From Phocaeicola coprocola DSM 17136 (lineage in GTDB: Bacteria; Bacteroidota; Bacteroidia; Bacteroidales; Bacteroidaceae): DNA of 64,000 bases. Position numbers and translations under genes: made by a program. The notes below the pieces were generated by a model that had not been told where the DNA came from, did not search any database, and was given only the letters and a program-made list of their open reading frames with translations. The stretch's first letter is position 1; each line of letters opens with the position of its first letter. Shown here piece after piece: positions 1 through 64,000 of the stretch. The stretch covers positions 1 through 64,000 of the forward strand of contig NZ_DS981507.1 of assembly GCF_000154845.1 (NCBI RefSeq). Direction: 5' to 3'.

Positions 1-217
1 AAATTTTTACCGAAAAATTAAAAGTTAAACAATAAAACCGGCAAAAGTCGGGTTCGGAAACACTAAAGAGGTCATTGAAATGTTGTCTAAAACGAATGGT
101 TAAGCATGAAGAAATGTGCTGAAAAAAATGTGCTAACCTGCTGATAATAAAGGTGAAAAAGTATTGCATAATTCGCTGGTTTTTTAGTAAATTAGAAGTC
201 TCTCAACTCTTCTGATT

Positions 218-1435
218 ATGACTAAAGAAACACTCCTTATGCAATACCAATCCGAGTGCCTGTCGGCTCTCAAATCAGTAGCGAATATACAAAAACCTTT
301 TGAAAAAACGTTCATGGACACCATGAAATTATTCATGGCCATCCCGGATCGTATAAACTTCCTCCAATTGGGCAGATATGGCTGTTTCTCAGAACAGACT
401 TATCGTAACCTTTTTGAGCATGAAACTTTCGACTGGTTTGCGTTCAACGGCTCTATCATCAGCAAGCATCTCACAGGCAAAAGAAAAGCCATCGCCATCG
501 ATCCTTCCTATATTCCCAAATCAGGCAAGAAGACACCTTGGATAGGTTACTTCTGGTCCGGTTGTGCAGGAGAATACAAGCGTGGACTGGAAATCATGGG
601 CATCGGTGTCATTGACATCGACAATCATGAATGCATGACTTTAGGTTCCATTCAGACGCCGGATTGTAAGACCTTGGATAATATGGACAAGAGCCTCGTT
701 GACTGGTACAGCAGCTATCTTATCAGTAGAAAAGACAAGCTACAGAGCCTGTCCAGAACGGTGGTTGCAGACGCATTCTTTTCCAAGGAAACATTCATAA
801 CACCTATGTGTGAGAACGATTTCCATGTCATCAGCCGCTTTCGGAATGACGTAATCCTGTACTATCCGACATTGGAGCAGAAAACAGGAAAACGTGGTCA
901 TCCCAAGTGGTTTGACGGCAGGATTGACTTTGCCAATCTGGATTTGACCCGGTGCAAGGAATACGAGGTGAACAAAGGAAAGCTATACGGATTGAGGGTA
1001 TATGCAAAAGCTCTCAAAAGGTATGTTTCCTTAGCCGTCTGGTATCCGATGGACGGGAGGACAGACAAGTGGCAGCTTTACTTCTCTACAGACGATTCCA
1101 TGGATGGACGTGAGGTGCTGGATTATTACAGAACCAGGTTCCAACTGGAATTTTGCTTTAGAGATGGCAAGCAGCATGCAGGAATCACCAACTGCCAGTC
1201 AACCGACTTCAGGAAGTTGGATTTTCACTTCAATGCATCGCTCGCAGCTGTCAACTTGGCCAAAGCGGCATGTAAGAGGCTCGGAATAGCCTATTCCATA
1301 TCCTCTTGCAAGTCATTCATACACAATGCTTATATGCTTGAACGATTTATTTGCGTGTTCGGGATTAACCCAGACATGCAAGTTATTGACAAACTTTTCA
1401 AAGAACTCATTTTATTTACTGCCAGAGCCGCTTAG
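218..1435 (+). CDS. IS4-family DDE transposase
   Basis: This 405-residue protein is a DDE transposase that would move its own insertion sequence. The first acidic motif is AIDPSY near residue 94 and the second is VVADAF near residue 182. The C-terminal part has YYRTRFQLEFCFRDGK, which fits the IS4-family signature Y-x2-R-x3-E-x6-K. The reading frame is intact, so the enzyme may be active. I could not define the terminal inverted repeats. The best candidate is a short match, AATTCGC at 170-176 against GCGAATT at 1441-1447, which is weak. The left end may lie outside the window. The gene sits upstream of mdh and points the same way, so read-through into mdh is possible. Confidence 0.85.
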   Translation: MTKETLLMQYQSECLSALKSVANIQKPFEKTFMDTMKLFMAIPDRINFLQLGRYGCFSEQTYRNLFEHETFDWFAFNGSIISKHLTGKRKAIAIDPSYIPKSGKKTPWIGYFWSGCAGEYKRGLEIMGIGVIDIDNHECMTLGSIQTPDCKTLDNMDKSLVDWYSSYLISRKDKLQSLSRTVVADAFFSKETFITPMCENDFHVISRFRNDVILYYPTLEQKTGKRGHPKWFDGRIDFANLDLTRCKEYEVNKGKLYGLRVYAKALKRYVSLAVWYPMDGRTDKWQLYFSTDDSMDGREVLDYYRTRFQLEFCFRDGKQHAGITNCQSTDFRKLDFHFNASLAAVNLAKAACKRLGIAYSISSCKSFIHNAYMLERFICVFGINPDMQVIDKLFKELILFTARAA

Positions 1436-1744
1436 GCTTGGCGAATTTTTAACGAACTATTACTTTCATATTTACAAATATAAATCTTATTTCTGAAATA
1501 AAGAAATCGAGAAGCAAATAAAAACATATCCGACAAGCATAATCGGGCAATTGATAACTCCTGATAGCAAAACGCCATATCCAGATTTAAAAATAGTGAA
1601 ATTTTTCCGTAATTAATTCGAAAGCCCGCAGATTTGCCCACTTTTACGCCAAGAAAGACTCGTTTATACCAAAGAACTTTTTTATCTTTGTAGCGCAAGA
1701 AAGAAGAAATACACTTTTATAACATAACTTAAATAATAAGAATT
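1436..1744. other. Intergenic stretch between IS transposase and mdh
   Basis: These 309 bases hold no gene that I can support. The left part should contain the right end of the insertion sequence. The right part is the mdh promoter and leader. The sequence is AT-rich with no convincing terminator for the transposase. Confidence 0.5.
1683..1690 (+). promoter_or_regulatory. mdh promoter -7 box
   Basis: TATCTTTG matches the Bacteroides -7 consensus TAnnTTTG. It lies 55 bases upstream of the mdh start, which gives a short leader. A weaker CGTTTA around 1660 may be the -33 element. Confidence 0.7.
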
Positions 1745-2746
1745 ATGGAATTTGTAACTAACGAAAAACTTACCATTGTTGGTGCTGCCGGTATGATCGG
1801 TTCTAACATGGCTCAGACTGCTATCATGATGGGTCTGACTCCGAACATCTGTTTGTATGACCCGTATGCTCCGGGATTGGAAGGCGTAGCTGAAGAATTG
1901 TACCACTGCGGTTTCGAAGGCGTAAACGTAACTTTCACTTCTGATATCAAAGAAGCGCTGACTGGTGCAAAATATATCGTAAACTCAGGTGGTGCTGCTC
2001 GTAAAGCAGGTATGACTCGTGAAGACCTGTTGAAAGGTAACGCTGCTATCGCAGAAGAATTCGGTAAGAACGTAAAACAGTACTGCCCGGATGTAAAACA
2101 CATCGTTGTTATCTTCAACCCTGCTGATATCACAGGTTTGATTACATTGCTGTACTCTGGTTTGAAACCAAGTCAGGTTACTACTTTGGCAGCTCTTGAC
2201 TCTACTCGTCTGCGCAGCGAATTGGCTAAACACTTCGGAGTAGCTATGGATGCTGTTGAAAACTGCCGTACTTATGGTGGTCACGGAGAACAGATGGCTG
2301 TATTTGCTTCTACAGCAAAAGTTAACGGCAAAGCTCTGACTGACATCATCGGTACAGACGCTCTGACTAAAGAACAATGGGCTGAAATCCAGCAGAAAGT
2401 TACTAAAGGTGGTGCAAACATCATCAACTTGCGTGGCCGTTCTTCATTCCAGAGCCCATCATACGTTTCTATCGAAATGATTGGTGCTGCTATGGGTGGT
2501 AAAGCATTCCGTTGGCCGGCTGGTACTTACGTATCAAACGATAAGTACGATCACATCATGATGGCATGGGAAACTTCTATCACTGCTGACGGTTGCCACT
2601 GCGCTGCTTTGAACGGTACTGCAGAAGAACAAGCTGCTTTGGATAAGAGCTACGAACACTTGTGCGCACTGCGTGACGAAGTAATCGCAATGGGCGTTCT
2701 TCCTCCTGTTTCTGAATGGAACAAACTGAACCCGAACATTAAATAA
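1745..2746 (+). CDS. mdh: Malate dehydrogenase
   Basis: The 333-residue cytoplasmic enzyme interconverts malate and oxaloacetate with NAD. In Bacteroides it serves the reductive branch that leads to succinate and propionate. The N-terminus has a Rossmann nucleotide loop, GAAGMIGSN (residues 13-21). The catalytic histidine region reads GGHGEQM near residue 180. The length fits the LDH/MDH superfamily. The start follows a clear -7 box at 1683-1690, and a strong terminator follows at 2769-2808, so it is a single-gene transcription unit. It uses common codons such as ggt, aac and cgt heavily, as expected for a highly expressed gene. Confidence 0.93.
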   Translation: MEFVTNEKLTIVGAAGMIGSNMAQTAIMMGLTPNICLYDPYAPGLEGVAEELYHCGFEGVNVTFTSDIKEALTGAKYIVNSGGAARKAGMTREDLLKGNAAIAEEFGKNVKQYCPDVKHIVVIFNPADITGLITLLYSGLKPSQVTTLAALDSTRLRSELAKHFGVAMDAVENCRTYGGHGEQMAVFASTAKVNGKALTDIIGTDALTKEQWAEIQQKVTKGGANIINLRGRSSFQSPSYVSIEMIGAAMGGKAFRWPAGTYVSNDKYDHIMMAWETSITADGCHCAALNGTAEEQAALDKSYEHLCALRDEVIAMGVLPPVSEWNKLNPNIK

Positions 2747-2768
2747 TCAGATATATACCTGATTTAAG

Positions 2769-2808
2769 AAGAAGGAGACTGTATACCAGTCTCCTTCTTT
2801 GTTTTTTA
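2769..2808 (+). terminator. Intrinsic terminator of mdh
   Basis: A perfect 13-bp stem (2769-2781 with 2787-2799) closes a TATAC loop and is followed by TGTTTTTT. This is a textbook Rho-independent terminator. Confidence 0.9.
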
Positions 2809-2927
2809 TAGTAACCAAACCCATGAAAACTTGTTTATTAAAAATCTTTTTTAACAAAATCCGATGAACCAGCCTTACAATCACTCCGTTATACAGTTTT
2901 TAACAGCTTATAACCGGAAACTAAACT

Positions 2928-4445
2928 ATGAAATTCAAAAACGTCTTGATCTTTTTCAGTCTATCGTTCTGTTATATACCGTTGCATGCCCATAACTTCT
3001 GTGAAGAAGCTTTTTATAATTTCCCTGACTCTATTTCACAAATAACCGGTTCGCAAGAAACAAAGCCTCCGACCGCCAAGGAAAGTTTTAAAAGGAACTT
3101 TTCATATATGGGAATCCCCTTTATCACAGCCGGGCTGATCGTAAAAGAACGCAATACTGATTTCCGGACGCTCCGCAACCGGTTTAAGCCAGCTTTTCAT
3201 CATCGATATGACGACTATACACAATATGTTCCTCTGACTGCTACTTGGGGAATGAAACTGGCTGGTGTTCAAAGTCGCAGTTCATGGAAAGAACTGGCAG
3301 TGAGCAATGTCTTTTCGGCTGCATTGATGGCAGGATTTGTCAACTCTTTAAAATACACCACCCGAGAAACCCGTCCGGACAATACATCCAACAACTCATT
3401 TTCTTCAGGACATACGGCCACTGCCTTCATGTGTGCCACCATTCTTCACAAGGAATATGGCATGAAAAGTCCCTGGTACAGCATCGGAGGATATACACTG
3501 GCCGGAATTACGGGAGTTACACGTCAGCTCAATAACCGGCACTGGATCGGCGATGTACTTGTAGGAGCCGGAATAGGCATGATTTCTACAGACTTGGGAT
3601 ATTTTTTCTCTGATCTGATTTTCAGACGCGATAATGCAGATACATGGAAAACAAATACTGCTTACGACCGGTATGACACGCCTTCGTTCTTAAGCTTTAA
3701 CATGGGAATAGCATCCGGTCCTTCAGCTTTACGAACAGCAGAAATATATGATTCTGAAGGTGGCTCCCCGCTAGGTATGCGCTTAAAGGTTGGAACAGCA
3801 ACAGTTGTCAGCGTAGAGGGAGCTTATTTTTTCAATGCTTTTATCGGAGCAGGAGGACGTTTGAAGGTGGCAACTCTACCTGTCATTGCTGATATCCCGG
3901 CAGAGAATATGAGAAACTTCGATATGGACAGCGATTTAAAAGAAGACGCTCCAGTCAATCTATTTCTGCTCGATGGTCTGGAATCGGATCATCTGGGTAT
4001 GTTCGATGTCGACCTGGGACTTTATTTTTCATATCCTTTCAGCCGGCATTTTCAGATAGGAAGCAAGCTGCTGGTAGGACGCAGAATAAATGCTAATTTC
4101 AAGTTGAATTCAATCTGTCGCATCAATCCACAAATATTCGACCGTGGGATTGTTAGTGAAGAAGTTTACAACCAATTTTATAAAGAAGACATCGACTATT
4201 ACATGAATCAAGATGGAATCAGCCGCGATGAATTGCTGAACAGTTCTTTTGTAGATGACGATTTTCTGAACATACGTAAAAGTGCTACATATAAAGTCGG
4301 TACGGGAGTTTCGTTTACCTACCGCTACAAGGAAGATGCAGCTCTCCGGCTATATTGTGACTACGACTTTGCCTCTCCCCGTCTGACATACGATTTAAAG
4401 AACTCCTGGACAGACGAAGAAGGCAATCGGAATGCCCATGCATAA
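2928..4445 (+). CDS. PAP2-family phosphatase with C-terminal outer-membrane-like domain, 3' end frameshifted
   Basis: The protein starts with a signal peptide and then carries a PAP2 acid-phosphatase domain. Its three motifs are visible: K142 to RP149-150, SSGHT at 159-163, and R199 with HWIGD at 205-209. Such enzymes remove phosphate from lipids such as undecaprenyl or phosphatidylglycerol phosphates in the envelope. Residues from about 240 to 505 are rich in alternating hydrophobic strands and look like an outer-membrane barrel or a beta-rich tail. The open frame ends NRNAHA, but the +1 frame continues from 4432 to a TGA at 4480-4482 and encodes HNLTFGASIAFMF. That is a typical barrel-closing strand ending in Phe. 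One extra or missing base near 4430 would restore it. The exact substrate is unknown. Confidence 0.75.
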   Translation: MKFKNVLIFFSLSFCYIPLHAHNFCEEAFYNFPDSISQITGSQETKPPTAKESFKRNFSYMGIPFITAGLIVKERNTDFRTLRNRFKPAFHHRYDDYTQYVPLTATWGMKLAGVQSRSSWKELAVSNVFSAALMAGFVNSLKYTTRETRPDNTSNNSFSSGHTATAFMCATILHKEYGMKSPWYSIGGYTLAGITGVTRQLNNRHWIGDVLVGAGIGMISTDLGYFFSDLIFRRDNADTWKTNTAYDRYDTPSFLSFNMGIASGPSALRTAEIYDSEGGSPLGMRLKVGTATVVSVEGAYFFNAFIGAGGRLKVATLPVIADIPAENMRNFDMDSDLKEDAPVNLFLLDGLESDHLGMFDVDLGLYFSYPFSRHFQIGSKLLVGRRINANFKLNSICRINPQIFDRGIVSEEVYNQFYKEDIDYYMNQDGISRDELLNSSFVDDDFLNIRKSATYKVGTGVSFTYRYKEDAALRLYCDYDFASPRLTYDLKNSWTDEEGNRNAHA

Positions 4446-4560
4446 CCTGACATTCGGTGCTTCCATTGCATTTATGTTCTGATGTAACTTCCATCCTGAA
4501 AAGCAGCAGAAAGAAAGTCGTTGCACATTCTACTTATTTTTATTATTTTCGCCTCTCGAA

Positions 4561-6756
4561 ATGATAGACCAAGCCACCATAGACCGTATCCTCGATGCTG
4601 CACAGATTGTAGACGTAGTATCCGAATTTGTTACTCTCCGACGCAGGGGGGTAAACTATATCGGACTGTGCCCTTTCCACAACGAAAAGACTCCATCTTT
4701 CAGTGTTTCTCCCAGTAAGGGACTCTGCAAATGCTTCAGCTGTGGGAAAGGAGGAAATGTTGTTCATTTCATTATGGAACACGAACAGCTTTCTTATTAC
4801 GAAGCACTGAAGTGGCTTGCCCGAAAATACAACATCGAAGTCAAGGAACGCGAACTGACTAATGAAGAAAAGCAGGCACAAAGCTTGCGCGAAAGTCTGT
4901 TTGTTGTCAACCAGTTTGCTTCGGAATATTTCCAGGATGTTCTTTATAATCACATCGACGGACAGCGTATCGGTATGACCTATTTGCGCGGACGCGGATT
5001 CCGTGACGATATTATCAAGAAGTTTCAGTTAGGATATAGTACCGACAGCCCCGATGCACTGGCAAAGGCTGCCATCCAGAAAGGATATAAGGAAGAATTT
5101 CTGGTAAAAACGGGACTCTGTTACCGTAAAGATAACGGTTCTTTGCACGACCGGTTCTGGGGACGTGTCATTTTTCCTGTTCATACCTTGTCGGGAAAAA
5201 TTGTAGCTTTCGGCGGACGTGTATTAAGCTCCGCCACCAAAAACGTACAGATGAAGTACGTCAATTCTCCCGAATCGGAAATCTATCACAAGAGCCGTGA
5301 GCTGTATGGTATTTACTTTGCCAAACAAGCTATTGTGCGGCAAGACCGCTGTTTTCTAGTAGAAGGATATACCGATGTGATTTCTATGCACCAAAGTGGT
5401 ATAGAAAACGTAGTAGCGTCATCGGGAACAGCATTAACCTCCGAGCAAATCCGGCTTATTCATCGTTTTACAAATAACATCACCGTACTTTACGACGGTG
5501 ACGGAGCGGGTATTAAGGCTAGTATCCGCGGTATCGACATGCTGTTGGAAGAAGGAATGAACATCAAGGTCTGCCTCCTGCCCGACGGTGATGATCCGGA
5601 TAGTTTTGCCCGCAAGCATAATGCCACCGACTATCAGGCATATATCAATGACCATGAAGTTGATTTTATCCGCTTTAAGACCAACCTCCTTATGGAAGAA
5701 GCGGGTAAAGATCCCATCAAGCGTGCTTCACTGATTTCCAGTATCGTAAAAAGTATTTCGGTTATTCCCGACGCCATTGTACGATCGGTGTACATTCGTG
5801 AGTGCAGTCAGTTACTGCAAATGGAAGAAAAGATACTGGTAGAAGCTACTGCCAAACTGATAGAGCAGGCCAGAGAAAATAAATTTAAGGAAGAACAACG
5901 CAGACAATACCGGGAACGTCAGTTGGCTGCCACTACTCCGAATACTGGTACACCGGCTTCTTCCACTCCTGCTGTTTCTGAAGGCAATGCAACAGCTGGT
6001 AATGATATACCATTCACAGCATCGAATGATATTCCACTCCCCCCTCCTCCCGTCGAAGATTCCGGAAATAATGGAATCATCCCCGATTTTCCTCCTGTTG
6101 AAACAGGAGAAGGGGCTGTCGTACCTACATCGCTGGGGAATGAAATTCCAGTTGATACATATACGTCATACATTCCGACAGAAGGCAATGAGCAGAAGGT
6201 GTTCTATGCCAAGGAGGAAGACTTAATGCGTATGATTGTACGGTACGGAGAGAAAGTAATGTGTTACATGGAAAATGAAAATGGAGAACAACTGCCTCTC
6301 ACCGTGACCGAATATATATCCGAAGGGCTGAAAGAAGATGAATTGCAATTTCATGTCGCACTTCACCGCCAAATGTTGAAAGAAGCGGAAATGCACATTC
6401 ATGACGAGAACTTTACCGCAGAACGTTACTTTATCGCACATCCGGTTCCAGAAATAAGTAAAGTAGCTGTCGATCTTGCCAGCGACCGCTATCAACTGAG
6501 CAAGTATCACTCAAAAGGACAAAAAATCATCAGCGATGAAGAGCGCTTGCATGAGCTGGTTCCACGTTTGCTGCTCGATTTTAAGCTATCCATTGTAGAC
6601 GAGGAAATGAAACATACGCTTCAAGCACTTGCCAATCCGGAAATAGCCAATGATCCGCAACGCTATATGGAAATCATGCAGCGTTATAAGGAGCTGCACG
6701 AAACACAAAGTATCATGGCTCAGCGTGCCGGCGACCGGGTGGTGCTGAAATTATAA
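4561..6756 (+). CDS. dnaG: DNA primase
   Basis: DnaG makes RNA primers for the replication fork and works with the replicative helicase. The 731-residue protein has the N-terminal CHC2 zinc finger (C37, H40, C58, C61). The central RNA-polymerase/Toprim core includes EGYTDV, YDGDGAG and DGDDPDSF. A low-complexity linker rich in Pro, Thr and Ser lies at about residues 455-545 and contains a run of six prolines. It precedes a C-terminal helical region that should bind DnaB. The protein is longer than E. coli DnaG (581 residues), mainly because of this linker. It stops 22 bases before a convergent gene. Confidence 0.95.
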   Translation: MIDQATIDRILDAAQIVDVVSEFVTLRRRGVNYIGLCPFHNEKTPSFSVSPSKGLCKCFSCGKGGNVVHFIMEHEQLSYYEALKWLARKYNIEVKERELTNEEKQAQSLRESLFVVNQFASEYFQDVLYNHIDGQRIGMTYLRGRGFRDDIIKKFQLGYSTDSPDALAKAAIQKGYKEEFLVKTGLCYRKDNGSLHDRFWGRVIFPVHTLSGKIVAFGGRVLSSATKNVQMKYVNSPESEIYHKSRELYGIYFAKQAIVRQDRCFLVEGYTDVISMHQSGIENVVASSGTALTSEQIRLIHRFTNNITVLYDGDGAGIKASIRGIDMLLEEGMNIKVCLLPDGDDPDSFARKHNATDYQAYINDHEVDFIRFKTNLLMEEAGKDPIKRASLISSIVKSISVIPDAIVRSVYIRECSQLLQMEEKILVEATAKLIEQARENKFKEEQRRQYRERQLAATTPNTGTPASSTPAVSEGNATAGNDIPFTASNDIPLPPPPVEDSGNNGIIPDFPPVETGEGAVVPTSLGNEIPVDTYTSYIPTEGNEQKVFYAKEEDLMRMIVRYGEKVMCYMENENGEQLPLTVTEYISEGLKEDELQFHVALHRQMLKEAEMHIHDENFTAERYFIAHPVPEISKVAVDLASDRYQLSKYHSKGQKIISDEERLHELVPRLLLDFKLSIVDEEMKHTLQALANPEIANDPQRYMEIMQRYKELHETQSIMAQRAGDRVVLKL

Positions 6757-6778
6757 TCCTCTCTGCCGTCTGCCGGAA

Positions 6779-7588
6779 TCACTTAAAAGAGTTGGTCGCA
6801 TCAATTCCCAGTTGTCTCAATATAGAAACGATCTCATCGAACTTTTCCACTGGAACCCTTTCTATCGGATAGCAGTGATAAGCAAAATCGGTATCTAGAA
6901 ACTCTATGAAGGAGATAAATTCATGACTCACAAAAGGTGCTGACGTGAAATTAACCTTCCGAAGGTCCGAATAAGCAAATTTTACAGTTTCATCTTCATC
7001 AGGCCGCTGCAAGACCATTTCTCGCGGTTCCAGCGTCAATGCATACTGACAAGAAATACCCTGATAAAGTGTAAATAATGAAAGTCCTACATGCCCTATT
7101 CCAATCAATAACACTAAAAGTCCCGCCAGCCACACATGAGGAGTTCCAAAAATCACCAAACATGACCAGAAGAAAACAAACGCCCCAAACAACAACTCAA
7201 AAATTCCCCACCTACGACGCGAACGCATACACTTCGGAAACTCATTATAAACATGAACTACGGCCAAGCTATCCACCTGCTTGAGGGAAGTTTCATAATT
7301 GGTAAAAGGAATTTGCCGTGCCAACAGATATTGCACAATCCAGGCCGGGTTCAGGCGAGATCCCCTATTCAACCACATACCTTGCAATTGTGCTCCACGT
7401 ACAAAACCCGACTTCAAAGTAAAGATAAACACACCCAATCCATCCAGACAACGCCAATAAGGTTTGCACTTGCTGGGACGAGGCTTATAGTATTGCATAA
7501 ACGTGAAACCTGCAATCTCTTCCACATTAACGTGCTTGCGTTTCAACCAGCACTCCACCTTGCGTTCTTTCTCTTCTTCCAGTACCAT
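6779..7588 (-). CDS. Uncharacterised membrane protein with two transmembrane segments
   Basis: I do not recognise this 269-residue protein. The first 125 residues are soluble and basic, with no signal peptide. Two adjacent hydrophobic helices follow at about residues 130-150 and 155-178, joined by a short turn. The C-terminal 90 residues appear cytoplasmic and hydrophilic. The arrangement suggests a hairpin anchor with both tails on the same side. It is convergent with dnaG and lies downstream of recG, but a candidate promoter box at 7637-7644 suggests separate transcription. No catalytic motif is apparent. Confidence 0.6.
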   Translation of the reverse strand: MVLEEEKERKVECWLKRKHVNVEEIAGFTFMQYYKPRPSKCKPYWRCLDGLGVFIFTLKSGFVRGAQLQGMWLNRGSRLNPAWIVQYLLARQIPFTNYETSLKQVDSLAVVHVYNEFPKCMRSRRRWGIFELLFGAFVFFWSCLVIFGTPHVWLAGLLVLLIGIGHVGLSLFTLYQGISCQYALTLEPREMVLQRPDEDETVKFAYSDLRKVNFTSAPFVSHEFISFIEFLDTDFAYHCYPIERVPVEKFDEIVSILRQLGIDATNSFK

Positions 7589-7636
7589 GATCTTAGATTT
7601 CTTTGAGTTATCCTAAATCTGATTATCAGACGATAA

Positions 7637-7644
7637 CAAACTTA
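7637..7644 (-). promoter_or_regulatory. Candidate -7 box for the 269-residue membrane protein gene
   Basis: Read on the minus strand the sequence is TAAGTTTG, a match to TAnnTTTG. It lies 49 bases upstream of the start at 7588, between that gene and recG. Confidence 0.5.
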
Positions 7645-7691
7645 CAAAAAATTAAAGGACCATGTACTTTACATTTTCCTTTTTTACAGGA

Positions 7692-9791
7692 TTACGAAAT
7701 AACCGACCAGTTCACATTCTTTTTCCGAAGCTCCTTCAACTGCTGCCATATAATCGCATTTTCCGGACGTTCTCCATTCGGATCGGCATCAAGCAGATGC
7801 TCGGCTATTTCACGTACAAACTGTAAGAGCTGTCCGTCGCGGGCAATATCGGCAATTTTCAAATCGAAGGCTACACCACTCTGTTGCGTTCCTTCCAAAT
7901 CACCCGGACCGCGCAACTTCAAATCGGCCTCTGCAATCTCAAATCCATCATTCGTTTGCACCATGATTTCGATACGTTTACGCGTTTCTTCCGTCAGCTT
8001 ATATCCGGTAACCAGAATACAATATGACTGGTCCGCTCCTCGTCCTACACGTCCGCGCAACTGATGCAACTGCGACAAGCCGAAACGCTCCGCATTCTCT
8101 ATCACCATAACCGAGGCATTGGGCACGTTCACCCCCACCTCAATCACCGTAGTAGCTACCATTATCTGAGTTTCATTGGCCAAGAAACGCTGCATCTCCT
8201 CATCTTTCTCTGCAGGTTTCATTTTACCATGTACCTTGCTCACCTTATACTCCGGAAACTCTTCACAGATATGCATATACCCGTCTTCCAGGTTCTTGAT
8301 ATCCATCTTCTCGCTTTCCTGAATCAGCGGATAAACAATATATGCCTGCCGGCCTTCCTGTATCTGCTTCCGTATGAAAGCATACATCGAAGCACGACGA
8401 TTGTCAAACTGATGAACAGTCTGAATGGGTTTTCGCCCCGGAGGAAGTTCGTCGATAACCGAAACATCAAGATCGCCATACAATGTCATGGCAAGTGTAC
8501 GCGGGATAGGAGTTGCCGTCATAACCAAGACATGAGGCGGACAGGTATTTTTTGCCCACAGCTTGGCACGCTGGGCTACTCCGAAACGATGTTGTTCGTC
8601 TATCACCACCAATCCCAAAGACGAAAAGTTGACAGTATCTTCTATTACCGCATGAGTACCGATAAGGATATGTACATCTCCCGTCACCAGATCTTTCAGA
8701 ATTGTTTCCCGGCGCTTTCCTTTTACTGTTCCGGTAAGCAGCTCCACCCGTACATTCATACCCGCCAGAAAACGACATATCGTTTCATAATGCTGAGTAG
8801 CCAAAATTTCTGTAGGAGCCATCATGCAAGCCTGATAGCCGTTGTCCAGCGCAATCAGCATAGTCATCAGGGCAACAAGTGTTTTTCCGCTGCCCACATC
8901 TCCTTGCAGCAAGCGGTTCATTTGTCTTCCACTTCCCATATCACGGCGCATCTCCTTTATCACCCGCTTCTGTGCTCCAGTAAGCTGGAAAGGAAGATTC
9001 TGCGAATAGAAAGTATTGAATATCTCTCCTACTTTGCCAAATACCAGTCCGCGGAACTTATTTCTCCGTTCTTTGGTATAACGAAGAATATTAAGCTGGA
9101 CATAAAACAGTTCCTCGAACTTCAAACGGTATTGTGCTCTGCGGAGCAAATCAGGGTTCTGAGGGAAATGAATGTTATACAGCGCATCAGTAAGCGGCAT
9201 CAGCCGATAATGATCCACTAGTTGCGGACTCAAGGTTTCTTCAATAATCTCCTTCTGAAGCGCCCCGAAAAGATTTTTCATCAGTTTTTCCAGCGCATGA
9301 GAATTGAGATTGCTGCGCTTCATCTTTTCGGTCGTATTATAATAAGGCTGAAGCCCCATTGTAGAAAGAGTAAGCTCCTGTGCCGGATCAATATCCGGAT
9401 GAGCTATATTTATTCGTCCATTGAATATGGTCGGCTTGCCAAAGACAATATATTCTTCATTTGCCTTATATTTCCCCATGATGAATTTCAGTCCCTGAAA
9501 CCATACCAGATCGACAATACCCGTTCCGTCGGAAAAATGTCCGACCAGACGCCGCTGGCGACCTTCACCCATTGTTTCAAAGCTGAGTACCTTACCTTTT
9601 AACTGTATGTAAGGCATATTTCCATCTATTTCATGGATATAATACAGACGACTACGGTCGACATACTTATAAGGGAAATAACACAACAAGTCCCGAAAGG
9701 AATAGATATTCAGTTCCTTGTTCAGTATGGCCGCACGCTGCGGGCCCACCCCTTGCAAATATTTTATGTCACGCGTAGATAAATCGAACAT
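7692..9791 (-). CDS. recG: ATP-dependent DNA helicase RecG
   Basis: RecG remodels stalled replication forks and branch-migrates Holliday junctions. The 699-residue protein has the N-terminal wedge/OB domain (about 60-160). Two RecA-like helicase lobes follow, with Walker A GDVGSGKT at 297-304 and the DEQHRFG (DExH) box near 398. TATPIPRT and a QLRGRVGRG motif VI are also present, then the C-terminal TRG region. The length is normal for the family. It lies 4 bases downstream of ispD and ends the pdxJ-to-recG operon. Confidence 0.96.
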   Translation of the reverse strand: MFDLSTRDIKYLQGVGPQRAAILNKELNIYSFRDLLCYFPYKYVDRSRLYYIHEIDGNMPYIQLKGKVLSFETMGEGRQRRLVGHFSDGTGIVDLVWFQGLKFIMGKYKANEEYIVFGKPTIFNGRINIAHPDIDPAQELTLSTMGLQPYYNTTEKMKRSNLNSHALEKLMKNLFGALQKEIIEETLSPQLVDHYRLMPLTDALYNIHFPQNPDLLRRAQYRLKFEELFYVQLNILRYTKERRNKFRGLVFGKVGEIFNTFYSQNLPFQLTGAQKRVIKEMRRDMGSGRQMNRLLQGDVGSGKTLVALMTMLIALDNGYQACMMAPTEILATQHYETICRFLAGMNVRVELLTGTVKGKRRETILKDLVTGDVHILIGTHAVIEDTVNFSSLGLVVIDEQHRFGVAQRAKLWAKNTCPPHVLVMTATPIPRTLAMTLYGDLDVSVIDELPPGRKPIQTVHQFDNRRASMYAFIRKQIQEGRQAYIVYPLIQESEKMDIKNLEDGYMHICEEFPEYKVSKVHGKMKPAEKDEEMQRFLANETQIMVATTVIEVGVNVPNASVMVIENAERFGLSQLHQLRGRVGRGADQSYCILVTGYKLTEETRKRIEIMVQTNDGFEIAEADLKLRGPGDLEGTQQSGVAFDLKIADIARDGQLLQFVREIAEHLLDADPNGERPENAIIWQQLKELRKKNVNWSVIS

Positions 9792-9795
9792 TTAT

Positions 9796-10461
9796 TTAAA
9801 CCAGAACTTCTGCAACTTTCAAGTCGAATGGAGTAGTAAGCTTTATATTTTCACGATTTCCCGGTATTAAGAAGACAGGATGCCCCAAAGCCTCCACTAC
9901 CGAAGCATCATCTGTAAAAGCGGAAGTATATGTTTGTCCGTAAGCCTGTTTCAGTAACGATGCAGTAAAAACCTGAGGAGTCTGCACCAGTTTATAACAG
10001 TCGCGTGGTACAGTCACACTCTTTTCGTCTGCCTCTATCCGACGGACTGTTTCCACTACATCAATAACCGGAATTACAGCTTGCCTTTCTTCAGCAGCAG
10101 CATAACAGGCGGCTATCACTTCCTGAGAAACAAAAGGACGTACACCATCGTGCACTCCTACTACACTATTCCTATCATCCACCAAGGCCAGTCCGTTCTT
10201 TACAGAATGAAAACGAGTTTCTCCGCCGTTGGCGATACGATGGGGAAGCGTAAATCCATATTCCGCACAAAGGCGCTTCCAGTAGTCCTGCTGGTCTACC
10301 GGAAGTACCAATATGATATTTATACATTTATCGTAAGCATAAAAAGCCTCCAGCGTACGCATCAGTACAGGCTTTCCCTTTACCGGGATAAACTGCTTGG
10401 GTATATCTCCCCCCATGCGTAAACCTTTACCTCCTGCTACGACAATGATATATTTCTTCAT
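9796..10461 (-). CDS. ispD: 2-C-methyl-D-erythritol 4-phosphate cytidylyltransferase
   Basis: IspD joins CTP and methylerythritol phosphate in the third step of the non-mevalonate isoprenoid pathway. The 221-residue protein has the N-terminal nucleotide-binding motif [18 protein letters not shown] (8-25). It also has VHDGVRPFV in the middle and a TDDASVVE segment near the C-terminus. It overlaps the upstream DJ-1 gene by one base and is 4 bases from recG. The next pathway enzyme seen here, dxr, is encoded 36 kb away at 46.9-48.1 kb. Confidence 0.95.
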
Positions 10462-11009
10462 CAGGCAAGCAACATTCCTTTTTTAACTTCCAAAGCTTTT
10501 TCTGCTCCTGCATATTTTTCCAGAATAGCAAAAGCAAAAGCCGGAGCAGCACCCGGACCTTTACCCAAGATAAAGTTATCGACAACTTCAACCATATTGC
10601 CTGTATATTCTGCACCTTCCAGATATTTGTCGAAGCCCGGATAGCAAGTAGCCTTCTTGCCTTTCAGCAAACCACGCTTGCCATATACCATAGGAGCTGC
10701 ACAAATAGCAGCAAGAGGTTTACCTGCCGCAGCAAAACTCATAATCAGCTTGTCGAGTCCTGCATGAGCATCCAGATTTGTCGCTCCCGGAAGTCCACCC
10801 GGAAGAACAACCATTTCCACATCTTCTTCCTTCAAATCCTCGAACAGCATATCCGCAACGATAGGAACCTGATGTGAGCTGACAACGGTCTTTTCACCTG
10901 TTACCGACACAGTTTTTACATTCAGTCCCCCACGACGCATTACATCGAGTGGAAACATGGCTTCCATTTCTTCGAAACCTTCTGCCAAAAAGATACAAAT
11001 AGTTTTCAT
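10461..11009 (-). CDS. DJ-1/PfpI family protein
   Basis: The 182-residue protein belongs to the DJ-1/YajL branch. It opens with [12 protein letters not shown], the family's glutamate-containing first loop. The nucleophile elbow is AAICAAPMV near residues 99-107, with the conserved reactive Cys. Family members include covalent chaperones, glyoxalases and deglycases, and the sequence alone does not tell which activity applies. It is co-transcribed between tonB and ispD, with a 30-base gap to tonB and a one-base overlap with ispD. Nothing in its neighbours explains its role. Confidence 0.88.
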
Positions 11010-11039
11010 AATATGATGAATTTAAATATGCTTATAGTC

Positions 11040-11882
11040 TTATTTCAACTTAAAGTAATAGGTTATCGTACCACTCTGATTGTTTACACCGTCTACCGAA
11101 TTGAACCGAGCTCGACGAGCTGCCTCTTCTGCTGCACGACGCAAAGCAGGATTTACCGTATTGGTCCGTTTGTTTATACTCGTGCTGATAACTCTTCCGG
11201 CAGGATTTACAACGATAGTAACCACAACTCTTCCTTCATCCTGTACATTGTATACAGGAACAGGCAATCCTCCAGGTCCCAAAGAACGTCCGTTCAAGTC
11301 GAATGTTCCATATCCTCCTACTCCTGAGATTTTTCCTGTATTTCCATTTCCATCCGGACTACCTTCTATGCCTTGTCCGGAAGTAGCCGAACCTTTACTA
11401 CCCATTTTAGATCCTTTACCAAATGCCCCGGCAATCTTGTTGGCAGCAGCCTGAGCAGCAGCACGTTCTTCTTCAGCACGCTTTTCGGCTTCAGTTTTTT
11501 CCTTGGGTTTGGTTACAACAGGTTTTGTTTCCTGCTTCTTTTTAGGAGTAACTTCTTTTTTAGGTTTTTCTTCTTTCGGCTTTTCCTTTTTTACCTGAAT
11601 AGAAGGTTCATCATCCTGCGTAATCATAGGCTGTTTCACCTCCGGTTCCGGAGTTACTTCCGGTTCGGGTACAGAAGTTTCCGGCTGCGGCAATACATCA
11701 ACCTCCGTCATTGTATACGGATCGGCATCTCCCTGAGCCATTTGTGTATTACCAAGCATAACCGGCACACCTCCTTCTTCTTGTATCTCAGGACGAGTAA
11801 GTGAGCAAAAGAGCAGCAATAGTACCACAAAGATATGCAGCACTACCGTTCCTATTATTCCGGTTACTTTACTTTTCTTCAC
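11040..11882 (-). CDS. tonB: TonB energy transducer
   Basis: TonB carries proton-motive energy from ExbB/ExbD to TonB-dependent outer-membrane transporters. The 280-residue protein has one N-terminal transmembrane helix (about 8-28). A periplasmic linker rich in Pro, Glu, Lys and Val covers about 50-150. The C-terminal domain reads RVVVTIVVNPAGRV and ends in ITYYFKLK. The Gly/Ser-rich stretch before the C-terminal domain is typical of Bacteroidota TonB proteins. No ATG is available at the expected place, and the start is GTG at 11880-11882, 11 bases after exbD. It is encoded in order exbB-exbD-tonB. Confidence 0.9.
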   Translation of the reverse strand: MKKSKVTGIIGTVVLHIFVVLLLLFCSLTRPEIQEEGGVPVMLGNTQMAQGDADPYTMTEVDVLPQPETSVPEPEVTPEPEVKQPMITQDDEPSIQVKKEKPKEEKPKKEVTPKKKQETKPVVTKPKEKTEAEKRAEEERAAAQAAANKIAGAFGKGSKMGSKGSATSGQGIEGSPDGNGNTGKISGVGGYGTFDLNGRSLGPGGLPVPVYNVQDEGRVVVTIVVNPAGRVISTSINKRTNTVNPALRRAAEEAARRARFNSVDGVNNQSGTITYYFKLK

Positions 11883-11893
11883 TGTATTCTTTT

Positions 11894-12313
11894 TTAATTC
11901 TGTTTGTCAGGGCGGCGAGTAGCCAGAACCATTCTAAAATGATTTTCGTTGGCAATATTCAGGATACGGACAATTTCGCGATACGGAATCGACTCGTCAG
12001 CGTAAAGCGCCACATACATTTCCGGTTCCTTCGCAGCACACTCTTGCAAGAACGAAGGAACTTCGTCGAGTGCAAGCGGCATTTCATCCTCATTACCAAA
12101 CGCCCCGTAATAATTCAAATCCTTATCGATAATTACCCGCGCCATAGGCTTAGCCGAAGTCTGCTCAGAACCCTGCGGAAGCAAGACCTTGATTGCATTC
12201 GGCGATACCATCGTAGAGGTAATCATAAAAAATATCAGCAGCAAAAAGATGAGGTCGGTCATCGACGACATACTGAAGGCCGGAGATATTTTCTGTCTTC
12301 TTTTCAGTGACAT
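11894..12313 (-). CDS. exbD: ExbD-type biopolymer transport protein
   Basis: The 139-residue protein is the ExbD/TolR subunit of the TonB motor. It has a short cytoplasmic tail with KISPAFSMSSMTDLIFLLLIFFMI, of which SMTDLIFLLLIFFM is the single transmembrane helix. That helix carries the conserved proton-path Asp (D18). A periplasmic domain follows. It lies 7 bases after exbB and 11 bases before tonB, so the three motor parts are made together. Confidence 0.93.
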   Translation of the reverse strand: MSLKRRQKISPAFSMSSMTDLIFLLLIFFMITSTMVSPNAIKVLLPQGSEQTSAKPMARVIIDKDLNYYGAFGNEDEMPLALDEVPSFLQECAAKEPEMYVALYADESIPYREIVRILNIANENHFRMVLATRRPDKQN

Positions 12314-12320
12314 AGGCTTC

Positions 12321-13040
12321 TTATTTTTCGTTTGGTTCGTTCATCAAGTCCATGAAAGCAATGGTACGAGCTTCCATCTGACTTACAACCTTGTCTACGC
12401 GATATACCAGATGATTGTAAGCAAACATGGTAGCAATACCCACAACCAGACCGCCTACAGTGGTAATCATCGCTTCATAGATACCGCTCGAAAGCAGAGT
12501 AATATCAATATTGTTTCCGGCATTAGCCATATTCCAGAAAGCACGAACCATACCAGTTACCGTACCCAGGAAACCAAGCATCGGCGCACCGCTGGAAATA
12601 GTAGCCATAATAGAAAGTCCGTTTTCCAGTTTTGCAACTTCAATGTTTCCGGTATTCTCGATAGCAGCCTGTACATCGGCAACCGGACGTCCCATACGCA
12701 TGATACCTTTTTCAATCATACGCGAAGAAGGAGTATTGGTTATACGGCAGTAATTGATTGCCGATTTGATTTCTCCAGTCTTGATATAGTCGCGGATACG
12801 ATCCATAAACAACGGGTCTTCTTTACCCGCCTTGCGGATAGCTACCGCACGTTCAAAAAAGATATAAAAGGCTATGACAGACATCAGAGCCAGTACAATC
12901 ATAATCCAACCACCTTTGCAAGCCATGTCCCAAAGGTTCATTTCCGATTCTCCCGATACAACAGGAGTCAATACGGGATTATTTCCCGTCATGGTGTCGG
13001 CAACGGTCTGTGCAGCTGCCAGCAGTGTCATTGTAATCAT
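12321..13040 (-). CDS. exbB: ExbB/TolQ/MotA-family proton channel protein
   Basis: ExbB forms the pentameric proton channel that drives TonB with ExbD. The 239-residue protein has an N-terminal segment, a first transmembrane helix at about 38-60, and a cytoplasmic loop. Two further helices lie at about 140-165 and 185-210, with the family motif GTVTGMVRAF between them. The start used is 13040, and a second Met three residues later is equally possible. It begins 3 bases after pdxJ ends, which indicates translational coupling. Confidence 0.93.
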   Translation of the reverse strand: MITMTLLAAAQTVADTMTGNNPVLTPVVSGESEMNLWDMACKGGWIMIVLALMSVIAFYIFFERAVAIRKAGKEDPLFMDRIRDYIKTGEIKSAINYCRITNTPSSRMIEKGIMRMGRPVADVQAAIENTGNIEVAKLENGLSIMATISSGAPMLGFLGTVTGMVRAFWNMANAGNNIDITLLSSGIYEAMITTVGGLVVGIATMFAYNHLVYRVDKVVSQMEARTIAFMDLMNEPNEK

Positions 13041-13043
13041 AAT

Positions 13044-13757
13044 TTAACGAAGGCAATTTTTATATTCTTCAATAGTTTTCTTAAGTCCTAGATAGAGTGC
13101 GTCACAAATCAATGCGTGACCGATGGAAACTTCGTCCACCCATGGAATATTTTCATGAAAGTAAGCAAGATTCTCAAGGCTGAGATCATGACCGGCATTC
13201 AGTCCCATTCCCAACTTGCGGGTTACCTTTGCAGCCTCAACGAAAGGAGCAATGGCAGCTTCGCGATTCTTTCCATACTGTGATGCATAAGGCTCTGTAT
13301 AAAGTTCCACACGGTCGGCTCCGGCTTTTGCCGCATACTCTATCATTTCCGTATCAGTTCCTACGAAAATAGAAGTACGTATACCTGCTTCTCCGAAAGT
13401 ATCCATCAGCTCGGTCAGGAAGGAAAGATTATTTTTAGTATCCCATCCCGAATTAGAAGTAATCTGGTCGGGAGCGTCGGGAACAAGCGTTACCTGATGC
13501 GGTTTTACCTTCAATACCAGGTCAATAAATTCTTTCGAAGGATATCCTTCGATATTAAACTCCGTACGAAGTATGGGACGAAGAGCCAACACGTCCGCAT
13601 AGCGGATATGCCGTTCATCGGGACGAGGATGAACCGTAATCCCTTCGGCCCCGAAAGCCTCGCAATCCAACGCCACTTTTTCTACATCCGGGTTATTTCC
13701 CCCGCGAGCATTACGCAAGGTTGCTACCTTGTTTATATTCACACTTAGCTTAGTCAT
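13044..13757 (-). CDS. pdxJ: Pyridoxine 5'-phosphate synthase
   Basis: PdxJ condenses 1-deoxyxylulose 5-phosphate with aminoacetone phosphate to make pyridoxine 5'-phosphate (vitamin B6). The 237-residue TIM-barrel protein shows the family N-terminus [17 protein letters not shown]. It also has [14 protein letters not shown] near residue 38 and the C-terminal [11 protein letters not shown]. It is the first gene of the minus-strand operon that continues through exbB-exbD-tonB-DJ-1-ispD-recG. Its promoter box TAACTTTG (13794-13801) lies inside a palindrome shared with nadK. Confidence 0.95.
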
Positions 13758-13772
13758 ATTGAATTTATTTTA

Positions 13773-13780
13773 TATCTTTG
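13773..13780 (+). promoter_or_regulatory. nadK promoter -7 box
   Basis: TATCTTTG matches the Bacteroides -7 box. Transcription should start near 13787, just before the palindrome, so the nadK mRNA would begin with the hairpin. Confidence 0.65.
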
Positions 13781-13793
13781 CGTCTACAACCTG

Positions 13794-13801
13794 CAAAGTT
13801 A
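13794..13801 (-). promoter_or_regulatory. pdxJ operon promoter -7 box
   Basis: On the minus strand the sequence is TAACTTTG, a match to TAnnTTTG. It lies 37 bases upstream of the pdxJ start. It overlaps the left arm of the palindrome at 13795-13830. Confidence 0.6.
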
Positions 13802-13830
13802 ACAGGTTTTGCGAGAAACCTGTTAACTTT
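13795..13830. promoter_or_regulatory. Perfect 15-bp inverted repeat between nadK and pdxJ
   Basis: The arms at 13795-13809 and 13816-13830 (AAAGTTAACAGGTTT and its complement) are perfectly matched around a six-base spacer. The repeat covers the pdxJ -7 box and the predicted nadK transcript start. It could be an operator for a dimeric regulator or a 5' mRNA hairpin. No T-run follows on either strand, so it is not a terminator. Confidence 0.7.
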
Positions 13831-13865
13831 ACGTGACAAAAGATTGATAAAAAAAGCTACAAGAT

Positions 13866-14750
13866 ATGCAACGCAACCTCAGATTCGCCCTTTTTGGAAA
13901 CACTTATCAGGAACATAAGTCGGCACATGTCACCCATTTGCTGGAGATATTGCGTGACAAAGGAGCCGAAATCTGTATCAGCAACGAGTTTTACGACTTT
14001 TTAAAACAGCATACAAAAGCAAACCTCGACGGACTGGAGATATTCAAAGGTTACGACTTTAATGCAGACATGGCACTCAGTATCGGTGGCGACGGAACCT
14101 TTCTGCGTGCAGCAAGCCGTGTAGGAAAAAAAGAAATTCCTATCCTGGGCATCAATACCGGACGTCTGGGATTCCTTGCCGATATATCACCCGACCAGAT
14201 GGAGGAGGCTTTCGATGAAATCTACGAAGGGAAATACCTTGCCGAACCTCGCAGGGTATTGCATCTGACATCCGAAGGATACGTGCTGAAAGGCTATCCC
14301 TACGGACTGAACGAAATAGCTATTCTGAAACGTGACAGCTCGTCGATGATTACCATACGGGCTTACATAAACAGTGAGCCACTCTGTTCGTATCAGGCAG
14401 ACGGCCTGATTATCGCAACCCCCACCGGCTCGACAGGTTATTCACTCAGTGTAGGAGGTCCGATTCTTGTGCCGCAAAGCGGAACTATCAGTCTGACTCC
14501 CGTGGCTCCACACAGCCTGAACGTACGCCCGATTGTCATTCGCGACGACTGGGAAATCACACTCGACGTAGAAAGCCGAAGCCACAACTTTCTGGTAGCC
14601 GTAGACGGACGCAGTGAAACATGCCGCGAAGGAATCCGCCTGACGGTACGCCGTGCCGATTATTTCGTACGCATCGTAAAACGCTGTCATCACTCTTTCT
14701 TCAATACGCTTCGGGAAAAAATGATGTGGGGAGCAGACAGCCGTTTATAG
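13866..14750 (+). CDS. nadK: NAD kinase
   Basis: NadK phosphorylates NAD to NADP in the cytoplasm. The 294-residue protein has the catalytic [11 protein letters not shown] motif at about residues 72-82. It also has [11 protein letters not shown] at about 95-105 and the substrate motif [11 protein letters not shown] at about 187-197. The length is normal. It is monocistronic, with a promoter at 13773 and a 19-bp-stem terminator at 14852-14893. Its leader carries the palindrome shared with the pdxJ operon. Confidence 0.95.
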
Positions 14751-14851
14751 TTCAGGAATACATACTGAAAGCTTCAGAAAAAGGCTTCACAAACTAGCGA
14801 AAATGCCCTATTTTTTCGTACAAAGATTGTCGAAGCTTGTACAGATTTTAA

Positions 14852-14893
14852 AAAAATATCCTGATGTTTTTCCGAAAACATCAGGATATTTTT
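14852..14893 (+). terminator. Long-stem terminator after nadK
   Basis: A perfect 19-bp stem (14852-14870 with 14875-14893) closes a TCCG loop. It is flanked by A-runs on the left and T-runs on the right, so it can stop transcription in both directions. It separates nadK from murF. Confidence 0.85.
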
Positions 14894-14982
14894 TTAAAAC
14901 GTCAGCAAGAATATAATACGTTTCTTACGAGAATATCATTCTTTTATCGGAAACAAGAATTTATCAATTGATTAACAGCGCA

Positions 14983-16266
14983 TTACAAATACTCGAGCAG
15001 CAGACTTAACTTCATGCTGTTTGAACCTTTTATCAGGATATAATATCCCTGAGGCTTATGCATCCGGATATCAGCCAGCACTTCATCTACATGCTGAAAA
15101 GTCTGATAGGAATGAGTGGCTGCTGCAAATTCGGGACCAACCAGTACAACACGGTCAAAACCACATTCCTTCAGATAATCTACCACCTTCTGATGTTCTT
15201 CCCGACTTGCTTCACCCAATTCCTTCATATCGCCAAGAATCACCATCTTATGCGGAGCTTCTATCTGACGGAAATTCTTCAAGGCAGCCATCATACTGGT
15301 CGGGTTGGCATTATATGCATCCACAATCAGTTTATTATCGGCTGTTTCTTTCAGTTGCGACCGGTTATTGTGAGGCAGATACGACGCCAGCGCACTGCTG
15401 ATATCATCATCAGACACTCCAAAGTAACGTCCGATAGCTGCTGCTGCCAGCATATTATCCAAATTATACGAGCCGATAAGATGTGTATTCACCTCGTGCG
15501 ATACTCCTTCTGCTGTCCATCGGAAAGACAGGAAAGGTGAACAGCTTATCAGTTCTCCACTGACATACAAACCGGCAGTCTGCCCGTAACGCACACAAGT
15601 CAACCCTTCGGCAATGCCATTCAGGTAAGGATTTTCATTCTGGATAAAGATAGTAGCCCCACCTTTAGCCCGCAGAAAATCGTACAACTCTCCTTTCGTG
15701 CGGATAACTCCCTCGAAAGATCCGAAACCTTGCAGGTGAGCCTTGCCTACATTTGTTATAATTCCATAATCCGGTTCGGCAATATGTACCAGTGTCTTTA
15801 TTTCTCCCGGATGGTTCGCACCCATTTCGACAACCGCCATTTCGTGTTCTTTTGTCAGACGAAGCAACGTGAGCGGTACTCCGATGTGATTATTGAAATT
15901 ACCTTCTGTATATAATGTATTGAACTTCCGGCTCAGCACCGTAGAAATGAGTTCTTTGGTTGTGGTCTTTCCATTCGTACCTGTAATGCCGATAACCGGC
16001 GTTTTCAGCTGCCGGCGGTGATAATTAGCCAGTTGTTGCAAAGCCTGCAAACAGTTGTCTACGAGAATTGTACCCTCACCCGCATATTCAGATTCGTCGA
16101 TTACAGCATAGCGGCAACCCTGCTTCAAAGCCTGTGCGGCAAAAGCATTGCCATTAAAAGTTTCTCCTTTCAGGGCGATGAACATAGAACCCTCAGGACA
16201 GTTGCGGCTATCGGTGGTCACCTTACCGCATTCCATAAAACATTTATATAATTCTGCTATTTCCAT
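14983..16266 (-). CDS. murF: UDP-N-acetylmuramoyl-tripeptide--D-alanyl-D-alanine ligase
   Basis: MurF adds D-Ala-D-Ala to UDP-MurNAc-tripeptide, the last cytoplasmic step of the peptidoglycan stem peptide. The ATP loop GITGTNGKTTTKEL is near residue 95. VDAYNANPTSM and MVILGDMKELG follow in the C-terminal domain. I start the gene at 16266 (MEIAELYKCF) rather than farther upstream, because a clear -7 box lies at 16293-16300 and family members begin this way. This gives 427 residues. The D-Ala-D-Ala ligase gene ddl is in the same window at 34.5 kb. Confidence 0.93.
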   Translation of the reverse strand: MEIAELYKCFMECGKVTTDSRNCPEGSMFIALKGETFNGNAFAAQALKQGCRYAVIDESEYAGEGTILVDNCLQALQQLANYHRRQLKTPVIGITGTNGKTTTKELISTVLSRKFNTLYTEGNFNNHIGVPLTLLRLTKEHEMAVVEMGANHPGEIKTLVHIAEPDYGIITNVGKAHLQGFGSFEGVIRTKGELYDFLRAKGGATIFIQNENPYLNGIAEGLTCVRYGQTAGLYVSGELISCSPFLSFRWTAEGVSHEVNTHLIGSYNLDNMLAAAAIGRYFGVSDDDISSALASYLPHNNRSQLKETADNKLIVDAYNANPTSMMAALKNFRQIEAPHKMVILGDMKELGEASREEHQKVVDYLKECGFDRVVLVGPEFAAATHSYQTFQHVDEVLADIRMHKPQGYYILIKGSNSMKLSLLLEYL

Positions 16267-16292
16267 ATTTTCTGTAACAAAATATTCCGGCA

Positions 16293-16300
16293 CAAAGATA
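16293..16300 (-). promoter_or_regulatory. murF promoter -7 box
   Basis: The minus strand reads TATCTTTG, 27 bases upstream of the chosen murF start. It rules out translation from the more distant in-frame ATG at 16410. Confidence 0.65.
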
Positions 16301-16346
16301 ACGTAATTTAATTTCCCGCGACTGCGAAAAAACAAATTATTGTGTG

Positions 16347-16354
16347 TACATTTG
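16347..16354 (+). promoter_or_regulatory. folP promoter -7 box
   Basis: TACATTTG matches TAnnTTTG and lies 28 bases before the ATG at 16382. It decides the folP start, since an in-frame start at 16340 would lie upstream of the transcript. Confidence 0.6.
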
Positions 16355-16381
16355 CAGCGCTTAAAGACGTATTCATCGGAC

Positions 16382-17245
16382 ATGGAAAACAGTATCACGA
16401 AACTTATCAATGTAAAGGGACAGTTAATGGACTTATCCTACCCGCAGGTAATGGGTATCCTGAATGTTACTCCCGATTCTTTTTATGCCGGAAGCCGGAA
16501 ACAGACAGAAACGGAAATTGCAGAACGTACACTTCAAATCGTGTCGGAAGGGGGAAGCATTATCGATGTAGGAGCTTATTCATCACGCTCCAATGCAGAA
16601 CATATCAGTGCGGAGGAGGAAATGTCTCGTCTGCGTCACGGACTGGAGATTGTATTCCGCGAATGTCCCGATGCCATTGTTTCGGTAGATACGTTCCGGG
16701 CAGATGTTGCACGTATGTGTGTAGAAGAGTACGGCGCAGCTATCATCAACGATATAGCAGCGGGCAATATGGATGAAAACATGTTTGCAACCGTAGCCCG
16801 GCTCGGTGTCCCCTACATCATGATGCACATGCAGGGAACTCCGCAAAACATGCAGCAGGCTCCACACTATGACAATGTATTGAAAGAAGTATTATATTAC
16901 TTTTCTGAAAAGGTACAGAAGCTGCGTGACCTGGGAGCCAAGGATATCATCATCGATCCGGGATTCGGATTCGGAAAGACGCTGGAACACAACTACGAGC
17001 TACTGGACAAAATGGAAGAATTCCAGATATTCGAACTGCCTGTACTGGTAGGAGTTTCACGCAAGTCGATGATTTACCGCCTGCTGGGAGGAGGACCGGA
17101 AGATGCCTTGAACGGAACAAGCGTCGTCAACACAATAGCCTTGATGAAAGGAGCCGACATCCTGCGTGTACACGATGTGCGTGCCGCATCCGAAGCAGTC
17201 AAAATAGTTGCCGCCATGAAAAAGTTAACTCCTGTAAGTTTGTAA
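16382..17245 (+). CDS. folP: Dihydropteroate synthase
   Basis: FolP joins p-aminobenzoate and dihydropterin pyrophosphate in folate synthesis and is the sulfonamide target. The TIM-barrel motifs are MGILNVTPDSF near residue 22, the GAYSSRSNAEHIS loop near residue 61, and IIDPGFGFGKT near residue 196. The start at 16382 follows the promoter box at 16347 and gives 287 residues. The stop lies 10 bases upstream of cdaA, so the two are co-transcribed. Confidence 0.95.
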   Translation: MENSITKLINVKGQLMDLSYPQVMGILNVTPDSFYAGSRKQTETEIAERTLQIVSEGGSIIDVGAYSSRSNAEHISAEEEMSRLRHGLEIVFRECPDAIVSVDTFRADVARMCVEEYGAAIINDIAAGNMDENMFATVARLGVPYIMMHMQGTPQNMQQAPHYDNVLKEVLYYFSEKVQKLRDLGAKDIIIDPGFGFGKTLEHNYELLDKMEEFQIFELPVLVGVSRKSMIYRLLGGGPEDALNGTSVVNTIALMKGADILRVHDVRAASEAVKIVAAMKKLTPVSL

Positions 17246-17255
17246 ATATAAAATT

Positions 17256-18035
17256 ATGCCTTTCGATATTTCCATACTTAGCGTCAAAGATATTATCGAC
17301 ATTCTGCTGGTAGCGTTTCTATTATACAAAACCTACAAGCTGATGAAATCGTCGGGATCAATCAATGTATTTACGGGAATTCTCGTGTTTATCGTCATTT
17401 GGGTTATCGTATCGCAAGTGCTGCAAATGCGTCTGCTCGGTTCGATATTCGATAAGCTGGTAAGCGTGGGAGTCATTGCACTGATTGTAATCTTTCAGGA
17501 TGAAATACGTCACTTCCTGCTCTCGCTTGGTTCACGCCACCGCACAAGCAGTCTGCTTCGCTTTTTTAAGGGAAGTCAGAAGAACGACAACAGCAAAGAG
17601 GCCATCATGCCTATTGTCATGGCTTGCCTCAACATGAGTAAAGGAAAAGTGGGCGCACTGATTGTCATCGAAAAGAATTTTCCACTGGATGACATCGCAC
17701 GTACAGGAGATATCATCGATGCGAACATCAATCAGCGACTGATAGAAAATATTTTCTTCAAAAACAGTCCGCTACACGATGGAGCTATGATTATCAGCAA
17801 CAAACGTATAAAGGCTGCCGGATGTATTCTTCCGGTATCACATAACCTGAACATTCCGAAAGAGTTGGGGCTAAGACACCGTGCCGCACTGGGAGTTTCT
17901 CAGGAAACAGATGCCATGGCAATTATCGTTTCCGAGGAAACCGGAGGTATTTCCATAGCCTATCAGGGTGAGTTCTACCTAAAACTGACGGCTGAGGAAC
18001 TGGAAAGAATGCTTACGAGTGAAGATGAGCTTTAA
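17256..18035 (+). CDS. cdaA: Diadenylate cyclase (CdaA/DacA type)
   Basis: This membrane enzyme makes cyclic di-AMP from two ATP. The 259-residue protein has three predicted N-terminal transmembrane helices (about 12-30, 38-58 and 64-84). The DAC catalytic domain (about 110-250) shows the two hallmark motifs, HDGAMI near residue 173 and LRHRAALG near residue 205. It follows folP by 10 bases, an arrangement I know from other Bacteroides. In Firmicutes cdaA sits instead with cdaR and glmM. It is convergent with the GNAT gene, with only 3 bases between the stops. Confidence 0.93.
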   Translation: MPFDISILSVKDIIDILLVAFLLYKTYKLMKSSGSINVFTGILVFIVIWVIVSQVLQMRLLGSIFDKLVSVGVIALIVIFQDEIRHFLLSLGSRHRTSSLLRFFKGSQKNDNSKEAIMPIVMACLNMSKGKVGALIVIEKNFPLDDIARTGDIIDANINQRLIENIFFKNSPLHDGAMIISNKRIKAAGCILPVSHNLNIPKELGLRHRAALGVSQETDAMAIIVSEETGGISIAYQGEFYLKLTAEELERMLTSEDEL

Positions 18036-18038
18036 GGA

Positions 18039-19073
18039 TTAATCCAACATCAGGCTCATATAGGGATGAAGGTCTTTCAGTACAAGAGCAGTCAGCTCGC
18101 TTATTGTGACACAAACATACTCTTTTCCCATCTGATAACCTTGTATCATCTTCCCCGGAGAAACCGTGTAATATCCATTGTTTTCTCCGATAACCTCGTC
18201 TCCTTGCAGATGAATACAGAGTTCCTCCCCTTGATAAACAGCAGCATACAACTCAAGGCAAGCAGGAACATTTATTAAGCGTGCCATGCCTAATTCATGC
18301 ATCTCGTCAGCAAAAGGAAGTATGCATGTCATGGTTTCAGCTTGATAAAAAGCAGCGAGTTGATGTAATGCAACTGTCAGGTCCGCCTCGTCAGACAGAA
18401 GTATTTCTTTGACAGAAAGTGTCTTTTCCTGCATCAGGCAAAAGATAAGTCCGGACAAGACATCACCTTTATAAATTGTCCATACATCACCTTTGCTCAA
18501 AGCCAGATCAGACAGTACAACATGGAAATCATCAAAGGTGTGCTGTATGCAGCACGACCGCCTGTTCATTTGTTCATTAAAGTATGGATAAATTGTTTCT
18601 TCAGGGTTTTTCAACAGATCTATCTTACTCATTTTCAGATATGATACAGAGTTATTAACAGGTTGTTCATAACTGTTGATAACTTTTTTCAGCACACCAT
18701 AACGGAAACAAGTCGCGTAGCCTGAGCGAGCATAATATCCTTTCAACCAATCTTCGGCAGGAATTAGTGTTGAAAACACGATTCCCTCATCGAACATGGA
18801 ACGATGTGTTTCCTCAAGCAGGCGACGCATAGCCCCTCTTGCCCGATAATCAGGATGAGTACAAGCGCCCGATATATATGAAGCAGCTACCGTCCGGCCA
18901 CAAAATGTCATCGGATAAGATATCATCTGAAGCGCAGAAATCACCTTACCATCTTCTATTATCGCTTTATTAATCTGGTCGGTATAACGTAAACGGAAAT
19001 AAAGGTCTACAAATGCTTCATCATCATTGAAGCAAGTTTCCCAAAGTTGCCTGACTTGTTCTTTTACGCTCAT
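18039..19073 (-). CDS. GNAT-family N-acyltransferase
   Basis: The 344-residue protein has an N-terminal acyl-CoA acetyltransferase fold. The pyrophosphate-binding loop HPDYRARGAMRRLL is near residues 77-90. The region beyond about 150 is not typical of simple GNAT enzymes. The two-domain size recalls Eis-like acetyltransferases, but I cannot name a substrate. It starts inside the end of the upstream DUF2156 gene (4-base overlap), so the two are translationally coupled and probably act together. Confidence 0.75.
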   Translation of the reverse strand: MSVKEQVRQLWETCFNDDEAFVDLYFRLRYTDQINKAIIEDGKVISALQMISYPMTFCGRTVAASYISGACTHPDYRARGAMRRLLEETHRSMFDEGIVFSTLIPAEDWLKGYYARSGYATCFRYGVLKKVINSYEQPVNNSVSYLKMSKIDLLKNPEETIYPYFNEQMNRRSCCIQHTFDDFHVVLSDLALSKGDVWTIYKGDVLSGLIFCLMQEKTLSVKEILLSDEADLTVALHQLAAFYQAETMTCILPFADEMHELGMARLINVPACLELYAAVYQGEELCIHLQGDEVIGENNGYYTVSPGKMIQGYQMGKEYVCVTISELTALVLKDLHPYMSLMLD

Positions 19074-19960
19074 TGTAATTCCACGATATATTTTTCAAGA
19101 AGAGTTTCTGGATAATAAGACAATTTAGCCTTACGCAGTCCTTCCAGCCCCAGGTCTTCCTCACGGTTGATATAAATGTACTGTTCCGGAATACGATTAG
19201 CAAACTCATTGTTAATCATAGCATAGGCTCCTTCTATATCTGTATTTGCTTTCTCTACACAAGTATCGAAAGTTTCATTGTTTATAGGAGCTCCGAAGGT
19301 AAATGCTACAATCTCTCCGTTAACATGCAATACTCCTCCTCGCAAATCCAGTTCGTTAATATGCTTCAACGCATCAGTCATCGAACGCCGTTCTGCTATC
19401 AGAGCTTCATTCTCTGCACAGTCGTTTGCTTTACACCACATGCTTTCCAGACGCAGACACTCAGGGACGAGTTCGGCTGTCAACTCCTTATATTCATAAT
19501 TAGGATAAGCTGCTTTAAACCGATTGATATGATTCCGTTTAGGCTGGTACTTTTTTCCACGAAGCGTTGCCAGATCAGAACGAAGATATACATAATCAAA
19601 ATAATCACGATCGGCTGTAAACGTAAAACGCCCCGGAAAAGCAGCTTCCAGTTCTGCACGCATATAGCTACATACACCCAACAAACGGAAAGGAACACCT
19701 TTGCTGCGCGCATCCTCTATCAGCACGTCAACAATTCGATGTACATCGCCTTCACCCACCGGCATCATATATGCCAGTTCATTATCTGCATAAAAACGGA
19801 ACAACAGAAAGCCGTCCATTTCAGCAATTTCCGTCTGGTACAAGAACCTCCAGCTATACAGATTAGAAAACGACAAATCGCAGTTACGGCGCTTGCTTGT
19901 TAAAGTATAACGCTGCACAGTTTCCTTATCTTCCAGTTCTATGGGTCTAAATGGTATCAT
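19070..19960 (-). CDS. DUF2156 (phosphatidylglycerol lysyltransferase C-terminal-like) protein
   Basis: The 296-residue protein resembles the soluble acyltransferase domain of MprF-type lysyl-phosphatidylglycerol synthases (DUF2156). It opens with FRPIELEDKETVQRY, has KYQPKRNHINRFKAAYPN in the middle, and ends with GLRKAKLSYYPE. No transmembrane helices are present, so this is not a complete MprF. A role in aminoacyl or peptidyl transfer is inferred from the fold only. It is coupled to the GNAT gene downstream by a 4-base overlap. Confidence 0.7.
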   Translation of the reverse strand: MIPFRPIELEDKETVQRYTLTSKRRNCDLSFSNLYSWRFLYQTEIAEMDGFLLFRFYADNELAYMMPVGEGDVHRIVDVLIEDARSKGVPFRLLGVCSYMRAELEAAFPGRFTFTADRDYFDYVYLRSDLATLRGKKYQPKRNHINRFKAAYPNYEYKELTAELVPECLRLESMWCKANDCAENEALIAERRSMTDALKHINELDLRGGVLHVNGEIVAFTFGAPINNETFDTCVEKANTDIEGAYAMINNEFANRIPEQYIYINREEDLGLEGLRKAKLSYYPETLLEKYIVELQ

Positions 19961-20069
19961 ATTATATTTCTTTTATTTTTCAGGCGTAACCATGCTTAAA
20001 AAGAAACGCACCGATATTAAAAAACATCGGCACGCTTCCACGAAACATGCTCGCATTGGATTTTATAAT

Positions 20070-20765
20070 TTAATAGAGCCCCAGCAGATGAAGGATAGTC
20101 GGAGTAAGCAAAGCAGTCAAAATACCGTTCAGAGTCAATCCCAGACTGGCATAAGCTCCATACTTTCCACTGACCTCCATAGCACGCGATGTTCCTACCG
20201 CATGCGAAGCTGTTCCCATCGAAAGCCCTTGCGCTATAGGACTTCCAACATGTCCTACCTGAAGTACCTTAAAACCACAAATAGCACCAAATAGCCCTAC
20301 AACAATCACTACCGCTGCAGTAAGAGAAGGTATTCCGCCTACTGCATCCGAAACTTCCATCGCAATCGGAGTCGTCACCGACTTTGGAGCTAACGACATG
20401 ATAACCTCTGGAGAAGCTCCCAGCAGTTTTGCTATAATAGTAACCGATACTAGTCCGACAAGACAGCCTGCTAATTGAGAAACAATTATCGGCATTAATT
20501 GTTTTTTTATCATGCGTAATTGTAGATACAAGGGAACCCCCAGTGCTACAACTGCCGGCTTCAACCAGAACTCAATCAAGGAACCTGCTTCATAATATTT
20601 TTCATACGAAACATTTGTCAGTTTCAGAAAACAAATCAGCAAGGCAATCGCTATCAATATCGGATTAAGAATAATCAAACCTGTTTTTTTCTGCAACTGT
20701 TTGGAAAGAAAAAAGAATCCAAACGTAATGGCGAGCAAAAAGAATTTACTTTCTAAATATTCCAT
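20070..20765 (-). CDS. lrgB: LrgB-family membrane protein
   Basis: This is the LrgB half of the LrgA/LrgB (CidA/CidB) pair. In other bacteria the pair affects murein hydrolase activity or exports glycolate or pyruvate. It has about seven hydrophobic segments. It also shows the family motifs APKSVTTPIAMEV and ASHAVGTSRAMEV near the C-terminus. I place the start at the ATG 20763-20765 (MEYLESKFF), giving 231 residues. The gene then overlaps lrgA by 20 bases. Confidence 0.85.
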   Translation of the reverse strand: MEYLESKFFLLAITFGFFFLSKQLQKKTGLIILNPILIAIALLICFLKLTNVSYEKYYEAGSLIEFWLKPAVVALGVPLYLQLRMIKKQLMPIIVSQLAGCLVGLVSVTIIAKLLGASPEVIMSLAPKSVTTPIAMEVSDAVGGIPSLTAAVVIVVGLFGAICGFKVLQVGHVGSPIAQGLSMGTASHAVGTSRAMEVSGKYGAYASLGLTLNGILTALLTPTILHLLGLY

Positions 20766-21096
20766 ACTTACGAACCAATTGATGAACCCAACCTGTAACA
20801 ACTAACACTAATACCGTACTTACTAAAGTAGCAATGACAATAGGCCAGAACTCGGCAGCAATAATGTCAAAATATAACATCAGCGCCACCCCCGAAGGAA
20901 CGAAGAAAAAGCCCAGATTAGCTACTAAGAAATCGGACAATCCCTGCACCCAGTGCAGTTTTATCCAACCTAACTGTAAAAATAACGTAAGTAAAAGCAT
21001 GCCAATAATACTCGACGGCAGCTTAATTCCCGTCAGATAAACTATCAGTTCACCTAACGCCAAACATCCAAAAAGGATAGAACATTGACGAATCAT
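20746..21096 (-). CDS. lrgA: LrgA-family membrane protein
   Basis: This small polytopic protein has four hydrophobic segments and the family motif KLPSSIIGMLLL. LrgA proteins resemble holins and act with LrgB. The open frame extends farther upstream, but the first 33 residues are basic and unlike the family. I therefore start at MIRQCSILFG (21096), giving 116 residues. I found no clear -7 box upstream. lrgB overlaps its 3' end. Confidence 0.83.
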   Translation of the reverse strand: MIRQCSILFGCLALGELIVYLTGIKLPSSIIGMLLLTLFLQLGWIKLHWVQGLSDFLVANLGFFFVPSGVALMLYFDIIAAEFWPIVIATLVSTVLVLVVTGWVHQLVRKYGIFRK

Positions 21097-21260
21097 ACCT
21101 ATTAATATTATCTTGAAAAACGGACGTAAAGTTACACAATAGGAGAAAACGCTGTATCGAAAGTGGCCTTTTTTATTTCTTCTGCTATTAAACATAAGTT
21201 TTTTGCATACTTTAGGAGAAAAAAAACTCGCTTTTGCAAACTAGATATTACAAAAATGCG

Positions 21261-21268
21261 TATTTTTG
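21261..21268 (+). promoter_or_regulatory. pta promoter -7 box
   Basis: TATTTTTG matches TAnnTTTG. A TTTG at 21233-21236 lies about 25 bases upstream and may be the -33 element. The leader to the pta ATG would be about 65 bases. Confidence 0.65.
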
Positions 21269-21339
21269 CAGTGCGATATATACTTCTTGTTATCGCGCAC
21301 GATAAAAGAATCACATATAATAAATATATTCATTAAGTC

Positions 21340-22350
21340 ATGGATTTAATTAGTCAAATCGTTGAACGCGCTAAAGCAAACAAACAGCGCATTGTGCTTC
21401 CGGAAGGAACTGAAGAACGTACTTTAAAAGCTGCCAATCAGATATTGACAGATGGTGTAGCTGAGCTGATTCTGTTGGGAAATCCCGATGAAATCATGGG
21501 TCTGGCAAAAGAATGGGGCTTAGGAAATATCCATAAAGCAACAATCATCGATCCGGAAAACCATCCGAAACAAGAAGAATACGCACATTTGTTATGCGAA
21601 CTTCGCAAGAAAAAAGGAATGACTATCGAAGAAGCCCGTAAACTGGTTCTCAATCCATTATACTTGGGCTGTTTGATTATCAAAGCGGGCGATGCTGACG
21701 GTCAGTTGGCTGGTGCACGCAATACTACCGGCGACGTTCTGCGCCCTGCATTGCAAATTATCAAAACAGCTCCGGGCATTACTTGCGTATCTGGTGCCAT
21801 GCTGCTTTTGACTCATGCTCCAGAATGTGGTGACAATGGTGTATTGGTAATGGGTGACGTAGCCGTAACTCCTGTTCCAGATGCAAACCAATTGGCTCAA
21901 ATCGCAATCTGTACAGCACAGACAGCTAAAGCAGTTGCCGGACTTGATCCACGCGTAGCTATGCTGAGCTTCTCAACTAAAGGTTCTGCTAAACATGAAG
22001 TTGTAGACAAAGTAGTAGAAGCATTGAAGATTGCTAAAGAAATGAATCCAGCATTGAAGATCGACGGTGAACTGCAAGCAGATGCTGCCCTGGTTCCAAG
22101 AGTAGGTGCAAGCAAAGCTCCAGGTTCTGAAATCGCAGGAAAAGCTAACGTATTGGTTGTTCCATGTCTGGAAGTAGGTAACATTTCTTATAAACTGGTT
22201 GAACGTTTAGGACACGCTACTGCCGTAGGACCTATCCTGCAAGGTATCGCACGCCCTGTAAACGATTTGTCACGCGGATGCTCTATCGACGACATTTACA
22301 AGATGATCGCTATCACAGCCAACCAGGCTATTGCAGCAAAAGCTCAATAA
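21340..22350 (+). CDS. pta: Phosphate acetyltransferase
   Basis: Pta converts acetyl-CoA and phosphate to acetyl phosphate, feeding acetate and ATP production with AckA. The 336-residue protein is the short, single-domain form without the N-terminal regulatory domains of E. coli Pta. Visible family motifs are RIVLPEGTEERTL near residue 18, ARNTTGDVLRPALQIIKT near residue 127, and the C-terminal PILQGIARPVNDLSRGCS. It is followed by ackA after 108 bases that include a hairpin. Confidence 0.95.
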   Translation: MDLISQIVERAKANKQRIVLPEGTEERTLKAANQILTDGVAELILLGNPDEIMGLAKEWGLGNIHKATIIDPENHPKQEEYAHLLCELRKKKGMTIEEARKLVLNPLYLGCLIIKAGDADGQLAGARNTTGDVLRPALQIIKTAPGITCVSGAMLLLTHAPECGDNGVLVMGDVAVTPVPDANQLAQIAICTAQTAKAVAGLDPRVAMLSFSTKGSAKHEVVDKVVEALKIAKEMNPALKIDGELQADAALVPRVGASKAPGSEIAGKANVLVVPCLEVGNISYKLVERLGHATAVGPILQGIARPVNDLSRGCSIDDIYKMIAITANQAIAAKAQ

Positions 22351-22373
22351 TTAGGAACTTAATTTATACAGCA

Positions 22374-22423
22374 TTGTCATTCAGACGTCATTCAATGCAA
22401 TCTCGTTCTGAATGACAACTGTT
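22374..22423 (+). terminator. Hairpin with T-run between pta and ackA
   Basis: TTGTCATTCAG (22374-22384) and CTGAATGACAA (22408-22418) form a perfect 11-bp stem with a 23-base loop, followed by CTGTTTTT. It may partly terminate the pta transcript or protect its 3' end. No clear promoter separates it from ackA. Confidence 0.55.
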
Positions 22424-22458
22424 TTTATTTCACATTAATAAAACAATAAAATTCATAT

Positions 22459-23664
22459 ATGAAAGTATTAGTACTCAACTGCGGTAGTTCATCAATCAAG
22501 TACAAATTGTTCGAAATGACTACCAAAGAAGTCCTCGCACAAGGAGGTATCGAAAAAATCGGTCTGCCAGGCTCTTTCCTGAAGTTGACTTTGCCTAACG
22601 GAGAAAAGAAAATCCTTGAAAAGGACGTACCTGAACATACTACAGGTGTACAGTTTATTTTCGACACACTGACTAACGCAGAATACGGCGCAGTAAATAA
22701 CTTGCACGAAATCAAAGCAGTAGGTCATCGTGTATTGCACGGAGGAACAAAATTCAGCGGTTCTGTATTGATTGACGACGCTGTTATTGCAGCTGTAGAA
22801 GAATGCTGCGACCTGGGTCCGTTGCACAATCCAGCAAACCTGAAAGGTATCTATGCTGTACAGAAACTGTTGCCTGAAGTACCACAGGTAGCTGTATTCG
22901 ATACTGCTTTCCACCAGACTATGCCCGACTACGCATATCTGTATCCGATACCTTACAAATATTTCGAAAAATATGGTATCCGCCGTTATGGTTTCCACGG
23001 AACATCTCATCGCTATGTATCAAAACGTGTATGCGAATATCTGGGTATTCCACAAGAAGGTTCCAAGATCATCACTTGCCACATCGGAAACGGTGGTTCT
23101 ATCGCTGCGGTAAAAGACGGTAAATGTATCGATACTACTATGGGACTGACTCCGCTGGAAGGTCTGATGATGGGTACACGTTGCGGTGATATCGACGGTG
23201 GTGCTATCACTTATATCATGAAAAAAGAAGGCCTTACACCTGATGAAATGTCTACTCTGCTGAACAAGAAGAGCGGTGTATTGGGAATGTTCGAAAAATC
23301 AAGTGATATGCGTGAACTGGAAGATGCAGTAGCCAGAGGAGAAGAACGTGCCATCCTTACAGAAAACATGTATTTCTACCGCATCACTAAATACATCGGT
23401 GCATACGCAGCTGCAATGGACGGTGTAGATGTAATCTTGTTTACTGGTGGTGTTGGTGAAAATCAGGCTACAGCTCGTGCCGGCGTTTGTAAGACACTGG
23501 GCTACCTGGGCGTCAAGATCGATCCGGAAAAGAACAAAGTTCGCAGCAAAGAAGCGATCATTTCTACCGACGATTCTAAAGTAAAAGTTGTAGTTATCCC
23601 GACAGACGAAGAGCTGATGATTGCAACAGACACTATGGACATACTGAACAGCATGAACAAATAA
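22459..23664 (+). CDS. ackA: Acetate kinase
   Basis: AckA turns acetyl phosphate and ADP into acetate and ATP, the energy-yielding end of mixed-acid fermentation. The 401-residue protein has the N-terminal VLVLNCGSSSIKYKLF signature. It also has HRVLHGG near residue 89, FHGTSHRYVS near residue 179, and FTGGVGENQA in the C-terminal ATPase lobe. The length is normal. It follows pta in the usual order. Confidence 0.96.
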   Translation: MKVLVLNCGSSSIKYKLFEMTTKEVLAQGGIEKIGLPGSFLKLTLPNGEKKILEKDVPEHTTGVQFIFDTLTNAEYGAVNNLHEIKAVGHRVLHGGTKFSGSVLIDDAVIAAVEECCDLGPLHNPANLKGIYAVQKLLPEVPQVAVFDTAFHQTMPDYAYLYPIPYKYFEKYGIRRYGFHGTSHRYVSKRVCEYLGIPQEGSKIITCHIGNGGSIAAVKDGKCIDTTMGLTPLEGLMMGTRCGDIDGGAITYIMKKEGLTPDEMSTLLNKKSGVLGMFEKSSDMRELEDAVARGEERAILTENMYFYRITKYIGAYAAAMDGVDVILFTGGVGENQATARAGVCKTLGYLGVKIDPEKNKVRSKEAIISTDDSKVKVVVIPTDEELMIATDTMDILNSMNK

Positions 23665-23718
23665 GGAACAGCATACCTTAAATAGCTTAAAAAAGAGGAT
23701 ATTCCTCATAAGTTTTCT

Positions 23719-23726
23719 TATCTTTG
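23719..23726 (+). promoter_or_regulatory. kdgK promoter -7 box
   Basis: TATCTTTG matches the -7 consensus, 80 bases upstream of the chosen kdgK start. Confidence 0.65.
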
Positions 23727-23805
23727 CAGCGAGCAAAAAAGAAAGACTTATATGGAATGTCTTCTTTTTTTATGCCATCAAAACAACAAGAAACACGCCT
23801 CTATT

Positions 23806-24846
23806 ATGAAAAAGAAAATCGTAACCTTTGGTGAAATCATGCTTCGCCTTACTACCCCGGATAACTTACGTATGCAACAAAGCCGTGAGTTCCTGGTCAA
23901 CTACGGCGGTAGCGAAGCCAATGTAGCCATCTCCATCGCCAACTTTGGAGGAGATGTAGAATATATTACCCGCCTTCCAGATAACGCTCTAGGAGAAACA
24001 TGTCTGGCCGAATTGCGTTCACACAATATCGGAACACGACATATCCTGATCGGCGGACACCGTCTGGGAACTTATTACATGGAAAAAGCCGCTGCCATGC
24101 GTAACTCAAAAGTCATTTACGACCGTGAGGGTTCTGCTTTCTCCGAACTGAAATCTGGAATGATAGACTGGCATGCAGCATTTGCCGGCGCTGCAATTTT
24201 CCACTGGTCGGGCATAGATGCAGCACTGACTCCGGGACTTGCAGAGGTATGCAAAGAAGCTATTACCGTTGCCAAGGAAATGGGACTGACCATTTCATAC
24301 GACATAAACTACCGAAAGAACCTTTGGAATTATGGTAAGAGTGCACAAGAAGTGCTTCGTCCACTGATGGTGAGCAGTGATATCATGTTTGGTAGTGAAG
24401 GAGAATATGCTTTGCTGACTGGAATTCCTGCCCCAGGATTTAAGGCAACAAAAAGTGGCGAAACATACGATGTAAAAGCTTACGAAGAGTTTTGTAAGGC
24501 AATCAGTCAGCAAATTCCAAATTGCAAATACATATATATTGCCCTGCGTAACGTGATGAGCTCGGAACATCATACCTTTGCCGGAGTGCTTTACTCTAAT
24601 GGCAGCATGAAATATACACGAGTATTCGATATCGACAACGTTATCGACTGCGTTGGTGTGGGTGATGCATTCTGCGGTGCTATGCTGTATGCACAACATG
24701 CTTACGAGGATGAACAGAAACGTGTAGACTTCTCAACCGCAGCTTCTGTTCTGAAAAATACAATTGCCGGCGACTATAACATCGTAAAAGTATCTGAAGT
24801 AGAAGGCTTGCTGGCTAAACATGAAAGTGGAGAGGTAGCTCGATAA
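23806..24846 (+). CDS. kdgK: PfkB-family sugar kinase, probable 2-dehydro-3-deoxygluconokinase
   Basis: The 346-residue ribokinase-fold enzyme probably phosphorylates 2-keto-3-deoxygluconate from pectin or hexuronate breakdown. The N-terminus KIVTFGEIMLRL and NYGGSEANVAISIANFGG are typical of KDG kinases. The C-terminal catalytic signature is VGVGDAFCGAML, with the base Asp. I start at the ATG 23806 (MKKKIVTFGE), since the upstream 18 codons are unlike the family. The partner aldolase is not next to it. A strong terminator follows. Another PfkB substrate cannot be excluded. Confidence 0.82.
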   Translation: MKKKIVTFGEIMLRLTTPDNLRMQQSREFLVNYGGSEANVAISIANFGGDVEYITRLPDNALGETCLAELRSHNIGTRHILIGGHRLGTYYMEKAAAMRNSKVIYDREGSAFSELKSGMIDWHAAFAGAAIFHWSGIDAALTPGLAEVCKEAITVAKEMGLTISYDINYRKNLWNYGKSAQEVLRPLMVSSDIMFGSEGEYALLTGIPAPGFKATKSGETYDVKAYEEFCKAISQQIPNCKYIYIALRNVMSSEHHTFAGVLYSNGSMKYTRVFDIDNVIDCVGVGDAFCGAMLYAQHAYEDEQKRVDFSTAASVLKNTIAGDYNIVKVSEVEGLLAKHESGEVAR

Positions 24847-24872
24847 AGCAACCTTACCCTATATAAAAATAG

Positions 24873-24905
24873 AAGCCTGCCGGACAATGTCCGGCAGGCT
24901 TTTGT
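24873..24905. terminator. Bidirectional terminator between kdgK and lpxH
   Basis: A perfect 13-bp GC-rich stem (24873-24885 with 24889-24901) closes an AAT triloop. It sits between convergent genes, with TTTTG on the right and A-rich sequence on the left. Confidence 0.88.
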
Positions 24906-24922
24906 TATGTATAAATACACTC

Positions 24923-25690
24923 TTATCGTACAGAAGTTTCTCCCTCGATATACTGTTCCAAGAACATTGACTCGCCATCGAATACTGCATACGAAAATTC
25001 ATTAATCCAGTCACCCAGAATCATCATTCGTGATGAACGGCTCAGCATCAGGTCGAGTACGATATGACGATGTCCGTAGATAAAGTAATTAATATCCGGA
25101 TGTGTCTTCAGATACTCCTTGGTAAATAACACTAAAGGTTCTTTATCTTCACCCATATATTCCGGTTCTTTTCCATCTTTTCGTTTCAGGCGACTATGTT
25201 TTGCCCACTCCAGACCAAAGTCAATACTCCAGCGAGGATGCAGCATTGAAAACATACGTTGCAACGTTTTACTATGAAACATTGTACGAAGTAGTTTAAA
25301 CTTACGGTCACCATCACCCAGACCGTCGCCATGAGCCAGGAAAAATTCCTTGCCATAAATCTCGCAAGTCAGCGGTTCACGATGAATCGTAACGCCACAC
25401 TCCTTTTCCAGATAGTCACCACACCAGATATCATGATTACCGATAAAGAAATGCACCTCTACTCCCATATCGGTCAACTCGGATATTTTTCCCAGAAAAC
25501 GGGTATATCCTTTCGGAACAACAAGCTTGAATTCGTACCAGAAGTCAAACATGTCGCCCAGCAGATAAACAGCAGCCGCCCGGTTCTTGATACTGTCGAG
25601 AAAGCTAACCAGCCGACGTTCCTGCGTACGACTATGCGCTATCGCACGTGAGCCCAGATGGGCATCGGAAAGGAAATACACATTCTTCAT
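24923..25690 (-). CDS. lpxH: UDP-2,3-diacylglucosamine diphosphatase
   Basis: LpxH hydrolyses UDP-2,3-diacylglucosamine to lipid X in lipid A synthesis, at the inner face of the cytoplasmic membrane. The calcineurin-like metal motifs are SDAHLGS near the start, GDMFDFWYE, GNHDIWCG, and FIYGHRH near the C-terminus. I start at 25690 (MKNVYFLSDA), giving 255 residues. The open frame runs 20 codons farther into the upstream gene's 3' end. Bacteroidota often call such proteins only UDP-2,3-diacylglucosamine diphosphatase-like. Confidence 0.87.
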   Translation of the reverse strand: MKNVYFLSDAHLGSRAIAHSRTQERRLVSFLDSIKNRAAAVYLLGDMFDFWYEFKLVVPKGYTRFLGKISELTDMGVEVHFFIGNHDIWCGDYLEKECGVTIHREPLTCEIYGKEFFLAHGDGLGDGDRKFKLLRTMFHSKTLQRMFSMLHPRWSIDFGLEWAKHSRLKRKDGKEPEYMGEDKEPLVLFTKEYLKTHPDINYFIYGHRHIVLDLMLSRSSRMMILGDWINEFSYAVFDGESMFLEQYIEGETSVR

Positions 25691-25700
25691 TTTGCTATAT

Positions 25701-26849
25701 TTAGAGTTTGAACAATGAATCCAGATACGTATAGAAAGCAGGATCTTCACCTACCACAACCCGGGCTATTTTACCCTGAGGATCTATCACAATTTTTGTA
25801 GGAAATCCTTTAACGGCGTACACTACGGTCAAATCTTCCTGTCCCGCATTGCGTACATGCAGCCAGGGAATTTCATGCTCGGCAACAGCAGCCTTCCATT
25901 TCTTTTCCGTATCACCGCAGTCTATGCCTACAATCTCCATCCGGTCTTTATACTTTTCGTAAGCCTTCTTCATATCAGGCAGCCCCTTAATGCACCAGCC
26001 GCACCAGCTTCCCCAAAAGTCCAGCACCACATATTTGCCTCGCAGCGACGAAAGAGCAAAATCCTTCCCATTGATATCTTTCAGCACAAACTCGGGAGCT
26101 TCTTTTCCTTCTTTGATATTTTGAGAAGCAGCCTTACGTGCTTCTGCCTCCTTCAAAGCATCCTGCATGGCAAGATAAAGCGAAGACATCGGCCCCGTCT
26201 TTGCCTTTTCGCCCACAAGAGGCAGCAAAACCTTGGCGCGAGCACCCCTCAGACCAGCAAGCAGATACACGGAAACATCACTATCGGGATACTTACGGAT
26301 GTAGTGTTCCTTACAATTGCTTATTTCATCGGCTATCGGTTGATAAATCTGACGCAGCGAGTCAATACGCTGAGGATTCAACTGTCCTTCCTGCTGCATC
26401 TTCATGATAACTTCTGTCGTAGCTTCCATCCGCTGTTGAGCAGACTTCCACCCTTCTGCAGCTTCGGCATAATTCTTATGGAATACATTCCCTTCTGCCT
26501 GATAATCGTCTATGGAACCTGTCAGCTGAACGGTTTCACCCGGAAAAGCGACTACGCTGACTGTTTTGCGCAACGAAGAAGCCTCACCACTTTTAGGCTT
26601 GGCGTAAAAATACATTTCAGCAGGCATATTACCTGTCTCCACTTTATACGTAAAGTGCCTCTGTCGTATGGCTACTGCATCCGTTTTCAGGTTCTCACGC
26701 TTCAAATCGGATATGGGGAAATAATCTACAAGCAATGTATCACTGTCTATTCCCGACAGCCTGCCCTCGACTGTTGCTACCTGAGCAGACAAACTTCCGG
26801 CAAACAACCCGGCCGTTCCCGCAATCAGAAGCATACGTTTCGTATTCAT
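25701..26849 (-). CDS. TlpA-like thiol-disulfide protein with N-terminal DUF4369-like domain
   Basis: This exported 382-residue protein starts with a signal peptide ending near LSAQ (residue 22). The N-terminal half resembles the DUF4369 beta domain common in Bacteroides TlpA proteins. The C-terminal half (about 240-382) is a thioredoxin fold with FWGSWCGWCIKG, where WCGWC is the redox CxxC. It probably reduces or oxidises disulfides in periplasmic proteins. It lies between the DUF59 gene and lpxH in a minus-strand operon, with 10 bases to lpxH. The substrate is unknown. Confidence 0.87.
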   Translation of the reverse strand: MNTKRMLLIAGTAGLFAGSLSAQVATVEGRLSGIDSDTLLVDYFPISDLKRENLKTDAVAIRQRHFTYKVETGNMPAEMYFYAKPKSGEASSLRKTVSVVAFPGETVQLTGSIDDYQAEGNVFHKNYAEAAEGWKSAQQRMEATTEVIMKMQQEGQLNPQRIDSLRQIYQPIADEISNCKEHYIRKYPDSDVSVYLLAGLRGARAKVLLPLVGEKAKTGPMSSLYLAMQDALKEAEARKAASQNIKEGKEAPEFVLKDINGKDFALSSLRGKYVVLDFWGSWCGWCIKGLPDMKKAYEKYKDRMEIVGIDCGDTEKKWKAAVAEHEIPWLHVRNAGQEDLTVVYAVKGFPTKIVIDPQGKIARVVVGEDPAFYTYLDSLFKL

Positions 26850-26867
26850 AGACTCAGTTTATGTTTA

Positions 26868-27188
26868 TCAAAGAAAACCCAGTTCCAGTTTTGCCTCCTC
26901 GGTCATCATGTCCTTATCCCATTCAGGTTCGAACACCAGATTAATTTGAGCAGCTTTCACACCTTCTACCGATTCTATTTTCTGGCGGATATCCTCCATA
27001 ATAAAGTCGGCAGCCGGACAGTTGGGAGCAGTCAGTGTCATGTCAATCACAACCTCACCATCATCCTGCAAGTCTATTTTATATATCAGTCCCAAATCGT
27101 ATACGTTGACTGGAATCTCCGGATCGTATACGGTTTTCAGCATTTCTACAATACTTTCTTCTACTTTCAGTTTAGTTTCGTTATCCAT
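26868..27188 (-). CDS. DUF59/MIP18-family iron-sulfur assembly protein
   Basis: The 106-residue protein is a stand-alone DUF59 domain. It has VYDPEIPVNVYDLGLIYKID near residue 20 and the conserved MTLTAPNCPAADFI with its single Cys. DUF59 proteins (SufT, MIP18) help mature iron-sulfur proteins. It leads the operon DUF59-TlpA-lpxH, with a promoter box 25 bases upstream. Confidence 0.9.
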   Translation of the reverse strand: MDNETKLKVEESIVEMLKTVYDPEIPVNVYDLGLIYKIDLQDDGEVVIDMTLTAPNCPAADFIMEDIRQKIESVEGVKAAQINLVFEPEWDKDMMTEEAKLELGFL

Positions 27189-27212
27189 AAAGCACGCTTT
27201 TAGTTACATGTG

Positions 27213-27220
27213 CAAATGTA
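27213..27220 (-). promoter_or_regulatory. Promoter -7 box for DUF59-TlpA-lpxH
   Basis: The minus strand reads TACATTTG, 25 bases upstream of the DUF59 start. Confidence 0.6.
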
Positions 27221-27248
27221 ATAAAAAAATGGAATAACGAAAATACAC

Positions 27249-27941
27249 TCATATCCTTCCCTCATCGCAATAGCTATAATAGCCGCCATCGGTTATTACC
27301 AGATGATCGAGCAAGCGGATATTCATCACCTCGGCTGCCCGCCTCAACGCTTCTGTCAGACGGTCGTCATCGCGGCTGGGCGATGTGTTTCCAGAAGGGT
27401 GATTATGGCAAAGTACCATGGATACCGCCCGTTTGAGCAGAGCCTCACGCAAAATACAACGGACATCCACCTGTGTGGAAGCAAGTCCGCCACGACTGAT
27501 ACAAATACGGTCTATGATTTTCGATGACTGATTGAGCAACAGCACCCAGCACTCCTCCACCGGAAGGTCGCACATCAACGGATAAAACACCTCATATATA
27601 TCTTTGGAGCATCTGATTTGTTTTCTTTCCAACGGCTCCTCCTCCAGCCGCCGTCTGCCTATTTCCGAAGCAGCTAGAATAGTAATTGCCTTTGCCGGAC
27701 CTATTCCCTTATAGCGGCAAAGTTCATCGATAGTTGTCTTCCCCAGTTCACTCAGACTGTTACGATAGTCGCCGAGCACCTTTCGCATCAGCTCCACCGC
27801 AGAATCTTCCGTATTTCCTGAACCTATCAGAATAGCCAGCAGTTCGGCATTCGACAAAGCAGCAGCGCCGTGCTGCATCATTTTTTCACGCGGGCGGTCC
27901 TCCTCCGCCCATTGGTTGATTGTCAGTTTATTATTACCCAT
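27249..27941 (-). CDS. radC: RadC/JAB-domain protein
   Basis: The 230-residue protein has a N-terminal helix-hairpin-helix region (GIGPAKAITILAA near residue 79). A C-terminal JAMM metalloprotease-fold domain has LCHNHPSGNTSPSRDD near residues 177-192. The E, HxH and D metal ligands appear intact. RadC was once linked to DNA repair, but its function is unsettled. Its start abuts the stop of the upstream glycosyltransferase gene with no gap, so the two are co-translated. Confidence 0.93.
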   Translation of the reverse strand: MGNNKLTINQWAEEDRPREKMMQHGAAALSNAELLAILIGSGNTEDSAVELMRKVLGDYRNSLSELGKTTIDELCRYKGIGPAKAITILAASEIGRRRLEEEPLERKQIRCSKDIYEVFYPLMCDLPVEECWVLLLNQSSKIIDRICISRGGLASTQVDVRCILREALLKRAVSMVLCHNHPSGNTSPSRDDDRLTEALRRAAEVMNIRLLDHLVITDGGYYSYCDEGRI

Positions 27942-28931
27942 TTACTCATAAAAGTTCTTCTCGAAGGCGGAAAAGGCTCCTTTACCCCGCACACAGCGTT
28001 TCCACCATGCCGACAAGAAACCGGTTCCATAACCTGTCAACTGTATAAACGCAGCAACGACAGATAATATACCGATATACAAACTTTTATTTTGTATGGA
28101 AGAATCAACAAATATAATCAGAGCGAACAGTGCAAGCAACAAGAGTGCCCACGGACATATCAGCGAAGCAAGCAGCACCAGCACTACCCCTACCGTAAAT
28201 GCAGCAGGAAGCATGTGCACCAGTTTCAGCGATTCTGGATATTTTTTATATAAATTGATACGTGCGATACCCGAATTATGTACCTGCTTGAAGAACTTCT
28301 TCAGATCAGTGCGGCGTTTATGCCACACCCATGCTTCAGGAAACAGGCGGCAACGACATCCGGCCTTGAATATCCGGATACTGAAATCGATGTCTTCGCC
28401 GAAACGCATTTTCGAAAAACCTCCCAACTTGCGATATACATCGGCACGTACTCCCATATTGAAACTTCTGGGATAAAACTTATCCATTTTCTTTTTCCCG
28501 CCACGAATACCTCCTGTAGTAAAGAAAGAGGTCATGGCATAATTTATCGCTTTCTGTGTAGCCGAGAAAGAATCGTGTGCACGGTCTGGTCCTCCAAAAG
28601 CGTCGGCAGGCTCACGCTTCAACTCTTCGTCGACAGCAGCAAGATACCCCGGAGGTAATACACAATCCGAATCCAGAATCAACAGATATTCTCCCCGACT
28701 GCGTTCTGCTCCAAAGTTACGCGTCTGCCCCGGTCCTGAATTCGGCTTATTATAATAATGTACATCCAGCAGTGTACGGTATTTCTCTACCACATCTTCA
28801 CAGGGTACAGACGAACCATCTTCTATAACCAATACTTCAAAATCACCAAGGGTTTGCTTCGTAAGACTTTGCAGCAATTCATCCACCTCATCCGGACGGT
28901 TGTAAACGGGAACGATAAAAGAATATCTCAT
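27942..28931 (-). CDS. Family 2 glycosyltransferase, membrane-anchored
   Basis: The 329-residue protein is a GT-A family 2 glycosyltransferase. The start is FIVPVYNRPDEVDELLQSL, the nucleotide-sugar metal motif is ILDSDCVLP near residue 86, and GEDIDFSIRI is the acceptor-side motif near residue 178. Two or three hydrophobic helices lie at about 245-315, which would hold it at the inner membrane. Donor and acceptor sugars cannot be told from sequence. It leads the pair with radC. Confidence 0.85.
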   Translation of the reverse strand: MRYSFIVPVYNRPDEVDELLQSLTKQTLGDFEVLVIEDGSSVPCEDVVEKYRTLLDVHYYNKPNSGPGQTRNFGAERSRGEYLLILDSDCVLPPGYLAAVDEELKREPADAFGGPDRAHDSFSATQKAINYAMTSFFTTGGIRGGKKKMDKFYPRSFNMGVRADVYRKLGGFSKMRFGEDIDFSIRIFKAGCRCRLFPEAWVWHKRRTDLKKFFKQVHNSGIARINLYKKYPESLKLVHMLPAAFTVGVVLVLLASLICPWALLLLALFALIIFVDSSIQNKSLYIGILSVVAAFIQLTGYGTGFLSAWWKRCVRGKGAFSAFEKNFYE

Positions 28932-29289
28932 AATCTGTATTTTCGGTTTCTGTTACAAATATACGTCTTTCTTTAAAGTATATTTTAATTTATAGAAGTT
29001 TATTCAACATTTCCCATTCATTACAAGAACATCCCCAAAAAACATCAGCATATTTCATTTATCTTTTGTACAAAAAATAAAAAAACATCGAGATGTTTTC
29101 CCGATAAATTCAGCAAATAATTGACAAAGCCTCGTCATGAGTTTTTTTGTAACAAATATCTCGCTTTACGACAAGGATTTTCCTAACTCGGATACACAAA
29201 AAAAAGATTTTTTTCATTCTTTCTGTTACAAAAGATATAGCTTTACGTTTAACTTTTTGAAAACAATTCGTACGACCCGATATAAAAGC
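28932..29289. other. Intergenic region between divergent glycosyltransferase and sigma factor genes
   Basis: These 358 bases hold the minus-strand promoter box at 28956-28963. They also hold one copy of an AAAACATCAGCATATTT-type repeat near 29037-29055 and a small perfect hairpin (AAAACATC, GA, GATGTTTT) at 29082-29099. An open frame that enters from 29137 into the sigma gene is not supported as coding. The sigma promoter was not identified. Confidence 0.5.
28956..28963 (-). promoter_or_regulatory. Promoter -7 box for glycosyltransferase-radC
   Basis: The minus strand reads TATATTTG, 25 bases upstream of the glycosyltransferase start. Confidence 0.6.
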
Positions 29290-29796
29290 ATGAGTAAAGA
29301 AACACTGACATCGACTTTCACTGAACTGAGAAAAGGTTTTCTCAGGCTAGCCATGCGCTTCCTGCCGAATAAGGAAGATGCTGACGATGCTCTTCAGGAG
29401 GCTTTCTTCCGCCTGTGGAAACATGCTGACCAGATCGGTTCACGAGAAGAAGCTGAAGCGCTTACGGTAGTAACGGTAAAAAACCTGTGTATCGACACAT
29501 TACGCAGACGGAATCACCTGCCTACCGTAGAGCTGGACGAGAACCGGGATGAATCTATTTCCGATTCTACGGCTGAGAGTATGGAGAAAGAAGAGCGTTT
29601 CCGTATAGTGGAACGCATTATCGAACTCAGACTGACTCCACTCCAGCAACAGATTCTGCACATGAAAGAATACGAAGGGAAAAAATACAATGAGATAGCC
29701 GATATACTGGGCATGCAGGAACCGGCAGTACGCATGCAACTTTCGAGAGCAAGAAAAGAAATCAGAGAATGTTACCTAAAACAAATGGAACGATGA
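29290..29796 (+). CDS. ECF-type RNA polymerase sigma factor
   Basis: The 168-residue protein has sigma region 2 (EDADDALQEAFFRLWKHAD, about residues 32-50). Region 4 has the helix-turn-helix EYEGKKYNEIADILGMQEPA (about 126-145), joined by an acidic linker. This is the minimal ECF/sigma-70 form. I start at 29290 (MSKETLTSTF), as the preceding 51 codons of the open frame lack sigma homology. The next gene starts inside its stop codon (ATGA), so the partner is made with it. Confidence 0.88.
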   Translation: MSKETLTSTFTELRKGFLRLAMRFLPNKEDADDALQEAFFRLWKHADQIGSREEAEALTVVTVKNLCIDTLRRRNHLPTVELDENRDESISDSTAESMEKEERFRIVERIIELRLTPLQQQILHMKEYEGKKYNEIADILGMQEPAVRMQLSRARKEIRECYLKQMER

Positions 29797-30272
29797 AAGA
29801 ATACGAACGGACTTTTCAACAGTGGAAAGAGTTGGCAGAACGCTACTTCGAAGCAGAAACTACCGAGACCGAAGAAGAAGCGCTGGCACGCTTTCTGGCC
29901 ACTCCTGCCGCACAAGGCAAGGAGTTCGACGAACTTCGTGCCGTAATGGGATACACCGCTACCGGACGTGCCATATACCACAAGCATCGTACACATAGCG
30001 TGCGACTGAGGTATTATGCAGCAGCCGCAGCAATAACCGGCATTATCGCACTGACAGCTGCCTGGCAACTGTCGGAAAGAACGAACGTATGTGTAGCTTA
30101 TATCAATGGCGAACGTTGCACAAACAAGGAAATCGTTCTTTCGGAAGCAATGAAATCAATAGAAAAAGTAAAGCATGCTTCACCGCAGGAAACAGTACAA
30201 GAGCAACTGTCTGATATATTCCAGACACTCGAGGCAGGCGAATCCGTATCAGTTGACAATCAAAAAGAATGA
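29793..30272 (+). CDS. Single-pass membrane protein coupled to the ECF sigma factor, candidate anti-sigma factor
   Basis: The 159-residue protein starts in the ATGA overlap with the sigma gene. Residues 1-75 are acidic and cytoplasmic in character. A transmembrane helix runs from about 77 to 95 (YYAAAAAITGIIALTAAWQL), and a short polar tail follows. The topology and coupling fit a membrane-bound anti-sigma factor, but it lacks the FecR domain usual in Bacteroides and no zinc motif is visible. The assignment rests on context. Confidence 0.6.
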   Translation: MKEYERTFQQWKELAERYFEAETTETEEEALARFLATPAAQGKEFDELRAVMGYTATGRAIYHKHRTHSVRLRYYAAAAAITGIIALTAAWQLSERTNVCVAYINGERCTNKEIVLSEAMKSIEKVKHASPQETVQEQLSDIFQTLEAGESVSVDNQKE

Positions 30273-30727
30273 AATATATGATAAGACGATGGATTATACT
30301 AGGAATAACCATGCTGGCTGTGCTACCTCTATGGGCACAGAAAGGCATGCATGTGGAAGCCTTGTTCGACAGCCGTTTCAAGCAGGATAAGCGGGCGGTA
30401 GAAGTTCTTATCAAAGGGAAGGAACTGAAAAAATATCATCTGACCCTTTTCCGCAGCCTGACAGTAACCGACGCTCCGACACTATCCAAAGAAATAGAGG
30501 CACTCGTCAGTCAGGATGCAGAAACAGCTGTCGATAAGGAGGTAGGGAAAGTTGGCACACGGCTATATTACGGTTTTTTCTGCTTTCCACCCAAAAACGA
30601 AAGTTACCGCTACTTGTTTTACCGGAACACTTCGGTAGTTCCTAACAGCAACAAGAAGCCGGAAGTAACTGTTGTATATATGGAAGGACAGGTAACACTG
30701 GAAGAGTTGAAACAGATGTTCAAATAA
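30269..30727 (+). CDS. Secreted protein of the ECF sigma operon, unrecognised family
   Basis: The 152-residue protein has an N-terminal signal peptide ending near LWAQ (residue 23). The mature part has many charged residues and RLYYGFFCFPP in the middle. It overlaps the preceding membrane protein gene by 4 bases. The position after a sigma/anti-sigma pair resembles loci with small DUF4252-type periplasmic proteins, but I cannot confirm that family here. Confidence 0.6.
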   Translation: MKYMIRRWIILGITMLAVLPLWAQKGMHVEALFDSRFKQDKRAVEVLIKGKELKKYHLTLFRSLTVTDAPTLSKEIEALVSQDAETAVDKEVGKVGTRLYYGFFCFPPKNESYRYLFYRNTSVVPNSNKKPEVTVVYMEGQVTLEELKQMFK

Positions 30728-30752
30728 GATAAAAACAAAACACTATAAAGAT

Positions 30753-31640
30753 ATGAAAAAAATGATTTTGCTTGTAGCGACACTGCTGGTTGCAGCAAGC
30801 GGATACGCCGAAAGTAAAGATTCATTAAAGGTTGAGAATGTAATGAGTGTAGAAAATCCAGAACGGGTAACAATTACAGAATCGGACAACCGTCTTATGG
30901 TAGAAATCGACGGAAAGAAAGACAATCCAAGTTTCCGTTATGTCCGCGAAGTAGAAATATCGCCTTCGGATGTTTCGGTCACCAAAGAACGTAGTGGCAA
31001 CTGGGATTTTAATATTCCATTCAGGAAACGGACACCGGAACAAAGACATAAAAGAAACGAATTTGTAGTCAAAGACTTCAAAATAGGACTTTCTACCGTG
31101 CAAGGAGCCCCCGACAACATGGATGTAAGCATGGGCTCATCGTGGGAAATTACAACTCCAACATTCGGCTGGGCTTATTATCCCTGGAATACGGAAACCT
31201 CTCTTTCCATCGGACTGGCATGCAGCTGGCGCAATTACCGGATGACCGGCAAACATCGCTTCGTAAAAGATGCTGGAACAGATATGTATATCGACAGCTA
31301 TCCCGAGGGAGCTGATATTCAGTTTTCACGTATTAAGGTATTCAGCTGGGCAGTACCAGTCATGTTTACTCATGAAACAAGAAACAAGTTCAGTTTCAGC
31401 CTGGGCGCAATCGTTAATTTCAATACGCATGCCAGTCTGAAGACACGGTACAAACTGGACGGCCAAGAATACAAACTGACAGACAACAATATCCACCAGA
31501 CTCCGGTGACCGTTGATCTTCAAGCCTCTATCGGCTACAAGAGTGTAGGATTCTATGTAAAATACAGCCCGTGCAAGGTACTCGATACGGCATACGGTCC
31601 CGAGTTTACAGCACTATCTGTAGGGCTTGTTCTGTTCTGA
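30753..31640 (+). CDS. Probable outer-membrane beta-barrel protein of the ECF sigma operon
   Basis: The 295-residue protein has a signal peptide (about 1-19, ending SGYAE). An N-terminal domain of about 80 residues follows, then alternating hydrophobic/polar strands. It ends FTALSVGLVLF, with the C-terminal Phe typical of barrel proteins. I do not recognise a specific family. It lies 25 bases after the secreted protein gene and closes the four-gene unit before a bidirectional terminator. Confidence 0.6.
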   Translation: MKKMILLVATLLVAASGYAESKDSLKVENVMSVENPERVTITESDNRLMVEIDGKKDNPSFRYVREVEISPSDVSVTKERSGNWDFNIPFRKRTPEQRHKRNEFVVKDFKIGLSTVQGAPDNMDVSMGSSWEITTPTFGWAYYPWNTETSLSIGLACSWRNYRMTGKHRFVKDAGTDMYIDSYPEGADIQFSRIKVFSWAVPVMFTHETRNKFSFSLGAIVNFNTHASLKTRYKLDGQEYKLTDNNIHQTPVTVDLQASIGYKSVGFYVKYSPCKVLDTAYGPEFTALSVGLVLF

Positions 31641-31656
31641 CAACTAATGACAAACG

Positions 31657-31691
31657 AAAAGCCATTCCCGCAACATGCAGGAATGGCTTTT
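31657..31691. terminator. Bidirectional terminator between the sigma operon and efp
   Basis: AAAAGCCATTCC (31657-31668) and its complement (31680-31691) form a perfect 12-bp stem with an 11-base loop between convergent genes. Confidence 0.85.
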
Positions 31692-31727
31692 GAGTTTATA
31701 TACCTTATTATATATAACTCCGATAGA

Positions 31728-32294
31728 TTATGCTTTTACACGACCTACGTAAGAACCATCGCGAGTATCAACTTCGATGATTTCGTCCTGATTGATGAAC
31801 AAAGGCACACGTACAGTAGCACCAGTTTCAACAGTTGCAGGTTTAGTAGCATTTGTAGCAGTATCACCTTTCAGTCCCGGTTCTGTATAAGTAACCTTCA
31901 ACTGAACCTTAACCGGCAACTCAGCGAACAAGATAGTTTCAGTAGAAGCATCAGAAACAACGTCTACAACCATTTCTTCTTTCAAGAAGTCAACACCTTC
32001 AATCAAATCGTGAGCGATAGGCACTTGTTCGTAAGTTTCCTGATTCATGAAGATATAATCTTCACCTTCTTTATACAAGAACTGGTACGGACGACGTTCT
32101 ACACGTACATCTTCCAGTTTTTCACCAATGTTGAAACGGCGTTCCAATACATAACCGTCTACAACATCTTTCAGTTTTGTACGCATGAAAGTGTTTCCTT
32201 TACCCGGTTTTACATGCAAAAAGTCGATACAGAAATACAACTTTCCATCCATACGGATAGCTGTTCCGATCTTAATGTCTTGAGCATTAATCAT
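31728..32294 (-). CDS. efp: Elongation factor P
   Basis: EF-P binds the ribosome beside the P-site tRNA and relieves stalling at polyproline stretches. The 188-residue protein has three beta domains. The domain I tip is HVKPGKGNTF near residues 28-37, where the Lys of PGKG is the usual modification site. The C-terminal signature IDTRDGSYVGR appears as VDTRDGSYVGRV. DnaG here has a six-proline run and TonB a proline-rich linker, both plausible clients. The promoter box is 55 bases upstream. Confidence 0.95.
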   Translation of the reverse strand: MINAQDIKIGTAIRMDGKLYFCIDFLHVKPGKGNTFMRTKLKDVVDGYVLERRFNIGEKLEDVRVERRPYQFLYKEGEDYIFMNQETYEQVPIAHDLIEGVDFLKEEMVVDVVSDASTETILFAELPVKVQLKVTYTEPGLKGDTATNATKPATVETGATVRVPLFINQDEIIEVDTRDGSYVGRVKA

Positions 32295-32348
32295 AACTAA
32301 ATCCTTTTATTATATGTTATTATTGATTGTTGCGTAATAAATCCGCCA

Positions 32349-32356
32349 CAAAATTA
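32349..32356 (-). promoter_or_regulatory. efp promoter -7 box
   Basis: The minus strand reads TAATTTTG, a match to TAnnTTTG. It is divergent from the rpmH promoter about 80 bases away. Confidence 0.65.
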
Positions 32357-32430
32357 ATCTAAATCATGAAAAAACACAAAAAGATTTGTCTAAAAATGAC
32401 TTAGCTATTGGTTTATTTAAAAAAAGTCAC

Positions 32431-32438
32431 TAATTTTG
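32431..32438 (+). promoter_or_regulatory. rpmH promoter -7 box
   Basis: TAATTTTG matches the consensus. A TTGG at 32408-32411, about 20 bases upstream, fits the -33 element. Confidence 0.7.
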
Positions 32439-32482
32439 CAGCCCGAACGCATAGAATAATAACATAAATAGTATATACGAAA

Positions 32483-32644
32483 ATGAAAAGAACTTACCAA
32501 CCCTCTAACAGAAAGAGAAGAAACAAACACGGTTTCCGCGAAAGAATGGCTACTGCAAACGGTCGCCGAGTATTGGCTGCACGTCGTGCTAAAGGTCGTA
32601 AAAAATTGACTGTATCAGACGAATACAACGGCGTTAAAGCATAA
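32483..32644 (+). CDS. rpmH: 50S ribosomal protein L34
   Basis: This small basic protein of 53 residues reads [20 protein letters not shown] at its start. That is the invariant L34 signature, and it continues with [18 protein letters not shown]. It is part of the large ribosomal subunit near the exit tunnel. It is slightly longer than the usual 44-47 residues because of a C-terminal tail, as in other Bacteroidota. It has its own promoter and terminator. The dnaA/rnpA neighbourhood common elsewhere is absent. Confidence 0.96.
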
Positions 32645-32671
32645 GTACGTTAGACAGAAAGAATTAAGAAG

Positions 32672-32711
32672 GCCGCAAAATGCTGAGATAGCGTTTTGCG
32701 GCTTTTCTTTT
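32672..32711 (+). terminator. Terminator after rpmH
   Basis: GCCGCAAAA (32672-32680) and TTTTGCGGC (32694-32702) form a 9-bp stem, followed by TTTTCTTTT. Confidence 0.85.
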
Positions 32712-32740
32712 CTCAACGCAACTAGGAAAAGAAAAAATTG

Positions 32741-32748
32741 TATCTTTG
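32741..32748 (+). promoter_or_regulatory. Promoter -7 box for the PASTA protein operon
   Basis: TATCTTTG lies 25 bases upstream of the PASTA protein start and just after the rpmH terminator. Confidence 0.7.
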
Positions 32749-32772
32749 CAGAAATTATATAGATAAAAAGTT

Positions 32773-33423
32773 ATGGTAACACTGAAAAACTTCTTTTCAT
32801 TCAAAAATAACCGTTTTTTCTGGCTCAATATCATTGCAATGATTATCGTCATTGTAGTTGCCGTATTTGGAACTCTCTGGGGACTTGATCTTTATACACA
32901 CCACGGAGAATCGTATGTAGTGCCTAATGTAAAGAATAAGAATTTAGATCAGGCACAGCTGTTGTTGAACCAACAGTTCATGCAGGGAATCGTTATCGAC
33001 TCCAATTATGTAAAAGAACTGCCTGCCGGAATTGTACTCGACCAAGCTCCGGCCGGTGGCCTGAGAGTCAAGAAAGGAAGAACCATCTATCTGACAACTA
33101 ACACAAACGAAGTTCCCAAAATTAAGATACCAGACGTAATAGACAACAGCTCCATGCGCCAGGCAGCTGCCAAGCTGAAAGCAATGGGTTTCAAGCTGAC
33201 CGAACCAGAAATGGTTGCCGGTGAGCAGGACTGGGTGTATGGTATCAAGTATAGAGGAAGAGCCTTGAAAGCTGGCGACAAAGTGCCAAGTGAAGCTCTG
33301 CTTACACTATGTATCGGAAGTACTCAGATGCGTGATTCATTAAGTATGGATTCGCTGAACATGCAGATAGAAATGAACTCTTCTGAAGACGAAGCTCCTA
33401 CCGTAGATGATTCTTGGTTCTAA
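32773..33423 (+). CDS. PASTA-domain membrane protein
   Basis: The 216-residue protein has a short cytoplasmic tail, a transmembrane helix at about 16-38, and two or three extracytoplasmic PASTA repeats. YVVPNVKNKNLDQAQLLLNQ is the start of the first repeat. PASTA domains bind muropeptides or beta-lactams in Firmicutes kinases and penicillin-binding proteins. Here no kinase domain is attached. It leads an operon with rluD and ddl, so a cell-wall role is plausible. Confidence 0.85.
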   Translation: MVTLKNFFSFKNNRFFWLNIIAMIIVIVVAVFGTLWGLDLYTHHGESYVVPNVKNKNLDQAQLLLNQQFMQGIVIDSNYVKELPAGIVLDQAPAGGLRVKKGRTIYLTTNTNEVPKIKIPDVIDNSSMRQAAAKLKAMGFKLTEPEMVAGEQDWVYGIKYRGRALKAGDKVPSEALLTLCIGSTQMRDSLSMDSLNMQIEMNSSEDEAPTVDDSWF

Positions 33424-33450
33424 GTAAAGATTTAAAAGCTCAAGAAATAA

Positions 33451-34518
33451 ATGGCAGAAGACTATATAAACGAACTGGACGACTCACTGGACGATATAGA
33501 GCCGGTAGAACGTACCTCCGAATTATACGAACATTTCCGAGTTGTAGTAGATAAAGGACAGACACCGGTACGTATCGACAAATATTTGTTCGAACGCATT
33601 GTCAATGCATCCCGCAACCGCATTCAGACAGCTGCAGATGCAGGCTTTGTGATGGCAAACGGAAAACCGGTAAAAAGCAGCTATAAGGTAAAACCGCTTG
33701 ATGTGCTGACTGTCATGATGGATCGTCCGCGCTACGAGAACGACATTATCCCGGAAGATATCCCGCTGGACATTGTATACGAAGACAATGACCTGATGGT
33801 TATCAATAAACCTGCCGGTCTGGTTGTTCATCCGGGGTGTGGAAACTATCACGGTACATTGGTTAATGCCATTGCCTGGCATTTGCGTGATGTCCCCTCT
33901 TATGACCCCAACGACCCGCAGGTAGGACTGGTTCACCGTATCGACAAAGATACTTCGGGCCTTCTGGTAGTAGCCAAGACTCCGGATGCCAAAACCAGTC
34001 TGGGCATGCAGTTCTACAATAAAACGACCAAACGTGAATATAATGCCCTGGTATGGGGAATCGTAGAAGAAGATGAAGGTACAATTACCGGAAACATCGG
34101 ACGTAACCCCAAAGACCGTATGCAAATGGCTGTCATGAGCGATCCGACTCAGGGAAAACATGCAGTTACGCACTATCAGGTACTGGAACGTCTGGGATAT
34201 GTCACACTTGTGAAATGTGTACTCGAAACCGGACGTACCCACCAGATCCGTGTACACATGAAGCACATCGGACATGTATTGTTCAACGACGAACGTTACG
34301 GTGGCCATGAGATTCTGAAAGGCACTCATTTCAGCAAATACAAACAATTCGTAAACAACTGCTTCGACATTTGTCCTCGTCAGGCACTTCATGCCAAGAC
34401 ACTGGGATTTGTTCACCCACGCACAGGCAAAGAGATGTTTTTCACCTCCGAACTTCCTGAAGACATGACTCGTCTGCTGGATAAATGGAGAACTTATATA
34501 AGTAACAGAGAAGAATAA
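33451..34518 (+). CDS. rluD: RluA/RluD-family rRNA pseudouridine synthase
   Basis: The 355-residue enzyme converts specific uridines to pseudouridine, probably in 23S rRNA helix 69. It has an N-terminal S4 RNA-binding domain (RIDKYLFERI near residue 42). The catalytic motif is HRIDKDTSGLLVVAKT near residue 160, with the Asp nucleophile. The usual GRTHQIRVHMKHIGH follows. The exact target site is inferred from family likeness to RluD. It ends 10 bases before ddl. Confidence 0.88.
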   Translation: MAEDYINELDDSLDDIEPVERTSELYEHFRVVVDKGQTPVRIDKYLFERIVNASRNRIQTAADAGFVMANGKPVKSSYKVKPLDVLTVMMDRPRYENDIIPEDIPLDIVYEDNDLMVINKPAGLVVHPGCGNYHGTLVNAIAWHLRDVPSYDPNDPQVGLVHRIDKDTSGLLVVAKTPDAKTSLGMQFYNKTTKREYNALVWGIVEEDEGTITGNIGRNPKDRMQMAVMSDPTQGKHAVTHYQVLERLGYVTLVKCVLETGRTHQIRVHMKHIGHVLFNDERYGGHEILKGTHFSKYKQFVNNCFDICPRQALHAKTLGFVHPRTGKEMFFTSELPEDMTRLLDKWRTYISNREE

Positions 34519-34528
34519 CAAGCAAATT

Positions 34529-35509
34529 ATGAAACGCATTATCGCTATTGTAGCCGGAGGTGACTCTTCGGAACATGATGTCTCCATGCGCAGTGCAGAA
34601 GGCATATACTCTTTTATCGACAAAGATAAGTACACCTTATATATAGTAGAACTTACCAAAGAGAAATGGGAAGCACTGTTGCCCGACGGAAGCCGTGCAC
34701 AGATTGACAGGAATGATTTCAGCTTCAGTCACGACGGTCAGAAGGTAAAACCTGACTTTGCATACATTACTATCCACGGTACTCCGGGAGAGAACGGTAT
34801 CCTCCAAGGTTATTTCGAACTGCTAGGCATCCCCTACTCTACGTGCGACGTACTGGTATCGGCCATGACATTCAGTAAATTTACCCTCAATCAGTATCTG
34901 AAAGGATTTGGTGTACGCGTAGCTGAATCTATGCTGGTAAATAAACATCATGGAATAAGTAATGAAGATGTTATCGAAAAAATTGGTTTGCCTTGCTTCA
35001 TCAAACCTAACGCAAGTGGCTCCAGCTTTGGAGTGACCAAAGTAAAAACAGCCGAACAGATACAGCCTGCTTTGGAAAAGGCTTTTGCCGAATCGGACGA
35101 CGTCATGATAGAGGCTTTCATGGACGGTATCGAACTTGCCAACGGATGTTATAAGACAAAAGATAAATCGGTAGTATTCCCTATTACTGAAGTGGTAAGC
35201 AAAAATGAGTTTTTCGATTACAATGCCAAATACAACGGTGAAGTTACAGAAATAACTCCGGCACGTCTTAGTCCTGAACTGACTGACCGTGTACAAAAAC
35301 TGACTTCGGCAGTCTACGATATTCTGGGTTGCAAAGGTATCGTACGCGTGGATTACATTATCACGGAAGGAGAAAAAATCAACATGCTGGAAATCAATAC
35401 AACTCCTGGAATGACAGCAACCAGCTTCATCCCTCAGCAGGTTCGTGCAGCAGGTATCGATATCAAAGAGGTTATGACAGATATTATCGAAGATTCGTTT
35501 CAGAAATAA
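34529..35509 (+). CDS. ddl: D-alanine--D-alanine ligase
   Basis: Ddl makes the D-Ala-D-Ala dipeptide that MurF (15 kb in this window) adds to the peptidoglycan precursor. The 326-residue ATP-grasp protein starts AIVAGGDSSEHDVSMRSAE. Its other visible motifs are HGTPGENGILQG near residue 84, KPNASGSSFGV near residue 157, and the C-terminal MLEINTTPGMT with the metal-binding Glu and Asn. It lies in the PASTA-rluD-ddl run. Confidence 0.95.
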   Translation: MKRIIAIVAGGDSSEHDVSMRSAEGIYSFIDKDKYTLYIVELTKEKWEALLPDGSRAQIDRNDFSFSHDGQKVKPDFAYITIHGTPGENGILQGYFELLGIPYSTCDVLVSAMTFSKFTLNQYLKGFGVRVAESMLVNKHHGISNEDVIEKIGLPCFIKPNASGSSFGVTKVKTAEQIQPALEKAFAESDDVMIEAFMDGIELANGCYKTKDKSVVFPITEVVSKNEFFDYNAKYNGEVTEITPARLSPELTDRVQKLTSAVYDILGCKGIVRVDYIITEGEKINMLEINTTPGMTATSFIPQQVRAAGIDIKEVMTDIIEDSFQK

Positions 35510-35555
35510 CGAGAAATTACGTATATTTGAATTGTGACTGAAAAAATAAGAAAAC

Positions 35556-36710
35556 ATGAACATACCTGCCGAATTTGACGACATTCGTCCCTATTCACCC
35601 GAAGAACTTCCACTAGTATTCGAGGAATTGCTAGCCGACCCCTCGTTCCAGGCAGTGCTCACCAATGTCATTCCCGGTATTCCTATCGAGATGCTTGCCG
35701 CACAGCTGCACCGGTGCAAGACTAACCTGGATGTACAGAAGACATTTTTCTACAGCTTGCTTCACGGAATCATAGATAAGCACAGCGACGGATTTGACAT
35801 GGATACATCATCATTGGATGACAAGCACAGAAATTATACGTTCATTTCAAACCATCGTGATATCGTACTCGATCCTGGTTTCTTGTCTGTCGGGCTAATA
35901 GATAATAATTTCCCTACAACAGTGGAAATTGCTATCGGAGACAACCTGCTGATTTATCCATGGATCAAGAAGCTGGTGCGCGTAAATAAGTCATTCATTG
36001 TGCAACGTGCCTTATCGATGCGTCAGATGCTGGAATCATCGGCCCGAATGTCACGCTATATTCATTTTGCTGTGACTGAAAAAAAGGAGAACGTATGGAT
36101 TGCACAGCGGGAAGGAAGAGCTAAAGATTCCAACGACCGCACACAAGACAGCGTACTGAAAATGATTGCCATGGCAGGTGAGGGAAATATCATAGACAGA
36201 CTGAAAGAACTGAATATCGTTCCTACCAGTCTATCTTATGAATACGATCCGTGTGACTATCTGAAAGCCCAGGAAATGCAGCAGAAACGAGACATTGAAG
36301 GCTTCAAGAAAAGTCAGCAAGACGACTTGAACAATATGCAGACCGGTATATTCGGCTATAAAGGTAAAGTACACTTCCAGACAGGTCCTTGTATCAACGA
36401 TGAGCTGGAAGCTTTACGCGGATTGCCTAAAACAGAAGTCTTCTCAAAAATATCTGAACTAATCGACCTGCATATTCACCGTAATTACCGGATATACCCG
36501 GGAAATTATGTGGCCTGTGATTTGCTGGAAGGAAAAAATACTTTTGCCGGTCAATATACGGAAGAGGATAAGGTCCGCTTCGAAACTTACTTGCAGAAAA
36601 AATTGGATATGATTCAGTTACCTGACAAGGATGAAGCCTTCCTGCGCCGTTGCATGCTGACTATGTATGCCAACCCGGCACTCAACCATCAGAAAGCTCT
36701 GAAAGTATGA
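35556..36710 (+). CDS. 1-acyl-glycerol-3-phosphate acyltransferase-like protein
   Basis: The 384-residue protein has a PlsC-type acyltransferase core. FISNHRDIVLDPGFLS near residues 98-113 carries the H-x4-D catalytic motif. There is no transmembrane helix of note. Large PlsC-like proteins of this kind are common in Bacteroidota, where the acceptor is often unknown. It begins 46 bases after ddl, and its stop overlaps the next start (ATGA). Confidence 0.75.
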   Translation: MNIPAEFDDIRPYSPEELPLVFEELLADPSFQAVLTNVIPGIPIEMLAAQLHRCKTNLDVQKTFFYSLLHGIIDKHSDGFDMDTSSLDDKHRNYTFISNHRDIVLDPGFLSVGLIDNNFPTTVEIAIGDNLLIYPWIKKLVRVNKSFIVQRALSMRQMLESSARMSRYIHFAVTEKKENVWIAQREGRAKDSNDRTQDSVLKMIAMAGEGNIIDRLKELNIVPTSLSYEYDPCDYLKAQEMQQKRDIEGFKKSQQDDLNNMQTGIFGYKGKVHFQTGPCINDELEALRGLPKTEVFSKISELIDLHIHRNYRIYPGNYVACDLLEGKNTFAGQYTEEDKVRFETYLQKKLDMIQLPDKDEAFLRRCMLTMYANPALNHQKALKV

Positions 36711-37369
36711 AACAAGTGATAGTAATGGCTCTTCTTTTTTGCATCTTTCTTTGTGAAGGATGCAAGGAAGAAGACTATGTATATCCCAGTGTGGTAACTG
36801 AATTTATCGGTGCACAGACAAACAATGATGGAACAATTTCACAACTAGTAGCCGACGACGGGACTATATACTCAGTATTGCAACGCGACGACCTTGGAGG
36901 GTTAGTTGCCGATACGCTTTACCGTACTATATCTATTTACGAACCTATCACACAAGAAAATGGCAAGGGAAATGTTGCCCAATTATATTCATGCCAACTT
37001 GTACTGTCGGTAAATCCACTTCCAGCATCCGATTTTAAAGGTAATATAAAAACAGATTCTGTAGATATACAAAGCATATGGCTATCAGGAGAATATCTGA
37101 ATATGATACTGCTTGTACAATATAAGGAGCTGAGTCATTTATACCATTTCGTTGATGAAGGAATTACCTCGGACCAAAGTGGAACACAAACACTGAATCT
37201 ACGTCTATTTCACGATAGAAACAATGATTACGAAGCTTTTACCAAACAAGTATATCTGTCAGTTCCACTAAAAAATTATCTCCAGTTACTACGGAAAGGA
37301 GATAAAATCCGTTTCAACCTCAATACATACAAAGAAGGAGAAACTTATCGAGAATTTGATTATCAATAA
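36707..37369 (+). CDS. NigD-like lipoprotein
   Basis: The 220-residue protein starts in the ATGA overlap with the acyltransferase gene. It has a lipoprotein signal, LFCIFLCEGC, with Cys19 as the predicted lipidation site. The mature part opens KEEDYVYPSVVTEFIGAQT and is followed by GDKIRFNLNTY near the end. That pattern fits the NigD-like two-domain family of Bacteroides. The molecular role of that family is unclear. The chosen start discards 19 codons that lie in the upstream gene. Confidence 0.75.
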   Translation: MKQVIVMALLFCIFLCEGCKEEDYVYPSVVTEFIGAQTNNDGTISQLVADDGTIYSVLQRDDLGGLVADTLYRTISIYEPITQENGKGNVAQLYSCQLVLSVNPLPASDFKGNIKTDSVDIQSIWLSGEYLNMILLVQYKELSHLYHFVDEGITSDQSGTQTLNLRLFHDRNNDYEAFTKQVYLSVPLKNYLQLLRKGDKIRFNLNTYKEGETYREFDYQ

Positions 37370-37387
37370 GAACAAACAATAAGCACT

Positions 37388-37786
37388 ATGATAAAGAGTA
37401 TTTACTTTATGTTTTTTGTATGTGCCTGCCTGTTCGGATTATTTGCATGCAGTGCAAAGGCGCAAGACAAATTCAAGAATCTGTCTTCTGATGATTTCGA
37501 AAAACTTATACAAGATGAAAACATACAGAGAGTAGACGTACGTACCGTGGCCGAATACAGTCAGGGGCATATTCCCGGAAGTCTGAACATTAATGTATTG
37601 GATGATAAATTTTCGGCAGAAGCAGATGAACTTCTCGACAAAGAGCGTCCGGTTGCCGTATATTGTAAAAGTGGAAGAAGAAGCCGCAATGCAGCACGTC
37701 TACTGACTCAAAAAGGATTTAAAGTTTACAACCTGGATAAAGGGTTTGATAACTGGAAAGAATCTGGTAAAGATATCGAATTATAA
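37388..37786 (+). CDS. Exported rhodanese-like protein
   Basis: The 132-residue protein has a signal peptide with FGLFACSAKAQ, which could also be read as a lipobox, and one rhodanese domain. The domain shows VDVRTVAEYSQGHIPGSLNI and the active-site loop YCKSGRRSRNAA with the catalytic Cys. Single-domain exported rhodaneses handle sulfane sulfur or act as redox partners. It closes the operon before a bidirectional terminator. Confidence 0.88.
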   Translation: MIKSIYFMFFVCACLFGLFACSAKAQDKFKNLSSDDFEKLIQDENIQRVDVRTVAEYSQGHIPGSLNINVLDDKFSAEADELLDKERPVAVYCKSGRRSRNAARLLTQKGFKVYNLDKGFDNWKESGKDIEL

Positions 37787-37858
37787 TAAATCAAGGAGAA
37801 TATTCTATTTCTCATGAAGATGAATGTATAATCCATACATGAAGCTTCATCCATAATG

Positions 37859-37906
37859 AAATAAGCCTGCCATATCCGTTTGTGGAATGACAGGCTTATT
37901 TTATAG
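37859..37906. terminator. Bidirectional terminator before argF'
   Basis: AAATAAGCCTG (37859-37869) and CAGGCTTATTT (37891-37901) form an 11-bp stem, followed by TATAG. It lies between the rhodanese gene and the convergent carbamoyltransferase gene. Confidence 0.8.
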
Positions 37907-37973
37907 TCTCTTGCTATCCGAAATTTACCCTTACAAAACTCGAGTTTCGGAACAACATTTTATAAATGCAACC

Positions 37974-38939
37974 TTATTTCAGTTCTTGAAGCATACGCTT
38001 CAATACAACTGTTGCTGAGATTTCACGGTTAGCAGCTTCTGGAATCACCAATGAAGTAGGAGCTTCTATCACATCATCTGTCACGATCATATTACGACGT
38101 ACAGGCAAGCAATGCATGAAGAAAGCATTATTTGTAGCAGCCATATGAGCCGTATCTACTGTCCAACTCATATCCTTACTCAAAATCTTACCATAATCAG
38201 CAGGATTAGTTACTCCCGGACATGCCCAGTTCTTGGCATAAATAAAGTCAGCTCCTTCGAATGCTTTCATCTGATCATATTCCACATGTGCTCCACGCAC
38301 AAACTTCGGGTCAAGCTCATATCCTTCGGGATGGGTAATTACAAAATCCACATCAGCTTCATTCATAAAATCGGCAAATGAATTAGGAACGGCCTGAGGC
38401 AGTGCACGAGGATGAGGAGCCCAGGTAAGAACAACTTTCGGACGCTCCTTCTTTTTATATTCTTCAATAGTTATCAAATCAGCAAAAGCCTGAAGCGGGT
38501 GTCCAGTTGCGGCTTCCATCGAAAATACCGGCTTACCGGAATATTGGATAAACTGATTCAATATTTTTTCAGTATAATCGTCTTCTCTGCTTTCGAAACG
38601 TGCAAATGAACGTACACCGATAATATCACAATAAGATGCCATTACAGGAATAGCTTCAAGCAGATGTTCACTCTTGTCGCCATCCATTATTACCCCACGT
38701 TCCGTTTCAAGCTTCCAGGCTCCCTGGTTCACATCGAGTACAATTACATCCATACCTAAATTACGTGCTGCTTTTTGAGTACTAAGGCGAGTACGCAAAC
38801 TGTTGTTAAAGAAAATCAGCAAACAAGTACGATGTTTACCCAGTGATTCATATTTATAACGGTCTTTCTTTATTTCGAAAGCTTCAGAAAGGGCAGTCTT
38901 CAAATCGCCCAGATCGAATACATTAGTATAAGTTCTCAT
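37974..38939 (-). CDS. argF': Acylornithine carbamoyltransferase (N-succinylornithine type)
   Basis: This enzyme of arginine synthesis carbamoylates an N-acylated ornithine. It has the carbamoyl phosphate loop in the form FFNNSLRTRLSTQ (44-56), not STRTR. It also has the proline-rich loop MHCLPVRRNMIVTDDV near the C-terminus. These mark the Bacteroides acylornithine branch. As I recall, residue 90 of the B. fragilis enzyme is Pro and sets preference for succinylornithine over acetylornithine. Here the same place reads DKSEH, with Ser at 90. A small uncharged residue there should still favour the succinyl substrate. Length (321) is normal. Confidence 0.85.
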   Translation of the reverse strand: MRTYTNVFDLGDLKTALSEAFEIKKDRYKYESLGKHRTCLLIFFNNSLRTRLSTQKAARNLGMDVIVLDVNQGAWKLETERGVIMDGDKSEHLLEAIPVMASYCDIIGVRSFARFESREDDYTEKILNQFIQYSGKPVFSMEAATGHPLQAFADLITIEEYKKKERPKVVLTWAPHPRALPQAVPNSFADFMNEADVDFVITHPEGYELDPKFVRGAHVEYDQMKAFEGADFIYAKNWACPGVTNPADYGKILSKDMSWTVDTAHMAATNNAFFMHCLPVRRNMIVTDDVIEAPTSLVIPEAANREISATVVLKRMLQELK

Positions 38940-38973
38940 ACGACTTACTGTATATAAATTAATAATAGCATGG

Positions 38974-38981
38974 CAAATATA
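38974..38981 (-). promoter_or_regulatory. argF' promoter -7 box
   Basis: The minus strand reads TATATTTG, 35 bases upstream of the argF' start, between it and proA. Confidence 0.6.
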
Positions 38982-39033
38982 CTATAAAAATACAACAAAA
39001 TAGTATTTCAGCCAGAAATATTGCAAAAATATT

Positions 39034-40281
39034 CTATTTACGTATCTGTCCATTACCTTCAATCAACCACTTATAGGTAGTTATTTCTCTCAATCCCATC
39101 GGTCCTCTTGCATGTAATTTTTGCGTACTTATACCGATTTCTGCTCCTAATCCAAACTGCGCACCATCTGTAAATGAGGTTGGTGCATTGGTATATACAC
39201 AGGCCGCATCTACCATGCAGGCAAAATAAGAAGCAGCCTGCTGATCTTCTGCAACAATACATTCACTATGCTTTGAACTGTATGTATAAATATGCGAGAG
39301 GGCCTCATCTATATCAGCGACTGTACGGACAGCCATTTTATAATCCAAGAATTCTTTTCCAAAACTTTCGGGGGTAGCACGGCAAAGCAGTTCAGCAGGG
39401 TAATTTCCACACAAAGCTTCATAAGCCAATTCATCTGCATAAATTATTACATGGCTATTTTGCAGGGGTGCACAAAGAGCCGGCAAATCGGATAAGCGGG
39501 AAGCATGAATTAACAAGCAGTCGAGTGCATTGCATACACTCACCCGACGGGTTTTCGCATTATTAATAATTGCTGTACCTTTTACTATATCACCTGAAGC
39601 ATCGAAATAAGTATGACAAACTCCAGCTCCAGTTTCTATTACAGGAACAGTTGCCTCACGACGTACATACTCAATAAGCCCACTGCTTCCTCGAGGAATA
39701 ATCAAATCGACCAATCCTTCGGCATGAAGCAATTCGGTTGTAGCCTCACGACCAGCAGGAAGCAGTTCGACGATATGAGTGTCAACACCAAACCGTTCAA
39801 GCACTTCATGTATCACCTTAACAATCGCCCTATTCGAACAATCGGCATCACTTCCTCCTTTCAACACACAAGCATTTCCACTTTTAAAGCAAAGCGAAAA
39901 TACATCAAAGCTAACGTTAGGACGTGCTTCATAGATGATACCGATAACTCCGAAAGGAACACTTATCTTTTTTAAGTGTAATCCACTAGGACGAACACTT
40001 TCTTCCAAGATCCGTCCCAAAGGAGATGGTAAAGCTGCAACATTTCGCATATCGGCAGCAATAGTCTCCAGGCGTTCTTTTGTCAGTTTCAGACGGTCAT
40101 ATTTCGGATTCGCAACATCCATACGACCTAAATCTTCCACATTCGCTTTTAAGATATCTTCACAATGCTCCATTGCTGCATCTGCTACAGCAAGCAGTAT
40201 TTCATTTATTTGCTTCTCATCCAACAAAGCCAGCCGAGATGAGGCCTTACGTACATCGTGTAAAACAGCTTCTATATTCAT
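39034..40281 (-). CDS. proA: Gamma-glutamyl phosphate reductase
   Basis: ProA reduces gamma-glutamyl phosphate to glutamate semialdehyde in proline synthesis. The 415-residue aldehyde-dehydrogenase-fold protein shows [19 protein letters not shown] near residue 107. The catalytic Cys region is [12 protein letters not shown] near residue 215. The C-terminal signature is [15 protein letters not shown]. The partner kinase gene proB is not adjacent in this window. Its own promoter box is at 40317-40324, and argF' downstream has a separate one. Confidence 0.95.
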
Positions 40282-40316
40282 ATGACTATTTGACTATACA
40301 ACATTATGATTTCATG

Positions 40317-40324
40317 CAAAAATA
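40317..40324 (-). promoter_or_regulatory. proA promoter -7 box
   Basis: The minus strand reads TATTTTTG, 36 bases upstream of the proA start. Confidence 0.55.
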
Positions 40325-40388
40325 TCATTATTTCTATGACTTGTACTCTTTTTCTGTTTTTTATATGAAGATATTACGAAAACTTTCT

Positions 40389-40396
40389 TATCTTTG
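40389..40396 (+). promoter_or_regulatory. Promoter -7 box for the DUF2007 operon
   Basis: TATCTTTG lies 55 bases upstream of the DUF2007 start and is divergent from the proA promoter. Confidence 0.65.
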
Positions 40397-40450
40397 GATA
40401 AACATACAGAGAGTATCAATCCTTTTTATTAACCACCAAAACAACAAGCT

Positions 40451-40681
40451 ATGGAAACTAAAACGTACGGATCATTAATTGAAGTTTTCAGAGGCAGCCT
40501 CTGGGAAGCAGAATTAGTAAAAGGTTTGTTAGAATCAGCCGGAGTGTCAGCTATGCTGAAGGATGAAACATTATCAGCTGTTACTTCTCCTTATTCAGGA
40601 ACAGGAGGGCAGGTACTGGTAATGGTTAATAAGGAGGAAGAAGTTTATGCTAAAAAAGTAGTATCAGAAAGAAAAGTATGA
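40451..40681 (+). CDS. DUF2007 domain protein
   Basis: The 76-residue protein matches the small DUF2007 family. LIEVFRGSLWEAELVKGLLE is the start of the domain, with a central GVSAMLKDE and a strand VLVMVNKEEE. It is called a putative signal transducer, but the role is unknown. No signal peptide is present. The next gene begins in its stop codon (ATGA). Confidence 0.8.
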   Translation: METKTYGSLIEVFRGSLWEAELVKGLLESAGVSAMLKDETLSAVTSPYSGTGGQVLVMVNKEEEVYAKKVVSERKV

Positions 40682-41148
40682 AAAGAAGGATCTTCACAGC
40701 TATGGCTGTTCTAGCTTTTTCTGCATTCGGAATGAATGCGCAAACATTACAATCGACAACATGGAAGGCCTACGGGATCAGTTTTAAAGCTCCCGCAGGC
40801 TTTAATGTAGAGGATGATTCAGAAGAGGGATATATCATCAGTACCCCTACTTATTACATTACAGTGCAATTACTGGAAGGAGAAGGCATAAAACGTTCGG
40901 AACTATCTCAGGAATTGAAAAACATTGCTTCCGACGATGAAGTCACAAACCAGACTCCTGTAACCACTTTTGAATTACCTCAATTTTACGGTGCACAATT
41001 AAAAGGCAATTGTGAAACCGAACAATGTATATATTCGTATCTGCTCACAAAAGACGGAAGTAGCGGATTCTATGTATCCATAACCTATACAGACAAACAA
41101 GATAATACACCTGAGAATATTTTGAAAAGCTTTTCCCTTGAAGAATAA
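40678..41148 (+). CDS. Small secreted protein, unrecognised
   Basis: The 156-residue protein has a clear signal peptide (ending GMNAQT near residue 22). A compact beta-rich domain follows, with YGISFKAPAGFNVEDD and VSITYTDKQDN. A pair of close Cys residues occurs at NCETEQC. I do not recognise a family. It overlaps DUF2007 by 4 bases and is followed after 35 bases by a lytic transglycosylase, so an envelope role is plausible. Confidence 0.6.
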   Translation: MKRRIFTAMAVLAFSAFGMNAQTLQSTTWKAYGISFKAPAGFNVEDDSEEGYIISTPTYYITVQLLEGEGIKRSELSQELKNIASDDEVTNQTPVTTFELPQFYGAQLKGNCETEQCIYSYLLTKDGSSGFYVSITYTDKQDNTPENILKSFSLEE

Positions 41149-41183
41149 GATGTCTATTGGGGCAACATAAGAAATTATATAAC

Positions 41184-42167
41184 ATGATGAATCTAACCAT
41201 ATCAACACACACTCCTGTTCGTTTCTCAATAATTATTATGCTTTTGGCAACTTGTTTACCTATAGGTATCACGCCAATTGCTGCCCAAGGATTCTTTTCG
41301 ACCACAGCCTTGACATATAGTTGTCAGGATATACCCCAAAGCATCATGTTTTGTGGAGAAAATATTGATCTGACCCGATTTGACAGACGAGAGCGAATTG
41401 ATCGCGAGCTTTTGGCTTTTACGTATATGCACAGCACTTCTATACAGATGATTAAAAGAGCCAATCGCTACTTCCCGATTGTAGAATCTATCCTTCAAGA
41501 AAATGGTATTCCAGATGACTTTAAATACTTGATGTCTATAGAAAGTAACAATAATCCATTGGCACGTTCCGGAGCCGGAGCCGCAGGGTTATGGCAGTTT
41601 ATGCCGGGAACCGGTCGTGAATTTGGTCTGGAAGTAGGACATAGTGTAGACGAACGTTATCATGTAGAGAAATCAACGCGTGCCGCATGTAAATATCTGA
41701 AACAGGCTTACGCTCGCTTTGGCAATTGGGTTAGTGTAGCTGCATCATATAATGCCGGACAGGGGCGTATCTCACGCGAACTGGAACGCCAATATGAGGA
41801 AGATGCACTCGATCTTCAGCTCGTAGAAGAAACAGCGCGTTATGTTTATCGTATTCTTGCTGCAAAAATTATGTTTTCCAACCCGCAGAAATTCGGCTTC
41901 CGGCTGCGTGCGTGTGATTTATATCCCATCATCCCATATCACGAGATTAAAGTAGAAGAAAGTATAGATGACTTACCTCGGTTTGCTAAAGGCAGAGGCA
42001 TTACTTATTCACTTTTGAGGAATATGAATCCATGGATACGTAGCAGTTCACTTCCGGTACATGGAAAAAATGTATATTACATTCGTATACCAGACAAAGA
42101 AGGTATGCATTATAATCCGCGTATTATCATCCCGCACGATCCTCGCTGGGTAATAAAAGACGAGTAA
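41184..42167 (+). CDS. Lytic transglycosylase, MltD/SLT-like
   Basis: The enzyme cleaves peptidoglycan glycan strands to anhydromuropeptides. The SLT domain shows MSIESNNNPLARSGAGAAGL with the catalytic Glu near residue 110. WQFMPGTGREFG follows, then ASYNAGQGRI. A signal peptide precedes it. The 327-residue length gives only the catalytic domain and a short tail, with no LysM repeats like those of E. coli MltD. I use the ATG at 41184. A TTG upstream is less likely. Confidence 0.87.
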   Translation: MMNLTISTHTPVRFSIIIMLLATCLPIGITPIAAQGFFSTTALTYSCQDIPQSIMFCGENIDLTRFDRRERIDRELLAFTYMHSTSIQMIKRANRYFPIVESILQENGIPDDFKYLMSIESNNNPLARSGAGAAGLWQFMPGTGREFGLEVGHSVDERYHVEKSTRAACKYLKQAYARFGNWVSVAASYNAGQGRISRELERQYEEDALDLQLVEETARYVYRILAAKIMFSNPQKFGFRLRACDLYPIIPYHEIKVEESIDDLPRFAKGRGITYSLLRNMNPWIRSSSLPVHGKNVYYIRIPDKEGMHYNPRIIIPHDPRWVIKDE

Positions 42168-42257
42168 AGGTTAACAGTCCTCATATAAAAAGCAGAAATA
42201 AATTCTACTTTGTGAGAATGAATATCTAACTGCAAGAAAATTACTTTTCTATCATAA

Positions 42258-42305
42258 AAAGAGCCATATCATTCCTCCGCAATGGAGTTTTTGATATGGC
42301 TCTTT
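42258..42305. terminator. Bidirectional hairpin between transglycosylase and ung
   Basis: AAAGAGCCATATCA (42258-42271) and its complement (42292-42305) form a perfect 14-bp stem between convergent genes. The outer A and T runs are modest. Confidence 0.75.
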
Positions 42306-42374
42306 CATTATAATCTCCGTAGTTAGTAACTTTTCAGGGAAGTCAACTCAGCTTTAATGATAGAAAATGCAACA

Positions 42375-43037
42375 TCACCATTCAATCTCTTTCAGCCCTT
42401 TACTCTTCAAATATTCATTAGCCTTGCTAAAATGTTTACAGCCAAAGAAGCCATAATCAGCAGACCGGGGAGATGGATGAACTGTCATCAAAATGCAATG
42501 CTTGGAAGCATCAATCAGAGAAGCTTTCGATTTTGCATAACTTCCCCACAACATAAATACCAAATTTTCACGTTCGTCACTTAACTTTTTAATAACTGCG
42601 TCCGTAAAGATTTCCCATCCTCTATTCCGGTGAGAGCCTGTTTGATGCGCTCTGACAGTAAGTACAGAATTCATAGAGAAAACTCCCTGCTCTACCCACC
42701 TGTCTAAATTTCCGGATTCAGGTATCGGCTTTCCTAAATCCTGATGAATTTCTTTAAAGATATTCATTAGCGATGCTGGAATAGCCGTCCCTTCCGGTAC
42801 AGAAAAACAAACTCCATAATATTGTCCAGGGGTTGGATAAGGATCCTGCCCTAAGATTACAACTTTTACTTTTTCAAACGGACAAACATTGAACATATGA
42901 AAAATCTGCGAACCGTGAGGCAATACATGCTCATGTGCATACTCGCTCCTTACAAAATCAGTCAGCTGCCGAAAATAAGGCTTATCAAATTCTTCTTGCA
43001 AACGCTTACGCCAACTTTCTTCTATTTTGACATTCAT
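42375..43037 (-). CDS. ung: Uracil-DNA glycosylase
   Basis: Ung removes uracil from DNA as the first step of base-excision repair. The 220-residue protein has the catalytic GQDPYPTPGQYYGVCFSVP loop near residues 61-79 with the key Asp. The minor-groove loop is HPSPRSADYGF near residue 187. Length and motifs are those of family 1 enzymes. It lies 27 bases after the S9 peptidase gene, at the end of the long minus-strand run. Confidence 0.96.
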   Translation of the reverse strand: MNVKIEESWRKRLQEEFDKPYFRQLTDFVRSEYAHEHVLPHGSQIFHMFNVCPFEKVKVVILGQDPYPTPGQYYGVCFSVPEGTAIPASLMNIFKEIHQDLGKPIPESGNLDRWVEQGVFSMNSVLTVRAHQTGSHRNRGWEIFTDAVIKKLSDERENLVFMLWGSYAKSKASLIDASKHCILMTVHPSPRSADYGFFGCKHFSKANEYLKSKGLKEIEW

Positions 43038-43064
43038 GTTTATCGTTTAAATTTTATATTCAGT

Positions 43065-45494
43065 CTACCGTTGCGGAATATCAACTAAGGTTTCACTTTT
43101 TCCTTTTAAATGTTCTGAGAAAAAGTCTACCAAACGCCAATAAAAATATTCATTCATATCACCAAATCCGTGACGCTGTCCGGGAAGCAAGAGCATATCA
43201 AAACGTTTGTTAGCACGAATCAAAGCATCAACGACACGAATCGTATTTGCCGGATGAACATTATTATCAATATCTCCGTGTACCAACATAAGATGTCCCT
43301 TCAATTGCTTCACGATTTCCGGATTAGTAGCAATCTTATATGCAAATGTAGTATCACCCTTTTCTGAAATTTCCTCTTTCACCCCATGATGCGTTTCACT
43401 CCACCAACGGTTATAAATACGGTTATCATGGTTTCCCGCACACGAAACAGCAGCCTTATAAAAGTCGGGATACTGACAAATAGCCGCTGTCGACATGAAG
43501 CCTCCTCCTGAATGTCCATGAATACCTACTCGGTCAATGTCAATAAACTTATAGCGTGCCGCAAGTTGTTCCACAGCAGCCTTATGATCAGCTAGTGGAT
43601 AGTCACGCATATTTCCATATCCATAGTTGTGATACCATTTCGAACGACTGGGATGTCCACCTCTCTGTCCTACAGAAATGACAATAAACCCAGCCTGTGC
43701 CAGACGGTCAGTACGTACACTCATACGAGTAAACGGATAATAAACAGCTTCTACCTGAGGTCCCGGATAAACATAATCGATAATAGGATATACTTTCGTC
43801 GAATCAAAATCATAAGGTTTATACATTACTCCATACAAGTCGGTCACACCATCGGCAGCCTTCACTGTAAAGAGTTCCGGGAACTGATAACCAGCTGCCT
43901 TCAATTGAGAGAAATCGCTTTCCTGAATTGTCATTACCTTATTTCCATTCCGGTCTATCAAATCAGCGCATGGAACAGTATTGACCCGTGAATAATTATC
44001 AACAATGAAGCGAGCATCATCATCAACCTCTACCTGATGGAAGAAATCACCTTTGGTCAGTTGTTTCAAGCTACTTCCATCAGCATTCACCTTATATAAA
44101 TGTTCGTAATATGGATTTTCTCCGTTTTCACGTCCGTTAGCAACAAAATAAATAGTACGGGTAGCCTCATCTATCTTCACAACGCGCTCTACATGCCAGG
44201 GACCTTTCGTTATACGATTTTTCAAATTGCCCCGATCATCATATAAATAAAGATGAGCCCATCCGTCGCGTTCACTCCACTGTACAAACTCCTTTCCACC
44301 ATTCAATACATAAATCGGACGAGTTTCCTGATAAGTATTCATACGTTCCTTTACAACTGGAACAATAGAATCCTGCCCTATCGTATAAGTACAGACATCA
44401 ATACGATGCAAGTCACGGCTACTCCGCGTCAGGAAGAAACGAGTATTATCTCCCTGCCATACAGGAGAAATAAACTCTGCATCACGCTGCTTTTGCTCAT
44501 ACGGACGTGCTTCCAAGCCTAAGCTCTGGTTTTTCCAGGCTGACACCTTTATTTCCTGACGAGTATTGTTCACCATATCAAATACATACAAATGCTCTTC
44601 GGGAGCTTCCATCTCTCCAGGCATCTGATAGCGATAAGTCTCGAGTGTAGGACGAGGCTGAGCAACAGAATTGATAACCCAAAGATCTTTGACTTTACGG
44701 TCATCAGATACAATAGTTACAAAATGCTTTGAATCGGGCGACCAATATCCCCATACACCTCGACGTTTACCGTTACAAAGTGTATCCGTATTCAATATAC
44801 TGTACGGAATGCCATAGCCAAAATGTTCTGTTCCGTCTTTTGTCAACTGAATTTCTACAATTGTGCTGTCTTTTTCATCTTTCTGCGCCTTCCGGTAATC
44901 TTCCATGCTCATACGGAATAAATTGCAGTCTTTAGCATAGACAACAGTCTTTCCATCGGGAGAAACAGAAGCCCACGAAAGCTTTTTCGGTTCTTTTGCC
45001 TCTTCTGTCAGCTGAGTGAGTTTACGTGTCGGATAGTCATACGAAAAATAAAAGACTTTTTTCTCCGGTTTCTTCTTTTCGCCTTTTGCTGGCTTTACCT
45101 CTTGAGAAGACTCAACCTCGAAAGTAAATGTCCGTCCGTCTTCTTTCGCTTTCAGATTACGAATCGGCAAATGACGAGCTTCGAACGGATCGTGTACAAT
45201 TTCTGTCAACTGAGAAGCTAGTTCGTCACGATCGAACAATTGCTTTTTTGTTCTTGAATTCGGGTCTACAACAAACCAGAATGTACCTTCACTGGTTTTA
45301 TATTCGAACCAAAAACTATTTCCCTGCTGAAACCAATGCGGATCAACCGTAGTCGAGAAAAGCATTGTATTCAGTTTACTTTGGGTAAACTTCTCTGCCT
45401 GCAAATATTCAGGCAATCTTTCCTGTGCGGACAACGCCGTAGCACATAGGCACATACCGCCCCAAAACAAAACACTAAAAATTGATTTCCTCAT
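43065..45494 (-). CDS. S9-family dipeptidyl peptidase (DPP4-like)
   Basis: This exported serine peptidase probably removes X-Pro or X-Ala dipeptides in the periplasm. A signal peptide (to about residue 23, TALSAQ) is followed by a beta-propeller domain (about 40-530). The alpha/beta-hydrolase domain has the nucleophile GIHGHSGGGFMSTA near residue 660, the Asp loop HGDIDNNVHP, and the His in PGQRHGFG. I start at the ATG 45494, giving 809 residues. The frame is open three codons farther with TTG only. It lies between rseP and ung. Confidence 0.9.
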   Translation of the reverse strand: MRKSIFSVLFWGGMCLCATALSAQERLPEYLQAEKFTQSKLNTMLFSTTVDPHWFQQGNSFWFEYKTSEGTFWFVVDPNSRTKKQLFDRDELASQLTEIVHDPFEARHLPIRNLKAKEDGRTFTFEVESSQEVKPAKGEKKKPEKKVFYFSYDYPTRKLTQLTEEAKEPKKLSWASVSPDGKTVVYAKDCNLFRMSMEDYRKAQKDEKDSTIVEIQLTKDGTEHFGYGIPYSILNTDTLCNGKRRGVWGYWSPDSKHFVTIVSDDRKVKDLWVINSVAQPRPTLETYRYQMPGEMEAPEEHLYVFDMVNNTRQEIKVSAWKNQSLGLEARPYEQKQRDAEFISPVWQGDNTRFFLTRSSRDLHRIDVCTYTIGQDSIVPVVKERMNTYQETRPIYVLNGGKEFVQWSERDGWAHLYLYDDRGNLKNRITKGPWHVERVVKIDEATRTIYFVANGRENGENPYYEHLYKVNADGSSLKQLTKGDFFHQVEVDDDARFIVDNYSRVNTVPCADLIDRNGNKVMTIQESDFSQLKAAGYQFPELFTVKAADGVTDLYGVMYKPYDFDSTKVYPIIDYVYPGPQVEAVYYPFTRMSVRTDRLAQAGFIVISVGQRGGHPSRSKWYHNYGYGNMRDYPLADHKAAVEQLAARYKFIDIDRVGIHGHSGGGFMSTAAICQYPDFYKAAVSCAGNHDNRIYNRWWSETHHGVKEEISEKGDTTFAYKIATNPEIVKQLKGHLMLVHGDIDNNVHPANTIRVVDALIRANKRFDMLLLPGQRHGFGDMNEYFYWRLVDFFSEHLKGKSETLVDIPQR

Positions 45495-45580
45495 AACTTT
45501 CAATATACAATTCAGGCACTGATTATATCCGTTTTTCTTGATAAAAAGCGGAATAAACAGTGCCTTTACCTATTTATAAA

Positions 45581-46921
45581 TTAGAATAAAAATCTCAGTA
45601 CATCATTGAAGTTTGCCCAAATCAGTAAAGCAAAGAGCAAGAACATTCCCACCATCTGAGCATACTCCAGAAATTTGTCGCTTGGCTTACGACGAGCGAT
45701 AATTTCGTATAGCAAGAACAATACATGACCGCCATCGAGTGCCGGAATCGGCAGGATATTCATAAACGCCAAAATAATAGAAAGGAAAGCTGTCATTTCC
45801 CAGAAACGCTGCCAATCCCAAACCTTAGGGAAGATACTTCCAATGGTTCCGAATCCTCCTACACTCTTGGCACCTTCTTTAGTAAAGACATACTTCATAT
45901 CGTTTACATAGCCTTTCAAGGTGTTTATTCCTAAAGTTACTCCGGCAGGGAATGACTCGAAGAATCCGTAACTTAAATTGGTTTCCTTATAGCTTACCAG
46001 TCCACCTACTGCATCTACCATAAACTGTTCATTGGTCTGAACGGTTACCGTATCTCTCACACCTTGACGCGAATAGACTAGTGAGAAGGATGCAGAGGTC
46101 TTCTTTTCTAATTCAGCCTTAGAACGAAGCTTGCCCATTTCATCCATAAATTCATTCCAAGAATTCAATGGAGTACCATTAAAAGCAAGCAGTGAATCAC
46201 CTTTCTGAATGCCCGCTTTAGCAAATCTTCCACCAGCCAATACAGAGTCGACTATATTCGGACGGAAAGTTGCCACAAACATCGGATCTTCTTTTGCAAC
46301 ATCAAGCAAGCTCAACTCAGGCATCAGAATTTTTTTCTCTTCACCATTGCGAAGTACTGTAACCTCACGAGCTTCTACAATGTCACGAAGCATATCCATA
46401 TCAAAGCGAACCAGTTCCTTATCGTCTGCACTCTTCAGAATATCTCCATCACGGAATCCAATCTGCTGAGCTGTTTCATTGAACTTCATACCATAGGTCA
46501 TGTCTTTCAAGGCGATGTAAGAATCTCCCCATGTATAAAGAATCATCGAATAGATAAACAAAGCCAGCAGGAAGTTCATCAATACACCTCCCACCATCAC
46601 CAGCAATCGCTGCCATGCCGGTTTGGAGCGGAACTCCCAAGGCTGAGCAGGCTGTTTCATTTGCTCGGTATCCATCGATTCATCAATCATACCCGAGATC
46701 TTGCAATATCCCCCTAGCGGCAACCATCCTACTCCATATTCCGTATCACTGTTCTTTGGCTTAAACTTAAACAGTGAAAACCAAGGATCAAAAAAGATAT
46801 AAAACTTCTCTACTCGTATTTTAAAAAGACGCGCAAAGAAAAAGTGTCCTCCTTCATGTATAATCACCAGCAACGACAAGCTGAGAATAAGCTGAAGGGC
46901 ACGAATCAAAAATGTTTCCAT
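45581..46921 (-). CDS. rseP: Site-2 intramembrane metalloprotease RseP
   Basis: RseP cleaves membrane-embedded anti-sigma factors and remnant signal peptides. The 446-residue protein has the zinc motif IIHEGGHFFFARLF in the first transmembrane helix (HExxH near residue 22). Two PDZ-like regions follow, with KAGIQKGDSLLAFNG in the second. The second metal site is PALDGGHVLFLLYE near residue 395. Four membrane helices are seen. It follows dxr, an arrangement common in many bacteria. The ECF sigma locus at 29 kb is a possible client. Confidence 0.94.
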   Translation of the reverse strand: METFLIRALQLILSLSLLVIIHEGGHFFFARLFKIRVEKFYIFFDPWFSLFKFKPKNSDTEYGVGWLPLGGYCKISGMIDESMDTEQMKQPAQPWEFRSKPAWQRLLVMVGGVLMNFLLALFIYSMILYTWGDSYIALKDMTYGMKFNETAQQIGFRDGDILKSADDKELVRFDMDMLRDIVEAREVTVLRNGEEKKILMPELSLLDVAKEDPMFVATFRPNIVDSVLAGGRFAKAGIQKGDSLLAFNGTPLNSWNEFMDEMGKLRSKAELEKKTSASFSLVYSRQGVRDTVTVQTNEQFMVDAVGGLVSYKETNLSYGFFESFPAGVTLGINTLKGYVNDMKYVFTKEGAKSVGGFGTIGSIFPKVWDWQRFWEMTAFLSIILAFMNILPIPALDGGHVLFLLYEIIARRKPSDKFLEYAQMVGMFLLFALLIWANFNDVLRFLF

Positions 46922-46962
46922 CTAAAGTCTACTTTTCTATTTTGTAATGTTAATATATTCTG

Positions 46963-48120
46963 TTACTTCATTCCATTTATTACCATCTCAGCTGCAATAC
47001 GACGTGTTTCTGCATCAGTCGAAACATAATCTTCGTAAGTAGGTGCAGCAATGAAAGGAACACGCTGCATCGTTTTTTCTATTACATCACTCATACCTAA
47101 GAATGATATCTGGTCTTTCAAGAACGATGCAACAACAACTTCATTTGCAGCATTGACAATGCAAGGCATATTACCACCCTGATGCAAAGCTTCATAAGCT
47201 AAAGCTAAATTGCGGAAGCGTTTGGTATCCGGAGCCTCAAAAGTCAAGCTGTTACATTTCATAAAGTCCAAACGGTCGAAAGACGAACGTATGCGCTGAG
47301 GATATGAAAATGCATATTGTATAGGCAGGCGCATATCAGGAACTCCCAATTGAGCTTTCACTGCACCATCTTCAAACTCAACCATCGAATGTATCACAGA
47401 TTGAGGATGAACAACGACTTCTATCTGTTCTGGGCGTACACCAAACAACCATTTTGCCTCTATTACTTCAAACCCCTTATTCATCATCGAAGCAGAGTCG
47501 ATTGTGATTTTCGCTCCCATGCTCCAGTTGGGATGCTTTAATGCCTGTTCCTTTGTGACCGTCTGCAACTGCTCCATCGTAAACGTACGGAACGGACCTC
47601 CTGAAGCGGTGAGAATAATCTTTTCCAACGGATTATTCATTTCCAGACATTGGAATATAGCCGAATGCTCTGAATCGACAGGTAATATAGGAGTATGATA
47701 CTCGTTTGCCAAAGCATTGATCAGCTCACCAGCAACAACCATTGTTTCCTTATTTGCAAGTGCAATAATCTTTCCGGCACGAATCGCGCTCATTGTCGGA
47801 CGCAATCCGGCATATCCAATCATAGCCGTCAACACAATATCTATCGGCTGTGACTCTACAACCTGGCAAATAGCATCTGCTCCGGCATAGACTTTTATAG
47901 GCAAATCAGACAATGCTTCCTTCAGCTGCAAATATTTGTCTTCGTTAGCAATAACAACAGCTTCAGGACGAAACTTCCGTGCCTGTCCGATAAGCAAATC
48001 GACTTTATTATTAGCAGTCAACACATAAGCTTCATATAAATCGGGATGTTCCTCTATCACTTGTAAAGCCTGCGTCCCGATAGAACCAGTAGAACCTAAT
48101 ATTGCTATTTGTTTCTTCAT
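46963..48120 (-). CDS. dxr: 1-deoxy-D-xylulose 5-phosphate reductoisomerase
   Basis: Dxr makes methylerythritol phosphate, the first committed step of the non-mevalonate isoprenoid pathway. IspD, encoded at 10 kb, uses its product next. The 385-residue protein has the NADPH loop ILGSTGSIGTQAL near residue 7. LPVDSEHSAIFQ carries the metal-binding Asp and Glu near residue 145, and LTASGGPFR follows. Length is normal. It lies 3 bases after the M23 peptidase gene. Confidence 0.96.
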   Translation of the reverse strand: MKKQIAILGSTGSIGTQALQVIEEHPDLYEAYVLTANNKVDLLIGQARKFRPEAVVIANEDKYLQLKEALSDLPIKVYAGADAICQVVESQPIDIVLTAMIGYAGLRPTMSAIRAGKIIALANKETMVVAGELINALANEYHTPILPVDSEHSAIFQCLEMNNPLEKIILTASGGPFRTFTMEQLQTVTKEQALKHPNWSMGAKITIDSASMMNKGFEVIEAKWLFGVRPEQIEVVVHPQSVIHSMVEFEDGAVKAQLGVPDMRLPIQYAFSYPQRIRSSFDRLDFMKCNSLTFEAPDTKRFRNLALAYEALHQGGNMPCIVNAANEVVVASFLKDQISFLGMSDVIEKTMQRVPFIAAPTYEDYVSTDAETRRIAAEMVINGMK

Positions 48121-48122
48121 AA

Positions 48123-48986
48123 TTAAAATACCACGTACTTTTCTGGATTAATAGGATTTCCCTTATGCCATAATTCAAAATGCAGATGAGGCTGATTATC
48201 TTCTGTTTCCGACTGTCCTATTAAAGCAATCACCTCTCCACCTTTGACTTTTTCACCCTCGTGTTTCATCAGTGAACCACAATGTTTATATACAGAAATA
48301 AAATTCTGCGGATGCTGTATCTGTATTACATACCCCCACTCTGCCGTATAAGCAGACATGATAACAGTACCATCGAGGGTAGCAAGAATACTTTCATTAG
48401 GACTTGCTGTCAAATCAATCCCGAAATGACGCTTCTCCGGACTAAATCCCGCAGACATCACACCACGCAACGGGCGGTAAAATATCAATCCCGCAGCATC
48501 GCGCACATCAGTTACAGCTGTCAGATTATATCTTTCTTTTTCTTCATACTGCTTACGGAACTCCTCTTCTTCTTTAGAGCGCTCCATCAGTTTTTCAGCA
48601 CGAAGATCGGTCAGCGAATCAATAGACTGAACCGTATCTGCCTTAACTTGTCCACTCAAGATATCCTGAATATTCATCACATAACGGCTCTGGCGTTCAA
48701 GAGCAGCCTGTAGCGAATCTGCCCGTAAGGCATTGGCAACGATCTGAGAACGGACTTCACTGTTCATATATCCGGGAAGATAGTTTCGCAGCGGAGTAAA
48801 AGCAATAATGGCAGCTGCTATCAGAAAAATTACTGTACATACTGACAACAGCACAGACAAGCCGTTCAACTTAGACACATGAATGCCCACTACCTCTTCC
48901 AAGGTATTTTCATTGATAATAGTCAGTTTATATTTAAACTTAATATTATGCCAAAAAGCTTTACGACCTTTTCTTGTCTTTCTCAT
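48123..48986 (-). CDS. M23-family (LytM-type) peptidase with coiled coil
   Basis: The 287-residue protein has an N-terminal basic tail, one transmembrane helix (about 44-66), and a central Glu-rich coiled coil (about 85-155). The C-terminal LytM domain has its metal ligands intact: HFGIDLTA (His, Asp) and QPHLHFELWHKG (HxH). It is therefore likely an active peptidoglycan endopeptidase or an activator of division amidases. It sits between rimM and dxr. Confidence 0.88.
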   Translation of the reverse strand: MRKTRKGRKAFWHNIKFKYKLTIINENTLEEVVGIHVSKLNGLSVLLSVCTVIFLIAAAIIAFTPLRNYLPGYMNSEVRSQIVANALRADSLQAALERQSRYVMNIQDILSGQVKADTVQSIDSLTDLRAEKLMERSKEEEEFRKQYEEKERYNLTAVTDVRDAAGLIFYRPLRGVMSAGFSPEKRHFGIDLTASPNESILATLDGTVIMSAYTAEWGYVIQIQHPQNFISVYKHCGSLMKHEGEKVKGGEVIALIGQSETEDNQPHLHFELWHKGNPINPEKYVVF

Positions 48987-48996
48987 TATCTTATGT

Positions 48997-49509
48997 TTAT
49001 TCCAACAATCCGTCCGGTATATCTACTTTCAGAACTCTGTTCTCTCTATCCAAATCGATAATAAATTCCTCGTGGGCAGGAAGCAAAAGTTCGTCACCGT
49101 CTTTTTCTATGACAAACAAAACATTCATCGTAGAGTCATCAACGGCAACAACTTCCCCCAAACAGCCATGATGAATATCCTCAACCTGAAATCCCGTAAA
49201 GAAATTCCAAGAAGTAATTTCATCTTGCTCATCCATGTATTTTTTAGGGAAATAAACCTCCACATTAGTCAGCATCCGTGCGCGTTCGGCAGTTTCAATT
49301 CCTTCAAATTTTACCAAAGCTACATCATCCGAACGGAAACGATATTCTTCTATAAAAAACGGAACCAAGATGCCATCCAGCAACAATACCAGATAATCGC
49401 ACTCTACACGATCGAAAATATCATCGTTGAATGTAAAAGAAACTTCTCCTTTAATACCGTGAGGTTTGTTTATCACCCCGATTTTATATACTTCTTCTTT
49501 CTTAATCAT
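48997..49509 (-). CDS. rimM: Ribosome maturation factor RimM
   Basis: RimM assists 30S subunit assembly by binding S19 near helices 31 and 33b. The 170-residue protein starts [19 protein letters not shown], the family signature. It has the C-terminal PRC-barrel region with [16 protein letters not shown]. The companion genes rpsP and trmD are not adjacent here, unlike in many bacteria. It lies 4 bases after murA. Confidence 0.94.
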
Positions 49510-49513
49510 AAAC

Positions 49514-50821
49514 TTACTCTATTCGGGTAATACGAGCACCTAAAGCTGTCAAACGCTGTTCTATATTTTGATAGCCTCTGTCTATCTGCTCTATATTATG
49601 AATACGGCTGATGCCTTCTGCACTCAGCGCAGCTATTAACAATGCGATTCCTGCACGTATGTCAGGCGAAGTCATATTGCCTCCTCTTAAGCGGAAGTTA
49701 TGATCATGTCCGATGACAACTGCACGATGAGGGTCACAAAGAATGATCTGTGCACCCATGTCAATCAACTTATCGACAAAGAACAGACGGCTTTCAAACA
49801 TTTTCTGATGAATCAATACGCTTCCTTTAGCCTGAGTAGCTACCACGAGCATCACACTCAACAAGTCGGGAGTCAGTCCCGGCCAGGGAGCATCAGCTAT
49901 TGTCATAATCGATCCGTCGATAAAGGATTCAATCTCATAATGATCCTGTTGAGGTACAAATATATCATCACCTCGCTGTTCCAGACGGATACCCAAGCGG
50001 CGGAAGCTATCAGGAATGATTCCCAGATTTTCGTAAGATACATTTTTGATAGTGACCTCACTGGATGTCATGGCTGCCATTCCGATAAAGCTTCCCACTT
50101 CAATCATATCTGGCAATACATGGTGCGTACATCCTTTGAGACTTTTCACACCTTCGATAGTCAGCAAATTGGAAGCAATACCTGTAATCTTGGCTCCCAT
50201 GCTATTCAGCATCTTACATAACTGCTGCAAATAAGGTTCGCATGCAGCATTATAAATCGTAGTTTTTCCTTCAGCCAGTACAGCCGCCATAATAATATTT
50301 GCCGTACCTGTTACAGAAGCCTCATCAAGCAACATATACGTTCCTTCCAAGTGGCTGGCAGTTATTTTAAAAACGCCATTCACTGCATCGTAGTTGAACG
50401 AAGCTCCCAGTTTCTGAATTCCCAGAAAGTGAGTATCCAAACGGCGGCGACCTATTTTATCTCCTCCCGGCTTGGCTATCATAGCTTGTCCAAAACGAGC
50501 AACCAAAGGACCTACCAGCATGACAGAGCCACGCAAACGCGAGCAACGAGTAAGGAACTCTTCACTTTCCAAATAAGCAAGATTTACATCATCCGCCTTA
50601 AACGAATATGTATCTACACTCTTTTTAGAAACCTTTACTCCCATGTCACGAAGCAACTGAATCAAATTATTCACATCCAGAATATTCGGAATATTACTGA
50701 TTGTTACTTCTTCGTCTGTCAATAATGTGGCACAAACCACCTGCAACACTTCATTTTTTGCACCCTGAGGAGCTATTTCCCCATGCAGTTTGTGTCCGCC
50801 TTCTATTACAAATGATGCCAT
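49514..50821 (-). CDS. murA: UDP-N-acetylglucosamine 1-carboxyvinyltransferase with Asp at the fosfomycin site
   Basis: MurA moves enolpyruvate from PEP to UDP-GlcNAc, the first committed step of peptidoglycan synthesis. The 435-residue protein has the two-lobed EPSP-synthase fold, starting [20 protein letters not shown] with the catalytic Lys. The active loop reads [16 protein letters not shown] (117-132). Most MurA proteins have PGGC here, where the Cys is the covalent target of fosfomycin. Asp121 replaces it. Asp in this place is known in Mycobacterium and Chlamydia and gives intrinsic fosfomycin resistance. Confidence 0.95.
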
Positions 50822-50839
50822 AGTACCGGTTATTTAAGA

Positions 50840-51439
50840 TTAATATTTTCTTTTTTGCTGATTATTGTTTACCTGACGACGACGAGGGGTAAACGTACGC
50901 TGTTCTGTCAAATGAAAATCTTCTGCCGACAACTTAATCTTACCTCCTGACAGTTCACACAAGTCATCCAGAATTTTCTGATCTTCCACACCATCCTTAT
51001 TCCAATTCTGGTAATCTTTTTTCATATGATTAGCAATCAGTTTCAACAGCTGCTTCTTTTCCTCGCCTTCCTCGTAATCAATCGCAATTTTAATCATATC
51101 CTGAACAAAGCGTCCATAATGACGATAACGGATATTATTCTGAGAATAAGGAATCTGTTCAGGTTTTACTTCCAGACTTTCTTTTTTTACAATATCCACC
51201 GGATAATCAATATCCAACTTGAAATCAGCCATAATGGCCAGATGATCCCAAAGCTTATGCTTGAAATCTTCTACATCACGCAAATGCGGAAACATACCTC
51301 CCATTATATTAACAATGGTATTGGCACATCGCTGCCGCTCTTCACGATCTTCAATTGTCAGGGCATGGTCTACCATGTTTTGCACACTTCTTCCATACTC
51401 AGGAAGTGGTAATTTTCGTTGCTGGGTATTATATTCCAT
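50840..51439 (-). CDS. DUF4290 domain protein
   Basis: The 199-residue cytoplasmic protein fits DUF4290, a Bacteroidota-specific family of unknown function. LPLPEYGRSVQNMVDHALTI is the conserved start, and a repeat of similar form, RHYGRFVQDMIKIAIDYEEG, appears near residue 106. This suggests an internal duplication. The C-terminal 25 residues are basic. It lies between tsaB and murA with short gaps of 33 and 18 bases. Its constant place by murA suggests a role in wall growth, as inference only. Confidence 0.8.
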   Translation of the reverse strand: MEYNTQQRKLPLPEYGRSVQNMVDHALTIEDREERQRCANTIVNIMGGMFPHLRDVEDFKHKLWDHLAIMADFKLDIDYPVDIVKKESLEVKPEQIPYSQNNIRYRHYGRFVQDMIKIAIDYEEGEEKKQLLKLIANHMKKDYQNWNKDGVEDQKILDDLCELSGGKIKLSAEDFHLTEQRTFTPRRRQVNNNQQKRKY

Positions 51440-51472
51440 ATATATTATCGCAAATTCTTCGTTTTTAGATTC

Positions 51473-52162
51473 TTACAAAAATTTCTTCGGAGTAGAAGCG
51501 ACAAACTCTTTCAAATAGAAAGGTTCAAAATAAGCCACATCCTTGAAGTCTTCCTTTGCCATTGCTTTTTCGGCAAGAGGGAACATCCATTTAGCCAGCG
51601 GATGAATATTTTCGATAAAATGTGCATTAGGATGAGTTATTTTTTCACGACACTTGGCAGCTCCGTTTCCAAAGAAATAAACCGGATGTTCTGCCAAAAA
51701 CCCGGCATAGGAATTTTCATCAATAATATCAGCTCCAATTTCACGCTTTACATTCAAAGCACGATCATATATAGCTGCATATACTTCCATACGGCGGGCA
51801 TCTATCATCGGACACAACAATGCATCTTCCGGCAAATCTTCGAACAATAGAACAGGAACAGCCATTACTTCCGGAGTAGGAATTCCAATCAGCGGAATAT
51901 TACGTCCGTAACAAATTCCTTTTGCCATAGACACACCAATACGAAGCCCTGTATACGAACCCGGACCACAACTTACGGCTACAGCATCCAATGGTATGGC
52001 ATGATTGTCTATAAAAGATAAAGCCTCATCCACAAAAACACCTAATACGACAGCATGTGACGGACCCTTAAAGTCCTCTTTCGAAAAGATAGAAGTTCCA
52101 TCCTGACTTACAGAAACAGAACATACCTCCGTTGAAGTTTCAATATGTAAAATGCACGACAT
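51473..52162 (-). CDS. tsaB: tRNA threonylcarbamoyladenosine synthesis protein TsaB
   Basis: TsaB is the non-catalytic dimer partner of TsaD in making t6A37 on ANN-decoding tRNAs. The 229-residue ASKHA-fold protein has ILHIETSTEVCSVSV at the start. VSCGPGSYTGLRIGVSMAKG near residue 64 is the family signature. The C-terminal domain is short, as usual for TsaB. It is the first gene of the long minus-strand run to ung, with a promoter inside an inverted repeat. Confidence 0.94.
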   Translation of the reverse strand: MSCILHIETSTEVCSVSVSQDGTSIFSKEDFKGPSHAVVLGVFVDEALSFIDNHAIPLDAVAVSCGPGSYTGLRIGVSMAKGICYGRNIPLIGIPTPEVMAVPVLLFEDLPEDALLCPMIDARRMEVYAAIYDRALNVKREIGADIIDENSYAGFLAEHPVYFFGNGAAKCREKITHPNAHFIENIHPLAKWMFPLAEKAMAKEDFKDVAYFEPFYLKEFVASTPKKFL

Positions 52163-52183
52163 AAATTAATTCCTTATTATATA

Positions 52184-52213
52184 GAGTGCAAATATACACT
52201 TTTATTTGCACTC
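52184..52213. promoter_or_regulatory. Inverted repeat around the tsaB promoter
   Basis: GAGTGCAAATA (52184-52194) and its complement (52203-52213) are perfect 11-bp arms with an 8-base spacer. The left arm contains most of the minus-strand -7 box TATATTTG (52189-52196). It is a candidate operator. Confidence 0.55.
52189..52196 (-). promoter_or_regulatory. tsaB operon promoter -7 box
   Basis: The minus strand reads TATATTTG, 27 bases upstream of the tsaB start. It would serve the run tsaB to ung unless internal promoters exist. Confidence 0.6.
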
Positions 52214-52308
52214 ACTTCTCAATAAACCAGTGTTTTTTAGGACCTGTTAGCAAAACGCCCTATTCTCAAATTTTCACCAGCACATTTTATGCAAGTTCTA
52301 CAACATTT

Positions 52309-53996
52309 ACTAAAGTTTCCCACCCCCAATAAAGAGGGTGGGAAGTAACAATAATTCAAATTTTCTTCGTAAATTAGAGGTGCTCAATCGACTGATTTAC
52401 AATGGAAAACAAGAATACTGTTATAGATGCAAAAATAGGTAATTTGAACGAACTTACCAAGGTTTTATCCGTTAAAGAACAAGCCCAAGAGCAACTTTTA
52501 GCCGTCATGAAGGCATTGGGAATCGGTAAAATCGTTCGGAATCTCAAATTCGAGAAGGCTCAAGGCTATACCTTGGCCTCCCTCTTCATCTCGCTCCTCA
52601 TCATGCGCCTGTGGGGAAAGACGATTGCAAGTGCCACTTCCAATCATTTTCATGGACTTTGCGCCGTGTCAAAGAACACGCTGTATCGCGCACTTTTGAA
52701 CGCCCGCATCGACTGGCGAATGCTTCTTACCAAAATTACCCTTCGCTTCCATGCCATTCTCCGGGAGCATCAGGTGGATACCGACGAGCATGACACTTGT
52801 GCCATCCTTGATGATACAACCTTTCAGAAGAGCGGCATTCGAATCGAAGGAGTCAGCAAGGTGTTCGACCATGTCACCCACAATTTCATTTATGGAATGA
52901 AATGCCTGACACCGGCTCTCTCTGACGGGAAAAGCTGCTATCCCATAGACTTCTCCCTTCATCGTGAAAAAGGAAAGAAGAAGGATTACGGCTTGACCTT
53001 AAAACAGCGGAAGGAGCAGTTCAAGGAAAAGCGGAACGCAAAAAATCCGGACTATGCACGCAAGGCGGAATGTGATGAGAGCAGGCTCGAAATGGTCAGA
53101 CGCATGCTCTGTCATGCCGTGGGGCATGGTATCAACTTCAAGTATGTGCTTGCTGACAGTTGGTTTACATGCGAATCGCTCATACAGGCAGTCCGCGAGC
53201 TATGCGGTGGTTCAGTGCACTATATTGGTTTGGCCAAGATGAACCCCAAGTTGCGTTATCAGACAAGCAAGTCCAAACGTCCCCAAAACATCCATGAACA
53301 GATTGTAAGGTATGAACGTACAACTTCATGCTATTGCCGAAAGTACAAGTGAAAATACATTCAGCTTCATGCAAAACCGGGCGAACAGCCCATACGCATC
53401 TTCATCATCAAATACGGGCGAAGCACCCATTGGAAAGTGTTGCTTACTACAGATACTTCCATGAACTTCGTCAGAGCCTTTGAACTTTACGAAAGACGCT
53501 GGGGCATAGAGGTCATATTCAAGGAATGCCGCGGTTATCTTGGACTGGGAAAATGTCAGAGTCGGAGCTACAACGCTCAGATTGCAGAAACCACCTTGTG
53601 TTTCATGATGTATCAGATGCTCTCCTTGGCCAAACGCTTTTCAGAATACGAAACCCTGGGAGCACTATTCCGCTCGGAGCGTGACCGGCTGCAAGTGCTC
53701 ACCCTGTGGAGCAGAACTTTGGAAGAAGTCAGGCATCTGTTGGAAGTTTTGTCGCGTGAAGCAGGAGTGGATCTGTTGACATGCCTATCAACTGTAGCCG
53801 CACGGCAAATGGCAGACTTCTCCACAAAGGTCTGGGCACATTTTCTGTGCGATTCGGACGATTATGCCATGCCCGATTTGGACTAAACATTTTTTAGGCG
53901 TGCGTTAAATCGTTCGGAAAACATTTGGTTTTTAGACCACCCACCGAAGGGAGCTATTACTCAAATAGCTGATATGAGGGGGTGGGAAACTTCAGT
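52309..53996 (+). mobile_element. Complete IS4-family insertion sequence, about 1.69 kb
   Basis: The ends are 19-base imperfect inverted repeats (52309-52327 and 53978-53996), which match at 18 of 19 positions and share GTTTCCCACCCCC. Inside lies one transposase frame with a stop. Next to the left end a stem CCCACCC/GGGTGGG and near the right end a stem AGCTATT/AATAGCT could block incoming transcripts. No target duplication is obvious. The element inserted between tsaB and yicC without breaking a gene that I can see. Confidence 0.88.
52402..53886 (+). pseudogene. IS4-family transposase interrupted by an in-frame TGA
   Basis: The frame runs 495 codons, including a TGA at 53350-53352. Before it lies CAILDDTTFQKSG with the first catalytic Asp and VLADSWFTCESL with the second. 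After it lies YERRWGIEVIFKEC, which matches Y-x2-R-x3-E-x6 and carries the catalytic Glu. Without read-through, the truncated 316-residue product lacks the Glu and cannot transpose. The reading frame is unchanged across the stop, so the cause is a single substitution, not a frameshift. A downstream ATG at 53461 or earlier in-frame codons might start a C-terminal fragment. Confidence 0.88.
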
Positions 53997-54064
53997 TTTA
54001 TATTTAACCTGCCAACGTAATCAGGGGGTAAATCAGAAGCTGACAGCTAAATTCAGTATGCAGC

Positions 54065-54128
54065 AAAATATCAGCATATCTTTTTAAAACATCAGCATGT
54101 TTTTAGACAAAATATCAGCATCTTTTTT
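54065..54128. repeat. Three tandem AT-rich semi-palindromic repeats
   Basis: AAAATATCAGCATATCTTTTT (54065-54085), AAAACATCAGCATGTTTTT (54086-54104) and AAAATATCAGCATCTTTTTT (54109-54128) are similar units, each able to form a small hairpin with a CAGC loop. One more copy lies at 29037-29055. They are placed between the IS right end and the yicC promoter. Confidence 0.6.
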
Positions 54129-54201
54129 ACGCAGCTCTGCGAAGTCTTCAGTCTGTCAGAGAAAAAGCTTCTCTCTACTTTCCGGATTCACAGCTTTTTC
54201 C

Positions 54202-54209
54202 TACCTTTG
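54202..54209 (+). promoter_or_regulatory. yicC promoter -7 box
   Basis: TACCTTTG lies 23 bases upstream of the yicC ATG. It excludes the longer open frame from 54097. Confidence 0.65.
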
Positions 54210-54231
54210 CACGATAAAAAAACAGAATATT

Positions 54232-55107
54232 ATGATACAATCAATGACCGGATACGGCAAAGCAACTGCCACATTCGGAGATAAAAAAATCAACGTAGAA
54301 ATAAAATCATTGAACAGTAAGGCAATGGACTTGTCTACACGCATTGCCCCACTGTATCGTGAAAAAGAAATGGAAATCCGCAACCTTATTACCAAAACGT
54401 TGGAACGAGGAAAAGTGGACTTCAGCATATGGATTGAGAAAGATGCGGCCGAAACGGCTACTCCCATCAATGCTGCACTGGTAGAGAATTACTATAATCA
54501 GATAAAGACAATCTCGGACAACTGTCACATTCCTGTTCCCGAAGACTGGTTTGCAACTTTGCTCCGCATGCCGGACGTACTGACTCGCGTAGATATTCAA
54601 GAGCTGTCAGACGAAGAATGGGAAGTTGCAAGCAAAGCTATAGAAGAAGCATTGCAGCATTTGGTTGATTTCCGGAAACAGGAAGGAGCTGCACTGGAAA
54701 AGAAATTTACCGAAAAGGTAGACAATATAGAACGCCTGCTCAAATCAATCGAACCTTTCGAAAAAGAGCGTGTGGCAAAAATACGCGAGCGTATCACCGA
54801 TGCCTTGGAAAAGACCATCAGTGTAGACTATGACAAAAACCGTCTGGAACAGGAACTGATATACTATATCGAAAAACTGGATATCAACGAAGAAAAGCAA
54901 CGTCTTGCCAACCACTTGAAATATTTCCGCGAAACAATGGCTGGTGGACACGGGCAAGGTAAGAAGCTGGGATTCATCGCTCAGGAAATGGGTCGTGAAA
55001 TCAATACAACAGGCAGCAAGTCAAATCATGCCGAAATGCAAAACATCGTAGTCCAGATGAAAGATGAACTGGAACAAATCAAAGAACAAGTTTTAAATGT
55101 AATGTAA
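54232..55107 (+). CDS. yicC: YicC-family endoribonuclease
   Basis: The 291-residue protein starts MIQSMTGYGKAT, the invariant YicC N-terminus. It ends in the DUF1732 region with KKLGFIAQEMGREINTTGSK. YicC was recently shown in E. coli to be an endoribonuclease acting on small RNAs. The middle is acidic and helical. Its genome partner here is gmk, an association seen in many bacteria. I set the start from this N-terminus and the promoter box. Confidence 0.92.
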   Translation: MIQSMTGYGKATATFGDKKINVEIKSLNSKAMDLSTRIAPLYREKEMEIRNLITKTLERGKVDFSIWIEKDAAETATPINAALVENYYNQIKTISDNCHIPVPEDWFATLLRMPDVLTRVDIQELSDEEWEVASKAIEEALQHLVDFRKQEGAALEKKFTEKVDNIERLLKSIEPFEKERVAKIRERITDALEKTISVDYDKNRLEQELIYYIEKLDINEEKQRLANHLKYFRETMAGGHGQGKKLGFIAQEMGREINTTGSKSNHAEMQNIVVQMKDELEQIKEQVLNVM

Positions 55108-55121
55108 TATTAACAAGCTGA

Positions 55122-55184
55122 AGGGCGAAAGAAGAGGAAATCACTCATCAAGAGGTTTCTTCTTGTTTCGCTCTTCGTGTTTTT
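55122..55184 (+). terminator. Strong hairpin and T-run just upstream of gmk
   Basis: GAAGGGCGAAA and TTTCGCTCTTC, extended inward by a further run of pairs, form a stem of about 20 bp (55120-55140 with 55155-55175). GTGTTTTT follows at 55178-55184. It ends 10 bases before the gmk ATG, so it would cut yicC-gmk read-through unless it acts as an attenuator. Confidence 0.65.
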
Positions 55185-55194
55185 ACTCAAAGTT

Positions 55195-55758
55195 ATGGGA
55201 AAACTGATTATTTTTTCTGCGCCATCAGGTTCAGGTAAATCAACTATCATCAACTACCTGCTTACACAAAACCTGAATCTGGCTTTTTCTATTTCAGCTA
55301 CCAGTCGCCCACCCCGCGGAACAGAACAAAACGGAGTGGAATATTTTTTTCTTACGCCTGAAGAATTCAAACAACGCATAGCCAACAACGAGTTTTTAGA
55401 ATACGAAGAAGTATATACCGACCGTTTCTACGGCACACTGAAAGCACAGGTAGAAAAACAACTGGAGGCCGGTCAGAATGTTATATTCGATGTAGATGTT
55501 GTAGGTGGATGCAATATCAAGAAATTCTACGGCGAACGCGCGCTGTCGGTATTCATCCAGCCACCTTCGGTAGAAGAGTTGCGCAAGCGTCTGAACGGAC
55601 GAGGAACAGATGCTCCCGAAGTGATTGAAAGCCGAATAGCCAAAGCTGAATTCGAATTAAGTTACGCCGACAAATTCGATGTAGTAATAATAAACGATGA
55701 CTTGGATACAGCAAAAGCCGATGCCTTGAAAGTCATCAGTGATTTCTTGAAAAAATAA
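55195..55758 (+). CDS. gmk: Guanylate kinase
   Basis: Gmk phosphorylates GMP to GDP. The 187-residue protein has the P-loop IIFSAPSGSGKSTII at residues 4-18. SATSRPPRGTEQNGVEYFF is the GMP-binding segment near residue 38, and the lid contains RKRLNGRGTD. I start at 55195 (MGKLIIFSAP). An upstream ATG at 55177 lies inside the hairpin tail and would add six residues. It follows yicC. Confidence 0.95.
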   Translation: MGKLIIFSAPSGSGKSTIINYLLTQNLNLAFSISATSRPPRGTEQNGVEYFFLTPEEFKQRIANNEFLEYEEVYTDRFYGTLKAQVEKQLEAGQNVIFDVDVVGGCNIKKFYGERALSVFIQPPSVEELRKRLNGRGTDAPEVIESRIAKAEFELSYADKFDVVIINDDLDTAKADALKVISDFLKK

Positions 55759-55769
55759 CTTATCCATTT

Positions 55770-55952
55770 ATGGCCAAAGATCCTAAGAAACTATTAAGAA
55801 GCATGATGATAGTCAGTATCATCATCGGACTCGTTGCACTGGCAGTAGCCGTAGTTGCAGTTGCCATGAAAGAGTATATTATTGCAGCAGCAATGCTTAT
55901 CGTTGCCGGCTGGCAGGTCGTAAACTATCTAAAATGGAAAAAATGCCTGTAA
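55770..55952 (+). CDS. Small membrane protein between gmk and nadD
   Basis: The 60-residue protein has a basic N-terminus ([12 protein letters not shown]) and two hydrophobic segments (about 13-31 and 34-51). It begins 12 bases after gmk and overlaps nadD by 19 bases. The family is unknown. Spacing and overlap support it as a real gene. Confidence 0.6.
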
Positions 55953-56527
55953 AGACAGGAATATTCGGAGGAACATTCAATCCGATTCACATCGGTCATC
56001 TAGCTCTGGCAAACTATCTGTGTGAGTATGGTGGGCTGGATGAAATATGGTTTCTGGTATCTCCTCAAAATCCATTTAAACAAAATGTGGAGTTACTCGA
56101 CGATAAGATACGGCTGGAAATGGTAAAAGCTGCAGTTTCCGGCTATCCTCGTTTTTGTGCTTCCGACTTTGAATTCACCCTTCCCCGCCCTTCCTATACA
56201 GTTGATACACTGAACCGGCTGGCAGAAGCCTATCCGGACAGAGAGTTTACACTTATTATCGGAGCGGACAACTGGGCAGCATTCGACCGATGGAAGTCAC
56301 CCGAAGAGATTATCCGCAAACATAGTATTATTGTATATCCACGTCCAGGCTACAAGATACAGACAGGCCCGCTTCCACCTCATGTAAAAGTTGTGGATAC
56401 TCCCCAGCTGGAGATCAGTTCAACTTTTATCCGGCAAGCAATCAGCGAAGGTAGAGATATACGATATTTCCTGCATCCGGAAGTTTATCGCATCATTGCA
56501 GAAAAAAAACTTTATAACCAGCAATAG
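55934..56527 (+). CDS. nadD: Nicotinate-nucleotide adenylyltransferase
   Basis: NadD adenylates nicotinate mononucleotide in NAD synthesis, upstream of NadK (13.9 kb). The 197-residue protein has [19 protein letters not shown] near residue 8 with the HxGH motif. [13 protein letters not shown] follows near residue 103, and [13 protein letters not shown] is the C-terminal ISSTxIR motif. The start may be at 55934 or at a Met three codons on. It overlaps the small membrane gene. Confidence 0.94.
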
Positions 56528-56529
56528 AC

Positions 56530-59037
56530 ATGAAATCATACAAATTTCACATTCTTTCTCTTGCAACTCTTCTGCTGCTGGGAGCAACAACCCATGTAGA
56601 AGCTAAAATCTTTGAGAGGAAGAAAAAGAAAGCACAAACAGAAGTTAAAGCAGCTCCTGTCAAGCAAAATATAAACGGACTAAAGCCTTACGCGCAAGTC
56701 ATTACACCAAAAGCCAAAAGTTCATTCGGTTTTCTGACAGTACACAAGGTTGACAATAATTACTTCTTTGAGATACCAGATTCTATGCTGAATCGTGATA
56801 TCCTGATTGTAAACCGAATCAGCAAGGCTCCTACTTCTCGCCAGAAATCTCGCGTAGGTTATCCGGGAGATATTCTGGGAAGCAAAGTAATCCGTTTCGA
56901 GAACAAAGACAACAAGCGCATCCTTGTACGTGAATATTCTTATCGTGAACGCTCGGAAAACAAGGACGGAATGTTCCAGTCTGTACGCAATTCAAATACA
57001 CAGCCTATCGTAGCCAACTTCGGAATAGAAACAATAAAGAAAGATTCACTTACCAGAAATTATGTAATCAATGTAAGTGTTTTCCTGCAAAAAGAAAATC
57101 CTTTATTCTCTTTCGATGCTGACAGCAAGGAATATATCGGATTATTGAACATGGTAGGTGAAGGAACTTACATCGATACTCTGAAAGCATTTCCAAAGAA
57201 TATTGAGATTTCTACTACGGTCACTTACCAAAGTAAAAAAGGTATGAGCAATGTAGGATTTCCGGAAACCGGAAGTCCGCGTATACCACTGACTTACGAA
57301 CTGAACAGTTCAATGGTTCTGCTTCCCGAAGTACCGATGAAAGCCAGACTGTTCGATCCGCGTGTAGGCTACTTCACCGTTGGTTATACCGATTTCGACA
57401 GCAACCCACAAGGTATCGAATACAAGAAACTTATTACGCGATGGCGTCTGGAGCCTAAGGACGAAGCAGCCTATCTGCGTGGAGAGCTTGTAGAACCTAA
57501 AAAGCCAATTATCATTTACATCGATCCGGCAACTCCCAAGAAATGGGTTCCGTATCTGATACAAGGAGTAAACGACTGGCAGGTTGCCTTCGAAAAGGCT
57601 GGATTCAAGAATGCCATTTATGCACTGGAAGCTCCTACTGATGATCCTTCATGGAGCCTGGAAGATGCACGTCACTCAGCCATAGTCTACAAACCTTCAG
57701 ATATTCCTAATGCAAGTGGTCCGCACATCAACGACCCTCGTACAGGAGAAATTCTGGAAACTCATATCAACTGGTATCATAACGTCATGAGCCTATTGCG
57801 CGACTGGTATATGATTCAGGCAGGTACAATCGATGAAGCAGCACGCAAAATGCAACTCGACGATGAACTGATGGGACAACTTATCCGGTTTGTATCTTCT
57901 CATGAAGTAGGACATACATTAGGACTCCGACACAACTTCGGATCTTCACACACCGTACCAGTTGAAAAACTACGTGACAAAGCATGGGTAGAAGCCAATG
58001 GTCACACACCATCCATCATGGATTACGCCCGCTTTAACTATGTAGCACAACCTGAAGACGGTATTACACGTGCCGGAATCTTCCCTCGCATCGGTATATA
58101 CGACAAATGGTCGATAGAATGGGGCTACCGATGGTTGCCACAATTCCAGACACCGGAAGATGAAGTTGCATTTTCTAACCAGTCTATTATCGAAAAGCTG
58201 AAAACAGACGTGCGTTACACCTTCGGTACGGAATCTGACCCTAATGATCCACGCAATCAGAGTGAAGACCTCGGTGACGACTCTATGCTGGCCAGCCTAT
58301 ATGGAATCAAAAATCTGAAGCGAATCGTACCTCAAATTCTAACATGGTCGTACGAACCTAACAAATCATATGCGGGAGCTGGAGAAATATATAGCGGAGT
58401 AGTTTCTCAATTCAACCGTTATTTAGGCCACGTAACTAAAAACGTAGCAGGAATTTACAGCAATTCTATCACTGTAGAACAGACAGATGAAATAGCACGT
58501 GAATTTGTTCCTGCCAATATCCAGAAACGGGCTATTGCTTTTCTGAATGAACAATTGTTCACAACTCCTGAATGGCTTATTGATCGTCAGTTGATGGAAA
58601 AAGCTAAAATACTCCCAGTGAACGTAATCTGTTCACTTCAGTCGGGTGTCCTGGCACGACTCATCAACAAGAACACACTCGACAAGATGAGTGAAAACGA
58701 AATTCTGAATGGCAAAAAAGCATATACATCTGCTCAGATGTTTAACGACCTGAAGAAAGTTATCTGGAGCAATCTGGGACAATCGGATATATACAAACGA
58801 AACATGCAGAAAGCATATGTAGAAAATCTGATCAATCTGCTGGATAAGAAAGGAAATGCTGATAAGAATGCATCAGGAAAGCGTCCGGCCTACTCAGAAG
58901 CTCCGGCCATCGCACATGGACAACTCACAGAATTGAAACGTCTGGCCACCAGTGCAGCCAGTATGACAAGCGGCACAGCCAAAGGTCATTATCAAAATTT
59001 AATCACACTGATTGATAATGCATTGAGCAACAAGTAA
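56530..59037 (+). CDS. Zinc-dependent metallopeptidase (DUF5117/DUF4953 type)
   Basis: The 835-residue exported protein starts with a signal peptide (to about residue 25, HVEA). Two regions recall the DUF5118 and DUF5117 domains, and a metzincin-like domain follows. Its zinc motif is SSHEVGHTLGLRHNFGSS near residues 456-473, with HExxHxxGxxH intact. Substrate and role are unknown. Such proteins are common in Bacteroidota and are thought to be periplasmic or secreted. It starts 2 bases after nadD and is the last host gene before the prophage. Confidence 0.85.
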   Translation: MKSYKFHILSLATLLLLGATTHVEAKIFERKKKKAQTEVKAAPVKQNINGLKPYAQVITPKAKSSFGFLTVHKVDNNYFFEIPDSMLNRDILIVNRISKAPTSRQKSRVGYPGDILGSKVIRFENKDNKRILVREYSYRERSENKDGMFQSVRNSNTQPIVANFGIETIKKDSLTRNYVINVSVFLQKENPLFSFDADSKEYIGLLNMVGEGTYIDTLKAFPKNIEISTTVTYQSKKGMSNVGFPETGSPRIPLTYELNSSMVLLPEVPMKARLFDPRVGYFTVGYTDFDSNPQGIEYKKLITRWRLEPKDEAAYLRGELVEPKKPIIIYIDPATPKKWVPYLIQGVNDWQVAFEKAGFKNAIYALEAPTDDPSWSLEDARHSAIVYKPSDIPNASGPHINDPRTGEILETHINWYHNVMSLLRDWYMIQAGTIDEAARKMQLDDELMGQLIRFVSSHEVGHTLGLRHNFGSSHTVPVEKLRDKAWVEANGHTPSIMDYARFNYVAQPEDGITRAGIFPRIGIYDKWSIEWGYRWLPQFQTPEDEVAFSNQSIIEKLKTDVRYTFGTESDPNDPRNQSEDLGDDSMLASLYGIKNLKRIVPQILTWSYEPNKSYAGAGEIYSGVVSQFNRYLGHVTKNVAGIYSNSITVEQTDEIAREFVPANIQKRAIAFLNEQLFTTPEWLIDRQLMEKAKILPVNVICSLQSGVLARLINKNTLDKMSENEILNGKKAYTSAQMFNDLKKVIWSNLGQSDIYKRNMQKAYVENLINLLDKKGNADKNASGKRPAYSEAPAIAHGQLTELKRLATSAASMTSGTAKGHYQNLITLIDNALSNK

Positions 59038-59204
59038 AGACATTCTTACAGTGTAATACTGAACACAATGTAGCTATCTAACAAGAACCATATTCTTCGC
59101 ATACGTGAAATGTGAGAATATGGTTCTAATTTTTGTATTAAAAAGCCACTTATTTTACTTCCAGCACTACTATAATCCGCAAATCCAAATTTCCGCAGAA
59201 TCCG

Positions 59205-59250
59205 AAACGAAGCGTTCGATTTTCAGGGAAAAGGACAAAACGAAGCGTTC
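59205..59250. repeat. Direct repeats near the prophage end
   Basis: Two copies of AAACGAAGCGTTC are spaced 33 bases start to start. Each contains the partial palindrome AACG-AAG-CGTT. They may be transposase-binding sites. Confidence 0.6.
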
Positions 59251-59370
59251 AAAAAAGGAAAGCGCGCAACACTCAAAAAGCCGAAACAAAAGTTTTGTAA
59301 TGACCTCTGTTTCGGCTTTATAATTTCATAAAAAATGGCTTTATAACGGCATTAAAATAAGGCTCAAAAG

Positions 59371-59402
59371 TTTGGCCTTCTACTTGAAAAATTGTATCTT
59401 TG
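59371..59402 (+). promoter_or_regulatory. Plus-strand promoter pointing into the 3' end of the methylase gene
   Basis: TTTGG at 59371-59375 and TATCTTTG at 59395-59402 form a good -33/-7 pair. Any transcript would run antisense to the methylase gene at 59410. Confidence 0.55.
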
Positions 59403-59409
59403 TTCAGTG

Positions 59410-60270
59410 CTAAGCAGCTGTTTTATGAACTAATTTTTCCTGTTTCTTATACAGCATCATGTCTGTATATTCGGCAGAATAATTCATGTGGGCATTGAAT
59501 TCCTTTTTTGTACAACCCTCAAAAGGATTGCCAATGGTTTTGTTTGCTCCAATCCATTCACACAGTTCAAGTATGGAGGATTTATTGGATGTGAAATAAA
59601 CGAAGGAATGCTTTTCGAGTATCTTTAAAACATCCAAATAATCAGACAAGCGCCAATACATATTGTACGTACCAACATCAGTGGAAAGATAAGGCGGATC
59701 AATTAAAAAGACGACTCCGGGAACATCCTTATATTGGTTGAATACTGCTTTGTAGTCGCATGATACAATTTCAAGCCCTTTTAAGTAGTCAGAAGACTCC
59801 GGATAACCGGTCTTGCGAATGTTGTTATAAAGGACTTCCTTGCGCATTTCGGCTACAGACAATTTATACTTCATGGAGAACATAAGTGAGGATGATAAGG
59901 TTATAAAATCCACGTACCCAACATTTAGTTCTTCTTCCTCGATACGTTTAAAAATGCGTTCTCTAAGTTCCCCTTTAATTGGTTTATGTTTGGGTATCGA
60001 ATTACCCACCAGCTCCCTAATATCGGCAAGCAGTTTATTTGTCTGTGGGATATTTTTCAGTCTGAACCGGTAGTTGTCGAAGTCATTGTAGACAACAGTA
60101 GCATCGGGCTTGCTTCTTTTGGCTATATGCGAAAGAAGTCCGGAACCGCCAAACAAGTCCACAAACACGGTATCTTCAGGGAACTGTTCCAAAACTTTAA
60201 TAAACTCTTTAGCAAACATTCTTTTTTGGCCTACAAATGGCAGTGGTGCAGATAAATTCATATTCTTCAT
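59410..60270 (-). CDS. D12-class DNA adenine methyltransferase
   Basis: The 286-residue enzyme should put a methyl on N6 of adenine in a short site, perhaps GATC, though the target is not readable. FVDLFGGSGLLSH (36-48) is the S-adenosylmethionine loop, and LIDPPYLST (189-197) has the DPPY catalytic motif. The order fits the Dam/D12 family. It overlaps the upstream TS-like gene by 4 bases and is the last gene before the phage border. Phages use such enzymes to escape restriction. Met4 is an alternative start. Confidence 0.88.
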   Translation of the reverse strand: MKNMNLSAPLPFVGQKRMFAKEFIKVLEQFPEDTVFVDLFGGSGLLSHIAKRSKPDATVVYNDFDNYRFRLKNIPQTNKLLADIRELVGNSIPKHKPIKGELRERIFKRIEEEELNVGYVDFITLSSSLMFSMKYKLSVAEMRKEVLYNNIRKTGYPESSDYLKGLEIVSCDYKAVFNQYKDVPGVVFLIDPPYLSTDVGTYNMYWRLSDYLDVLKILEKHSFVYFTSNKSSILELCEWIGANKTIGNPFEGCTKKEFNAHMNYSAEYTDMMLYKKQEKLVHKTAA

Positions 60271-60905
60271 ACGTTCAAGTCAAATTTAATGTTTTCAACT
60301 CCGGATAACAGTTCCAGAGTCCGGTCAATGTTATTTTCATATATATGCACATTTCCAAGGTCAAGGGTTATGGACTTCAGGGGAAGCTCCACCTGCCTTG
60401 CCATCAGATAAAGATGATAAATATCAGCCGGAAGCCCAAGGTTCGCATCAGAACTACGCTGATATGCAGATAGCACCAATTCTCCCTCATCAATTTGGAA
60501 CTGCACAAGACTCAGGCAGGGTGCCTGGTTGCTTTCCACCCCGGTTTCTCCAAGAAACAGGACATAATTCTTGCTGTTGCGCTTTTCCCGGTTAATCCTG
60601 GTTATGAGGGGGGGAAGCTTTTCAAAGTAAGTTGGATAGCTGTTTACAAGGGTATGGCCGCAATAATCCCACCAGGTAATCCCTGCCTCTTTGTATTTTT
60701 CCACATCCCGGACTCCTTGCATAAACAGTTTCAATTCCTCTTTCAGCTTTTTCCTGGCTATCCCGTGGCTTTCAAATATGTCAAGTAAATCAGCGGGGGT
60801 TAGCATGAGCCTTTCGTTTAATAGATACTTGATACGCCCTTTCCTATTGGTCTGGATTTTGCCCGTTTGGAGTATCTTGTCTAATGTCTGGTAATACTTA
60901 TTCAT
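60267..60905 (-). CDS. Thymidylate-synthase-superfamily enzyme with dCMP-type active site
   Basis: The 212-residue protein aligns with E. coli ThyA. APC (128-130) gives the catalytic Cys130. YQRSSDANLGLPADI (148-162) matches YQRSCDVFLGLPFNI of ThyA without gaps, keeping Arg150, Ser151 and Asp153. GNVHIYEN keeps His187 and Tyr189. The residue equal to ThyA Asn177 is Asp161. Asp there marks T4 dCMP hydroxymethylase. The paired Arg126-Arg127 that ThyA lends its partner subunit are Lys-Asn here. It may act on dCMP or be degenerate. The start at 60905 follows the promoter box at 60926. It overlaps the methylase by 4 bases. Confidence 0.75.
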   Translation of the reverse strand: MNKYYQTLDKILQTGKIQTNRKGRIKYLLNERLMLTPADLLDIFESHGIARKKLKEELKLFMQGVRDVEKYKEAGITWWDYCGHTLVNSYPTYFEKLPPLITRINREKRNSKNYVLFLGETGVESNQAPCLSLVQFQIDEGELVLSAYQRSSDANLGLPADIYHLYLMARQVELPLKSITLDLGNVHIYENNIDRTLELLSGVENIKFDLNV

Positions 60906-60925
60906 GAGCTTTATTTTTGGTTGTA

Positions 60926-60933
60926 CAAAGGTA
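60926..60933 (-). promoter_or_regulatory. Promoter -7 box for the TS-like/methylase pair
   Basis: The minus strand reads TACCTTTG, 21 bases upstream of the start at 60905. It supports that start over the longer open frame. Confidence 0.55.
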
Positions 60934-60971
60934 GCTCTACCGGACAACACAAGGCATCCCCGGCACATCAA

Positions 60972-61214
60972 TCACACTGCACCGAGCGTGCAGTGCTTTC
61001 CAAACCGTTTGATAACATCATACACCTTACGTTCGCTTACCGAATATTTATTTGCCAAAAACGCCACTGCATAAGTGGTCTTTTCACCTTGTTTTTTCAT
61101 GACCTCATACTCCGTATATAAGTCTATGAATCGAAGGTCATCCTGCTTGCCGCCCAAACTTATAAGCATTTCAAGCGGTTCTCTGTTAAATTTAAGTGCT
61201 TCAAACAATGTCAT
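60972..61214 (-). CDS. Small Mor/C-like helix-turn-helix protein
   Basis: The 80-residue protein has a C-terminal helix-turn-helix, YAVAFLANKYSVSERKVYDV, near residues 46-65. A helical N-terminus precedes it. The size, form and place beside DNA-modification genes recall the middle/late activators Mor and C of phage Mu, but similarity is only general. I use the ATG at 61214. The open frame extends two codons farther with TTG. It lies right after the inverted-repeat structure. Confidence 0.55.
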   Translation of the reverse strand: MTLFEALKFNREPLEMLISLGGKQDDLRFIDLYTEYEVMKKQGEKTTYAVAFLANKYSVSERKVYDVIKRFGKHCTLGAV

Positions 61215-61241
61215 ATCCAATCATTTTTGTACTTTTGCAAT

Positions 61242-61370
61242 GCCAATCATTTATTTAATGCGTAAAAACGCCACGAGAGTGCGGCAGAGGGCATTGCCCC
61301 CGGTCGCGCACTCTCGTGGCGTTTTGTGTTAATAAATGATTGGCGTCTATATTAACAGGCCGGGGGCTTT
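61242..61370. ncRNA. Large imperfect inverted repeat with cross-pairing flank, possible structured RNA
   Basis: A perfect 19-bp stem lies at 61265-61283 with 61307-61325. It is extended outward by CCAATCATTTATT (61243-61255) and AATAAATGATTGG (61331-61343), with a small bulge between. The 23-base loop contains GCCCCCGG (61296-61303), which can pair with CCGGGGGC (61360-61367), followed by TTTTTT. A plus-strand TACTTTTG (61230-61237) is a possible promoter. The minus strand after the stem has TTTTT, so it could also be a terminator for the upstream phage genes. Confidence 0.5.
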
Positions 61371-61398
61371 TTTATCCCTCCCCCGAAGGGATTGTCAA

Positions 61399-61884
61399 TC
61401 ACTCAATCCGATATAATTCCAAATTGAACTTGTCCTTTTTTTCCCAGCCTTCAGCCAGAACTGTCTGAATGAATCCTACTGCTTTTGTATAGAAATCTTT
61501 CAGTTCTTCTAACTGAGTAAAAGTATGGTATTCCGGTTGTTCATCCGAACCAAACTTAAACGTCACTGGCAGGGTTTCTCCGCCCGTCTGAACGGCCAAA
61601 TCGTATGCTGCCTTATAGTTGTACTGGTTCTCCACAGAAAGCCATACATGGGCACCATTATAGGCGAATCCGGATAGGATAGCCGCATCAGTCTGGCTGT
61701 TATACCAGGACATAACCAATGTGTGGATTTCCTCATCAGTAGGCTTATGCCCGAACTCCTCTTCCATGTAGGAGGCAGAGCCGTTCTCTTTTTCCTGCAC
61801 ATCCCATCGGATGCGCCATTTGTCTTTAACCGGGTTCGTGCATTCCATCAGCGAAACCCCGGAACTTCCTTCAACTCTTCTCAT
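61399..61884 (-). CDS. Phage tail-assembly-like protein (DUF4376-like)
   Basis: The 161-residue protein has no signal peptide and resembles small tail fibre assembly proteins. Residues 50-75 (HTLVMSWYNSQTDAAILSGF) and 110-145 have the pattern of DUF4376-type phage proteins. A tail role fits its place after the DGR, since DGR targets in phages are often receptor-binding tips. It overlaps the RT gene by 4 bases (ATGA), so it is co-translated with it. The assignment is tentative. Confidence 0.5.
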   Translation of the reverse strand: MRRVEGSSGVSLMECTNPVKDKWRIRWDVQEKENGSASYMEEEFGHKPTDEEIHTLVMSWYNSQTDAAILSGFAYNGAHVWLSVENQYNYKAAYDLAVQTGGETLPVTFKFGSDEQPEYHTFTQLEELKDFYTKAVGFIQTVLAEGWEKKDKFNLELYRIE

Positions 61885-63182
61885 GTAAACACGTATTTGG
61901 TTCTACCTTTGCCGAATGTCTCTGTCTTGATGGTCGTTTCAAACGGGAAACCATCCGGCATTTCCTTTACTTGTGCGAGAATATTCTTCATTTCCTCGCT
62001 GTTGGTGAAGAACTTCTTTGCCTCGCCGTTCACTTCGATGGCCACAATACAGCGGTCTTCTCCCTGCTCGGTTTTGATACCGGTCTCAAAGTCCTTCACT
62101 ACAATGGGTAAGTTTACCAGTTCCCGGATGCTTACCACCACTCCGGGGAATCGCTTTTTACCGTCTTCCGGCTTGTAAGCGACATTCAAGTCTTTAAAAC
62201 TTCTCATTTCTTTGCCTGTTAATTTTTTAAACAACTTATTACAGTCGGCGTGCTTCGTCATGCCGTAGAAACTGGCAATCAGTTCCCGCCGTCTTTTTCT
62301 CGATTTTACCTCGTGCATTTTCCGGGCAAACTTCTGTTTGATGCGTTTCCGCAATCTTACATAGTCGGGACGGATAACATAGCCAAGGAAATCAATGCCT
62401 TCTTCCACAGGGAACACCCGTTCATTCGGCTTTATTTCCAAGTCTATTTTTCCCATTTGCCCGTGAACAGCATCACGAATCTTCCACAATTCCGCTTTCG
62501 TTTTACCGAGTACCAGTCCGTCATCGCAATAGCGATAGTAATAACGAACCCCGTACTTATCCTTCAGATAGTGGTCTAAAAATACAGACAGAAGCAGATT
62601 TCCTGCCCCTTGTGAACTGCGCAGTCCGAAACTGATACCTTCCGGCAGCAGCTTAACAAACCGCTCCAACAAGACCAACAGCCTTTTGTCCTTGAACACC
62701 CTCCGGAAGCACCACATAACAAAGTCCTGCCGCGCATTGTCATAAAACCTCCGGATGTCAAATTTGTATGCGTAAAGCGTGCCTTCCGGATTTTTTTGCA
62801 AATCGGTACGTATGCAGTTCATCAGGTCATGAGTACCGCGCCTTTTGATGCTTGCACCGGTTGTCCGGATATAACGTTTTTGCAGGTGGCGGTCCACCAC
62901 ATTCATGATGGCAAACACAGCGATGCGGTCTTTCATGGACAGGATCTGCAAAATACGTTTTTTACCGTATTCTTCAATTTCCCTCTCATGGTAGCCGCCC
63001 AGCCGGAATGAGCCGTCCGCAATGGAAGCCGTCAGTTCGGTGATAATCTTCTCCCTATGGGCAAGCAGGAATCGTCCCTGCCTTGACCTCTTACGATCGG
63101 TTCCGCGAAGTACCGAATCGAATGCCTCCGACATATTGGAGTATTCGATGATTTCCTCGATAATATATCCTTCCCTGCGCAT
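61881..63182 (-). CDS. Diversity-generating retroelement reverse transcriptase
   Basis: The enzyme copies the template-repeat RNA with errors at adenines and feeds the cDNA into the target gene. The 433-residue protein shows RRGTHDL near residue 115 and motif A KFDIRRFYDN (140-149). GLRSSQGAGN (186-195) takes the place of the usual S-Q motif, YRYCDD (216-221) is the catalytic box, and DFLGY (264-268) follows. A C-terminal region of about 90 residues (345-433) goes beyond the usual thumb. It is beta-rich and may be an OB-like nucleic-acid-binding domain. The template repeat lies about 200 bases upstream, and the target gene precedes it. Confidence 0.85.
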   Translation of the reverse strand: MRREGYIIEEIIEYSNMSEAFDSVLRGTDRKRSRQGRFLLAHREKIITELTASIADGSFRLGGYHEREIEEYGKKRILQILSMKDRIAVFAIMNVVDRHLQKRYIRTTGASIKRRGTHDLMNCIRTDLQKNPEGTLYAYKFDIRRFYDNARQDFVMWCFRRVFKDKRLLVLLERFVKLLPEGISFGLRSSQGAGNLLLSVFLDHYLKDKYGVRYYYRYCDDGLVLGKTKAELWKIRDAVHGQMGKIDLEIKPNERVFPVEEGIDFLGYVIRPDYVRLRKRIKQKFARKMHEVKSRKRRRELIASFYGMTKHADCNKLFKKLTGKEMRSFKDLNVAYKPEDGKKRFPGVVVSIRELVNLPIVVKDFETGIKTEQGEDRCIVAIEVNGEAKKFFTNSEEMKNILAQVKEMPDGFPFETTIKTETFGKGRTKYVFT

Positions 63183-63343
63183 AAGCTATTGGTTAATAAA
63201 CATGGAAGATGAGGGCCTTCCTTTCCCCGGGTCTGACTTCTTCGAACTGATAACAGCCTACCAAACTCCACCCGACGCGTGATTTTTCAGCTTTCCACCT
63301 TTTCTGGTGCTGTTGCTGTGGCTTGCTCCCCTCGGCACCGCTT

Positions 63344-63357
63344 CGGGGACACGTCCC
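63344..63357 (-). other. GC hairpin just downstream of the template repeat
   Basis: GGGGAC and GTCCCC form a tight hairpin in the RNA between the template repeat and the RT gene. DGR template RNAs often need structured 3' flanks, so it may be part of the functional RNA. Confidence 0.5.
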
Positions 63358-63386
63358 CGCTGCTGTACGCCGATTTGTTAGATTTC

Positions 63387-63500
63387 CAGACGCGAGCCGA
63401 CATTCGCACCCGTACTCGAAGCATCGTTATTCGCATTCGCATTCGACACACCGCCATTCGCATTCGCATTGTTGTACCCGCGATAGACCACACGGACTAT
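63387..63500 (-). repeat. DGR template repeat (TR), left limit firm, right limit uncertain
   Basis: Read on the minus strand, the core 63476-63387 is rich in AAC/AAT. In the frame of the target gene it would encode 30 residues, YNNANANGGVSNANANNDAS and then STGANVGSRL, with nine Asn. Asn codons with two adenines are the hallmark of DGR templates. CCAGACGCGAGC at 63386-63397 recurs at the window edge (63989-64000), inside the target gene. The repeat must extend right to somewhere before 63557. The end cannot be fixed without the variable repeat. Confidence 0.8.
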
Positions 63501-63557
63501 TGGGGAACTCTACCGCTTGCAAAGTTACTGATTTAACAGGCAAAACAGATAAACGAA

Positions 63558-63791
63558 TTACACTATCATCCAAAATAAAACGGATATACTGCCACCCGCG
63601 ACGGTGAGCCCCCAATCAATCCAGTCCCAAGGACTTCCCCGAAGAGTATCTTTCAGTTCCAGACAGGAAGCTGCAATGGCCGCAGCATAAAAGGCCGTCC
63701 AAGGAGTAAATCCCAATAGACCTACCATCAAACCACCGATAAGATGCTTGTAACGGTTACTCATTTTTAAAAATGCGATAATCTTTTTCAT
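63558..63791 (-). CDS. Small membrane protein between DGR target and template repeat
   Basis: The 77-residue protein has a basic N-terminus and two or three hydrophobic segments (about 15-35, 38-48 and 60-77). HLIGGLMVGLLGFTPWTAFY is the first. Similar small proteins occur in Bacteroides phages and plasmids and could be holin-like. It takes the place where Avd would be expected in a DGR but does not look like Avd, which is a helical soluble protein. I use the ATG at 63791. A TTG start lies three codons upstream. Confidence 0.6.
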   Translation of the reverse strand: MKKIIAFLKMSNRYKHLIGGLMVGLLGFTPWTAFYAAAIAASCLELKDTLRGSPWDWIDWGLTVAGGSISVLFWMIV

Positions 63792-63816
63792 ATACCTCAA
63801 AATTCTATTTTTTCGA

Positions 63817-63829
63817 CCGGCTTCGCCGG
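63817..63829. repeat. Short hairpin downstream of the DGR target gene
   Basis: CCGGC-TTC-GCCGG is a 5-bp GC stem. A second one, GCGC-TTT-GCGC, lies at 63910-63920 right after the target stop. DGRs often have a hairpin or cruciform just past the variable repeat, and these are candidates. Confidence 0.4.
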
Positions 63830-63920
63830 CATTTGAATACCTTTTAAATGGAATTCGGAAACCATCCGAATCCCGTTCTTTCGTTTTAGTCGCTTCGCTC
63901 CACGCTTTGGCGCTTTGCGC

Positions 63921-64000
63921 TTACGCCACCTCGCGTATCGCCTTGTACGCTGCCACGCTTTGCGCCCGGACGATTTTGCCGCGGAAGGCCAGACGCGAGC
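63921..64000 (-). CDS. 3' end of a DGR target gene, cut by the window edge
   Basis: Only the last 25 codons are visible. They end SRLAFRGKIVRAQSVAAYKA and then IREVA with TAA at 63921-63923. The first visible bases match the end of the template repeat (GCTCGCGTCTGG in coding direction), so the variable repeat begins at the window edge and continues to the right. SRLAFRG after the variable stretch fits the C-terminus of the C-type-lectin-like targets of Bacteroides DGRs. The protein is probably a phage tail tip that binds the host surface. Confidence 0.75.
   Translation of the reverse strand, partial: SRLAFRGKIVRAQSVAAYKAIREVA

Follow-up and report, generated by a model that had tools for sequence, protein, structure and literature searches.

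The closest described systems, as set out in the accessible parts of the papers cited here, are the diversity-generating retroelements (DGRs) of the hankyphages. Hankyphage p00 (BK010646; PMC6199706, Benler et al. 2018) carries a variable repeat (VR) at the C-terminus of a very large protein, followed by a small ORF, a template repeat (TR), a reverse transcriptase (RT) gene, a DUF4376 protein gene, a Mor region, and genes for thymidylate synthase and a D12 methyltransferase; Asn codons are altered in its VR by adenine-only changes, and diversification of the VR in culture by the p00 group has been described (PMC12135933). Induced hankyphage-like phages of the putative genus Hankyvirus also have DGRs (PMC12629997); remote VRs were sought in that study, some of the phages have a second VR away from the cassette, and the accessible part of the paper describes neither a cassette 26 kb from a single target nor templating between prophages. 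The DGR of phage BPP-1 combines an RT, a TR and a VR at the 3' end of a tail-fibre gene with mutagenesis of adenines (PMC3240598); the spacer that separates its TR from its RT gene both recruits the RT and primes cDNA synthesis, and a hairpin after its VR is helpful but not strictly required (PMC12875486).

The window analysed here comprises positions 1 to 64,000 of contig NZ_DS981507.1 (109,182 bp) of Phocaeicola coprocola DSM 17136. It ends within what is almost certainly a complete DGR of a hankyphage-type prophage that diversifies a tail protein (Table 1), a reading that rests on the observed anatomy, on adenine-only change and on the confinement of substitutions to the VR. The cassette itself is known biology, DGRs of hankyphages having already been published. 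Its gene order is identical to that of p00, and it also shares with p00 a VR that encodes the C-terminus of a very large protein, as well as the adenine-only changes of Asn codons. It differs from p00 in that the RT is 75.8% identical at the amino acid level, the target gene aligns over 30% of the query at 73% DNA identity, the 80-aa ORF has no relative between the VR and TR of p00, three template adenines have been lost, and the end repeats are 4 bp long, compared with the 5 bp reported for hankyphage (PMC6199706). The first-pass annotation had likened the layout to those of BPP-1 and of Bacteroides prophages; the likeness to Bacteroides prophages is close, whereas BPP-1 is distant. The RT is only remotely related, nothing near the cassette matched the BPP-1 Avd families, and no hairpin or cruciform was found directly after the VR, the nearest looped inverted repeat being the one listed in Table 1.

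Table 1. Features of the DGR and its prophage (positions on contig NZ_DS981507.1, of which the window is the first 64,000 nucleotides)
Feature	Position	Strand	Remarks
Hankyphage-like prophage	59171-101962		42.8 kb; right part in window, 59171-64000
DUF4376 protein gene	61399-61884	-	161 aa; start overlaps RT stop by 4 bases
DGR reverse transcriptase gene	61881-63182	-	433 aa; YRYCDD motif; Pfam RVT_1, E 3.1e-11; phrog_1423, E 1.2e-103
Structured RNA, Rfam RF03068 (RT-3 RNA)	63228-63375	-	between TR and RT; full-length match; 150.3 bits (gathering 40.5)
Template repeat (TR)	63386-63498	-	noncoding; 113 bp; the A of sister templates is G at 63415, 63410 and 63409
Hydrophobic ORF, phrog_38535 (unknown function)	63558-63800	-	80 aa; between VR and TR
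Imperfect inverted repeat (possible terminator)	63847-63877	-	13-nt arms, 85%; 44-74 nt past target gene, 112 bp beyond VR
Tail-protein target gene	63921-70472	-	2183 aa; in window, 63921-64000; VR at 3' end of coding gene
Variable repeat (VR)	63989-64101	-	113 bp; 3' end in window, 63989-64000; rest outside

The minus-strand RT with a YCDD motif recognised in the first-pass annotation is confirmed by its profile matches; its best solved relative is PDB chain 8ub7_A ('Reverse transcriptase', E 6.6e-18), which we take to be the BPP-1 DGR enzyme, and its NCBIfam matches to other RT classes were all below cutoff. The RT gene adjoins the TR. An adenine-rich noncoding repeat does exist where one had been noticed, and it is Asn-rich in its silent frame as claimed (RVVYRGYNNANANGGVSNANANNDASSTGANVGSR), with nine Asn codons; the extent assigned to it, 63387-63557, was too long, the exact repeat being that of Table 1. 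The 12 matching bases noticed where the window stops form the 3' end of a second copy of this repeat, which was found just beyond the edge by a DNA search with the DGR stretch and which, as had been anticipated, continues past 64000. When the two copies were aligned, the check that had been proposed, all seven mismatches fell on template adenines; with the frame of TR and VR shifted by one base, eight of eight mismatches are on adenines, of which there are 24 in 113 bases (chance 1.4e-6). The seven changes are all at codon position 1 or 2, the template codons being six Asn and one Tyr, and the VR lies within the last 52 codons of the target gene. Where the shared repeat ends, CTGG is followed by CCTTCCGCGG in the VR and by AAATCTAAC in the TR, a difference of the kind seen between the IMH and IMH* of a DGR, of which these would be the putative counterparts. 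The original proposal that RT, TR and VR are parts of one DGR is supported.

The boundaries of the surrounding element were defined by comparison with its relatives. Alignments to five RT-sharing relatives and two virus contigs (L005-L009, L064 and L065) stop at position 59171, plus or minus one base, an alignment to a P. plebeius prophage sets the other end at 101962, and the host sequence at the right end is different in every relative looked at. Direct repeats of 4 bp (GTAG, CACC and TAAG) flank the element in all three cases checked. The genes of the element include those for a Mu-type portal, a MuF-like protein, a Clp-type protease and AAA ATPases, and its right part ends with Mor-like, thymidylate synthase and D12 methyltransferase genes. 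A transposase candidate, for which no Pfam match was found, is 30% identical to the transposase of BX-TP2 over the N-terminal third only, and the target protein is 42% identical to the large BX-TP2 protein at the equivalent place. The prophage interpretation of the first-pass annotation stands, and a divergent hankyphage-type prophage is well supported by gene order and related proteins.

From work on BPP-1 and hankyphage, on which our account of transcription, cDNA synthesis, homing and receptor binding is modelled, we infer that the TR would be transcribed jointly with the downstream structured RT-3 RNA, that the RT would copy the TR RNA into cDNA with errors at adenines, and that the cDNA would replace the VR at the C-terminus of the tail protein (homing), randomising chiefly the first two bases of Asn codons and altering the presumed receptor-binding tip. 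Among 42 distinct TR/VR pairs of relatives (duplicate pairs and pairs with more than eight non-A mismatches were dropped), 413 of 1078 A sites are changed versus 12 of 3458 other sites, and the VR bases at template adenines are A (665), T (200), G (167) and C (46). A recognisable TR was present in 125 loci (four loci yielded none), 55 of which have a same-strand VR-like repeat at no more than 25 non-A mismatches, 40 of these having zero. The P. plebeius prophage shows 369 mismatches over 41.8 kb aligned, most of them in one block at 68-75 kb of the contig; from 59171 to 65429 there are seven substitutions, all in the VR at template adenines, and one 1-base indel near 61367. Because substitutions over these ~6 kb are confined to VR adenines, recent activity of the DGR is well supported by the comparison, and the two near-identical prophages in two host genomes constitute a natural experiment, with substitutions over that stretch at DGR-targeted adenines only.

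Remote cassettes were found in a sister group: among relatives that have no nearby VR, ten genomes or records have the TR and VR 25.3-26.6 kb apart on opposite strands; 7 of the 11 remote VRs compared have zero non-A mismatches to their template. Terminase-, portal- and MuF-like genes, named by likeness and not by profile, precede the remote cassette in the six loci for which upstream genes were listed (L013, L016, L014, L027, L031 and L038). Remote DGR targets as such are known (PMC8144416, PMC12629997; accessible parts).

The template of the P. coprocola prophage appears to have been edited. Three TR positions that are A in the sisters L005, L006, L007, L009, L062, L063 and both G320 copies are G in this prophage and in L008 of P. 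plebeius. The RT and spacer are base for base as in L005 and L009, and outside the VR only four sites in ~2.6 kb differ from L009, three of them being these A-to-G changes. Two template Asn codons became Ser and Gly, so two formerly variable residues are fixed. Its possible origins are the homing of a mutated cDNA into the TR, a conversion in which a VR overwrote the TR, and point mutation; none of the available VRs points to a donor. If TRs are open to editing, DGRs have a means of locking useful residues.

A VR is expected to match its own template everywhere but at adenines, and ten VRs of relatives were discordant with this expectation (at least two non-A mismatches), a set that leaves out VRs with a single non-A mismatch (L012, L039, L077, L024, L089 and the distal VR of L110) or apparently shifted by an indel (L065, L066 and L078). 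The discordant VRs were compared with every template in hand (69 unique templates in one comparison), and for seven of the ten, the template of another prophage fits with zero non-A mismatches. The fitting template is in the same genome (L006, L016, L010 and L030) or on the same contig (L135) in all five testable cases; L104 and L105 are fragments. The two M. massiliensis VRs are reciprocally discordant: that of L006 has six non-A mismatches to its own template and none to that of L016, and the remote VR of L016 has four to its own and none to that of L006. The VR of P. plebeius L010 has five non-A mismatches to its own template and none to that of L008 (86 of 108 bases readable), and it carries the edited AGTACGG. 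The Parabacteroides VRs of L030, L104 and L135 have 13 non-A mismatches to their own templates and none to an L054-type template, and the VR of L105 has two to its own and none to a p00-type template. Several templates fit some of these VRs (three for L010, two for L016), and no TR in hand accounts for the distal VR of L050 (12), L141 (12) or the distal VR of L137 (2). As a concordant control, both cassettes in one B. finegoldii genome (L005 and L021) have VRs that agree with the template of the same cassette. In L135 the template and VR, 25.8 kb apart on opposite strands, may belong to a single two-cassette prophage, and the other cassette of L030 is ~130 kb away on the same contig; because of these layouts, the clear two-prophage cases are those of M. 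massiliensis and P. plebeius. Existing polylysogens include Mediterranea massiliensis Marseille-P2645, Phocaeicola plebeius DSM 17135 and Parabacteroides massiliensis SN4.

The discordant VRs suggest templating between co-resident prophages. We give an even chance to the broader proposal that in gut bacteria with two cassettes, the DGR of one prophage may rewrite the tail gene of the other, with template RNA and RT acting in trans and repertoires of receptor tips being shared or imposed, and that the template itself can change at adenines, fixing variable residues; the edited template of P. plebeius appears to have written the VR of a second prophage. If this is true, DGR repertoires would be common to the prophages of one cell, and a phage could acquire tail variants beyond the reach of its own template. 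No description of cross-prophage templating was recognised in the accessible parts of the open-licence literature on hankyphage DGRs, template editing, gene conversion, directionality, in-trans action, co-resident prophages, and DUF4376 with RT.

The main alternative to cross-templating is homologous recombination confined to the repeat, by which co-resident prophages would have swapped pieces of their target genes after the adenine changes had occurred. In favour of a swap, the target genes are related to each other and the discordance in M. massiliensis runs both ways; the downstream edge there is not sharp, the first 16 bases past the core being equal in both genes. However, the core alone has switched in M. 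massiliensis. Gene A has the flanking sequence of its lineage (L005 and L007), which it matches over 600 bp on the upstream side and 250 bp on the downstream side, even though genes A and B differ at -1, -2 and -3 and, over the 124 bp upstream, at 40 sites; no close relative was available for the same comparison of gene B. Flank differences of P. plebeius L010 also start at -1, its downstream edge being N-masked, and L030, L135 and L104, which are identical outside the VR from -300 to as far as +700, differ mutually in the VR only, each fitting the other template. Recombination is on balance an unlikely, though not far-fetched, source of these VRs. Assembly mistakes in genomes with several similar repeats might be blamed instead, given that the N run in L010 begins inside the VR and that the VRs of both G320 copies are without some bases; we consider this improbable, for the M. 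massiliensis VRs have 18 differences over 108 sites and adjoin unlike upstream flanks, so that ordinary reads would be expected to separate them, and the Parabacteroides pattern recurs in three records.

As to the edited template, the judgement is evenly poised on whether the three A-to-G changes are ordinary point mutations and not products of the DGR. All three are transitions, perhaps from one event, and the remaining template changes in the 11 close pairs listed extend beyond A (89C>T, 87/88, 33/94, 105), yet three of the four non-VR differences from L009 are on template adenines within 7 bp, with P of 3.4e-6 if the changes were independent. The same loss of three template adenines might be taken as a mark of a fossil DGR, in which the TR/VR differences arose long ago and the cassette has ceased to function, and cassettes do decay: the target gene of the relatives L023, L045 and L052 continues directly into the 3' flank of the TR, and L067 has a VR where the TR is expected. 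Here, however, the RT frame is intact and is listed as 100% identical in five other hosts, and the VR-only substitutions relative to the P. plebeius prophage likewise argue for a recently active DGR, so that a fossil is very improbable.

The RT-3 RNA is found between TR and RT in nine of ten related loci scanned, the exception being L053. The single-sequence fold of the spacer is not striking on its own (z -1.43). By its position, the RT-3 RNA may be the counterpart of the BPP-1 spacer; the accessible part of a paper that treats the structure of RT-3 RNA (PMC7657543) does not mention DGRs. The structure model of the P. plebeius homologue of the target tip is poor (mean pLDDT 44), and searches of Pfam and PDB with the target tip gave no useful match and no support for a C-type lectin fold.

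Of 38 loci with a nearby VR, 37 encode a relative of the DUF4376 protein after the RT, as do all 46 loci without one (some of the latter not followed to their VR), and of 25 annotated phage records with a DUF4376 protein, 24 are among the 60 RT matches listed, the 25th being a fragment that begins 138 bases before the gene. Because of these counts of co-occurrence in loci and phage records, the DUF4376 gene is considered to go with the RT. The protein is labelled Avd in one hankyphage record; its model is confident, with strands and helices, and its PDB matches are only middling. Avd is a helical bundle, and BPP-1-type Avd is common in DGRs, though not universal. Across the P. coprocola genome there were no matches to NCBIfam DivGenRetAVD and a single match to Pfam bAvd (E 0.36), on another contig. 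The DUF4376 proteins of Alteromonas phages V22 and A5 are tail-fibre chaperones according to the accessible part of PMC10579305; the domain is common to those phages and this one, whereas here the gene follows the RT, even in loci without a nearby VR. The DUF4376 protein is therefore a possible candidate for a chaperone of the hypervariable tip or for a partner of the RT. The 80-aa ORF has a relative in 44 of 124 related loci, and in all 44 it ends 58-100 nt before the TR.

Variable repeats (VRs) of several cassettes related to that of the prophage on contig NZ_DS981507.1 (C10) fit the template repeat (TR) of a different cassette instead of their own, namely those of Mediterranea massiliensis (L006:5085-5192 and L285) and those of loci L030, L104 and L135. 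The VR of the second Phocaeicola plebeius prophage (L010:5250-5335) likewise fits another cassette's template, not its own. The IMG/VR contig of L132 and L135 (57,927 bp) contains two cassettes of reverse transcriptase (RT) and TR, with one VR found, which matches the farther of the two templates. Between L108 and L037, the spacer and the start of the RT gene differ by only 10 mismatches and 1 gap over 421 bases, but despite this similarity 33 of the 108 template positions are different in the two, a pattern that reads as block-wise exchange of the template.

Upstream of the RT gene in L023, L045, L052 and L067, either the target gene is continuous with the sequence 3' of the TR, or else a VR occupies the expected TR site, an arrangement that looks like a collapse of the VR onto the TR. 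The VRs of L274 and L275, the two copies in one genome (G320), lack some bases around mutable adenines, and are perhaps the consensus of a mixed population.

In ten sister cassettes (L013, L014, L016, L017, L031, L038, L050, L075, L110 and L137), the target lies 25.3-26.6 kb from the TR, on the opposite strand; in each of these loci the TR sits near the centre. RT-3 RNA identifies the structured stretch of template RNA in the family to which the retroelement of the C10 prophage belongs, and might serve as a search handle for such cassettes.

Coordinates of annotated features of the C10 prophage
Feature	Position	Equivalent position	Remark
RT-3 RNA (Rfam RF03068)	window 63228-63375		structured part of template RNA
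MuF-like head protein with C-terminal papain-fold glutamine-deamidase-type toxin domain	C10 89092-90597	L004:12092-13597 (stretch of the same prophage)	Pfam Gln_amidase, E 1.8e-21

The bulk of the differences between the C10 prophage and its near-identical P. plebeius relative falls in one block beyond the window, C10 68000-75999; this block resembles a recombined tail-gene segment. Within the window, two consecutive ORFs of 316 and 149 aa (52402-53886) resemble a single interrupted insertion-sequence transposase.
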